A stretch of DNA of 38,039 bases from Haloferax larsenii JCM 13917 (GTDB lineage Archaea; Halobacteriota; Halobacteria; Halobacteriales; Haloferacaceae): positions 48,546 to 86,584 of the forward strand of contig NZ_AOLI01000018.1 in NCBI RefSeq assembly GCF_000336955.1, in the 5' to 3' direction. The notes under the pieces are model-generated. The model was not told where the DNA came from. It searched no databases and was given only the letters and a program-made list of their open reading frames with translations. Each line of letters begins with the position of its first letter. The first letter of the stretch is position 1. The position numbers and the translations under genes were made by a program. Below, piece after piece: positions 1 through 38,039 of the stretch.

Positions 1-148
1 TAACGGACACCATATCTACATCAATTGTAGGGTAGTAACTTAATATTTCTGTGACAACTAATCACAATGATTGATAATGACATAGGAAGAGAGGGTTTCG
101 GAAGCAGTTCTACGAGAGGAAGACCCGCCACCACCAAGAGCGACCTTC

Positions 149-1273
149 TCAGTGGAGAGTGGTCTGCGTGACGGATTTCATCACTTCCAAGGCTTCCTTC
201 AGTTCTTCCACGTTCGTTGCATACGAGAGTCGGGCGTACCCTGCCCCACGGTCTCCGAACACCTCGCCGGGAACCACGATGACGCCGTTGTCGAGGACGT
301 CTTCCGCCCACCCATCGGGGACTTTGGGCATCGCGTAGAAGGCACCTTCCGGTCGGGGCGTCTCCAGTCCGATGTCCTCCAATCCGTCCAAGAGGACATC
401 CCGGCGAGTTTCGAACGCCGAAACCATCTCCTGAACCGGCTCCTGCGGCCCCTTGAGAGCAGCCTCGGCGGCGTACTGGGCCGGGGCACTCGCACACGCC
501 TGCACGTACTGGTGGACACGCAACATCCGCTCGATACGGTCGTTGCTCGCCGTGACCCATCCCAGTCGCCAGCCGGTCATCGAATACGACTTCGAGCAGG
601 CGTTCACCGCGACGACGCTATCGGTCTTCGAGAACTCCATCGGGGAGTAGTGCTCCCCGTCGAAAAGGATGTGCTCGTAGACTTCGTCGACCACACACAC
701 CACGTCGTGTTCGTCGGCAATACGCGCGAACTCCTGCATGTCCGACTTCGACTGGACCGCACCGGTCGGGTTCGCCGGGCTATTGACGATGAAGAGGTCG
801 GTGTCCTCAGTGATTGCGTCCTCGACTGTCGCCGGGTCGAGAGTCAAATCCGGTCGCAACCCAACCGGCTTGGGCGTCCCGCCAGCGAGTAGCGCGAGTT
901 GTTCGTACGCGACGAAGCCAGGGTCCGGGAGGATGACCTCACCTCCGTGTTGGACGTGTGCTTCGATTGCGATGTGGAGCGCCTCGCTGGCACCAGATGT
1001 CGCAATGACGTTATTCGGGTCGACAGAGAGCCCGTTGTCCCGGTCGTATTTTTCACTAATGGCTTCGCGGAGACCAGGGATTCCCTTGTTCCCCGTGTAG
1101 GAGTCGACGAGTCCTTCCTCGACCGCCGACAGTGCCGCAGTTCGGATGTGCTCCGGCGTGGGAAAGTCAGGCTGTCCGATACCGAGGTTGATATCGTCCT
1201 CGCTCGCACCCTCAAATACTTCCCTAATTCCGCTGATATCCATCTGCTCGACGCGTGGTGCGTACGAACTCAT
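149..1273 (-). CDS. PLP-dependent class I/II aminotransferase
   Basis: A 374-residue cytoplasmic fold-type I aminotransferase, expected to move an amino group between an amino acid and a 2-oxo acid using pyridoxal phosphate. The sequence shows NSPANPTG at residues 164-171, the Asp/Tyr pair of VVDEVYE near 196-199, the Schiff-base Lys at 228 in SKSYSMTGWRLG, and a C-terminal ARLSYA segment that should carry the substrate-carboxylate Arg. Length is normal for the aspartate/aromatic aminotransferase group of archaea. The exact substrate cannot be read from the motifs; aspartate, aromatic amino acids or alanine are all possible. The start is an ATG giving MSSYAPRVEQ. The gene is divergent from the IclR regulator across a 722 bp region, so that regulator could control it, but this is inference. 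Confidence 0.93.
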   Translation of the reverse strand: MSSYAPRVEQMDISGIREVFEGASEDDINLGIGQPDFPTPEHIRTAALSAVEEGLVDSYTGNKGIPGLREAISEKYDRDNGLSVDPNNVIATSGASEALHIAIEAHVQHGGEVILPDPGFVAYEQLALLAGGTPKPVGLRPDLTLDPATVEDAITEDTDLFIVNSPANPTGAVQSKSDMQEFARIADEHDVVCVVDEVYEHILFDGEHYSPMEFSKTDSVVAVNACSKSYSMTGWRLGWVTASNDRIERMLRVHQYVQACASAPAQYAAEAALKGPQEPVQEMVSAFETRRDVLLDGLEDIGLETPRPEGAFYAMPKVPDGWAEDVLDNGVIVVPGEVFGDRGAGYARLSYATNVEELKEALEVMKSVTQTTLH

Positions 1274-1632
1274 CGATATCGTTCCTCAGTTTGCTCGTCG
1301 TAATCGGCCTGTACACCGTCGTCAACGCGAGTTTCTCCGAGAGAGAGCCCTCGCTGGACCGCACACTGATAGCTTGGGTGGACACCACATGACATGGTAG
1401 CGTCCGAAATCGTTCACCCATAGAACAAAAATGTTCTGTTGTGACAGGACTTCAACACGTGCGGGACATGGCCTCTTCGTTCGGACTTCTCGGACAACAA
1501 TTGGCTCACGAACGGCTGTTTATTCAGGCTATCACATCCAATCCCCCACACTAATTTCTAAAAATGAGCTGTTTGTATACTATTTCCCATATTTATAACC
1601 CATCCATACAGATAAACAACAAAGAAGAAAAA

Positions 1633-1648
1633 TCCGAGTAGCTTGGAC
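1633..1648. promoter_or_regulatory. Candidate operator, copy 1 of dyad
   Basis: TCC-GAGTAGCTT-GGAC. It shares the half-sites and almost the whole 9-base centre with the longer dyad at 1891-1913. No transcription factor is known to me for this site. Repetition in one intergenic region is the argument for function. Confidence 0.4.
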
Positions 1649-1890
1649 TATCGTCGCGCCAAACTGAATATCCGGGGACAGCGGCGGGGTGTGACTCTGT
1701 TTGACCGCCATTTCAGCGCCAGCAGCGAGAGGCTATTTCGGGGACAGTGAACACTCCCGAAGCACTCGGGAAAGAGGAGTTTCGGCGAGAAACAACACCG
1801 AAGCAGGGATATTCGAACCGGAAATTACAGCTGTACATGTGTAACGTCCTAGCACCAACTGTCGTCGGCGAGAGAGAATCGAGCGACGAG

Positions 1891-1913
1891 TCTGTCCGAA
1901 TAGCTTGGACAGA
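1891..1913. promoter_or_regulatory. Candidate operator, copy 2: perfect 7-bp dyad
   Basis: TCTGTCC-GAATAGCTT-GGACAGA, a perfect 7-base inverted repeat with a 9-base centre. It ends about 50 bases upstream of the presumed iclR TATA element, where an upstream activator or autoregulatory site would fit. A closely related dyad with an 8-base centre lies at 17478-17493. Confidence 0.5.
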
Positions 1914-1995
1914 GACGTAAAATCACCCCGTGAATCGCGGTGTGCCCTGCGAGACCAGGACAAAAGCTAAATCGTAGATACCTCGATGATTAAAT

Positions 1996-2775
1996 ATGAG
2001 TGAACGACCCCGATCGAATCGCCCGGTGACGACGACAGAGTCGTCGATTCGAATCTTACAACGACTCAAAGACAATCCGGGGCGCACGCTCGACGAACTT
2101 ACTGAAGAGCTCGATATCGCTCGGAGCACGATTCACCGGCACCTTTTGACCCTCGAAGACAACGACTTCCTCTTTAGAGAAGACGGTCGGTTCTATCTCA
2201 GCCTCAGACTCTTAGACTTCGGAATCAGCGCCCGCGACCGCATCTCGTTTTTCGACGTCGCTCGGAGACAGGTCGACCGCTTAGCTGAAGAGACCGGAGA
2301 GAAGGTCTGGCTCGTCGCGAAGGAGGGAGATTACAGCGTCCACCTCTACAAAGCATCGGGTGCGAGCCCGTTAGAGACGTCCGCTCGCGTCGGCCAGCGC
2401 CGGAATCTCCACCAGCTCGCTGCCGGGAAAGCGATTCTTGCCTACCTTCCCGAAGCGGAAAGCCGGGAGATTATCGAACGGCAGGGACTGAAAGAAGTCA
2501 CCGAACAGACCATAACCGACAGCGAAGCGCTCTTCGAGGAGTTGGCGAAGATTCGAGAGCGAGGGTACGCGTTCAACCTCGGCGAGTCCATCGAAGGGCT
2601 GAACGCGGTCGGAGCCCCAATTCGCGACGAAGAAGGCGTACCAGTCGGAGGCATTAGTATTTCCGGCCCTGCGAACCGGGTCAAAGGGAGCCTCCTCCGC
2701 GACGAACTTCCAGACAAGCTTCTGGCGACAATCGACGAGATACACATCAACATCAGGTACGGCAACTCGACCTGA
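1996..2775 (+). CDS. IclR family transcriptional regulator
   Basis: 259 residues, the usual IclR length. An N-terminal winged helix-turn-helix spans about residues 14-75 (LDELTEELDIARSTIHRHL is the recognition region). The IclR effector-binding domain fills the rest, with the typical segments TSARVGQRRNLHQLAAGKAILAYL cut here to its start, TSARVGQRR, and GLNAVGAPIRD near residues 195-205. Such proteins bind a small carbon metabolite and control catabolic operons in the cytoplasm. The ATG start follows a TATA-like element by about 27 bases, so the message is probably leaderless. The gene stands alone: its downstream neighbour is convergent, and the nearest plausible target is the divergent aminotransferase. 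The ligand is unknown. Confidence 0.92.
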   Translation: MSERPRSNRPVTTTESSIRILQRLKDNPGRTLDELTEELDIARSTIHRHLLTLEDNDFLFREDGRFYLSLRLLDFGISARDRISFFDVARRQVDRLAEETGEKVWLVAKEGDYSVHLYKASGASPLETSARVGQRRNLHQLAAGKAILAYLPEAESREIIERQGLKEVTEQTITDSEALFEELAKIRERGYAFNLGESIEGLNAVGAPIRDEEGVPVGGISISGPANRVKGSLLRDELPDKLLATIDEIHINIRYGNST

Positions 2776-3366
2776 ACACGCGACCATCCGAACGTCTCTC
2801 GGTGGGAGACTACCGGATATCGAGTTCGTGTGAGACGGGAAGATAAACCCGAATTGGCGGCCAAATACATCGGGACCACCGAACGCTGACCGCCGACTGA
2901 CGAAGTTTCTCAAAGCTCATCGAGACAGTTAATCTTGAAATAGATTCACAATTTCTATCGAAATACTTCGATGACGACAATACGGATTTCACAGAGAGTT
3001 GAAAAATAATCCAACCCGTATTTTATTTAGACGAAGAAATTGGACACACAATCATACACGAAATACAGAGAAATAGACAACCAATTTGGAGGCTCAAATA
3101 CTGATTTGTGAAGTGAGGTAGGGAACACCTACACGTTCGTCTTTTCGGAATCGAAACGAATCGATGCAGTAAACCGCATCGGCTCTTGTTGGAGAAACTA
3201 CCGACAGGGTACGATTGGCGAACACATTATTGCATCAATATTGCAATATATGGCGTCCAAAATCGCAGTCCACCCAGCCGATTTATTCCCGTGTATCTGC
3301 TAGAATTCGGTAGTCCGTCGAGCGGAGAAATTCCATCTACTCGGTTACAAGAAACGGAAGAGGATG
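2776..3366. other. Convergent intergenic gap, AT-rich
   Basis: These 591 bases lie between two convergent 3' ends, so no promoter is needed here, yet the gap is unusually long. The stretch at about 2935-3070 is markedly AT-rich. Open frames present are short and lack haloarchaeal composition. A dyad TATTGC-N9-GCAATA lies at 3228-3248. It could be a decayed gene, a small RNA or foreign DNA; I cannot identify a remnant. Confidence 0.5.
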
Positions 3367-4539
3367 TCAGCCCCGGAGTGCTTCGATGGGGCGTTCGTTC
3401 GCCGCTCGCCACGCAGGGTACACACCCGCGAGCAAACTCGTGAAGACGCCGAACGCGACAGCACCGACCAGGTACATGAACGCAGACGGCGTGAAGGCGA
3501 ACGGATTGCCGAGGAAGACCGAGTTCGCCACCGCAGCCACCACGGCAGCGATTACGACACCGACTGCCGAACCGAGGATACCCAACAATGCGGATTCGAT
3601 GAGGAGTATTCTGACGATATCTCCCTTTCCGTAGCCGACTGCCCGCAGGACACCAATCTCTTCACGTCGCTTGATGACCGCCATGAGCATCGTGTTCGTA
3701 ATGGAGACGCCAGCGACGAGGAGCGAGATGGAACCAAGGCCGACGAGGAACGTGTTGATACCGTTGACGACCTGTTTGAGCAGCCGAACGAGTGAGGTGA
3801 GTTCAAATACCAAGACCTTATCCTTTCGGTCGTTGAACCGGTCACGGAGTGCATCGGCGACCGCCTCCGCTCTGTCGGTCGACCGCGTCATAATCCGAAC
3901 CTGGCTGTAGTGTCGGTTTTCAGCCTCCTCGATAGGGAGGTAGATGCTGCTCGAACCGAACGACTGCGTCTCTTGGAGTACAGCGACGACTCGGTACGTG
4001 CGCTCGGCCGCGGCCGCTTCACTCTCAGCGTCCTGTTCGGGGGCGAGTGTGATTCGGTCGCCCGGGGCTATTCCCCGGTCGATTGCATAATCGTGAGAGA
4101 CGACGATACTGCGTCGCCAGTTATCGGGGAGCTCACCCCTCCCAATCTCGTACATCGCCCGTGGGTCGTCGAGATACGTGACCGAAACGCGCTCACGACT
4201 ATCGTTTTGTTTCACTATCTCCATGTCCTTGCTCTTCGTCGCAACGACACCGGCCGGACCGACCGTCTCGTCGATAGCTTTCAGGTCTTCGCGGTCGAAA
4301 TGCGACTGTTCCATATCGAGTCCCGGGGAGACGAAGACGTTCGTCGCCCCTTGGTCCTGGATATTCTGGAGTTGGCTCTGTTTGAACGCTGCGCCACCCG
4401 CACCGATGGCTCCAATCGCGACGACACCGATGAGGATAGAGGCAGCAGCGAGTATCGACCGGGCTTTGGCACGTGAGATGTTCCGTCGAGCGATGACGAG
4501 TCGTGGAAACAGTCCGACGATTCGATAGAGCCAGCTCAT
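3367..4539 (-). CDS. ABC transporter permease, MacB/FtsX type (distal)
   Basis: 390 residues and last gene of the four-gene ABC operon. It has the MacB layout: an N-terminal membrane helix at about 24-50 (SILAAASILIGVVAIGAIG), a roughly 200-residue extracytoplasmic MacB_PCD-like domain, then three C-terminal helices of an FtsX domain (FLVGLGSISLLVAGVSITN onwards, with KRREEIGVLRAVGYGK). It is a paralogue of the preceding permease, both beginning MSWL and sharing the ARRNxSRAxARSxLA segment, so the two probably form a heterodimer with the shared ATPase. MacB-type complexes are mechanotransmission or export machines rather than classical importers. The start ATG is 37 bases after the upstream stop. 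Confidence 0.9.
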   Translation of the reverse strand: MSWLYRIVGLFPRLVIARRNISRAKARSILAAASILIGVVAIGAIGAGGAAFKQSQLQNIQDQGATNVFVSPGLDMEQSHFDREDLKAIDETVGPAGVVATKSKDMEIVKQNDSRERVSVTYLDDPRAMYEIGRGELPDNWRRSIVVSHDYAIDRGIAPGDRITLAPEQDAESEAAAAERTYRVVAVLQETQSFGSSSIYLPIEEAENRHYSQVRIMTRSTDRAEAVADALRDRFNDRKDKVLVFELTSLVRLLKQVVNGINTFLVGLGSISLLVAGVSITNTMLMAVIKRREEIGVLRAVGYGKGDIVRILLIESALLGILGSAVGVVIAAVVAAVANSVFLGNPFAFTPSAFMYLVGAVAFGVFTSLLAGVYPAWRAANERPIEALRG

Positions 4540-4576
4540 CGTCGAGACCTCCAGTCACTGTCGTAGTTTTGTTCCA

Positions 4577-5758
4577 TCAGTCGAGTGCCTCCACGGGTTG
4601 TTTTTTCGCCGCCTTCCAGGCGGGGTAGACACCAGCGAGCAGTGAGGTTCCGATACCGAAGACAGCCCCAATAGCCACGTATCGTAACCCGGCAGCCGTG
4701 AACGCAAGCGGATCACCGAGGAGGACCTGGTTGAGTACCATCCCGATACCGAGCGCGAGGGGGACGCCAACCATAGACCCGATTATTCCGAGGATGGACG
4801 ACTCGGCGACGAGCAGGCTAACCACTGCCCGTTTCGGGTACCCGACGGCTCGCATCACGCCAATCTCGCGCTCACGCTCGATTGCCGACATCAACATCGT
4901 GTTGGCGATGGTGACTGCGGCGACGAGGAGGGATATCGAACCAACTCCGATGAGGAACTGGTTGATAGTCTCGAACGTCTTTTCGAATCCCTCGCGTTGC
5001 TCCTGTACCTTCTGCACGTAGACGTTCCTCTCTCGGGTGTTGAACTCCGATTCGATGCTCTCGGTAGCCGCATCGACCGACGTCGTCGTCGGGTCGACGC
5101 GGACGATTGCACTGTCGTACTCGGGGTCGTCGAACTCGTCGAGCGGGACGAAGACGGTGCGGTCGGCACGTAGCTGATCGGCGAATCCCTGCGGTTCGAG
5201 AACGGCCGCGACGGAGAACTTTCGCGTGAAGCTGCCGTTTACCGATACCGTTATTCGGTCACCCGGCTGGATGTCGTTGTTCTCTGCGATGCGAGAGCCG
5301 ACGATGGCACTCCGCTTCCAGTTATCTGGAATCGTTCCCGACTGTGCGTCGTAAAACGACCCGGGGTTGTCGAGTCCTTTGACCTGTGCCGTAATGATAA
5401 CCTCGCCAGTTGGTGTCTGGACGAGTGTATCCCACCGTTCTACGATAGGAAGCACAGTCGTTCCGTCGGTCACTTGTCGCATCCGGTTGATGTTCTGTCT
5501 CGAAAAGTCGCCGTTAATACTCCCACTGCCGTCGTGGTGGTACACCGGATAGACCGTTGCAGTGCCGCCGAAGCCTTCGAACGCTTCCATTTGGTCCTGT
5601 TTGAACGCCTCTCCCCCCATCCCAATCGTCCCGATTGCCACCACGCCGATGACGACCGCGGCGATAGCGAGGAGAGAGCGAGCGGTTGCTCGTGATAGAT
5701 TCCGCCGCGCAAGCACGACGGTCGGAAAGTAGGCTGCTACTCGGCGGAGCCAACTCAC
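4577..5758 (-). CDS. ABC transporter permease, MacB/FtsX type (proximal)
   Basis: The preferred start is GTG at 5758, giving MSWLRRVAAYFP and 393 residues. A TTG 15 bases further upstream would add five residues (MGGPH), but the paralogous permease begins MSWLYRIVGLFP, which decides in favour of the GTG. A GGGGGA sequence lies just ahead of it. Layout: N-terminal helix at about 25-45, a large extracytoplasmic MacB_PCD domain, then FtsX helices from about residue 265 (FLIGVGSISLLVAAVTIANT) with the coupling segment EREREIGVMRAVGYPK. It sits between the ATPase and the second permease in one operon and probably heterodimerises with the latter. Substrate unknown. Confidence 0.9.
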   Translation of the reverse strand: MSWLRRVAAYFPTVVLARRNLSRATARSLLAIAAVVIGVVAIGTIGMGGEAFKQDQMEAFEGFGGTATVYPVYHHDGSGSINGDFSRQNINRMRQVTDGTTVLPIVERWDTLVQTPTGEVIITAQVKGLDNPGSFYDAQSGTIPDNWKRSAIVGSRIAENNDIQPGDRITVSVNGSFTRKFSVAAVLEPQGFADQLRADRTVFVPLDEFDDPEYDSAIVRVDPTTTSVDAATESIESEFNTRERNVYVQKVQEQREGFEKTFETINQFLIGVGSISLLVAAVTIANTMLMSAIEREREIGVMRAVGYPKRAVVSLLVAESSILGIIGSMVGVPLALGIGMVLNQVLLGDPLAFTAAGLRYVAIGAVFGIGTSLLAGVYPAWKAAKKQPVEALD

Positions 5759-5795
5759 GTGGGGTCCCCCCAAGCCGAAGCGCGTCGGTTCATCG

Positions 5796-6590
5796 TCACT
5801 GTTCGACTACTCCGTTCGACTCTGCTTCGTCTGCATCCGTTATCTCACCGTCGACGAGGTTCACCACGCGGTCGGCTTCCTCGGCGACGTACGCGTCGTG
5901 TGTGACCGTCACGACAGCCACGTTCTCCTCGGCGCGCAGTTCGTCGAACAGTTCGAGGATGTCGTCGCCAGTCTCTCTGTCTAAGTTCCCTGTCGGCTCG
6001 TCCGCCAACAGAATCGCGGGGTCGTTTATCAACGAGCGCGCGATTGCGACTCGTTGTTTCTGGCCCCCGGAGAGTTCGTCTGGATAGTGGTCGAGTCGGT
6101 CGCCGAGACCGACGCGGCGGAGCAACTGTTTTGCGCGTTCGCGCGTCTTTTTCGGCGTTCTGTCGAGCATTCGCGGCATCTCGACGTTTTCCAGCGCCGT
6201 CAGCGTCGGAATCAAGTAGAAGCTCTGGAAGACGAACCCAATCGTGTGTTTTCGCTTCGTCGTTCGGTCGCCGTCAGAGAACGTCGAGACGTCCGTCCCT
6301 CGGAGTCGGACGGTTCCTCTGGTCGGAACGTCGAGCAGTCCCAACAGGTTCAGCAGCGTCGACTTCCCGCTGCCCGACGGTCCGACGATAGCGACGAAGT
6401 CGGACGGTTGGATGCTAAAGTCGATTCCTTTCAGTGCCTGAACAGTCTGGGCTCCCGTCTGATACTCCTTTACGACGCTCTCGCCGCGAATAATCACGTC
6501 GTTACCAGCGTCTCTCGGAGACTGCCGGTCTTCCTCGCGGTCCGCCCCCGGTTGGTCCGTTTCAGCGGGGGCAGAGATGTCCGGAGCCAT
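5796..6590 (-). CDS. ABC transporter ATP-binding protein (MacB/LolD-like)
   Basis: 264 residues, cytoplasmic nucleotide-binding subunit for the two downstream permeases. Walker A GPSGSGKST at about 70-78, Q-loop Gln122, signature LSGGQ at 173-177, Walker B ILLADE at 193-198, and switch His231 in VTHD are all intact, so it should hydrolyse ATP. The segment RKHTIGFVFQSFYLIPTLTA cut to its core, FVFQSFYLIPTLTA, and the LADEPTGNLD run are typical of the MacB/LolD/FtsE group. About 30 acidic, Pro-rich residues precede the domain, common in haloarchaea. The start lies 6 bases after the stop of the upstream surface-protein gene, which indicates tight co-transcription and probable translational coupling. 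Confidence 0.95.
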   Translation of the reverse strand: MAPDISAPAETDQPGADREEDRQSPRDAGNDVIIRGESVVKEYQTGAQTVQALKGIDFSIQPSDFVAIVGPSGSGKSTLLNLLGLLDVPTRGTVRLRGTDVSTFSDGDRTTKRKHTIGFVFQSFYLIPTLTALENVEMPRMLDRTPKKTRERAKQLLRRVGLGDRLDHYPDELSGGQKQRVAIARSLINDPAILLADEPTGNLDRETGDDILELFDELRAEENVAVVTVTHDAYVAEEADRVVNLVDGEITDADEAESNGVVEQ

Positions 6591-6596
6591 CTCTCA

Positions 6597-7778
6597 TCAC
6601 CTCCGCCAGAGGTAGACGACTGCACCAACGAGGAGTACCGAGGCGGCACCACCGACCGGAAGCAGCGGCAGTCCACCGCCCTGTTGCGGTGCAGGTCGCC
6701 GCACGGCCCGACGTGAGACGTCGACTTCGGTGGTAAACGACTTCTGGACGCCACCGACAGTGTAGGACACCTCGACGGGGACAGACGACACGTTCCCTTC
6801 GACGTCCGACTTGAGCGTGAACGACGAGAAGTCGCTGTCTTCGATACTCCCGACGAAGTAGTTACTTCGCTCTACGCGCTCAGTATCGGCGATTTCGACG
6901 ACGACACCCTTGACGGAACTCGACCCGACGTTGCCAGCGGTCGCGGACACCTCCAGCGTACCGCCGGTCTGCGTCGCTCGAACGTCGGTCAAGACGATTT
7001 TTCCGGGATTCGTCGGGGACGTAAACCGCGGGTGGTACGTGCGCGAGATTTCGTGGTGAACCCCTCTGTCCACGTAGTGAAGAGTTAGATTCACCGGGTG
7101 CTGGCCGGCCTCAGAGACACGAGCGGGGAAGTCGAACGTGACCGCTTTCCCTGCTGCCAGTTTGGCCTTCACACGCTCGTTGACGGTGAAGTTGACGTCA
7201 GCGGAGGACGAGACGACTTTCAGTTGGCGAATGTCTCTGTCGATACCGTTCGCAACCGTGACGTTGACAGACCGCGTCGCACCGGGGACTGCCTCTTCGA
7301 CGGATAGCTCTACCTGCGGACGGGTCGGTTCACGGACATCGACTGTCAGCGGGTATCGAACTCGGACGTGTGAGCCATCTTTGAGCCGTCCAGCGAAAAC
7401 GACTCGAAGGTCTTTCACACCAGATTTGTCGAACGAAACCGGCAACGGAACAGAGATATTCTCACCGATAGGAATCGTCCCGACGTCCTCGACTCGGGTA
7501 ATATCGTCTGAGCTCCCCGGTCGTCGAACGTAAATGTCCGTGACATCAACGACACTGGGACTGTTTTTCCCGTTTCGTATCGAGACGGAGAGCTCAGTTT
7601 GCTGACCCGGTGCTGGCTCGTCCGGTGAGACCTGTACGTCCGTGATTCCGATGTGTGCCCCGTTTGCTGCTGCCGGGACCGCAAGCAACGGAGCTGCGGC
7701 AGTGGAGAGCACGATGACTGCAGCGAGGAACCAAGGTGCGACCGGAGACCCATCTCCGTCCAGTAATTTCGGACTCAT
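6597..7778 (-). CDS. CARDB/COG1361-like surface protein of the ABC operon
   Basis: 393 residues and first gene of the operon. A signal peptide (about residues 14-38, ending AAANG) is followed by three Ig-like beta domains, at about 45-150, 155-255 and 265-350, each with the pattern VSPDEPAPGQQTELSVSI that marks CARDB/NEW3-like domains of the COG1361 group. A Gly/Pro linker and a C-terminal helix (VGGAASVLLVGAVVYLWRR) anchor it in the cytoplasmic membrane with the bulk outside. Its place matches that of the MacA adaptor in bacterial MacAB operons, so it may be the external partner of the transporter. That role is inference. A strong Shine-Dalgarno sequence, GGAGGT, precedes the ATG. Confidence 0.85.
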   Translation of the reverse strand: MSPKLLDGDGSPVAPWFLAAVIVLSTAAAPLLAVPAAANGAHIGITDVQVSPDEPAPGQQTELSVSIRNGKNSPSVVDVTDIYVRRPGSSDDITRVEDVGTIPIGENISVPLPVSFDKSGVKDLRVVFAGRLKDGSHVRVRYPLTVDVREPTRPQVELSVEEAVPGATRSVNVTVANGIDRDIRQLKVVSSSADVNFTVNERVKAKLAAGKAVTFDFPARVSEAGQHPVNLTLHYVDRGVHHEISRTYHPRFTSPTNPGKIVLTDVRATQTGGTLEVSATAGNVGSSSVKGVVVEIADTERVERSNYFVGSIEDSDFSSFTLKSDVEGNVSSVPVEVSYTVGGVQKSFTTEVDVSRRAVRRPAPQQGGGLPLLPVGGAASVLLVGAVVYLWRR

Positions 7779-7787
7779 CGATGGACG

Positions 7788-7793
7788 ACCTCC
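7788..7793 (-). promoter_or_regulatory. Strong Shine-Dalgarno for ABC operon
   Basis: GGAGGT on the minus strand, separated by 9 bases from the ATG at 7778. Most genes here look leaderless, so a canonical site is notable. A TATA-like CTTATATGG at about 7845-7853 would give a 5' leader of about 45 bases containing this site. Confidence 0.6.
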
Positions 7794-8015
7794 GAATACT
7801 GTCGCTTTTTTGCCATCATAAACCCAACAGCGTGTCCGATTCCATATAAGTTCCTTGGTTCAGAGTTTCCATAGATGCGATAGCTTTGTCACTCATTTCC
7901 AGAATGGCGATTCAACGGAGTTTCCCGTATCGAGATTCTAACGTATCGAGGAGCCTCTGGAAGCGCCTGCCATCGTTGAGAATGGCGATACAGTGAGAGA
8001 CACATCGCTTCGGCA

Positions 8016-8540
8016 TCAATTTTCCAACATTCTCCCTTGAAGCGTACTCAGGAGAGCGAGGACACCGACCAGAAGCGCACCGAGTGCGACCACCGACTCA
8101 CTCCCCGTGACAGAGAGAAACACAGCGTACCCGACACTACATCCCGCCGCCAACACGACACTGCTACTGATTGCATGAACCAATTCGATTCGGCGGGTCG
8201 AGGCATCGCTGCCAACTTCTCTGGCGATACTGAATCCGTTTTGGCCGACGTTCCACGAGAGGAGTAGCAAGAACGAGGCGGCGAGGAGAAACGACGGTGC
8301 CATCCCAACAGCACCGGCGAACAGGATTGCACCGACGAGCAGAACGTTCCCCGCCGAATACACGTTCACAGAGCCGCGCACGAGGCCAGCACCGAGAAGT
8401 AAAACGCCGAGTGTGCCCGCCGCGACAGTGTAGACAGACACTGCAGTGACGATGGCCGTTCCGATGGCAGCCACGAGCGCGATGGAGCTACTCAGAAGTG
8501 GTGGCATCTCCTCGGGACGAGCAGGTAGATTACTATTCAC
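8016..8540 (-). CDS. Small multi-pass membrane protein (DUF7519-like)
   Basis: 174 residues, almost entirely hydrophobic, with about five or six membrane helices (for example SSIALVAAIGTAIVTAVSVYT, VLLVGAILFAGAVGM, FLLAASFLLLLSWNVG, VLAAGCSVGYAVFL, LGALLVGVLALLSTL). It overlaps the end of the DUF58 gene by 8 bases and is the last gene of the DUF4129-DUF58 operon. Small membrane proteins in this place are common in haloarchaeal DUF58 operons and are annotated as DUF7519; I assign that name from context and layout only. No enzymatic motif is visible. Confidence 0.8.
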   Translation of the reverse strand: MNSNLPARPEEMPPLLSSSIALVAAIGTAIVTAVSVYTVAAGTLGVLLLGAGLVRGSVNVYSAGNVLLVGAILFAGAVGMAPSFLLAASFLLLLSWNVGQNGFSIAREVGSDASTRRIELVHAISSSVVLAAGCSVGYAVFLSVTGSESVVALGALLVGVLALLSTLQGRMLEN

Positions 8541-10524
8541 GGGAAATCACCCCAGATAACGGCTCTGATGGGTCCCAGTCCGTAACGTCGAGGCCTGCAT
8601 TTCGGAGTTCTTTGAGACGGAGTTGTCTCCTGAGAGACGCGTATCCGACCCCACACGTCCGTGTCGAAACGGGAGAGGCCGTCGGGTCAGGACTGAGAAC
8701 TGATACTGCGTAGCCGTAGGCGTCGAGGCGTCGGGCAGCCTCCCTCGCCTCGTCGTCACAAAGCGGCGAAATGAAGAGTATCTGCGTATCCAGCGGGACT
8801 CGCTGGTTGATTTCACGAAGTCGGGTACTCGCGTCGAACTCACTATCCGGTGTGTCCCACGAAAATGCAGACTCTCCGAGCAACAACTCCCGAAGTCGAC
8901 GGCGATGGACGTCACCGGTACCCGGAGACAACCAGCAAGACCGCGGAGACAGTGCTGTGACTCCAACCGGCGTACTGTCGGCCAGTAGGCGAGAGGCGAT
9001 GGAGTACGCAGCTGTCACGCTCTGGCGAACGACTGGTTTGGTGCAGTCGGTCGCCGGTTCCAAGTACGCTTCGGCACGAACGTCGACGACGAGGAGAATC
9101 GTTTCGAGATGTGGCTCCCGGAAGTCGACCGTCGTAAACTCACCCGTCTTTGCTTTCCGATTCCAATCGATTCGCGAGAGAGGGTCACCGTGCCGGTACT
9201 CTCGTACCGAATGAAATTCCACACCAGCGCCTTTGGTCCTCGACCGCACTTGGCCGGGAAGAACTGTCGTCTTCCGCTGGAGACCACCGCCAGACACGGG
9301 GTGTTCCTGCAGTTGGCACGTAATCGTCGTCTCCGACGACTGGTGAAGGGTTTCTCGCTTTTTGACGCCAGCGACATCACGCGTGACGACGAGCGCCGGG
9401 TCGTAAGCGTGGACGCCGGCGACAGCTTCGACGGTGTACGAAAACGTCGCCTCCTTCCCGGGGCGAAGTGCAGTTGTAAAGGTAGGCGAGCCTTCGGAGA
9501 CTGCAAGTCCCGTGGGGACGCCGTCGACGACGCGGATATCAGCGAGCGTCTCGTCACCAGTGTTCAGAATCGAGACGGTGATTTCGATTTCTTGCCCGGG
9601 GTCGGGAGCCGTCTCGCTCACAGTTCGTGTGACCGAGACCGTCTGTGTCGGAAGGGAGACGGCACGGGCATACCCATAAACGGTGATTCCAAACAACGTC
9701 AGGAGGAAGAGCGCGGGTCGCAGCGTGACGATACCGAGTCCAGCAGCACCGAGCGCTGCCGCCGCGACGCCGCGTGTCCGTCCCGTACTCACTTCACGGG
9801 TCTCCGAATCCTCACGGTGCTCTGAACCCTCACGGCCGTCCCAGAACGAACGAGTCGTCACGGTTGGGTCGTCTTCGACCGACGTTCGAGCTGCTGCAGA
9901 CACGTCCGATGAAACGTCGTCCCCATCGAACCGGCTCGCAAGCTCGGAGACGGCATACCGTGCCCGTCGAGCAAACACCGGCTCGCTGCGCCAGAGAGAG
10001 CGCACCCGGTCCCAAAGCGAGAGCGACGGAACAACGTCGTCGGCAAAGAACGCCGCAGCCTGTGGGTTTTCAGTCCACGTTCCGTCGTCCAACCGCGTCT
10101 CGATGTCTGTTCGGGACCACTGTTCCGTTCGAGCGAGGACAGTCCTCGCTACCTCCCGTAGTTCAGCCCGGAGTTCGAGTCGTTCATTCGGGTCTTCCTC
10201 GCGGCGGTCCGTCCATTCGATACTCTCCAAGCGCCGTGCAAACGCTGCGCCGGGATGTTCGTATCGAGGCCGGTGCTTCGGAGTGGGAAATTCGGTCGAG
10301 CGTGTCTGTTGTTCGTCGCGACGGGCCTTGGAAGCGGAAGCCTCACCAGCGACATAGCGTGCTGCGAGAAGCAACGAGAGCATGCCGACGAGTGCAATCG
10401 GTGCTGTTCGTGCGACGCCAGAAAGGGAGACGAGACTCGCCACCGATGGCAGGGCAACGAGACACAGACCGGTCAGACTCGACACGAGACCGACGACCAG
10501 AACGATGCGGTTGGTCCTGTTCAT
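8533..10524 (-). CDS. DUF58 domain membrane protein
   Basis: 663 residues. Two N-terminal helices (about 8-60) are followed by a long hydrophilic region to about residue 245, two more helices (GVAAAALGAAGLGIVTL, LFLLTLFGITVYGYA), an extracytoplasmic CARDB-like domain (PDPGQEIEITVSILNTGDET) and a C-terminal DUF58 module. Its hallmark SVREYRHGDPLSRIDWN is followed by a von Willebrand A-like start, ILLVVDVRAEA. DUF58 proteins usually work with a MoxR AAA+ ATPase and DUF4129 proteins in assembling or maturing surface or secreted complexes. The gene overlaps the DUF4129 gene by four bases (ATGA). No MoxR gene is present in this window, which is odd. Confidence 0.92.
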   Translation of the reverse strand: MNRTNRIVLVVGLVSSLTGLCLVALPSVASLVSLSGVARTAPIALVGMLSLLLAARYVAGEASASKARRDEQQTRSTEFPTPKHRPRYEHPGAAFARRLESIEWTDRREEDPNERLELRAELREVARTVLARTEQWSRTDIETRLDDGTWTENPQAAAFFADDVVPSLSLWDRVRSLWRSEPVFARRARYAVSELASRFDGDDVSSDVSAAARTSVEDDPTVTTRSFWDGREGSEHREDSETREVSTGRTRGVAAAALGAAGLGIVTLRPALFLLTLFGITVYGYARAVSLPTQTVSVTRTVSETAPDPGQEIEITVSILNTGDETLADIRVVDGVPTGLAVSEGSPTFTTALRPGKEATFSYTVEAVAGVHAYDPALVVTRDVAGVKKRETLHQSSETTITCQLQEHPVSGGGLQRKTTVLPGQVRSRTKGAGVEFHSVREYRHGDPLSRIDWNRKAKTGEFTTVDFREPHLETILLVVDVRAEAYLEPATDCTKPVVRQSVTAAYSIASRLLADSTPVGVTALSPRSCWLSPGTGDVHRRRLRELLLGESAFSWDTPDSEFDASTRLREINQRVPLDTQILFISPLCDDEAREAARRLDAYGYAVSVLSPDPTASPVSTRTCGVGYASLRRQLRLKELRNAGLDVTDWDPSEPLSGVISRE

Positions 10525-11303
10525 GGCTCAGACAAGTGAGGTGCTTCTGAGTCAGACGTTTCCGAGTCGAGCGCTTCTGAGTCAGGTGCGTCTGAATCGG
10601 GCGAGTCAGTCGTGGGATCCGACTCGGGCGACGTCGTTCGACCACGCTGAATCGACTCAAGGGCGTCCTGTGCACGCTGTTCACGCTCTCTGGTCGGTGG
10701 TTGACCGCCGTATCGAACCGCACAGAACAGGTCGGTTATCGAGTTCACTGCAGACTCCGGGAACCCGGCTTCGAGTGCGTCCTGCTCAAGTTCGGTGGGC
10801 GTCCGTTGCGGGTCGGGTGCCGAATCGAGCAGCGAGACCATAGCGTACCACGAGCGATAGACACCGTTTGTCGGTGGGACGTCTCGGACGTTGGGGGCAG
10901 GTGTGTGCGTCGTCTCTGTGGTTTCAGACACCGCCTCGGTGCTCGTGGCACCGATTTCAGTTCGGGAATCGTCGCTCGTGAGTCGCCAGAGTACGAGGGC
11001 GGAGCCGGCAACGAACAACACGACGCCGACTCCGAGCCGAGAGAGCGTACTCTCGGAATTACCACCGCTATCGAGTCCGTTTGTCAGGTCTACGTCGGGG
11101 AACGCGACGTGTTCGACAGGCTGTCCGTCGGGTTCGTCTGGTTGTGGGCTCCCCTCGTCACTGTTCGGACGCGGGGACGTCGGGACGTCGCCGGAATCAG
11201 TTGGTGCAGTCGGCTGTGCAGACTCAAGCGTCCCTGCGGCGACACCGAGGACTGCGAGAGCAAACACTGTCACGAGGAGGGCAATAGCACGGGACCGATT
11301 CAT
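10521..11303 (-). CDS. DUF4129 domain protein
   Basis: 260 residues. A signal peptide or anchor at about 5-25 (AIALLVTVFALAVLGVAAG) is followed by an acidic, Pro-rich external segment, a second helix at about 90-110 (LGVGVVLFVAGSALVLWRL), and a cytoplasmic DUF4129-type domain with YRSWYAMVSLLD and TPTELEQDALEAGFPESAV, the usual motif region of the family. The last 30 residues are five-residue acidic repeats (DSDAP, DSEAL, DSETS, DSEAP) encoded by a 15-base tandem repeat. It is the first gene of the DUF4129-DUF58-membrane protein operon and overlaps DUF58 by ATGA. Function is inferred only from the operon. Confidence 0.88.
   Translation of the reverse strand: MNRSRAIALLVTVFALAVLGVAAGTLESAQPTAPTDSGDVPTSPRPNSDEGSPQPDEPDGQPVEHVAFPDVDLTNGLDSGGNSESTLSRLGVGVVLFVAGSALVLWRLTSDDSRTEIGATSTEAVSETTETTHTPAPNVRDVPPTNGVYRSWYAMVSLLDSAPDPQRTPTELEQDALEAGFPESAVNSITDLFCAVRYGGQPPTREREQRAQDALESIQRGRTTSPESDPTTDSPDSDAPDSEALDSETSDSEAPHLSEP
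10540..10614 (-). repeat. 15-base coding tandem repeat at 3' end of DUF4129 gene
   Basis: About five degenerate 15-base units encode the repeated acidic pentapeptide DSEAx at the C terminus of the DUF4129 protein. Unit length is a multiple of three, so copy number can change without a frameshift. Confidence 0.7.
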
Positions 11304-11429
11304 CAGTGAGTAGACTCTATCGACTAGTCAATTCATCGAAACATAAGAATTCCACACATCAGTTCCACTCCGTCTGGAGACAGAATTGATTATGAATTAT
11401 CAAGACGGAGTGTCAACGAGCAAGGAACA

Positions 11430-11882
11430 GTGAGTGACCAACAAGCAGTAGACGACGAATCCGACGCGCCACTAATCGATATCTTCGAGATGGCCGTCGT
11501 GTTCACCATACCCGTTCTCGTCGGAGCGGGTATCGCACTCACGGACCCCACACTCGACGTGGCATCGGGTGCTATAGGTGCGTCTGGCGTCGGTTGGTTG
11601 CTCGTTCGGGTTCGAAGACAGTTCAATGCCGTCCGAACGAGTGACGGAATCGTCCGTCGACGACGTCCAGCACGGTCCGAGGCGTTAGAGCGCCTCGCGA
11701 AGTGGGAGTACGACCCGAAGTACGACCGTCTTTTGGCACTCGTATTGGCTGTCGTCGGTATCGGGGTGTTCGCTGTGATTCCATTTGGCGAGTGGTCCGA
11801 CGAGAATATGCTGGGTCTCGTAATCGTCAGCCACCTCGGACTGGTGGGTGCACTAGTGGTGTATGGCGCAGCCCAGCGGTAA
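11430..11882 (+). CDS. Small membrane protein, unknown function
   Basis: 150 residues with four predicted helices (FEMAVVFTIPVLVGAGIALT, GAIGASGVGWLLVRV, LLALVLAVVGIGVFAVIPFG, LGLVIVSHLGLVGALVVYG) and a basic cytoplasmic loop (RRQFNAVRTSDGIVRRRRP). I do not recognise a family. Start is GTG; a TATA-like ATTATGAATTATC is centred about 34 bases upstream. It is transcribed away from the DUF4129 operon. Its stop codon lies inside the first unit of a 25-base tandem repeat. Confidence 0.8.
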   Translation: MSDQQAVDDESDAPLIDIFEMAVVFTIPVLVGAGIALTDPTLDVASGAIGASGVGWLLVRVRRQFNAVRTSDGIVRRRRPARSEALERLAKWEYDPKYDRLLALVLAVVGIGVFAVIPFGEWSDENMLGLVIVSHLGLVGALVVYGAAQR

Positions 11883-11936
11883 ATCGTACGGTACCTCTCA
11901 GCGGTAAATCGTACGATACCTCCCAGCGGTAAATCG
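11874..11936. repeat. 25-base tandem repeat at a convergent junction
   Basis: Two full 25-base units at 11874-11898 and 11899-11923 (CAGCGGTAAATCGTACGRTA followed by CCTCY) and a partial third at 11924-11936. The first contains the TAA stop of the preceding gene, so the stop is present three times. Convergent superoxide dismutase ends at 12013. Confidence 0.9.
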
Positions 11937-12012
11937 ACGCTCAGTCAGCGGCGATTACCAGAACTCCTCGTGAGTAGCTAGGATGCAAAAAATCGAGAGG
12001 CGTCGAGTCTAG

Positions 12013-12615
12013 TTACTCGAAGAGTTCGACGGCCTGCTCGTAGCGGGATGCAGGTTCGTCCCAGTCGACGACTTCGAAGAATGCCGAGACGAAGTCACCG
12101 CGGGCCGGGCCGTAGTCGTGGTAGTAGGAGTGTTCCCAGACGTCCAGCGCCAGAATCGGGTGGCTGCCCCAGAGTGCGCCCTGGTCGTGCTTGTCGACGA
12201 CGACGTTTCGAAGCTGGTTCGAGAACGAGTCGTACACCAGCAGTGCCCAGCCGCCGGCGGCACCGGCTGCGGCTTCGAATTCACCCTTCCACGCGTCGTA
12301 AGAGCCGAAGTCCTCCGCGATGCGGTCGGCGAGTGCGCCTTCCGGCTCGTCGCCACCTTCCGGCGACATGTTCTGCCAGAAGAGGTCGTGGAGAATGTGT
12401 CCGGAGCCGTTGTGGGTGACGTTACGGAGCGCGCCGGCGGACGAGCCGAACTCGCCAGCCTCGCGGTTGGCTTCGAGCGTCTCCTCAGCGGCATTCCAGC
12501 CGTTGACGTAGCCCTGGTGGTGGGTGTCGTGATGCCACGTCAGCACCTGCTCGGAAATGTGTGGTTCAAGCGCGTCGTACTCGTACGGAAGCGGGTCGAG
12601 TTCGTAGTTCGTCAT
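12013..12615 (-). CDS. sod: Superoxide dismutase, Mn/Fe family
   Basis: 200 residues from the ATG at 12615 (MTNYELDPLPY). A TTG 12 bases upstream is possible but unlikely, because the family begins close to this Met. Converts superoxide to oxygen and hydrogen peroxide in the cytoplasm. Metal ligands are present: His28 in WHHDTHHQGYVN, His76 in HDLFW, Asp158 and His162 in LDVWEHSYY. The GGWALL segment at about 121-126 and Gln145 in DKHDQG are typical of manganese-preferring haloarchaeal enzymes, but metal choice cannot be proven from sequence. Divergent from the TenA-like gene. Confidence 0.97.
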   Translation of the reverse strand: MTNYELDPLPYEYDALEPHISEQVLTWHHDTHHQGYVNGWNAAEETLEANREAGEFGSSAGALRNVTHNGSGHILHDLFWQNMSPEGGDEPEGALADRIAEDFGSYDAWKGEFEAAAGAAGGWALLVYDSFSNQLRNVVVDKHDQGALWGSHPILALDVWEHSYYHDYGPARGDFVSAFFEVVDWDEPASRYEQAVELFE

Positions 12616-12777
12616 TGTAAATCCCAACTTGGACGTGGGTTCGTAACCACATGTAGTTTCCCTGAATCCGTTTTACGTAGAGAACTTGATATTTTTCGCT
12701 GGACGAGCATTATGCAGTTAAAATTGGTGGTACAACCCAGTCATAATACTTTTCGGGAATCGAAGAGACCGGCACGT

Positions 12778-12846
12778 ATGACAAGAACGGACCAACGTAC
12801 GACCGAGAACGAAGAAGAGATGGCGACTGTTCGGGTGGCACGATGA
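12778..12846 (+). CDS. 22-codon upstream ORF overlapping tenA
   Basis: ATG at 12778 opens a 22-codon frame (MTRTDQRTTENEEEMATVRV and two more residues) whose TGA overlaps the ATG of the TenA gene as ATGA. A TATA-like CATAATACT at about 12742-12750 lies 28-35 bases ahead of this ATG, so the transcript probably starts at or just before it. Translation of the TenA gene may depend on termination of this leader peptide. Composition is acidic/polar, with no domain. Its being translated is inference. Confidence 0.5.
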   Translation: MTRTDQRTTENEEEMATVRVAR

Positions 12847-13532
12847 CGGCATCGACGTTCGAAGCGTACGCAGCCGAAAATCCAGACGCACGATTCACAG
12901 AATGGTTACGAGCGCGAGCAGAACCCGAGTGGACGAACGCGGTCGAACACCAGTTCGTCGAGGAACTCGGTGCCGGGTCGCTCGACGAGGATGCCTTCAG
13001 CAGATACCTCGTTCAAGACTACGCGTTCGTCGAGACACTGACCGGACTCGTGGGCCACACCGTCGGCCACGCGCCAACGATGCACGCCAAAGGTCAGTTG
13101 GCCGATTTCTTGGGGACGCTGACCGCCGACGAGAACGATTACTTCCAACGTTCGTTCGAGGCGCTGTCGATTCCGACAGAGGAGTACGAGAATCCCCAGC
13201 GCGAGCCTGTGACCATGGCGTTCGAAGACCTTCTGACGCGTGCCGCCACCGAAGGAGGGTACGCAGAAGCCCTCTCAGTACTCCTCCCGGCAGAGTGGGT
13301 GTATCTGTCGTGGGGACAGCGCGTGGCTGACGCCGACCCCGGTCGGTTCTACTATCGGGAATGGATAGACCTCCACGCAGTTCCCGAGTTCGAGGCCTTC
13401 GTCGAGTGGTTGCGACGCGAACTCGACCGATACGGACCGGAGTTGAGCGCCCGCCGACAATCACTCGTCGAGCGCCACTTCCGCCGCGTCGTCGACCTCG
13501 AAGTGCGTTTCTTCGACCTCGCGTGCGAGTAG
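12843..13532 (+). CDS. TenA/PqqC-fold protein (TenA-like, no catalytic Cys)
   Basis: 229 residues, all-helical haem-oxygenase-like fold. TenA proteins hydrolyse aminopyrimidines in thiamin salvage. Family landmarks are visible: Asp59 in YLVQDYAF, the LLPAEWVYLSWG helix at 147-158, YREWIDLH at 171-178, and Glu220 in DLEVRFFD. In classical thiaminase II the helix reads LPC, with Cys as nucleophile; here that position is Ala150 followed by Glu151, and the only Cys is near the C terminus. It therefore belongs to the Cys-lacking TenA-like group, whose substrates are less certain. The start overlaps a 22-codon upstream ORF as ATGA. Confidence 0.88.
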   Translation: MTASTFEAYAAENPDARFTEWLRARAEPEWTNAVEHQFVEELGAGSLDEDAFSRYLVQDYAFVETLTGLVGHTVGHAPTMHAKGQLADFLGTLTADENDYFQRSFEALSIPTEEYENPQREPVTMAFEDLLTRAATEGGYAEALSVLLPAEWVYLSWGQRVADADPGRFYYREWIDLHAVPEFEAFVEWLRRELDRYGPELSARRQSLVERHFRRVVDLEVRFFDLACE

Positions 13533-13666
13533 GGCTAGTCGTGGGCTGAATCCAAGAGTCGCGTACTGAATCTAGCCGGTTCGCCCAGCATGTGGGGTTC
13601 GACGAATGATCACCACGTTTCAACGAATAATTACCAAGTGATACCACCAAGTAGAAACATTATTGC

Positions 13667-15040
13667 GTGAGTGGAGGAGAGTCCGAGAGCATGAGCGAAG
13701 AAACACAGTACACCGTTTGGGCCGCAACTCGCGGCCGCCTCGGCGAATACCTCTCTGGGATGGGTCCGTCGTGGGTTGCCGGAGCAATCGCCGCCGGTCC
13801 CGCGACGATGGCGAGTCTCATCACCGCGGGTGCAACGTTCGGCTACGACCTTCTTTGGGTCGTCATCCTCTCGGCAGTTCTCGGTGCGGGAGCACAGTAC
13901 CTCTCGATGCGACTCGGTCTCCTCACCGAGTCCGGAATCGTCTCCATCGTCGAAGAGACACTGGGTGACCGATGGGCGTGGATTCTCGTCGCCGACGTCG
14001 TCCTCGCCGCCGGTCTCGCCCAGCTAATCATCATGAAAACAGTCGCGAGCGTTTCAGAGACAGTCACAGGAATCGACGCCCGAATCTGGGGTGTCGCATG
14101 GGCGATTATCCTCGCCGCCGGACTCGCTGGACGCGGGTACCGGGTCGTCGAACTCGGTGCAAAAGTACTCGTGAGTGGTGTCGTCGTCGCGTTCCTCGCG
14201 TCGACGTTCGTCGTTCCCATCGACCCCAATGCCGCCGCGAGTGGGCTCGTCCCGACGATTCCGGGAGGCGTCGACGGTGCGCTCGTCGCTGCCGGTATTC
14301 TCGGCGGCGCTGTTCACGTTACGCTCGTGACGATGCAGTTCTACACCATGCGGGCGCGCGAGTGGACTCGGAAAAACTACGGTCTCGCCACGTTCGACAT
14401 CGGCGCGTCGATGCTCGTCGCATTCGGAGTCTACAGTCTCGCAATCTTCCTCGTTGCCGCCGGCGTGCTGCACAACCCCGATGTCCAAGCGAGTGGGTTG
14501 ACCGCTATCGACGCAGCTCAGGCTCTCGGTCCGCTCGTCGGAACAAACGCGAAGTGGCTGTTCCTCGTTGGTCTCTGGGGTGCGGCCGTCTCGACACTCG
14601 GTGGAAACACCGTCGTCCCGCCCTACCTCGTCGCCGACAAACTCGACTGGGAGACCGATGTCTCTGATTCGCGGTACCGTGGTCTGCTCGCGGTCGTTGC
14701 ACTGCTTAGTGCGGGTGGCGCATTCATCGGTGGTGCGTTCTTCCCGCTTCTCATTCTCGTGCTAGCGTTCGGACTCGTCGGCACGCCGTTCGCGCTCGTT
14801 CTCGTTCTGTATCTCCTGAATAAGTCGGAAGTGGTGCCGGTGAAGAATTCCCGGATTGCCAACGGTGCCGGACTGGTGCTCGTCGCTATCACCTCGGTTC
14901 TTGCGGGGTCGTTCGTTCGAGAGCAGGCTGCAAGCGGGATTGGAGACCCAATCACGTTGTTCGTTGTCGTCTTTGCCGGTGGGCTTGGGATAGCCAGTCT
15001 CGTACTCGGAGTCAAGTTCGCTCGGGAAGAACTCGTTTAG
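13667..15040 (+). CDS. Nramp family transporter with altered metal motifs
   Basis: 457 residues with about 11 membrane helices and the overall Nramp layout, beginning GPSWVAGAIAAGPATMASLI. In canonical Nramp transporters helix 1 carries DPGN and helix 6 carries MPH, which bind Mn/Fe and couple protons. Here helix 1 has GPAT at about 44-47, and helix 6 has GGAVHVTLVTMQFYT, without the Met-Pro. Substrate may therefore be something other than the usual transition metals, perhaps Mg or an organic ion. Start is either GTG at 13667 or ATG at 13691, the latter preceded by GGAGGA at 13673-13678. The gene appears monocistronic. Confidence 0.9.
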   Translation: MSGGESESMSEETQYTVWAATRGRLGEYLSGMGPSWVAGAIAAGPATMASLITAGATFGYDLLWVVILSAVLGAGAQYLSMRLGLLTESGIVSIVEETLGDRWAWILVADVVLAAGLAQLIIMKTVASVSETVTGIDARIWGVAWAIILAAGLAGRGYRVVELGAKVLVSGVVVAFLASTFVVPIDPNAAASGLVPTIPGGVDGALVAAGILGGAVHVTLVTMQFYTMRAREWTRKNYGLATFDIGASMLVAFGVYSLAIFLVAAGVLHNPDVQASGLTAIDAAQALGPLVGTNAKWLFLVGLWGAAVSTLGGNTVVPPYLVADKLDWETDVSDSRYRGLLAVVALLSAGGAFIGGAFFPLLILVLAFGLVGTPFALVLVLYLLNKSEVVPVKNSRIANGAGLVLVAITSVLAGSFVREQAASGIGDPITLFVVVFAGGLGIASLVLGVKFAREELV

Positions 15041-15104
15041 TCGGCGGCCGTCTCGAACCACGGTGAGTTAGGTAGCCATCGAAGGCAACGGAACACTAGC
15101 TAAC

Positions 15105-15200
15105 ACACCACACTAAATATTCTAAACTAGAACGTTGTATTAATTTAAATTATATCATATATCTTGTTGTGACGTGATTTGTTACCTAGTTAACTAGATT
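15105..15200. other. AT-rich duplex unwinding element candidate
   Basis: Contains runs such as TTAATTTAAATTATATCATA (within 15139-15162), far below the GC content of the flanks, and lies immediately left of the first ORB repeat. Confidence 0.7.
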
Positions 15201-15212
15201 GTCGGTGTTTGG

Positions 15213-15239
15213 CACACACACCACCCTCGCGTTTGTAAC
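15213..15239 (-). repeat. ORB-like repeat 1
   Basis: Minus-strand reading GTTACAAACGCGAGGGTGGT followed by GTGTGTG. Oriented opposite to repeats 3-7. Confidence 0.85.
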
Positions 15240-15267
15240 AGCTACGAGAGACCCTAGAGGTTTTCGG

Positions 15268-15293
15268 CACACACACCACTCTCGCGTTTGTAA
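15268..15293 (-). repeat. ORB-like repeat 2
   Basis: Minus-strand reading TTACAAACGCGAGAGTGGTG followed by TGTGTG; one mismatch (GAGAGT) to repeat 1. Confidence 0.85.
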
Positions 15294-15353
15294 TTTCGCG
15301 GTGATATCTGCCTTCTTCACACTGTTTCGCTCGACCCCTACCCCCCTTTTCGC

Positions 15354-15380
15354 GTTACATTCGCGAGGGTGGTGTGTCTG
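15354..15380 (+). repeat. ORB-like repeat 3
   Basis: GTTACATTCGCGAGGGTGGT followed by GTGTCTG. First plus-oriented copy, facing repeats 1 and 2 across the C-rich spacer. Confidence 0.85.
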
Positions 15381-15423
15381 AACCGTCCTCACGATGTGTC
15401 TAAACCACGTCAATCTTCACGAA

Positions 15424-15443
15424 TTTACATTCGCGAGGGTAGT
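15424..15443 (+). repeat. ORB-like repeat 4
   Basis: TTTACATTCGCGAGGGTAGT, 70 bases after repeat 3. Confidence 0.85.
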
Positions 15444-15457
15444 CCCTCACGTCACAC

Positions 15458-15477
15458 TTACATTCGCGAGGGTGGTC
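15458..15477 (+). repeat. ORB-like repeat 5
   Basis: CTTACATTCGCGAGGGTGGT, 33 bases after repeat 4. Confidence 0.85.
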
Positions 15478-15498
15478 CTTCCTCCCACAACCTCACTC

Positions 15499-15518
15499 GT
15501 TACACTCGCGAGGGTACC
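15499..15518 (+). repeat. ORB-like repeat 6
   Basis: GTTACACTCGCGAGGGTACC, 42 bases after repeat 5; the last bases diverge. Confidence 0.8.
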
Positions 15519-15525
15519 CTCCTCT

Positions 15526-15550
15526 GTTACAAACGCGAGGGTGGTGTCTG
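15526..15550 (+). repeat. ORB-like repeat 7
   Basis: GTTACAAACGCGAGGGTGGT followed by GTCTG, 27 bases after repeat 6. A degenerate eighth match, TTTACAAACGCGAAGCCACC, lies at 15634-15653. Confidence 0.85.
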
Positions 15551-15693
15551 ACGCTTACTTGCGCGGAACCACTAAAAATGTAGACCTAATTGAATCAGGC
15601 AATACAACGTTTCGTGATGCTGTATTAGGAGAATTTACAAACGCGAAGCCACCCCCTCAAGTTTATTATGGTGGGTCTGAATATCGAAGCTAC

Positions 15694-16926
15694 ATGACTA
15701 CGGACGAGGCTGAGGGTGGTGACCGAGACCCCCTCTTCCGATACGATCAACCTATCTTCGCGAATGAAGATATTCTCAAGATATCACACCTTCCGGGACC
15801 CGATAAAATTGTTGGCCGTGACGAGCATATGGCAAAGGTCGCTCAGGCACTCAATCCGGCAATTTTCGGTCGTGAACCGACACATCTCTTTATCTTCGGG
15901 AAAACTGGCTCGGGAAAGACGCTCACCGCTCGGCTCGTAAGCGAGCGGTTACAGAACGAGGCTGCTCGCGAATCGGTCGAGGTCAACACTGCAGTCATCG
16001 ACTGTGGTGAGCAGAACACCGAGGCATCTGTAATCAAAACGCTCGCCTCACAGATCAACGACCCCAACAAGAGTGGGATGACGATTCCCGAGCGTGGTCT
16101 CTCTACTGGTGATTACTACAACCGTCTGTGGCAAGTCCTCGACACGTGCTCGGACGTTACAATCGTCATTCTCGACGAAATCGACATGCTACGTGACGAC
16201 GAGGTACTTCGAAAACTCTCGCGCGCGGGCGAGAATCAAAAAATCGTGGACTCCCGCCTCGGAATCGTCGGTATCTCCAACAAGATCGACTACCCCGAGG
16301 AACTCACAGAGCGCGTCAAGTCCAGTTTCTCCCACGACGAACTTGTCTTTCCGTCGTACGACGCGAACCAACTCCGTGAAATCCTCGAAAACCGGCGCGA
16401 TGCGTTCAAGCCCGGTGTGTTGACGGAAGATGTGATTCCACTCGCGAGCGCACTCGCCGCACAGGAACACGGCGATGCCCGCAAGGCCATCGATATCCTC
16501 CGTAATGCGGGCCGAATCGCACGAAAGGAAGGGTCTGAACAAGTCACCGACGAACACGTCCGTGCTGCGAAAGAAAAGAGTGAGGCCGACCGGTTCAGCG
16601 AACTCATCGAGGGCACTGCCACGCAGTCGAAGGCGGTACTGTACTCACTCGTCCTTCGGACGGGCGGGCGAAAGACGGCCGAAATCACTACGAACAAGAT
16701 TTATCGCCAGTATCTCGAAGTCGCTGACGAACTCGACTTAGACCAACTCTCGGAGCGGCGTGTCCAAGAACTGCTTCAGGAACTCGACTTCCTGAACGTG
16801 ATTCAATCGGAAGTTCGAGGCCGCGGGCGAGGACAGGGCGTCCACGGGACCCACCGATTACTCGAAGACCCCGATATCGTAAAGCGGGTGTTACTTCGAG
16901 ACAGTCGAATTTCGACGCTAGAATAG
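15694..16926 (+). CDS. orc: Orc1/Cdc6 replication initiator
   Basis: 410 residues from the ATG at 15694 (MTTDEAEGGDRDPLF). The frame is open upstream to 15394, but that part is made of origin repeats translated as xARVV units. A TATA-like GTTTATTATGG at about 15661-15671 sits 28 bases before this ATG, as expected for a leaderless start. The AAA+ ATPase has Walker A GKTGSGKT at 69-76, Walker B IVILDE at 157-162, sensor-1 Asn196 in GISNKID, and sensor-2 Arg in GDARKAIDIL near 263. A winged-helix DNA-binding domain fills about 310-410. It binds the ORB repeats directly upstream and recruits the MCM helicase. Which of the several haloarchaeal Orc paralogues it is cannot be told here. Confidence 0.95.
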   Translation: MTTDEAEGGDRDPLFRYDQPIFANEDILKISHLPGPDKIVGRDEHMAKVAQALNPAIFGREPTHLFIFGKTGSGKTLTARLVSERLQNEAARESVEVNTAVIDCGEQNTEASVIKTLASQINDPNKSGMTIPERGLSTGDYYNRLWQVLDTCSDVTIVILDEIDMLRDDEVLRKLSRAGENQKIVDSRLGIVGISNKIDYPEELTERVKSSFSHDELVFPSYDANQLREILENRRDAFKPGVLTEDVIPLASALAAQEHGDARKAIDILRNAGRIARKEGSEQVTDEHVRAAKEKSEADRFSELIEGTATQSKAVLYSLVLRTGGRKTAEITTNKIYRQYLEVADELDLDQLSERRVQELLQELDFLNVIQSEVRGRGRGQGVHGTHRLLEDPDIVKRVLLRDSRISTLE

Positions 16927-16950
16927 CGGTCTCGTCCGGCCGAAAACGAA

Positions 16951-17409
16951 CTACTCGTCGAGGTCGAGTTCGAACTGTTCGCTTTCGGTGACCACGTTGA
17001 GTGTGACGCTCGTGTTCGACTCTCGAATATCCACGTCTTGGAGCAGCGCCTTGATTTGCGTGTTCATGTCGTCGGTATCGCGGAATTTCCCGACGGCAGT
17101 CACGTCGTGGTCGCCGGTCGTCTCGTAGACGGAGATAATCTGGCGTTGGGATTCGAGCAACTCACTCACTTCGGTGAGCGAACGACCTTCCACTTTCAGT
17201 TGGATAATCCCCGTTACGTCGTAGCCGAGCGCGTCGTAGTTGACACGCGGTGTGTACCCTTCGATGACACCCTCTTCTTCGAGGTCTCGAAGGTGATTCG
17301 AGACGGTCGTCACCGAGACATCGAGTTCCTCTGCGAGATTCCGAAGACTCGTCCGACCGTCGTCGAGAAGCGCATTCACAAGCTTGGGGTCGAGGTTCTC
17401 GTACGTCAT
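16951..17409 (-). CDS. Lrp/AsnC family transcriptional regulator
   Basis: 152 residues, normal for the family. The N-terminal helix-turn-helix ([20 protein letters not shown], about 20-39) is followed by the alpha-beta RAM ligand domain, with [18 protein letters not shown] and the [16 protein letters not shown] turn at about 95-110. Such proteins bind amino acids as octamers and control amino acid metabolism. A TATA-like AAATTTCAAATGA centred near 17437 is 28 bases ahead of the ATG, so the message is probably leaderless. It converges with orc at a gap of 24 bases. A dyad sits midway between it and the divergent small gene, which suggests autoregulation. Confidence 0.94.
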
Positions 17410-17477
17410 TATCGTACATTCCGGAAGGTACTCATTTGAAATTTGTGAATGTAAAATTACGCTCGTCGCTTTCGGAA

Positions 17478-17493
17478 GTCCAAGCTATCGGAC
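17478..17493. promoter_or_regulatory. Candidate operator, third copy of dyad
   Basis: GTCC-AAGCTATC-GGAC. Read on the minus strand it is GTCCGATAGCTTGGAC, nearly the core of the dyads at 1633-1648 and 1891-1913. It lies 68 bases from the Lrp start and 69 bases from the divergent start at 17563, exactly mid-way. Confidence 0.5.
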
Positions 17494-17562
17494 CGGTTCA
17501 CGCCGACGACTTCGTGCCATTTTGTAGTCAGATTGATGTATGTTGAGTTGGAAAATTAATCT

Positions 17563-17874
17563 ATGCCGATTGATATACCTGCTTTGGACCTGCTCCCGGA
17601 CGTTCCGCTTTCTCCTGATGCGGTCGGTCAGTTCGAGTCCGAGGAGGGCATCTGCAGAGCGGTCCCAGTTGCAATCAAATCTACTAATTCGACGGGGTTC
17701 GAGCCGCCACACGTCGATGATATCATCTTAGCTACCCAGAGAGAAGTTCTCTACGTCACACGCTCTCCTGGGAATGGATGGGAAATCGAGCATTCGGAAG
17801 AATACGAAGTCGAGGACCAACTTACAGACACTATCGAGTCAGTCACCGAGGTTGCGGAACACCAACTCTCGTAG
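17563..17874 (+). CDS. Small acidic protein, unknown function
   Basis: 103 residues, soluble and acidic, with no signal or membrane segment. It has a mixed strand-helix pattern (AVPVAIKST, IILATQREVLYVTRS) ending in an acidic helix (DTIESVTEVAEHQLS). The composition and the haloarchaeal codon use support a real gene. I recognise no family. It is divergent from the Lrp regulator and shares the region with the 17478 dyad, so it may be the regulator's target. The signal peptidase gene follows in the same direction after 62 bases. Confidence 0.75.
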   Translation: MPIDIPALDLLPDVPLSPDAVGQFESEEGICRAVPVAIKSTNSTGFEPPHVDDIILATQREVLYVTRSPGNGWEIEHSEEYEVEDQLTDTIESVTEVAEHQLS

Positions 17875-17936
17875 CAAGTGACGCTCGTCGGTGTGACCTC
17901 CGCTAGTTTGAAACCCTACAACTAAGAAGAGAAGAT

Positions 17937-19088
17937 ATGTTGCGGCAGTTCGCAGAGGATTTCTTCACCGTCGTGGCCACGATTGTGGTCATCTCACTCG
18001 TGGTTGGCCAACTCCTCGGCCAACCCGTCCTTCTGGGGTACGTCACCTCTGGGAGCATGTCGCCGACGCTGCACACGGGAGATGCCTTCGTCGCTGTCCC
18101 TGAGCCATTCGCTGGTGAAATCGAACCGGGTGATGTCATCGTCTTCAACGCCGTCGAACTGCAAGGGGGTGGGCTGACGACACACCGTGTCGTCGAAGAG
18201 ACCGAGCGCGGCTATATCACGAAAGGAGACAATAATCCGTTTCGGGACCAAAGCAGCGACGAACCGGTGGTCACAGAAGACAGAATCGTCGCGACGGCCC
18301 TCCAGATAAACGGCAACGTGATTCGAATCCCGGGGCTGGGGACTGCCATCGCGACGGTTCGAAACACCGTGTCTGGTGCGCAAACGGCGTTGACGACTGC
18401 ACTCGGTGTCGATTCACCGTTTGGCTCACAGGGACTCAGTGGCCTGTTTATCTCCGTCGGACTCGTCTTGTTTCTCTTCATATTCGTCGACGATTTACGC
18501 GACGGACAACAGAGACGCCGAGACCGAAAGCGGTCGCGAACTGACAGCGACGCCATCGACGGCCGGTGGGTCGCTCTCGGGTTGGCATTCCTGGTGCTCG
18601 TCCCGGCGAACGCCGCAATGTTGGCACCGAGCGGGACACATCAGGTCGCTGTCGATGGAGACGACCTGTCAGACGACATCCAGCCCGGTGACCAGGTCGA
18701 AAACGGGTTCACCGCGAAGAACGGCGGACTCGTGACGATGCTCATCTTCCTCGAAACGACCCACCCGGACGCGGAGATGAGCCAACACAGGCTCGTCGTT
18801 CCCCGTGGTAAATCGGCGACAGCGACGCTCTTCGTGACAGCACCGCCGCCGCGAAAGCAAACCGTCGTCACGATTACCGAGCGGCGATACTTCCTGATAC
18901 TCCCTCCAGGCATCATCGAACAGTTGCACTCGATTCATCCGGTCGTGGCTATCGCCGCATTCAACGTACTCATACTCTTGAGTGTCTCTGCGATGGTCGG
19001 TGCAGTCTTCGGGTTCGGCTCGAAGCGTCTTCGAGATACGAGCCGCGACCTTCCGCTCACACGTCGGCTCAAGCGCCTGTTCAAATGA
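17937..19088 (+). CDS. Signal peptidase I (S26, Ser/His type) with C-terminal extension
   Basis: 383 residues. N-terminal anchor at about 10-30, then the S26 catalytic core. Catalytic Ser40 lies in SGSMSPTLHTGDAFV, the base is His83 in LTTHRVVEE, and GDNNPFRD at 97-104 supplies the conserved Asp. A His rather than a Lys base groups it with SipW and eukaryotic Sec11, not with bacterial LepB. After about residue 165 comes a long extension: a helix (LFISVGLVLFLFIFV), a basic loop, a second helix (VALGLAFLVLVPANAAML), an external beta domain, and a final helix (VVAIAAFNVLILLSVSAMVG). It acts outside the membrane on exported precursors. It heads a block of genes encoding proteins with SipW-like leaders, which are its likely substrates. 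Confidence 0.93.
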   Translation: MLRQFAEDFFTVVATIVVISLVVGQLLGQPVLLGYVTSGSMSPTLHTGDAFVAVPEPFAGEIEPGDVIVFNAVELQGGGLTTHRVVEETERGYITKGDNNPFRDQSSDEPVVTEDRIVATALQINGNVIRIPGLGTAIATVRNTVSGAQTALTTALGVDSPFGSQGLSGLFISVGLVLFLFIFVDDLRDGQQRRRDRKRSRTDSDAIDGRWVALGLAFLVLVPANAAMLAPSGTHQVAVDGDDLSDDIQPGDQVENGFTAKNGGLVTMLIFLETTHPDAEMSQHRLVVPRGKSATATLFVTAPPPRKQTVVTITERRYFLILPPGIIEQLHSIHPVVAIAAFNVLILLSVSAMVGAVFGFGSKRLRDTSRDLPLTRRLKRLFK

Positions 19089-19110
19089 GTAAATCGGGGA
19101 CCCAACGCAC

Positions 19111-20211
19111 CTACCCATCGATGTTTCCGTGATAGTAGAGATTCCGCACTTCTTCCGGCTTCAACTCTCGACTGTAGATACGGGCGTCGTCTAACAGTCC
19201 CGTAAATCCATAGTCGAGATTCCCTCCGTGGTCGAGTCCGTTCCCGATACGGAGTGGTTGCTCCGATGGTTGTGCATCGGGAACACTCGGAACGTCGTAG
19301 CAAGCTTCGTTGACGTACACGTGGTCTCGTTCGTCACTGTGTGTCCACGTCAGAAGCTGCCAATGGCCCTCCCGAACTGAAATGCCAGTGAGTTCGTATC
19401 GCTCTGTGGTCTCGATTACAATTTCGTGGTCCCTATCGCTGAACGGTCGCTCGGCGATGAAGAACTGATAGCTTTCATCGCCGACCGAATTCCACTTGCT
19501 AAACAACCTCGCTAGGTCGTGGCTTGGGTTCTCCCAGTACCGAACCCAGATAGAGAGCGTAAAGTCAGACGTCAGGTCTAACTCGTCGTCGTCTCGGACC
19601 GTCACGACGTCGCGATTACCGTTGAAGCGCAACGTCCTGTTTTTGGGTACGGCGTTTCTCGGCCACGTCTGCGGCCACGTAGAGCGACTTCGTCGCGCAG
19701 TGTGGGAGCCCCATTCGTCGTCGAGAGTGCTGGTGTTCTTGGGCTCGCTGAACGTCCATCTGGCGACTTGGGGGTCGTCGCACACGACGGTGAAGTCCCG
19801 TGTGAGTTCGACTTCTTGATCATTGCCGCCTGCAGAGATGGTGAGTTCGACAGACGTCGTCTCTTCTCGGGAACACGACAGCGTGGCTTCGATGTCGCCC
19901 TCTTCACCGGGGGCGAGTTGTCTCGGCGTCTCGACATCGCGTATCGGCGCGCCGAGTGGCACGTCGACGTGGAACCACGTGAGTGGCACGTCGAATCGAT
20001 TCGTCAGCGTGGTGAGTGTCACGCTGTCGCCGTCACTGCCTTCCACATGCGTGTCATCAACTCCGAGAAGGGCGTTCGAATCAGCCTCTGTTCGAAGGGT
20101 GCTTGCTCGGTCGGCGTTAATCGTCGTGAACCCGGCGGTATCGACAGCGAGCATCCCCGCGCCGGAGGCGAGAAACGCGAGTGCGCCCCGCCGAGTCCAC
20201 TTCTTCGTCAT
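19111..20211 (-). CDS. LamG-fold secreted protein with SipW-like leader
   Basis: 366 residues. The leader has a twin Arg (TRRGALAFLASGAG) and the motif DTAGFTTINADR, which matches the GAFTSIEADR motif of the two DUF1102-like proteins nearby. An Ig-like segment follows (about 45-140: LTNRFDVPLTWFHVDVPLGA, APGEEGDIEATLSCSREETT). The C-terminal 200 residues form a concanavalin A-like/LamG domain, with LRFNGNRDVVTVRDDDELDL, FTLSIWVRYW and GFTGLLDDARIYSRELKPEE typical of that fold. This suggests a surface protein that binds a polysaccharide or glycan. It converges with the signal peptidase gene at 23 bases and follows the membrane-bound regulator gene by 54 bases, probably in one operon. Confidence 0.87.
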   Translation of the reverse strand: MTKKWTRRGALAFLASGAGMLAVDTAGFTTINADRASTLRTEADSNALLGVDDTHVEGSDGDSVTLTTLTNRFDVPLTWFHVDVPLGAPIRDVETPRQLAPGEEGDIEATLSCSREETTSVELTISAGGNDQEVELTRDFTVVCDDPQVARWTFSEPKNTSTLDDEWGSHTARRSRSTWPQTWPRNAVPKNRTLRFNGNRDVVTVRDDDELDLTSDFTLSIWVRYWENPSHDLARLFSKWNSVGDESYQFFIAERPFSDRDHEIVIETTERYELTGISVREGHWQLLTWTHSDERDHVYVNEACYDVPSVPDAQPSEQPLRIGNGLDHGGNLDYGFTGLLDDARIYSRELKPEEVRNLYYHGNIDG

Positions 20212-20265
20212 CCGTGAATTTCTGGGAGTGTATTCGTCATTCTTTGCGCCTCGGTGAGCGATTCG

Positions 20266-20826
20266 TCATTCCATGAGTTCTGGTGGTTTGTCGGTCTCTC
20301 CCAACCGCATACGCCGATTCTGGTAGACGTGATACGCCGCAGAGCCCATGAAGAGAAGCGAAATAATCGCGGCCCACACCAGTTGTGGAATCCACGCGGG
20401 AAACACGCCAACCCAGACGGCCGTGACGAGGCTAATCGCCACTGCCGAGAGCCCGAGGTAGTATTCGGCCCACGGAATCGAGTTACCCGGCACGACGTCC
20501 AGATAGACATCCAAATCTGTCGCCTGTTCGGTCAGCGTGATAGTTCCGTTATCGTGAGTGATGACACCCGCACGTTCCAACGCCGGGAGGTGGGTCTGTT
20601 GCATCGAGGTGTACACGCGATGTCGCTCGGTGGACGTGACTTCCCGGACGGCCTTTCCGTTTTCCCACGCTGCGACTTGTTCTGCGAGGTTCGAGAGCTC
20701 AGTTGGCCCGTCTGCTTGTTTGATCGCGTGGAGGGCATACCGACGGCGGTGGCTACTCAAGAGACCGTGGACCTCGTCACGCGAGACGGGTCTCTCACCG
20801 GAGTCTCTCTGCTCCAACTGCGCCAT
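20266..20826 (-). CDS. Winged-helix protein fused to two membrane helices (DUF7344-like)
   Basis: 186 residues from the ATG at 20826 (MAQLEQRDSG). The frame continues to 20901, but a TATA-like element (ACACGTATTACGTTC) centred 27 bases before 20826 favours the internal start. Residues 15-110 form a winged helix-turn-helix with LLSSHRRRYALHAIKQ, the opening typical of haloarchaeal DUF7344 proteins, and SMQQTHLPALERAGVITHDN as the wing region. Two helices follow (LGLSAVAISLVTAVWVGVF, LVWAAIISLLFMGSAAYHVY). Such membrane-tethered regulators probably sense an envelope signal and control nearby genes. It lies upstream of the LamG-protein gene on the same strand. Confidence 0.85.
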   Translation of the reverse strand: MAQLEQRDSGERPVSRDEVHGLLSSHRRRYALHAIKQADGPTELSNLAEQVAAWENGKAVREVTSTERHRVYTSMQQTHLPALERAGVITHDNGTITLTEQATDLDVYLDVVPGNSIPWAEYYLGLSAVAISLVTAVWVGVFPAWIPQLVWAAIISLLFMGSAAYHVYQNRRMRLGETDKPPELME

Positions 20827-21043
20827 ATGTGTCCCTTCAGTAGTGAACGTAATACGTGTTCTCGTTACATTCTGCATTTTGATATTGTCAATGGCAACCA
20901 TATGTCATACAAACAGTGTCTCCCAATGTGGCGAAGGAAGACACCAACTAACTCTCCAACTGACCGTCAGCAGAGTAGCGAGACGAACGCCGACAGACAA
21001 CCCAAGCGAGTATCCATATCCGCCGTGAGGGCGTGAGGACCGA

Positions 21044-21679
21044 TTAGACTTCGTTGATCGTGATGGTCAGCGTTTCACTCTCCGTCCCGGTGTCGCCAGT
21101 TTCGAGTTTGGCACTCAGTTCGGACGTCGCATCGGCCGCGACGTCTTCGCTGTAGGGGTTGCTGCCGCCAATCTCGGTGAGGAACGTGCCACCAGATTCG
21201 AGTTCGACGGAGAAGGCCTGCCCGCTGCCATCGTCGTTGTTGACCAGCGTGAAGAAGCCAGTGGGGTAGGTGTACGTGCTGTTAGGCATCAGACGCTCGT
21301 CGGTACTCCCATCTTCGTATCCGAAGACGACAGTCACGTCGTTGGCGATGAGGCTCACGTAGTTCTCGTCGATGTCTGCGCTTCCGTTCGCATCGAGCGT
21401 GTCACTCGCCGTGGGGAACAGCGTCGTGGGGTCTGTGACGAGCGTTCCGTCGCTGCTGCGCAGTGCGACTTCGTCGGAAGACGCGTCGACCAGCACGTCC
21501 GTGAAGTTGTCTGCAATCTCCGACCCGTCTTCGTTCCCGTCGTCGTCGACGCCGACCACGTTGACTTCGACTTCGCGTGTCGCCTCGACTGTGCTAAATG
21601 CGCCAGAGCCGAATGCCGCACCAGTTCCGATACCAATCGTCCCGATGAGTCCGAGGACACTTCTGCGGTTCATCTTCAT
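21044..21679 (-). CDS. DUF1102-like exported protein with SipW-like leader (A)
   Basis: 211 residues. The leader MKMNRRSVLGLIGTIGIGTG is followed by AAFGSGAFSTVEATREVEVN. The GAFSTVEA motif resembles the cleavage region of SipW substrates such as TasA (GGTWAAFNDI), which would put the cut just before the Phe. The twin Arg may instead direct Tat export. The mature part is acidic, beta-rich and without Cys, ending in ELSAKLETGDTGTESETLTI, which fits a camelysin/TasA-like beta-sandwich or DUF1102. It is divergent from its paralogue at 21799 and shares dyad-containing promoter DNA with it. It is a likely substrate of the signal peptidase at 17937. Confidence 0.85.
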   Translation of the reverse strand: MKMNRRSVLGLIGTIGIGTGAAFGSGAFSTVEATREVEVNVVGVDDDGNEDGSEIADNFTDVLVDASSDEVALRSSDGTLVTDPTTLFPTASDTLDANGSADIDENYVSLIANDVTVVFGYEDGSTDERLMPNSTYTYPTGFFTLVNNDDGSGQAFSVELESGGTFLTEIGGSNPYSEDVAADATSELSAKLETGDTGTESETLTITINEV

Positions 21680-21798
21680 ACCTGCACCCTTCGAAAAGTG
21701 ATGACTTACTAATGACTGGCGTTAGCTGGGCTAAACCACTGATTAAGGGGGCTAATGCTGTTCAGTAATAAGCCCATGTAGGAGAGAGTTCGGGTAAG
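21680..21798. promoter_or_regulatory. Divergent promoter region of the two DUF1102-like genes
   Basis: The 119 bases hold two adjacent dyads, TTAGC-TGG-GCTAA at 21722-21734 and ATTA-AGGGGGC-TAAT at 21742-21756. A TATA-like AGTAATAAG follows at about 21764-21772 for the rightward gene, and a purine-rich AAGGGTGCAGG leads into the leftward start. The dyads are well placed for coordinated control. Confidence 0.5.
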
Positions 21799-22371
21799 AT
21801 GAATCGCAGAAGTCTCTTACTCAGTATCGGTGCCGCAAGCGTCGGAACAGGTGCCGTCTTCGGCTCCGGTGCGTTCACTTCTATCGAGGCAGACCGTAAC
21901 GTCGACCTCAACGTTTCCAGTGACAGCGGCTCGGCACAGGTAAGCTTCGACAAGGGAAGTGGTGTTGGTGCGGGAACGATTATCGGAACAGATACGAGCG
22001 AGTCCGTCGACGTGATCAAGTTCGAGGAGACGAACCTCAACGAGCGCGCGAAGACGACGTTCACTGACGCACTCGAAATCGACAACAACGGCAGTAACAC
22101 AGTCAACCTGTACGTCGACGGGAGCACTGATGGCGTCGGTGCCGACCCGAGTAACGGCGACGTTCTCGACTTCCGCGTCGACAACGCGTCTATCGTCGGA
22201 GACGGAACGTCCGGGAACGCAATCGAACTCGGTCCCGACGGAAACGGTGGGCAGAACGCTGACGTCGTCGAGGTCGACATCGTCGTCGACCTCCTGGACG
22301 ATAACGTCGACGGGAGCAGCCTCGACGATATCGAGTCGGTGACGTTCGTCGTGGAAGCGACGAACAACTGA
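21799..22371 (+). CDS. DUF1102-like exported protein with SipW-like leader (B)
   Basis: 190 residues. Leader MNRRSLLLSIGAASVGTGAV runs into FGSGAFTSIEADRNVDLNVS, almost the same as in protein A. The mature part is an acidic all-beta domain with repeated short strands (NNGSNTVNLYVDGST, DVVEVDIVVDLLDD, IESVTFVVEATNN) and no Cys. It looks like a secreted structural subunit rather than an enzyme. By analogy with TasA and archaeal bundling pilins, strands exposed by processing may mediate polymerisation; this is inference. The Gly-rich anchored protein gene follows after 29 bases and is probably co-transcribed. Confidence 0.86.
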   Translation: MNRRSLLLSIGAASVGTGAVFGSGAFTSIEADRNVDLNVSSDSGSAQVSFDKGSGVGAGTIIGTDTSESVDVIKFEETNLNERAKTTFTDALEIDNNGSNTVNLYVDGSTDGVGADPSNGDVLDFRVDNASIVGDGTSGNAIELGPDGNGGQNADVVEVDIVVDLLDDNVDGSSLDDIESVTFVVEATNN

Positions 22372-22400
22372 CGGGCGAGCCACTATAGGTCCCCGCGAGT

Positions 22401-23630
22401 ATGAACCGTACCCTCGTCGCCCTCGTCGCCCTCGCCGCAGTTCTCAGCGGCACAGTCTTAGCGACGGGTGCCTTCACGGGTGGCGACGAGATTGCACCGG
22501 CATCCGATTCTGGGGTGTATCTCACCGCGGCAGACACCGACAACGGCAACCGCTACGTCGAGTACGACGACGCTGGACGCATCCGACTTCATCTCTCTCC
22601 GGTCCTTCCGAACAGCCACACGCGAGTGAACGACCTCTTCGTCGTTGGATTCGCTGGCTACGAAAACAGCAACAACAGTACGACGGTTCGACTCAGGGCC
22701 GATAGCGAGCGGATAACGATTCATCGGATGGACACCGGCGAGCGCGTCGAGGGTGAGCCCATACAGCTTCGCCCGGACGAGTCGGTGTTGCTCGGCGTCA
22801 CTGTCATCCCCGAGGACCGCGATTTCACGGGTGAAATCACCGTCGAAGCCACCGTCCCTGAATCGGGGTCCAACTCTGGCGGAGGGTCCGGCGGCCCGGG
22901 CGGCAGCGGTGGCGGTTCGGGCGGCGGCGGTGGCGGTTCGGGCGGCGGCGGTGGTGGCGATGGTGACGGTGACGACGGAGGCTCTGCCGGCGGTAGCACT
23001 GGCGGAAGCGACAACGGTGGTTCCGGCGGTGTCGATAGCGGAACGATTGGTGACGATGCGACGGACGACTCGGGCACCCAGGGTACGCTTACGACTGCTA
23101 CTACCACTCCCGAAGAGTCAGGCGATGAGAACACGAGCGATGGCTCCGTCGTCACCAGTGCTCCTGAGTCGGACGATGGCGACTCCATCGACGACGGGCA
23201 GTCGTCGAGGCCGACAGACGGCGCTGAACAGCCCACCGAACTGAGTGGATTTATCCCCGGACTCAGTCCCGTCTTCGGTGTTTCGTGGCTGTGGTGGTTC
23301 CCACTCGGTGGGTTTGCTGCCGTGCTGTCGAACTACCTCGTCCAGACGCGACTTCGGGACGTGCTGCCCGTCTTCAAGACACAACAGTCTGTGCGACGTC
23401 GTCGGCTGAGAGACGTTCTTCTGCGCGAGGCCGCAGTAGGTGTGGTTGTCGTCGTCCTCTCGGTACTGGTCTCGTTCGCCCTCGCGAGTGCTGGCATCAC
23501 CGGCGTCCCACAACTCGTTGGCACCCTCGGCTTTTCGGTCATCGCCGGAAGCACGTCGGGCTACAGACGCTTGCCGAACATTCAGCTTACCAGCCACGGT
23601 GTGGATGGTGACCCACTCGAATCAGAGTAG
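22401..23630 (+). CDS. Surface protein with Gly-rich stalk and C-terminal membrane anchor
   Basis: 409 residues. A signal peptide ends in SGTVLATGAFTGGDEI, again with a GAF motif. The external beta domain (about 30-155) has DUF1102-like features (RIRLHLSP, VNDLFVVGFAGYEN, ITIHRMDTGERVEG, LLGVTVIPEDRDFTG). A Gly/Ser stalk (about 160-220) and an acidic Thr/Ser-rich segment, probably glycosylated, follow. Two or three C-terminal helices (WLWWFPLGGFAAVLSNYL, VGVVVVVLSVLVSFALA, LVGTLGFSVIAGS) separated by a basic loop anchor it. It could tether fibres of the preceding DUF1102-like protein to the membrane, playing the role TapA plays for TasA. That role is inferred. Confidence 0.85.
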   Translation: MNRTLVALVALAAVLSGTVLATGAFTGGDEIAPASDSGVYLTAADTDNGNRYVEYDDAGRIRLHLSPVLPNSHTRVNDLFVVGFAGYENSNNSTTVRLRADSERITIHRMDTGERVEGEPIQLRPDESVLLGVTVIPEDRDFTGEITVEATVPESGSNSGGGSGGPGGSGGGSGGGGGGSGGGGGGDGDGDDGGSAGGSTGGSDNGGSGGVDSGTIGDDATDDSGTQGTLTTATTTPEESGDENTSDGSVVTSAPESDDGDSIDDGQSSRPTDGAEQPTELSGFIPGLSPVFGVSWLWWFPLGGFAAVLSNYLVQTRLRDVLPVFKTQQSVRRRRLRDVLLREAAVGVVVVVLSVLVSFALASAGITGVPQLVGTLGFSVIAGSTSGYRRLPNIQLTSHGVDGDPLESE

Positions 23631-23667
23631 CTTAGGCCGAGCGACTGGCTGAGTCGCGTCGGGCCGA

Positions 23668-23745
23668 ACCGAGTTGTTCGTCAGGAGTCAACCGAGTCGT
23701 CAGGAGTCGTCGACCTTCGAGTTGTCGACCTGCGAGTCGTCGTTC
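23668..23745. repeat. Tandem repeats at a convergent junction
   Basis: An imperfect direct repeat, ACCGAGT(TGTT)CGTCAGGAGTC, occurs at 23668-23689 and 23691-23708, the second without the 4-base insert. It runs into 15-base repeats at about 23706-23745 that encode the DUF5305 C terminus (DDSQV DNSKV DDS). The DUF5305 stop codon (TCA on the plus strand, 23700-23702) lies in the second copy. Confidence 0.7.
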
Positions 23746-24836
23746 CAAAGGAATTCCCCGCCGGTCTCTGGCTTCGGAGGCTTTTGATATCGAAACAGTC
23801 GGTCGCCGGTAAATACGACAAATTCGTCGCCCTCTCGCTGTTCGATGACGCGGTTATCCGTGTCGATGGCGACGTCGACCAGCCCTTCGAGGGAATCGAC
23901 TTCGACAGACCAGACAGTCTCTCCGACGGGTTTGATTTTCCCGACTGTAATCCAGTCGTCGAACTCCTCGCGGGCCGACTGATACGCCAGCCACTCTTCT
24001 TCGCGGTCAGTGAGCGAGAGCCGACCGGTCGACCGCGCAGCGACGAGACCGCCCGCGGCGACCACGCCGAGCAAGAACAGCACTGGACTGCCGACCTGTC
24101 GGAGAAGGCCGTAGTCGGGCATCACGGTCACGTCTGCGGTTCTCTCGTCACCGTGGTTGGTTCGTCCGGGGTCCTCGACGCGGTAACTGTTCTGTCTCGG
24201 AACGACCGGGAGGCGATACGTTCGAGTCGTGTCCACTTCCTGTCCGTTCCGAGTGCCCGATAGCTCGACCCGTGTGACAATCATCACGTCGAGTTGGCCG
24301 GGCGTCCCACCGTGTTCACGGTCGATGCGACGAACGGTTTCAGTCGCGTCGCTGACGTTCAGTGAGAAGGGAACCGAGAGACGTTCGTCTGGCGTGAGTG
24401 ACTCGTCTCGCTTTTGGGCGAGTTCACGCTCGACCTGCCAGTAGACGACTTCGTCGGACGAACCGGCCGAATCGACCGACCGATACCGCACCACTACTGT
24501 CGTCTCCGCGGCGAGGTCGCTCTCGTTGCTGACTCCGTACGTATAGGTGAACGACCCGGTCAGTACGGGAGCGACGTGAGTCACGTAGACTGACCGGTCT
24601 CGGAGGACAGTTCCCTCGGCGAATGCCGACGTTCCATTGCGGACTGTCGCGTTGTGCGTGTACGAGCCGCTGGACTGCCACGAGGAGAGTTGCCGAGTAA
24701 CTGTCTCGGTTTCCGGGGCGACGTGGGTCGTGTACGTCATGTACCCGCCGAGTAGTCCGACGACCAGTAGACAGACGAGAATAAGATCGAAATTATCGAT
24801 AATTGTCTTCGTGATGTCACGTCGCCGACTACTCAT
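23700..24836 (-). CDS. DUF5305 domain membrane protein
   Basis: 378 residues. N-terminal helix at about 16-38 (LILVCLLVVGLLGGYMTY), a large external beta domain at about 45-240, a second helix (VLFLLGVVAAGGLVAAR), and a cytoplasmic tail of about 110 residues ending in a DxSxV repeat. The external part has the DUF5305 pattern GSFTYTYGVSNESDL, LAAETTVVVRYRSV and VEREL. DUF5305 genes are often found with signal peptidase I genes in archaea and Gram-positive bacteria, which fits this cluster. The fold suggests an assembly or scaffold protein. A TATA-like CCTTATCTA about 28 bases before the ATG indicates its own leaderless promoter. Confidence 0.85.
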   Translation of the reverse strand: MSSRRRDITKTIIDNFDLILVCLLVVGLLGGYMTYTTHVAPETETVTRQLSSWQSSGSYTHNATVRNGTSAFAEGTVLRDRSVYVTHVAPVLTGSFTYTYGVSNESDLAAETTVVVRYRSVDSAGSSDEVVYWQVERELAQKRDESLTPDERLSVPFSLNVSDATETVRRIDREHGGTPGQLDVMIVTRVELSGTRNGQEVDTTRTYRLPVVPRQNSYRVEDPGRTNHGDERTADVTVMPDYGLLRQVGSPVLFLLGVVAAGGLVAARSTGRLSLTDREEEWLAYQSAREEFDDWITVGKIKPVGETVWSVEVDSLEGLVDVAIDTDNRVIEQREGDEFVVFTGDRLFRYQKPPKPETGGEFLWNDDSQVDNSKVDDS

Positions 24837-24910
24837 AGAATATGAAACGTCGAGTGGGGTAGATAAGGTTTGATACAGATTGGCGGCGGGACGGGTTCAG
24901 CGATTTCGAA

Positions 24911-24955
24911 GCGCGAAACCGAGACAAGAGGCGCGAAACTGAGACAAGAAGCGCC
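24911..24955. repeat. 20-base tandem repeat
   Basis: GCGCGAAACCGAGACAAGAG at 24911-24930 and GCGCGAAACTGAGACAAGAA at 24931-24950, then GCGCC. Lies between the small membrane protein stop at 24989 and the DUF5305 promoter. Confidence 0.85.
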
Positions 24956-24988
24956 CGAGGTGGGAGAGCAACACGTACGTGGAGAGCG

Positions 24989-25300
24989 TCACTCCCGAGA
25001 GTGTAACGAATAGGCGATGAGGAGGACACCGAGGAACTGGAACGTCCGCGTGGCGAGTGTCAGCGGGCGCTGGTATTGCAGTCCAATGTAACCCTCTCGA
25101 AGGAGGAGCGAGCCGACGAAGGCAACGCTGAATGCGACGGCTGTGAGGAAGAACAGCCCCAGCGACAAGGCCTGCATCGTCCGGCTATCGTGGCGGAGAT
25201 AGCCGCGATAGGCTTGATAGCCAACGTAGCCGCCGACGAGCGTCGAACCGAAGGCGAGCGTGATGATGAGCCAGTCGAGTATCGCAGTTAGTCCAACCAT
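24989..25300 (-). CDS. Small membrane protein (DUF7521-like)
   Basis: 103 residues with three helices (LDWLIITLAFGSTLVGGYVG, LSLGLFFLTAVAFSVAFVGS, LATRTFQFLGVLLIAYSLH) and the loop YQAYRGYLRHDSRTM. Haloarchaea often have such a protein, named DUF7521, encoded directly after a winged-helix regulator, as here with one base between the genes. It may be a membrane partner or sensor for that regulator. The family name is given from layout and context. Confidence 0.82.
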   Translation of the reverse strand: MVGLTAILDWLIITLAFGSTLVGGYVGYQAYRGYLRHDSRTMQALSLGLFFLTAVAFSVAFVGSLLLREGYIGLQYQRPLTLATRTFQFLGVLLIAYSLHSRE

Positions 25301-25301
25301 C

Positions 25302-25673
25302 TCAGAGGTTCTCCCACATTTTCTTGAATCGGTCGGCAGTGTCGTCTTCTTCTTGGCCGGGGAACGCTTCTGGGGTCGTTCGAGTCACGGACGCTTCGAA
25401 GCTTCCGACGTCCAATTCGAGAGAGAACTCCGAGAGTGTAGCCGCATAGACCTTGTAGTGGTTACCGCTCTTCTGGACTTTCGTTTGTTCTTCGATAAGA
25501 CCGTATTCCTGTAATTGTTCGACCCGCCGGTAGACTGTCGGCTTGGACATCTCACATTGGGTGGCGAGTTGTTGGGCGGACATGGGTTTGATACTTGTTG
25601 CTGCGAGGATGTCTCGGGCGTACTCGTCGCTGAGGATGTCGAGAATCTCACTCAGCTCCGGCTCCTCAGTCAC
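25302..25673 (-). CDS. Winged-helix (ArsR-like) transcriptional regulator
   Basis: 123 residues. The helix-turn-helix covers about 8-75: ILDILSDEYARDILAAT, then MSAQQLATQCEMSKPTVYRR as recognition region and LQEYGLIEEQTKVQKSGNHY as the wing. It has no metal-binding Cys pair, so it is not a metal sensor of the classical ArsR kind. Start is GTG, with a TATA-like element (TCTATT) about 30 bases ahead. It is followed after one base by a small membrane protein; the pair is one operon and may control the DUF5305 or surface genes nearby. Confidence 0.9.
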   Translation of the reverse strand: MTEEPELSEILDILSDEYARDILAATSIKPMSAQQLATQCEMSKPTVYRRVEQLQEYGLIEEQTKVQKSGNHYKVYAATLSEFSLELDVGSFEASVTRTTPEAFPGQEEDDTADRFKKMWENL

Positions 25674-25817
25674 GCTTCGACTGTGGAACTGTAAGCCGAA
25701 TAGAAAGCCTGACCGGTTTCGGGGTCAGCGATTCGGGGGAGACTGAGCCGACAATGGAGTGCAGGGGTCATCGTATTTCAGTGTGCGAGTACTTTGGAGG
25801 GGTGATGTCAGAGGGGA

Positions 25818-25835
25818 CCACGATGGCTATCGTGG
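25818..25835. promoter_or_regulatory. Perfect hairpin/dyad
   Basis: CCACGAT-GGCT-ATCGTGG, a perfect 7-base stem with a 4-base loop, in the 299-base gap between the winged-helix gene and the LolA-like gene. It could be an RNA hairpin or an operator. The rest of the gap holds no gene that I can support. Confidence 0.45.
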
Positions 25836-25972
25836 TATCGCGATGGGCAGGGGTGAAGTGACGGGTGCGGGCAACACCCTATCGACTCCGAGACATCCAT
25901 CGCATTTCCACGAAGGGGCTGGTAGATAATATAAAAGTGGGAGCAGTTTCTGGGTCAGAAACAACCCCCGGA

Positions 25973-27157
25973 TTACGAGTTCGAACAGCCGACTGATTGC
26001 CCGACTGCGACGAGTTCGTCCGTACTGACGCCGGTCCCGCGGACGGTGTACCGGTACTGGTCGCAGTTCCACGACAACGATGTCGTCGGGCCACGGTCGA
26101 GCGTCGCCGGTCGGTCGTCGATTGTCAGGTCCTGGTCTTCGGAGTCGATGGCGTAGGTCATGTTGTACTTGGCAATCGTTATCCGTCGCCCTTCTGTGGC
26201 GTACCGGAGGCCGACACTCTGGATTCGACCGGTGGTCCGGGTGGCGTACGTCAACTCGAACTCCGCAGGGACAGTCGGGTTCGGAATCGAAACCGAACTC
26301 TGTGCTCTGAGTCTATCGACGCTGTGGTACCATTCTGTTTTGGGAGTCTCCGGACGCTCGACTGTCGTCTCTGCGGTGATTTCAGGACGGAACGTATCCG
26401 CCGGCACCTGCGAGTCGAAGGTCACGTTCGTGTACGTCGTCGTCATCGACCGAGTGGTTCCGTCGATAGTCCACTCAGTCTGTTTTCGGAGCGGGTAGAA
26501 CCGTTCCGTGTCGAGCCATAGGCGCTGCCGGAATTGGGTGTCCGCTTGGTCCGTCGCGGGCGTGACACTGATGACGTACGCATCTCGACCGCCGACCGAG
26601 GCCGTCTCGACGTACTCAGCAGTGTACCCGCCGGATGCGTTGGTGTCTGGCGCAACCCCGTGCCGTGGGACGACTGGGAGTGGTGCCACGTCCGGTGCCT
26701 GTGGCCGCCCAGACACGTCTGTGAGCCCTGCGGCGGTGACGAGTCGCTGGAGGCGGAGAGGAGTCACCGACTCAGACGGGGGGCCGGTCAAGTTGATGGC
26801 TGTGACGGTGCTCTGGTTTCGAGTGTGAAGCCACAGCGTCGAGCCGTTAGAAACCTGTAGTGTGTAGCGTCGCGACGAATCCTGTTGGAACTGAACACGC
26901 TTCTTGTCGGTTCCAGGGACGAGCGTCACGTCGGCGACGGTCCGAGTCGTCGTCGTCCCGTTTTCTTGGTGAACGACCGTCCGAGTCGCGTCGAGTGTTT
27001 CTATCGAGTTGTAGCGTTCGCTCACGTTCGCGTCGACTGATGGACTGCTGTCGGTCGCGACGAGCCCCGACGACCAGATGACGGCGGGGAGTGCGACTCC
27101 GACGACGAGGAGGACGACGAGTGAGCGTCGGTTGGTTGGGAGGGGAATTTTAGTCAT
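25973..27157 (-). CDS. LolA-like secreted/anchored protein
   Basis: 394 residues from the ATG at 27157 (MTKIPLPTNRRS). The frame is open 72 bases further, but that part lacks a signal-like sequence. A twin Arg and a hydrophobic segment (SLVVLLVVGVALPAVIWSSG) form the signal or anchor. The body resembles LolA/LolB-like outer-surface proteins: early YNSIETLDATRTVVHQENG and VADVTLVPGTDKKRVQF, later WLDTERFYPLRKQTEWTIDG and YTNVTFDSQVPADTFRP, all typical of haloarchaeal LolA-like proteins. Two Cys near the end (SWNCDQ, VGCSNS) may form a disulfide. No lipobox is visible. Ligand and role unknown. It appears to be a single gene. Confidence 0.83.
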   Translation of the reverse strand: MTKIPLPTNRRSLVVLLVVGVALPAVIWSSGLVATDSSPSVDANVSERYNSIETLDATRTVVHQENGTTTTRTVADVTLVPGTDKKRVQFQQDSSRRYTLQVSNGSTLWLHTRNQSTVTAINLTGPPSESVTPLRLQRLVTAAGLTDVSGRPQAPDVAPLPVVPRHGVAPDTNASGGYTAEYVETASVGGRDAYVISVTPATDQADTQFRQRLWLDTERFYPLRKQTEWTIDGTTRSMTTTYTNVTFDSQVPADTFRPEITAETTVERPETPKTEWYHSVDRLRAQSSVSIPNPTVPAEFELTYATRTTGRIQSVGLRYATEGRRITIAKYNMTYAIDSEDQDLTIDDRPATLDRGPTTSLSWNCDQYRYTVRGTGVSTDELVAVGQSVGCSNS

Positions 27158-27462
27158 GTGAATGACACGATTGGGTGATGGGAACTGTCTAGGTACGTAA
27201 GGTCGAGACGCGAACAGCCCACAACTCACGTGGACATGTCGCTCGAAGACCTTTTCAGCGCGTGGTTTGCGGCGGTTCTAGAAGAAACTTGGGGACGTAA
27301 CAAGACAGTGACGGTATCGAAGCAGGCAGTGAAAATATAATTAAATTACAACACTTCCAACGAATTGTGAATGATATAATCCACTCCCGCCCGTCGAGGA
27401 CCAGTTTTGATAACTGCTGCAAAAATATTATACTGCTTTATGATACAATAATCTATAAGAGC
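27158..27462. other. Divergent promoter region
   Basis: 305 bases between the LolA-like gene and a rhomboid gene. It contains two AT-rich elements that could be TATA boxes for the rhomboid: AAATATAATT at 27332-27341, and AAATATTATAC at about 27423-27433. No gene seen. Confidence 0.5.
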
Positions 27463-28338
27463 GTGGGTACCGACACAGAACACACGAGTCAGAAGTCGTT
27501 ATACCGACTGTTTTCGGAGCGTACGCGCTTGGCAGATTTTGGGTTTATCCTCGCATTTCCCGCTGTATTGATTCTCGTGTATCGGCTCCCACACGCGGTC
27601 CGTGAGTCTCTCGTATTTGATTACACCGACCCGACGGTAGCGACCGCGTTTACCTCGTCGTTCGTTCATCTGGAGCTCGGACACCTCCTCACGAACGTCT
27701 TTCTGTACTTCGTCGTCGTTCCCACGCTGTACCTTCTCGGTGTCGCGGGCGGTAATCGGCGACGATTCTATATCTTCGTGAGTACAGTTCTCGTTGCATT
27801 TCCTCCCGTGCTTTCGTACCTGAACCTCGCCATCATTCGGTCGTCGGTCACACTCGGCGCATCGGGTGTCGTCATGGGCCTCGTTGGCTGTCTCCCGCTC
27901 ACATTGGCCGACTATCTAGAGAGTCGGTTCGGTATCGGGCCGGTACGGACGTTCGCGCCCATGCTGTTTCTCACGAGTTTGGGACTCGTTTCGGTCTTGA
28001 GTGTCCAGTCTGTCGTCCCGGAGAACTCGACGGTGTTGTTCATGACTGCCGGACTGGTCCTCGCTGTCTTCCTCGCTGTCTTGCTCTACGCAATCTCGGC
28101 CTACGAGCAAGCAGATGACATCCTCTCGAAACTTCGCTCCAGTGCCGACGCGACCGGCTACTTCGAGTTGAGCGTCGCCGCTGTCTTCCTGTTCGTCACG
28201 GTTTTGTTCGTCGCATTTCCGGTCGACCCGACGACGGAGAGTGGTGTCGTAAATCTCTACGAGCACTTCGTCGGCTACTCGTTGGGCTTTATCGCATCGT
28301 TCACGACTGTCGAAGTACTGAACCAATTCGGACGGTAG
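27463..28338 (+). CDS. Rhomboid family intramembrane serine protease (1)
   Basis: 291 residues from the GTG at 27463. Another GTG at 27367 is in frame, with a TATA element 30 bases ahead, and would add 32 residues; those are rich in Ile, Asn, Lys and Cys, unlike haloarchaeal proteins, so the later start is preferred, without certainty. About seven helices. Family marks are present: FVHLELGHLLTNVFLYF, the catalytic Ser in LGASGVVMG, and the catalytic His in EHFVGYSLGF in a late helix. It should cleave membrane-anchored substrates within the membrane. The stop codon lies in the first unit of a 31-base tandem repeat. Convergent with the EamA transporter. Confidence 0.88.
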   Translation: MGTDTEHTSQKSLYRLFSERTRLADFGFILAFPAVLILVYRLPHAVRESLVFDYTDPTVATAFTSSFVHLELGHLLTNVFLYFVVVPTLYLLGVAGGNRRRFYIFVSTVLVAFPPVLSYLNLAIIRSSVTLGASGVVMGLVGCLPLTLADYLESRFGIGPVRTFAPMLFLTSLGLVSVLSVQSVVPENSTVLFMTAGLVLAVFLAVLLYAISAYEQADDILSKLRSSADATGYFELSVAAVFLFVTVLFVAFPVDPTTESGVVNLYEHFVGYSLGFIASFTTVEVLNQFGR

Positions 28339-28427
28339 GATAACAGCACTGAACCAATTCAGACGGTAGGATAACTGTATTGAGCCAATTCAGACGGTAG
28401 GATAACTGTATTGAGCCAACTCCGACG
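28323..28427. repeat. 31-base tandem repeat at a convergent junction
   Basis: Three units of 31 bases at 28323-28353, 28354-28384 and 28385-28415, plus a 12-base partial fourth. Units 2 and 3 are identical (CCAATTCAGACGGTAGGATA, then ACTGTATTGAG). The rhomboid TAG stop lies in unit 1 and is repeated in each unit. Confidence 0.92.
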
Positions 28428-28475
28428 TTGAGGGGTCTCTGCTGCCGTCTACCGACCGAAGACAACCGACAGAAC

Positions 28476-29441
28476 TCAGTTCGTCGAACGCAGCGACGAC
28501 AGCACCACGTCGTACAACGCTTCCACTTCTTCGATAATCGAACTACTCGCGAGGACGGCGAAGCCGACGAATATCGTCGCGAACCCCGTGATGGCCGACG
28601 CCGAGATAGATTCTCCGAGGAGGACCGACCCACCGAGCGTGGCGACGATTGGGACCGCGTAGAACACGAGGTTCCCGTGAATCGGTCCCACCTCGTCGAG
28701 GAGGCCGAAGTAGGCGATGTAGGCGACTGCTCCGGCGAAGATGCCGACGTATCCGAGCGCGACGATTGCACCCGGGGTCCACGTGACCATCGCCAGGGAC
28801 TCCCCCGAAGCGACACTAAAGCCGTGGGTGAGAACAGCGCTCACCGGGAGCGCCCACGCCGTCCGAACGGTACTCGAAATCGACGTCTCGGCCCAGCGGA
28901 TGACGACAGTCCCGAGTGCGCCGGTGACCGCGCCGAGGAACACGACGCCTTTCCACACGGCCGCCCCGCCGAGGAGGTTCGACGGGTCGACGTTGACGAC
29001 GAGCGCGACGCCGACCAGTCCGATGAGCATCCCGACTGCGCCGCGGGCCGAGAGGCGTTCGTCTGCGAGAACGACCATCGCGAACACGGGCGTCAAGATT
29101 GGGTTGAGACTAAAGATAATCGACCCGACACCACTGGAGACGTACTGCTGGCCGACGAAGAGGAAGGCGTTGGACAGTCCGATTACGAACACGCCGGTCG
29201 CGAGGATACCGACGATGTCGTGAACAGACTGGGGGCGTAGTTCGTCGCGTGGCGTCGTTGCCGCGACATACGCAAGCAACACGACAGCAGCGATGTCGAA
29301 CCTGAGCGCGACGAACAGAAGCGGCGGGAAGAACTCGAGTCCCGCCTTCGCTGCGACGAACGTTCCCCCGAAGAAGACACTCGCGAGCGTGAACAACACG
29401 AGGCTTCGGCGCGTGCCTCCTGTGCTACCGTGAGCCTTCAT
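28476..29441 (-). CDS. EamA/DMT family transporter
   Basis: 321 residues, about ten membrane helices made of two EamA repeats (repeat 1 about 12-145, repeat 2 about 160-300). Landmarks are FFGGTFVAAKAGLEFFPPLL, ALRFDIAAVVLLAYVAA and the QQYVSSGVGSIIFSLNPILT region of repeat 1, and AYIAYFGLLDEVGPIHGNLV of repeat 2. Members export amino acids or other metabolites. Substrate unknown. It is divergent from the FilR1-like regulator, which could control it. Convergent with the rhomboid gene across the 31-base repeats. Confidence 0.93.
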   Translation of the reverse strand: MKAHGSTGGTRRSLVLFTLASVFFGGTFVAAKAGLEFFPPLLFVALRFDIAAVVLLAYVAATTPRDELRPQSVHDIVGILATGVFVIGLSNAFLFVGQQYVSSGVGSIIFSLNPILTPVFAMVVLADERLSARGAVGMLIGLVGVALVVNVDPSNLLGGAAVWKGVVFLGAVTGALGTVVIRWAETSISSTVRTAWALPVSAVLTHGFSVASGESLAMVTWTPGAIVALGYVGIFAGAVAYIAYFGLLDEVGPIHGNLVFYAVPIVATLGGSVLLGESISASAITGFATIFVGFAVLASSSIIEEVEALYDVVLSSLRSTN

Positions 29442-29644
29442 TCCGAGTACTCACCCCGGACCGCTGAGAGAAGCAAAGAATGCGACAGTGAACTCATACC
29501 TCTCTGTAGGACGGCCCACTACTTACATTGATTCAGAAATTAGTTCATAGTAAGAAACTCGCGGGAGCGTGTGGCAGGTATTCAAGGAGTGAAATTATTT
29601 CGCGACACGAAAACCGTATACCAGTGGGGTACAGAGAGACGTGT

Positions 29645-30433
29645 ATGGAATCGGCGTTAGAAGAAATCGAATTTCTCGCGCTCTCACCGAATCGAGTGGA
29701 GGCCTTAACACATCTCACGGAGACGGCACACACTCGACGTGAACTCGTCGAACTCACCGGTGCGTCCCAGCCCACACTGGGACGAATTCTCCACGATTTC
29801 GAAGACCGGGGCTGGATTGAACGGGAAGACGGTGCGTACCGTGCGACTGTGACTGGGACGCTCGTCGCTCGGGGGTTCAGCGAGTTAGTCGAGATTCTCG
29901 ATACCGACCTCGAACTCCGTCCAATCGTTCGGTGGCTCCCCGCGGACGCGATTTCGTTCGACCTCGAACACCTGACGGAAGCGACGATTACGAAGCCGAG
30001 TCGCGTCCGTCCGAACGCGCCGGTAAAACGAGTGCTCGACCTCCTCGGCACCGCGACCGACGTACGGGTCGTCTCCTACGCGTTCAACGAACAGAGTCTC
30101 GAACTCATCTCTGAGCGGACCGCCTCGGGAGACCAAGAGTTCGACGGCGTCTTCTCGTCGACGGCAATCGACGCCCTCGCCGACGACTCACAGTTACGAG
30201 ACCAACTACGGGACTTGCTCACGGCCGAGAACGCCACGATTCGAATCTCTGAGGAGTCGATTCCAGTGGCTATGACGATTACGGACTCTACCGTTCATCT
30301 CTTCTTACGCGACGATAACGGCATTCTCCAGGCCTCGCTCGATGTCGACGAGCCAGAAGTGTACTCGTGGGCAACGGAGCTTTTCGAGCGGTACTGGAAC
30401 GACGCGACTCCGCTCACAATCGACCGGCTCTGA
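29645..30433 (+). CDS. Winged-helix regulator, FilR1/DUF1724-like
   Basis: 262 residues from the ATG at 29645 (MESALEEIEF); the frame runs open to 29528, but a TATA-like AAACCGTATACC centred 29 bases ahead of the ATG supports this start. Residues 1-75 are a winged helix with TRRELVELTGASQPTLGRIL as recognition region. The remainder matches the layout of the FilR1 ligand domain (methanogenesis regulator group): IVRWLPADAISFDLEHL, VSYAFNEQSLELI, and the final ELFERYW. Ligand unknown. It is divergent from the EamA exporter and could sense the exported compound. Confidence 0.87.
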   Translation: MESALEEIEFLALSPNRVEALTHLTETAHTRRELVELTGASQPTLGRILHDFEDRGWIEREDGAYRATVTGTLVARGFSELVEILDTDLELRPIVRWLPADAISFDLEHLTEATITKPSRVRPNAPVKRVLDLLGTATDVRVVSYAFNEQSLELISERTASGDQEFDGVFSSTAIDALADDSQLRDQLRDLLTAENATIRISEESIPVAMTITDSTVHLFLRDDNGILQASLDVDEPEVYSWATELFERYWNDATPLTIDRL

Positions 30434-30601
30434 GCCGAGGTTCGACACTCCTCGCGTTCATTCCACCCCGGTGCACGGCCGATTCGGTCGAGCCAGAACA
30501 GCTCTTCGACTGTGCACTCGAACTCCGCAGCCAACTACAAACCGAGTTCTCCCTGAAGACCCACGTCCATCGTCAGGTACTCTACATCAGGTGTAGTCTC
30601 A

Positions 30602-31009
30602 TCATTGGGTGTACCACCACGCCCACGCGATCAACACACCCTGCATCGGGAGTCGGAGCCACAACGCGATGGTCGATGGTGTCTTGAGCGCTGGTGAAAC
30701 GTCGGCGAGCACGACATCGCTCGTCGCCATGTAGACGTTCGCCGGGAAGACTGCCACTAAGAGCGCGATGAGGCCCCACGCGGCCAGACGCTGTGTGCGC
30801 TGAACCATGACGCCCACGCCGAGCACGATTTCGGCGATACCGGAGAGGTAGACGAGTGTAAGTGGCTGGGGAAAGAGCGGCGGGATGACGCCAGCGTACG
30901 CACTCGGCACGACGAAGTGCATCACACCGGCCACGACGTAGAGAGCACCCATCACGTATCGAAGCGGGCGTTTGAATCGAGCGAGCGTCGAGAGACTGAC
31001 GGCGTTCAT
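30602..31009 (-). CDS. DoxX-like membrane protein
   Basis: 135 residues from the ATG at 31009 (MNAVSLSTLARF). The frame extends to 31072, but that part contains a dyad of promoter type. Four helices in the DoxX pattern: YVMGALYVVAGVMHFVVPSA, LVYLSGIAEIVLGVGVMV, AAWGLIALLVAVFPANVYMA and LRLPMQGVLIAWAWWY. DoxX-family proteins are membrane redox or quinone-linked components, often of unclear role. Single gene with a candidate operator just upstream. Confidence 0.88.
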   Translation of the reverse strand: MNAVSLSTLARFKRPLRYVMGALYVVAGVMHFVVPSAYAGVIPPLFPQPLTLVYLSGIAEIVLGVGVMVQRTQRLAAWGLIALLVAVFPANVYMATSDVVLADVSPALKTPSTIALWLRLPMQGVLIAWAWWYTQ

Positions 31010-31030
31010 TCCGGCTGACTGTTCGACCGA

Positions 31031-31050
31031 GTGCCAAAGAACGTTGGCAC
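31031..31050. promoter_or_regulatory. Candidate operator upstream of the DoxX-like gene
   Basis: GTGCCAA-AGAACG-TTGGCAC, a perfect 7-base inverted repeat with a 6-base centre, 22 bases upstream of the ATG at 31009. Position overlaps the likely core promoter, so a repressor would fit. Confidence 0.55.
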
Positions 31051-31210
31051 CTGGCGACTGCGTGTACTGCAATGGTTCTTTCGGGACAAGCCGGTCGAAA
31101 ACGAGTCATTGATGGCTGTAATCCTGGGTTTGTCTACTGAATTTTCCACTCCGGAATCGGGAGAGATGCTGACTTGGGGGGAGTCAGGTACGCTCTCTAC
31201 CGAGAGGTGA

Positions 31211-32266
31211 TTAATCGGTCCATCGGTCTGTGTCACCTAACTCGTCGTCTCCATCGAATGGCTCCGGGAGTTCCGTTTCGTTCTCTGCATTCAGTAGGAG
31301 GTATCCAAGTGCAGTCGCGGTGTTGTAATCGATATACTCTGGATTTCGTTCGCCGACGTATAGGGTGGCGTTTTGGTACACTTCGAAGCTGTCGTCGCTA
31401 TCTGTGTTGAAAACCCAGTACTCCCAGCGAACGCCTTCGTGATCACGCATTTTGACCACGATGTTAGCCTCTTCCCGACTGTCGACGAAGCGGAAGGAGA
31501 CGTCTTTTTCGAGGTGGTCAGTGTCTTTGGTCCAGTATTGCCATCCTTCTCGAATCTCCTGTCGATACGTATCCTCTTCGACGCTGGAGACGGTCCCTGC
31601 GGTATCGAAGTAGACTCGGAAGTCAGTCGTTTGCCACCCGTAAGACCGATTTTCGAGATTCGTCTCTGGGATGAGTAGTGTACCAATCGTCTCGTTCATT
31701 ACCGGTACCTCGTTACTATCTTCGTGAACGAGGCCGCGTGTGTGTCCTAACTCGTGGATGATGATATCTTGGGTACTCTCCATCGCGTATCGGTCCTCCA
31801 CCCTGACGGTCTGTGCGAGGGCGACGTCGTCTTTTTCGAGAACGGGTGCACATCCAACGGTCGAATTGTCGTAGCCGTCGCAGTAGGTGATCTTATTGAC
31901 GAACTGAATCAGAATCTGTGCTTCGGATGCGTTAGATACGTAGGTGTAGTTGGCATCGTACGACCCTACCGATTGGTTATTCCAGAAGTCGATCGCACCG
32001 ACGACCGCCTGTTTGTACGAGCGATTCAAGGCATTTTCATCCACGGCGTATCCCACTCGAATCGGGTCGCTCTGGAAGGGATTGGCTGGACGGGACTGTG
32101 CTTCTAGTTCTGGTGTCTGCGTCGCAGTGGGCGATAGCGTTTGTGTCGAAGTCGCTGTCGTTGTGGGCGTTTGTGTCGACGAGGATGTAGTAGACGCTGG
32201 GTCACTGTGGCCTGCACACCCAGCCGACACGACGAGAAGACACAGTAGAAGTACGTGTCGAGACAT
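31211..32266 (-). CDS. Lipoprotein with metzincin-type zinc motif and degenerate second copy
   Basis: 351 residues. A signal peptide with lipobox VSAGC (Cys17) is followed by a Ser/Thr-rich linker. The first half has the pattern RVGYAVDENALN, YKQAVVGAIDFWNNQ and SEAQILIQF, then HELGHTRGLVH at 171-181. This is the HExxHxxxxxH zinc motif of metzincins, with a Met at 190 as possible Met-turn, so it is probably an active extracellular protease. Two Cys (129, 139) may pair. The second half repeats the order of elements: FRVYFDTAG, YRQEIREGWQYWTKD, REEANIVVKM, and then NTATALGYLLLN in place of the zinc helix. The start is an ATG with a TATA-like GACATAATC about 25 bases ahead. Confidence 0.85.
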   Translation of the reverse strand: MSRHVLLLCLLVVSAGCAGHSDPASTTSSSTQTPTTTATSTQTLSPTATQTPELEAQSRPANPFQSDPIRVGYAVDENALNRSYKQAVVGAIDFWNNQSVGSYDANYTYVSNASEAQILIQFVNKITYCDGYDNSTVGCAPVLEKDDVALAQTVRVEDRYAMESTQDIIIHELGHTRGLVHEDSNEVPVMNETIGTLLIPETNLENRSYGWQTTDFRVYFDTAGTVSSVEEDTYRQEIREGWQYWTKDTDHLEKDVSFRFVDSREEANIVVKMRDHEGVRWEYWVFNTDSDDSFEVYQNATLYVGERNPEYIDYNTATALGYLLLNAENETELPEPFDGDDELGDTDRWTD

Positions 32267-32576
32267 ACTAGAAAGAAAGACAGTTGGAGATTATGTCTTT
32301 TGATTGCCCCTTCTGTCGCGGGACTGCGCCATTGAGTGACTAATCTCCAATTCTAAATTCCAATACTATATTTAGTAACCAGGGTCGTGTGCGCTACCTA
32401 CTCGACACCGGCCGCAATTTAGATACTCCTCGACGAATTCGCTGTGGAATCGTGACGGAAGGGAGTTCGGAGTTGGTGGGTTCCCTGCTAAACCCAGACA
32501 GCCAACCGCTCCATGGTACTGTCCCCCGAAGCTGAAAACTCGTGTTTTATATATGCCAATTCAAAATTATCATCCA
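32267..32576. other. Divergent promoter region, AT-rich
   Basis: 310 bases. It contains an AT-rich dyad, CTAAAT-N11-ATTTAG, at 32353-32375. A strong TATA box, TTTTATATAT, lies at 32545-32554, 28 bases before the rhomboid ATG at 32577. No gene seen. Confidence 0.55.
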
Positions 32577-33260
32577 ATGGACAACACGGTCAGTAGACGA
32601 GTCGAAAGCGCTCTCGATAAGTACGTCGTGTCGATGCCAGCGACCGCTGCTCTCGTTGCTCTGTTCTGGATAGTTCATCTCCTGAAAGTGGGTGTCTTCC
32701 AGTTTTATAGCTCTGACCTCGCCTTGACGCTGTTCTACATTCGATCCACTCACTTGGACTACGTGTGGACGTGGGTGACTGCAACAGTTGGGCACGTGAA
32801 CCTCCTTCACCTCGTGGTCAACAGCTACTTCGCATTCTTAATCGGTGGATGGGCCGAATCGACCGTCAGAACACGTCGATATCTCGGTGTATTCGTTGTT
32901 GGTGGGTCTCTCACGGCACTCCTTGGAACGATAGTCAGTGCTGCGGCATACGGCTATCTCATCGTCGACCTTGGACCCATCGCTGACGTCTCCTCTTCCT
33001 CGCCTACGTGGGTCGTTGCTGGGTCGAGCATGGGTTGGCTTGCTGTTCTTGGGATGCTGTTGGCACTGGACCTGAACGGACGGGTGTATCTTTGGAAATT
33101 CAAGCCGCGACGGTGGGTTTGGTTCGTCGCGCTTTTCGTTCTCAGCCTCGCTGGCACAGTTAGTGACGTGTGGCTGCTCGGAGTGACCATCGGCCACCCA
33201 TATCACATGGTTGGCTTGGTTCTCGGTGGGCTGTACGGACTTTTCGTCGCTTCCGATTGA
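32577..33260 (+). CDS. Rhomboid family protein (2)
   Basis: 227 residues from the ATG at 32577. An ATG at 32553 is in frame, but it overlaps the TATA box itself, so the downstream start of a leaderless message is preferred. Six helices in the rhomboid pattern: VTATVGHVNLLHLVVNSYFA early, then VVAGSSMGWLAVLG, where the Ser of GSSMGW would be the nucleophile, and IGHPYHMVGLVLGGLYG with a His in the last helix. Both catalytic residues appear present. It shares the family, but little detailed sequence, with the first rhomboid at 27463. Gene is divergent from the metzincin lipoprotein. Confidence 0.85.
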   Translation: MDNTVSRRVESALDKYVVSMPATAALVALFWIVHLLKVGVFQFYSSDLALTLFYIRSTHLDYVWTWVTATVGHVNLLHLVVNSYFAFLIGGWAESTVRTRRYLGVFVVGGSLTALLGTIVSAAAYGYLIVDLGPIADVSSSSPTWVVAGSSMGWLAVLGMLLALDLNGRVYLWKFKPRRWVWFVALFVLSLAGTVSDVWLLGVTIGHPYHMVGLVLGGLYGLFVASD

Positions 33261-33455
33261 TACCGTAGACCGTTCTATCATTGGGTCACCAGTGCGGTCG
33301 GTGGCGAAACTCTACCGGACTCGTACGCGAGCGTCCCCTGCCGGGGCATTCGGTCATGATAGCCTCTCCACGACCATACACGTAACAGAACCCCCGACAT
33401 TCTGAACCACAAGACTGTTAATCACGTTATCTGATTGAAACAGACGAGTAAGACT

Positions 33456-34145
33456 ATGCGCCGCCGTACATTCCTCCACGCGTCCGGCCTCGCGGCACTC
33501 GGTGCCCTCGCTGGATGCACCGGCTCGAGATCGCCACCCCCGCGACGGTCGAGCGTCGTCTCCGACTTCGAGATGAACAACGGAAAACTGGTCATCGACC
33601 TCGCCGACGAGACGTGGGTCACGTCCCGCTACGAACCAGACCAGCAGTCTCTCTCGGGCGTCAGCCCCATCGGCGTCGCCAGCGCGAAAGGAAAGGGCGG
33701 AGGCGGTGGCCGAGGTGCAACCGGCCGTGGCTCAGGCGGCTATTCCAGTGCTCCGAGGACGGTCCACGGTCACGCTTGGTACCACGGCGGCGATTACGCC
33801 GACGACTGGTACGAGGACAACCGAGGTAAGTTCGACCGGTACAAGGTCGGTGTCGCCGCACTCGGCATCGCGTACCTCGGTGGGACGACCCAGATGAGAG
33901 ACGACGCGCCGGATGCAGGCCCCGTTCCGTGGGACGAGACGATTCAGAACCCGGACGAAACTGTCACCTACGATATCACCGACCGAAGCGAGTTCCGACG
34001 CGACGGCTGGTACCGCGTGGGTGCCAACATCGTCGGGGACAACGTCAACCACGACTTCCGCTGGGAGTGTTTCGACCTCGAAGTCGACAGCGAAAGTCAG
34101 GGATTCGATATCGAAGAGCAGTGGAAGGTGTCCCCGCGTATCTGA
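33456..34145 (+). CDS. Tat lipoprotein, unknown function
   Basis: 229 residues from the ATG at 33456 (MRRRTFLHASG); an upstream in-frame start at 33435 would only lengthen the leader. Tat motif RRRTFL and lipobox LAGC (Cys21) mark an exported lipoprotein. A Gly-rich stretch follows at about 75-100 (KGKGGGGGRGATGRGSGG), then a region rich in aromatics and Asp (HAWYHGGDYADDWYEDNRG), and a beta-rich C terminus. It sits 107 bases upstream of the spermidine-synthase-like gene on the same strand. Bacterial clusters with similar synthases carry a small lipoprotein called DUF4247, and this may be the counterpart; similarity is not certain. Confidence 0.8.
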   Translation: MRRRTFLHASGLAALGALAGCTGSRSPPPRRSSVVSDFEMNNGKLVIDLADETWVTSRYEPDQQSLSGVSPIGVASAKGKGGGGGRGATGRGSGGYSSAPRTVHGHAWYHGGDYADDWYEDNRGKFDRYKVGVAALGIAYLGGTTQMRDDAPDAGPVPWDETIQNPDETVTYDITDRSEFRRDGWYRVGANIVGDNVNHDFRWECFDLEVDSESQGFDIEEQWKVSPRI

Positions 34146-34252
34146 CCGACTGACGACTGCCTGTTGGCCCTCCGCCGCGGCTGTCGTTTTCTGACGATTG
34201 CCGCGTTGCGGTCGCAACTGCCCCCTGACTTACCGAGTACCCTCCCTTCGAG

Positions 34253-36037
34253 ATGACGACGACACGAACCGACACCGGCACGCTACTGGCACTCACGTTC
34301 GTAGTGTCGTTCTGTAGCTTCGCCTACGAGTTCGTCTACTCGGAACTTCTCACCGTGATGTACGGTGGGACGGTGACTCAGTACGTCATCACGGTCGGCT
34401 TGTACTTCTTCAGCCTCGGTATCGGGGCTGCGCTCTCCGACGACCTCGACGCCACGGACCTCGGTGGGAACTTCTTCCGAACAGAGGTCCTGCTCGCGGC
34501 CGTGGCTCCTGCGGGGTTTCTGCTCATCGTCGGTCTCAACAGCGTTCGAATTCCACAGGCAGTCCCAGCAGCACTCGTCTGGACGGTCGCGCGTCTCCCT
34601 GTCGTCGTCGTCGGGTTCCTCTCGGGCTTCGAACTCCCGCTTTTGACCCACATGGTCGACGAACTCGACGCCGACGAGACAGAGACACCGACGTGGTTTC
34701 GAACTGTCGGCGCTACCGTCCACGGCGTCGTCGTCTCCGCAATCGGCATCGTCTGGAATGTCGAACGGACTGACGGACGGCGAAGCGGGCTTTCGGTCGT
34801 CCTCGCGATGGATTACGTCGGTGGGCTCGTCGGAGCAGTCGTCTACGCGCGCGTTCTGTATCCCATACTCGGGCTCATTCCGACGATATTCGTCCTGGCA
34901 CTGCTGAACGGGGTTGCGGCACTCGTCTTCGCTGCTCACTTCGGTCCGTGGTCGTGGTGGCCGTTCGGTCGCGGCAGTGCTCTTTCCCGCCCCGACGACC
35001 ACGCGCTCTCACTCGGCCGCATCTCCAAGACACTCTTCGTGGTCTGCCTGCTGTTGACGGCGTCGTACGCCGGCGTCGTTGCCAAGCACGACGTGGCCGA
35101 CGAGCGCCTGTCGCAACTCTACTTGGAACAGCAAATCGAAAACGAGTATCCACCGGGTGCGATGCGTGCGAACATCGTCTCACAGGAGACCACCACGTAT
35201 CAGCACGTCATCCGATATAACCGAACGTGGACCGGTGCTGGTCCGAATCCACACTTCACTGGACAGACCGAGCAGTGTCTCCGTCTCGGTGCGGCCGTGC
35301 AACTCTGTGAAAGCTGGGCAGAAAGCTACCACCGGGGACTCGTCGACGTTCCGATGTCGCTCGTAGAGCCCGGCCCGGAGACGAAGGTTCTCGTCGTCGG
35401 TGGCGGCGACTGGATTGCAATCGACCACCTCCGAGCGTACAACGTCACCATCGACCACGTCGACCTCGACGACGAGTTCATGCAGGAGGCGAAGACGGAC
35501 CCCTACTTCCGTCAGTGGCACGACGACGCCTACACATACGACCGGCTGAACACGACCACCGCGGACGGCTATCATTACCTCCAAGAGACCAACGAGACGT
35601 ACGACCTCGTGCTTCTCGACGTCCCCGGCGCGACGGACGACGACCTCCTCACCCTCTACTCGGCGGAGTTCTATCGCTCAGTTCGCACCCACCTCTCTGA
35701 CGACGGCGTCGTCGTGACGTGGGGGTACTCGCCGGACGGATATCCCGAACACCACAAAGCCTTCGTCAACACGGTCGGGGCTGCTGGCTTCACACAGCAA
35801 CTTTCGTACTGGGTCCGCGAGGACATCGACGCCGACGATGAGACCGAACGCGTCGAGAAGTTCTACGTGTTCGCCCCCGGTGACCGCCGACCACTCACTG
35901 GGGAGTCCGAGACCGAGTACGTCCGGCAACATCGCGACCATTACCGGCACGTCGAATGGCGTGCAGTCCCTCGATATCGTGGCGTTCGAGCGAACTCCAT
36001 CTTCCACCCGAACTACGACATTCTCGTCGATACGTAA
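34253..36037 (+). CDS. Membrane-fused spermidine-synthase-like protein
   Basis: 594 residues. The first 270 hold about seven or eight membrane helices (starting LLALTFVVSFCSFAYEFVYS, then TQYVITVGLYFFSLGIGAAL). The rest is a soluble spermidine-synthase/SAM-binding Rossmann domain: VLVVGGGDWIAIDHL at the nucleotide site, HVDLDDEFM as the acidic turn, YDLVLLDVPGATDDDLLTLY as the catalytic region, and VVVTWGYSPDG. The family's typical catalytic Asp lies in LLDVPGA. True polyamine aminopropyltransferases are soluble, so the membrane fusion suggests another acceptor, perhaps a lipid or surface group. Three bases separate its stop from the DUF2617-like gene, an operon. Confidence 0.9.
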   Translation: MTTTRTDTGTLLALTFVVSFCSFAYEFVYSELLTVMYGGTVTQYVITVGLYFFSLGIGAALSDDLDATDLGGNFFRTEVLLAAVAPAGFLLIVGLNSVRIPQAVPAALVWTVARLPVVVVGFLSGFELPLLTHMVDELDADETETPTWFRTVGATVHGVVVSAIGIVWNVERTDGRRSGLSVVLAMDYVGGLVGAVVYARVLYPILGLIPTIFVLALLNGVAALVFAAHFGPWSWWPFGRGSALSRPDDHALSLGRISKTLFVVCLLLTASYAGVVAKHDVADERLSQLYLEQQIENEYPPGAMRANIVSQETTTYQHVIRYNRTWTGAGPNPHFTGQTEQCLRLGAAVQLCESWAESYHRGLVDVPMSLVEPGPETKVLVVGGGDWIAIDHLRAYNVTIDHVDLDDEFMQEAKTDPYFRQWHDDAYTYDRLNTTTADGYHYLQETNETYDLVLLDVPGATDDDLLTLYSAEFYRSVRTHLSDDGVVVTWGYSPDGYPEHHKAFVNTVGAAGFTQQLSYWVREDIDADDETERVEKFYVFAPGDRRPLTGESETEYVRQHRDHYRHVEWRAVPRYRGVRANSIFHPNYDILVDT

Positions 36038-36039
36038 CC

Positions 36040-36579
36040 ATGCCCTCCGAATCATCTCACGACCCACCGACTGCACTGCACTTCGGGTACACGACCGAGG
36101 TCCCGGACCTGGCGTCTGTCGACGTAAAGACCGTCCACCCGGAGTCGTTGCTGAGCGAACCGGCCGTGTTCACCGTCATCGGTGAGTCACACTACGTCGG
36201 TCTCCCCACACTCGACTTCCATGAACTGTGTTCGTGCAAGCCGCTCTCCTCGGAAGCGACGCACGAGACGCCGCTTTCGGTTGGGGTCGCCCACGACTTC
36301 GACTTCGAGAGCGAGCACCTTCGCGCCCAGACGGTCGTGGAAGGACGCCCCCTCGACCGCTTCCCCGGTGCGGACGATGCGACCGTCGCGTATCGATTTG
36401 GTCCCGACGCGTGGACGACGATTCACGCGACAGACGCTGGCTACGAGACGTATCACACCTACCCCGAGTACGAACTCGCATTGTACACGGAAACTCGTCT
36501 GACGCTGAACGCGTCCGGAACAGCTGAATCTGCAGACCGGATTGCCCGACAGACGACAAACCCCACCCCACGACGATGA
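36040..36579 (+). CDS. DUF2617-like protein
   Basis: 179 residues from the ATG at 36040. It is soluble, acidic and beta-rich, with early HFGYTTEVPDLASVDVKT, middle FTVIGESHYVGLPTLDFHEL and late VAYRFGPDAWTTIHATDAGY and YHTYPEYELALYTETRLTL. This matches the layout of DUF2617, a family found next to membrane-fused spermidine-synthase-like genes. Cys pair at LCSC (about 65-67) is of unknown use. It begins three bases after the synthase-like gene and overlaps the next gene as ATGA, so the three are translated together. Function unknown. Confidence 0.82.
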   Translation: MPSESSHDPPTALHFGYTTEVPDLASVDVKTVHPESLLSEPAVFTVIGESHYVGLPTLDFHELCSCKPLSSEATHETPLSVGVAHDFDFESEHLRAQTVVEGRPLDRFPGADDATVAYRFGPDAWTTIHATDAGYETYHTYPEYELALYTETRLTLNASGTAESADRIARQTTNPTPRR

Positions 36580-37529
36580 CACGAAACACCACCTACGACG
36601 GCGACGTGACGCTGAACGGCTCCGAACAACCACCAGTCGAAGTCCGAGACCCGGCGGACGCGTTCGTCTCGGGAGCGAGCATCGACGGCGACCTCACCGT
36701 CCAAAACGCGGAGTACGTCTTCACGCACACGCCCGTGACCGGCGAGACGGCCGCCTCCGACTCCGAGACCGAGACGACGATTCGCGGGAACCTCGAAGAC
36801 GGATACGTGCAATCGGTCGGTGGCGACGTCCTGCTCACCGATGCAGAAGACGTCTTTATCGCGGCCGACGCCGTCGAAGGGGCGGTCTCCGCACCCGGTG
36901 CCGAAAACGTCTACACGGACGAGTCGGTCCCCGTGAGTTCGGCCGACGACTACGATGTTTCGACGTTCGGCTGGCAGCAGTCGGGCTCCGCGACCGACCC
37001 CGATTCTGGCGTCTACGCAGTGGGGATGGACCACGACATCGAACTGGAGAAGGTTCGTCAGGACGTGGACCTGTATCTCGTCGGCCACAGCCACGACGTT
37101 CGCGTCGATGGTCGCGGTGCGAGTGTGACTGTCCACTTCGTCGGCTACGACAACACCGTCCACGTCGGTCCGTATCTCTCGTCGACAGTCGAGACAGACA
37201 CCGGCTTCGACAACGAAATCGACGCCGACCCGTACCCCGCAGAGGACCTCATCGAGATGTCACGCCGAGAGGCGTACTCGAATGCCGGGTTCGGTCGCCG
37301 AAAGGTAACGTTCCAAGTCCCGAACGAAGACGACGATTGGTGTCCGAACTGCGGGCAGGCAGCCGAGGCGATTATCGAACGACACCAAAAGGAGGCGTTC
37401 TTCCTCTTCGGGTGGCCGCTGTGGACCTACGACCGAAGTACCAACCCCGCACGCGAGTGCGAGAACTGCTCGCCGAACGCGGTGCACACGGAACTCACGG
37501 CGGCCGAGCGACGCGAAATCTTCGACTGA
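36576..37529 (+). CDS. Beta-helix protein with C-terminal zinc ribbon
   Basis: 317 residues. No signal peptide, so cytoplasmic or membrane-associated. Residues 1-215 form repeated short strands, as in polymer-forming cytoskeletal (bactofilin-like) or DUF3060 beta-helix proteins: DLTVQNAEYVFTHT, GNLEDGYVQSVGGDVLLTDA, VDLYLVGHSHDVRVDG, VTVHFVGYDNTVHVGP. A C-terminal zinc ribbon (about 260-300) has WCPNCGQ and ECENC, four Cys. The gene overlaps the DUF2617-like gene by ATGA. As its partner genes include a membrane protein, it may be a scaffold. The bactofilin idea is inference; DUF3060 fits the VGHSHDVRVDG motif as well. Confidence 0.78.
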   Translation: MTRNTTYDGDVTLNGSEQPPVEVRDPADAFVSGASIDGDLTVQNAEYVFTHTPVTGETAASDSETETTIRGNLEDGYVQSVGGDVLLTDAEDVFIAADAVEGAVSAPGAENVYTDESVPVSSADDYDVSTFGWQQSGSATDPDSGVYAVGMDHDIELEKVRQDVDLYLVGHSHDVRVDGRGASVTVHFVGYDNTVHVGPYLSSTVETDTGFDNEIDADPYPAEDLIEMSRREAYSNAGFGRRKVTFQVPNEDDDWCPNCGQAAEAIIERHQKEAFFLFGWPLWTYDRSTNPARECENCSPNAVHTELTAAERREIFD

Positions 37530-37539
37530 GAACCTAGCC

Positions 37540-38039
37540 CTATCCGGGTCCGAAGGCCGCGATATCGGCACCCACTGTCGCGAGCGCGTCAGCGGGATTC
37601 GGGTCGCTGTCGGCTAGATGCGTGTATCGGTGGTCAGGAATCGTTGCGAGTGCTCCTTCGATGGCTGTGCGGTACGTCTCGACGCCCAGTTCCGGTGGGT
37701 CGCCGCCGCCCCAGATGTCTCGGATGACGGTCATGGAGTCGATTCGAACTTCCAAGTGCTGGGGTTCGTAGCGGGCCAGCAGTCCGACCAGTCCGAGTTG
37801 GAGCGCGACGTATTCGGCGGTATTGTTCCCCGTTCGAGAGCCCACCGGCCGACCAAGGCGAACGAGTTCAGTTTCCGAATCGTCCATGATGACGGCACCC
37901 GCACCCGCTGGGCCGGGATTGCCGCGCGAACTGCCGTCGACGTAGAGGATAAAGGAATCGCTCGTCGGTGTCGGTGCCGGCGGCCTGGTGAGGTCCGACG
38001 CCAACAAGTCGTCGAGTGCCCGACGCAACTCGGCTGGGG
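37540..38039 (-). CDS. RNase HI-like protein (5' end outside window)
   Basis: At least 162 residues; the frame continues to the right edge, so the true start is probably outside. RNase HI family: Asp in FILYVDGSSRGNPGPAGAG, Glu in GNNTAEYVAL, Asp in VRIDSMTVIRDI, and the last Asp in DPNPADALATVGADI. All four acidic catalytic residues seem present. It cleaves the RNA strand of RNA-DNA hybrids in a metal-dependent way. A Pro/Thr-rich segment precedes the domain. It is convergent with the beta-helix gene at 10 bases. Confidence 0.88.
   Translation of the reverse strand, partial: PAELRRALDDLLASDLTRPPAPTPTSDSFILYVDGSSRGNPGPAGAGAVIMDDSETELVRLGRPVGSRTGNNTAEYVALQLGLVGLLARYEPQHLEVRIDSMTVIRDIWGGGDPPELGVETYRTAIEGALATIPDHRYTHLADSDPNPADALATVGADIAAFGPG

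Follow-up and report, generated by a model that had tools for sequence, protein, structure and literature searches.

Tat-fimbriae (Taf, or "tafi"), named by Galeva et al. (iScience 2025;28:111793, as cited in PMC12687288), are the closest described relatives of the locus considered here. In the account given in PMC12687288, tafi are thin filamentous appendages of haloarchaea that are exported by the Tat pathway and have TafA as their core component. Two further fibers bear on the comparison. In the TapA-SipW-TasA system of Bacillus, TasA is cut between TWA and AFND, with a phenylalanine at P2', a site that is cut poorly by the ordinary LepB and is cut by SipW, which TasA requires; the TasA donor strand begins with residue 28, and F29 and I32 are the residues it employs. 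The archaeal bundling pili of Pyrobaculum, built from AbpA (PDB 7UEG), are described in PMC9245690, as presented in a paper citing it.

We analyzed a window of DNA, by which we mean the whole stretch of 38,039 nucleotides from Haloferax larsenii JCM 13917. We assign a probability of roughly 90% to the reading that the stretch carries a Taf cluster on a megaplasmid of the H. larsenii type. The system itself is already described, and the broad reading of the locus as encoding a surface fiber is correct. What is new is the plasmid-borne copy in a Haloferax, the spacing common to the leader motif and the TasA donor strand, and the archaea-wide linkage of DUF5305.

Gene content, distribution and plasmid context

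Four genes received Taf names from NCBIfam models (Table 1). TafA, TafC and TafE scored above the respective cut-offs, and TafF aligned over its full length with a score under the strict cut-off; its place is the same in the clusters of Haloferax, Haloarcula and Halorubrum. The four genes presumably correspond to the published ones, a match that goes by the NCBIfam names. As in the published system, the TafA, TafC, TafE and TafF families occur together with Tat leaders, and their order is kept with an S26 peptidase and a DUF7344 protein. The copy analyzed here differs in being plasmid-borne and in a Haloferax, in having a DUF5305 gene directly adjoining tafF, and in the low score of its TafF.

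Table 1. Features of the analyzed region, with positions in the window and family matches
Feature	Position	Strand	Family match
SipW/ER-type signal peptidase I (S26), C-terminal TM-beta domain-TM extension	17937..19088	+	TIGR02228, E 6.3e-19, over cut-off; PF10502, E 5.6e-5; SipW model, E 7.3e-12, below model cut-off
TafC, LamG-domain fimbrial protein, Tat leader	19111..20211	-	NF052521, E 6.6e-168, 558.6 bits (cut-off 410); Laminin_G_3, E 4.6e-17
DUF7344 winged-helix protein, between tafA and tafC	20266..20901	-	PF24035, E 2.9e-25
TafA, major fimbrial subunit, Tat leader	21044..21679	-	NF052520, E 9.3e-77, 257.6 bits (cut-off 190)
TafE, fimbrial adapter protein, Tat leader	21799..22371	+	NF052522, E 4.8e-65, 218.6 bits (cut-off 155)
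TafF, membrane-anchored Gly-rich, Sec-type leader	22401..23630	+	NF052523, E 3.8e-110, 378/379 positions aligned, 368.6 bits (cut-off 420)
DUF5305, TM/Ig-like beta-sandwich/TM/small cytoplasmic domain	23700..24836	-	PF17231, E 6e-50
DUF7521 small membrane protein	24989..25300	-	PF24365, E 3.8e-9
HTH_20/ArsR-like regulator	25302..25673	-	PF12840, E 2.8e-12

Every gene called in the initial annotation was recovered at the same position, including the DUF5305 protein and two regulators, which are the DUF7344 and HTH_20 proteins. The order tafF-tafE / tafA-DUF7344-tafC / S26 is conserved in Haloferax elongans, Haloarcula and Halorubrum, and DUF7344 was found in nearly all taf loci. From this order as it stands in Haloarcula, together with the alphabetical naming, DUF7344 is probably TafB and the peptidase TafD. 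Of the loci examined, Haloferax (L039) alone has the DUF7521 gene and the HTH_20/ArsR-like gene next to taf.

A scan of genome contigs yielded 17 named loci. Of 117 Halobacteriales genomes, 8 had a clear TafA; six of these proteins scored over the cut-off and two were weaker but full length, and the exact system is therefore patchy; the TafA leader alone was matched in 66 of the 117. TafA of Haloferax elongans is 97% identical to the protein from the window, and that of Haloarcula amylolytica is 65% identical; loci also occur in several Halorubrum and Haloarcula species. The initial annotation had proposed a surface fiber or coat of all-beta subunits served by a signal peptidase, and had named a conserved neighborhood in other haloarchaea as a check. 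Both points are supported, by the family identities and by a neighborhood that is kept across Haloferax, Haloarcula and Halorubrum.

The whole cluster is 99% identical to the Haloferax larsenii megaplasmid pHl5678-1, on which tafA, tafE and tafF are annotated as hypothetical. Just upstream of the cluster lies an Orc1/Cdc6 gene (window 15394-16926), placing the fimbriae near a plasmid replication initiator. Further upstream, a region encoding DUF7269/DUF58 and DUF4129 proteins (window 8016-11303) is not covered by the near-identical H. larsenii plasmid and is a strain-specific insertion or loss. On the other side, a rhomboid-family protease gene (window 27367-28338, + strand; Pfam E 2e-6) recurs next to tafF or in its vicinity in Haloferax and Haloarcula clusters and in part of the Halorubrum ones (loci L032, L033, L034, L036, L039, L041, L042, L046 and L047), and the protease could act on TafF or on another anchored part. 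In a Halovenus metagenome-assembled genome, eight tandem GAF-leader-type paralogues adjoin a DUF5305 fragment and an S26 gene (locus L055, 1-9500), which suggests that such fibers have radiated more widely.

Signal peptidase, leaders and subunit fold

The peptidase is of the ER type, or SipW-like, with a Ser/His dyad and a third-box aspartate and without the catalytic lysine. Ser40, His83 and Asp98 lie in SGSM-P, TTHR and KGDNN boxes and are invariant in 23 related sequences. With TIGR02228, this invariance bears out the Ser/His signal peptidase (Ser40, His83) recognized at the outset. In each of the 23 long S26 peptidases that we compared, the C-terminal extension exceeds 100 residues. For the peptidase of the window, residues 200 to 383 were judged by eye to form a transmembrane helix, an extracellular domain and a second transmembrane helix. 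The extension may hold substrates or DUF5305.

The leaders of TafA (GAFSTVEATR, - strand) and TafE (GAFTSIEADR, + strand) carry the motif itself, that of TafC (KKWTRRGAL...AGFTTINADR, - strand) is a variant, and that of TafF (+ strand) is of the Sec type and ends in ATGAFTGGDE. A twin arginine is present in the TafA, TafE and TafC leaders, both in the window and in the clear taf loci. A search of the 3.7-Mb genome for GAF-[ST]-[ST]-[IV]-E-A as a DNA pattern gave two matches and no more, one in tafA and one in tafE, and none in the reversed control. The leaders that the initial annotation had noticed are present; its wording that the peptidase is "followed by" the genes bearing them was loose, tafC and tafA being on the opposite strand.

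Cleavage of TafA is predicted before A27, FGSG-AFSTVEATR. By analogy, the putative site between GSG and AF fits the TasA site between TWA and AF, and would place an aromatic residue at P2'. When mature TafA is read in the same way as TasA, A27, F28 and V31 come into register, with the +3 spacing of TasA F29 and I32. In light of this shared F/[IV] spacing, we infer that the GAF motif is best read as a cleavage site and a donor strand in one.

The structural model of TafA (185 residues, mean pLDDT 80) shows a beta-sandwich starting with residue 7, and the first six mature residues lie outside it. Comparison of the model with Foldseek and VIA-align gave a Z of 5.5 over 109 residues with AbpA (7UEG), below the level taken as specific, and a Z of 5.2 over 117 residues with self-complemented FimA. 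Many unrelated Ig-like proteins match the model at the same level as these pilins, and a specific TasA fold is therefore not demonstrated; TasA itself (5OF2) was absent among the matches listed. Of the fold comparison suggested in the initial annotation, the beta-sandwich stands, and the resemblance to AbpA is weak and nonspecific. AbpA and TafA are alike as archaeal proteins of beta-sandwich form, AbpA being a fiber subunit; unlike a relative, AbpA matches no higher than the Ig-like background, and sequence similarity was not found. A solved structure deposited as "Pilin" (PDB 9P0A) has the leader MKMNRRNVL...GTGAFSSVEADR, and TafE is homologous to it over residues 1-138 (E 2.1e-13). The TafA profile matches the first 74 residues of the same chain (E 3e-14), although this match is mainly to the leader and the first strand. 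A literature search for papers on entry 9P0A found none. A type IV pilus was also considered and rejected: type IV pilins carry a class III prepilin leader that is removed ahead of a hydrophobic N-terminal helix, and TafA lacks such a helix, its mature form opening with a polar stretch followed by a beta strand.

Two other readings of the cluster have to be weighed against Tat-fimbriae. A secreted coat or adhesin set that does not polymerize, composed of a LamG lectin and beta proteins, would account for the LamG domain of TafC, the all-beta TafA, and the acidic, Thr/Ser-rich character of the surface proteins. The family identity with published fimbriae and the kinship of TafE with a pilin of known structure speak against it, and we regard it as extremely improbable. 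A true TasA/camelysin system, homologous gene for gene to the SipW-TasA-TapA operon of Bacillus, has several points in its favor: the peptidase is of the ER type, Phe would stand at P2', the N-terminus has the F-x-x-[IV] of the TasA donor strand, AbpA is among the structure matches, and DUF5305 is common to haloarchaeal loci with GAF leaders and to loci with AYFSDTETS leaders. However, neither TafA nor TafE has a Pfam match up to E 0.1, Peptidase_M73 (PF12389) included, and the sole M73 match of the genome belongs to another protein, on contig C20. Moreover, the leaders are Tat leaders, unlike that of TasA, a Sec substrate, the AbpA match is no better than that of functionally unrelated Ig-like proteins, and a TapA-like gene was not seen. 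We consider such homology unlikely, and the TasA/camelysin kinship first proposed for the subunits is not demonstrated. The cluster, assigned here to Tat-fimbriae, has in common with the Bacillus system a Ser/His peptidase of the ER type that is dedicated to it, a predicted Ala-Phe at P1'-P2' and a predicted mature start F-x-x-[IV]; it adds TafC, TafE, TafF, DUF7344 and DUF5305 to what the Bacillus fibers have, and its peptidase bears the long C-terminal extension.

The same genome also encodes a classical protein of the TasA/camelysin type (C20:16851-20066, ORF 1456-2820), with a Peptidase_M73 match and the leader GTGTYALLSDTESS. It is fused to beta-helix-like repeats and lies away from the window genes.

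DUF5305 and S26 peptidases

The model of the DUF5305 protein (pLDDT 74, pTM 0.43) consists of a transmembrane helix, an extracellular Ig-like beta-sandwich, a second transmembrane helix and a small cytoplasmic domain. Its structure matches are generic Ig-like ones, namely transglutaminase, arrestin-like proteins, TRAP and Kir channels.

Is the DUF5305 gene an unrelated passenger beside the cluster? Halorubrum taf clusters lack an adjacent DUF5305 gene, the gene in the window is on the strand opposite tafF, and a literature search on DUF5305 found no paper, all of which would suit a passenger. The genomic linkage tells strongly against one. The 117 haloarchaeal genomes hold 95 DUF5305 genes. 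An S26 gene lies no farther than 3 kb from 79 of them and no farther than 10 kb from 89, where about 2% would be expected. The association is almost always with the long, SipW-like kind of peptidase: DUF5305 was near 87 of 110 long S26 frames versus 1 of 23 short, housekeeping-like ones, with "long" taken from stop-to-stop frames, so that the 110 may include a few housekeeping peptidases. DUF5305 was present in 63 of the 66 genomes with a GAF-leader match versus 10 of the 51 without one (Fisher p 2e-18, relatedness of the genomes being ignored), and in all eight genomes with TafA. The pairing extends beyond haloarchaea, as an S26 gene was nearby in 12 of 13 DUF5305 loci hand-picked from other families of the same phylum, and SipW/TasA-type leaders, e.g., GTLAYFSDTETS, were found in 8 of these 13. 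We therefore judge a passenger very unlikely. Of all the parts, DUF5305, which the initial annotation mentioned only briefly, has the linkage that is conserved most widely and explained least.

The Halorubrum genomes whose taf clusters lack the gene do carry DUF5305 beside another S26 gene. DUF5305 need not, then, be a dedicated Taf part; it looks like a shared accessory of SipW-type fiber systems, able to act in trans. We lean slightly toward a broader role, in which DUF5305 is a general component of archaeal SipW-type fibers, of the haloarchaeal Tat kind and of the Sec-exported TasA-like kind in other Euryarchaeota, serving either as the peptidase's partner in the membrane or as a platform for assembly or anchoring.

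A possible assembly route and its meaning

The observed family identities, conserved gene order, leader motifs, catalytic residues and DUF5305 linkage can be joined to a route of fiber assembly, proposed here from sequences and models. The RR leaders of TafA, TafE and TafC predict export in a folded state via Tat; TafA would be the major subunit, TafE the adapter and TafC the LamG protein among this Tat cargo, and TafF would travel by Sec and remain membrane-bound. Leader cleavage at (F)GSG before AF would presumably be the work of the dedicated Ser/His peptidase of the ER type and would put Ala at P1' and Phe at P2', the arrangement seen in TasA. Once released, the AF-x-x-[IV] N-terminus could serve as a donor strand and complete the beta-sandwich of the subunit that follows, comparable to F29 and I32 of TasA. 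DUF7344 would be a candidate regulator of the cluster, and DUF5305, with its two transmembrane helices and extracellular Ig-like domain, either a partner of the peptidase or a factor in assembly or anchoring. The roles that the initial annotation gave to TafF, as the base, and to TafC, as a glycan-binding accessory, are conjectural.

The locus is a copy, carried on a plasmid, of a fiber system that was named recently. It ties together two lines, the Tat-fimbriae of haloarchaea and the TasA-like pili of archaea, which have a dedicated type of peptidase in common and, on this evidence, a DUF5305 membrane partner as well. If DUF5305 proves to be required, it would offer a handle on how donor-strand fibers are assembled in archaea without a chaperone-usher machine.
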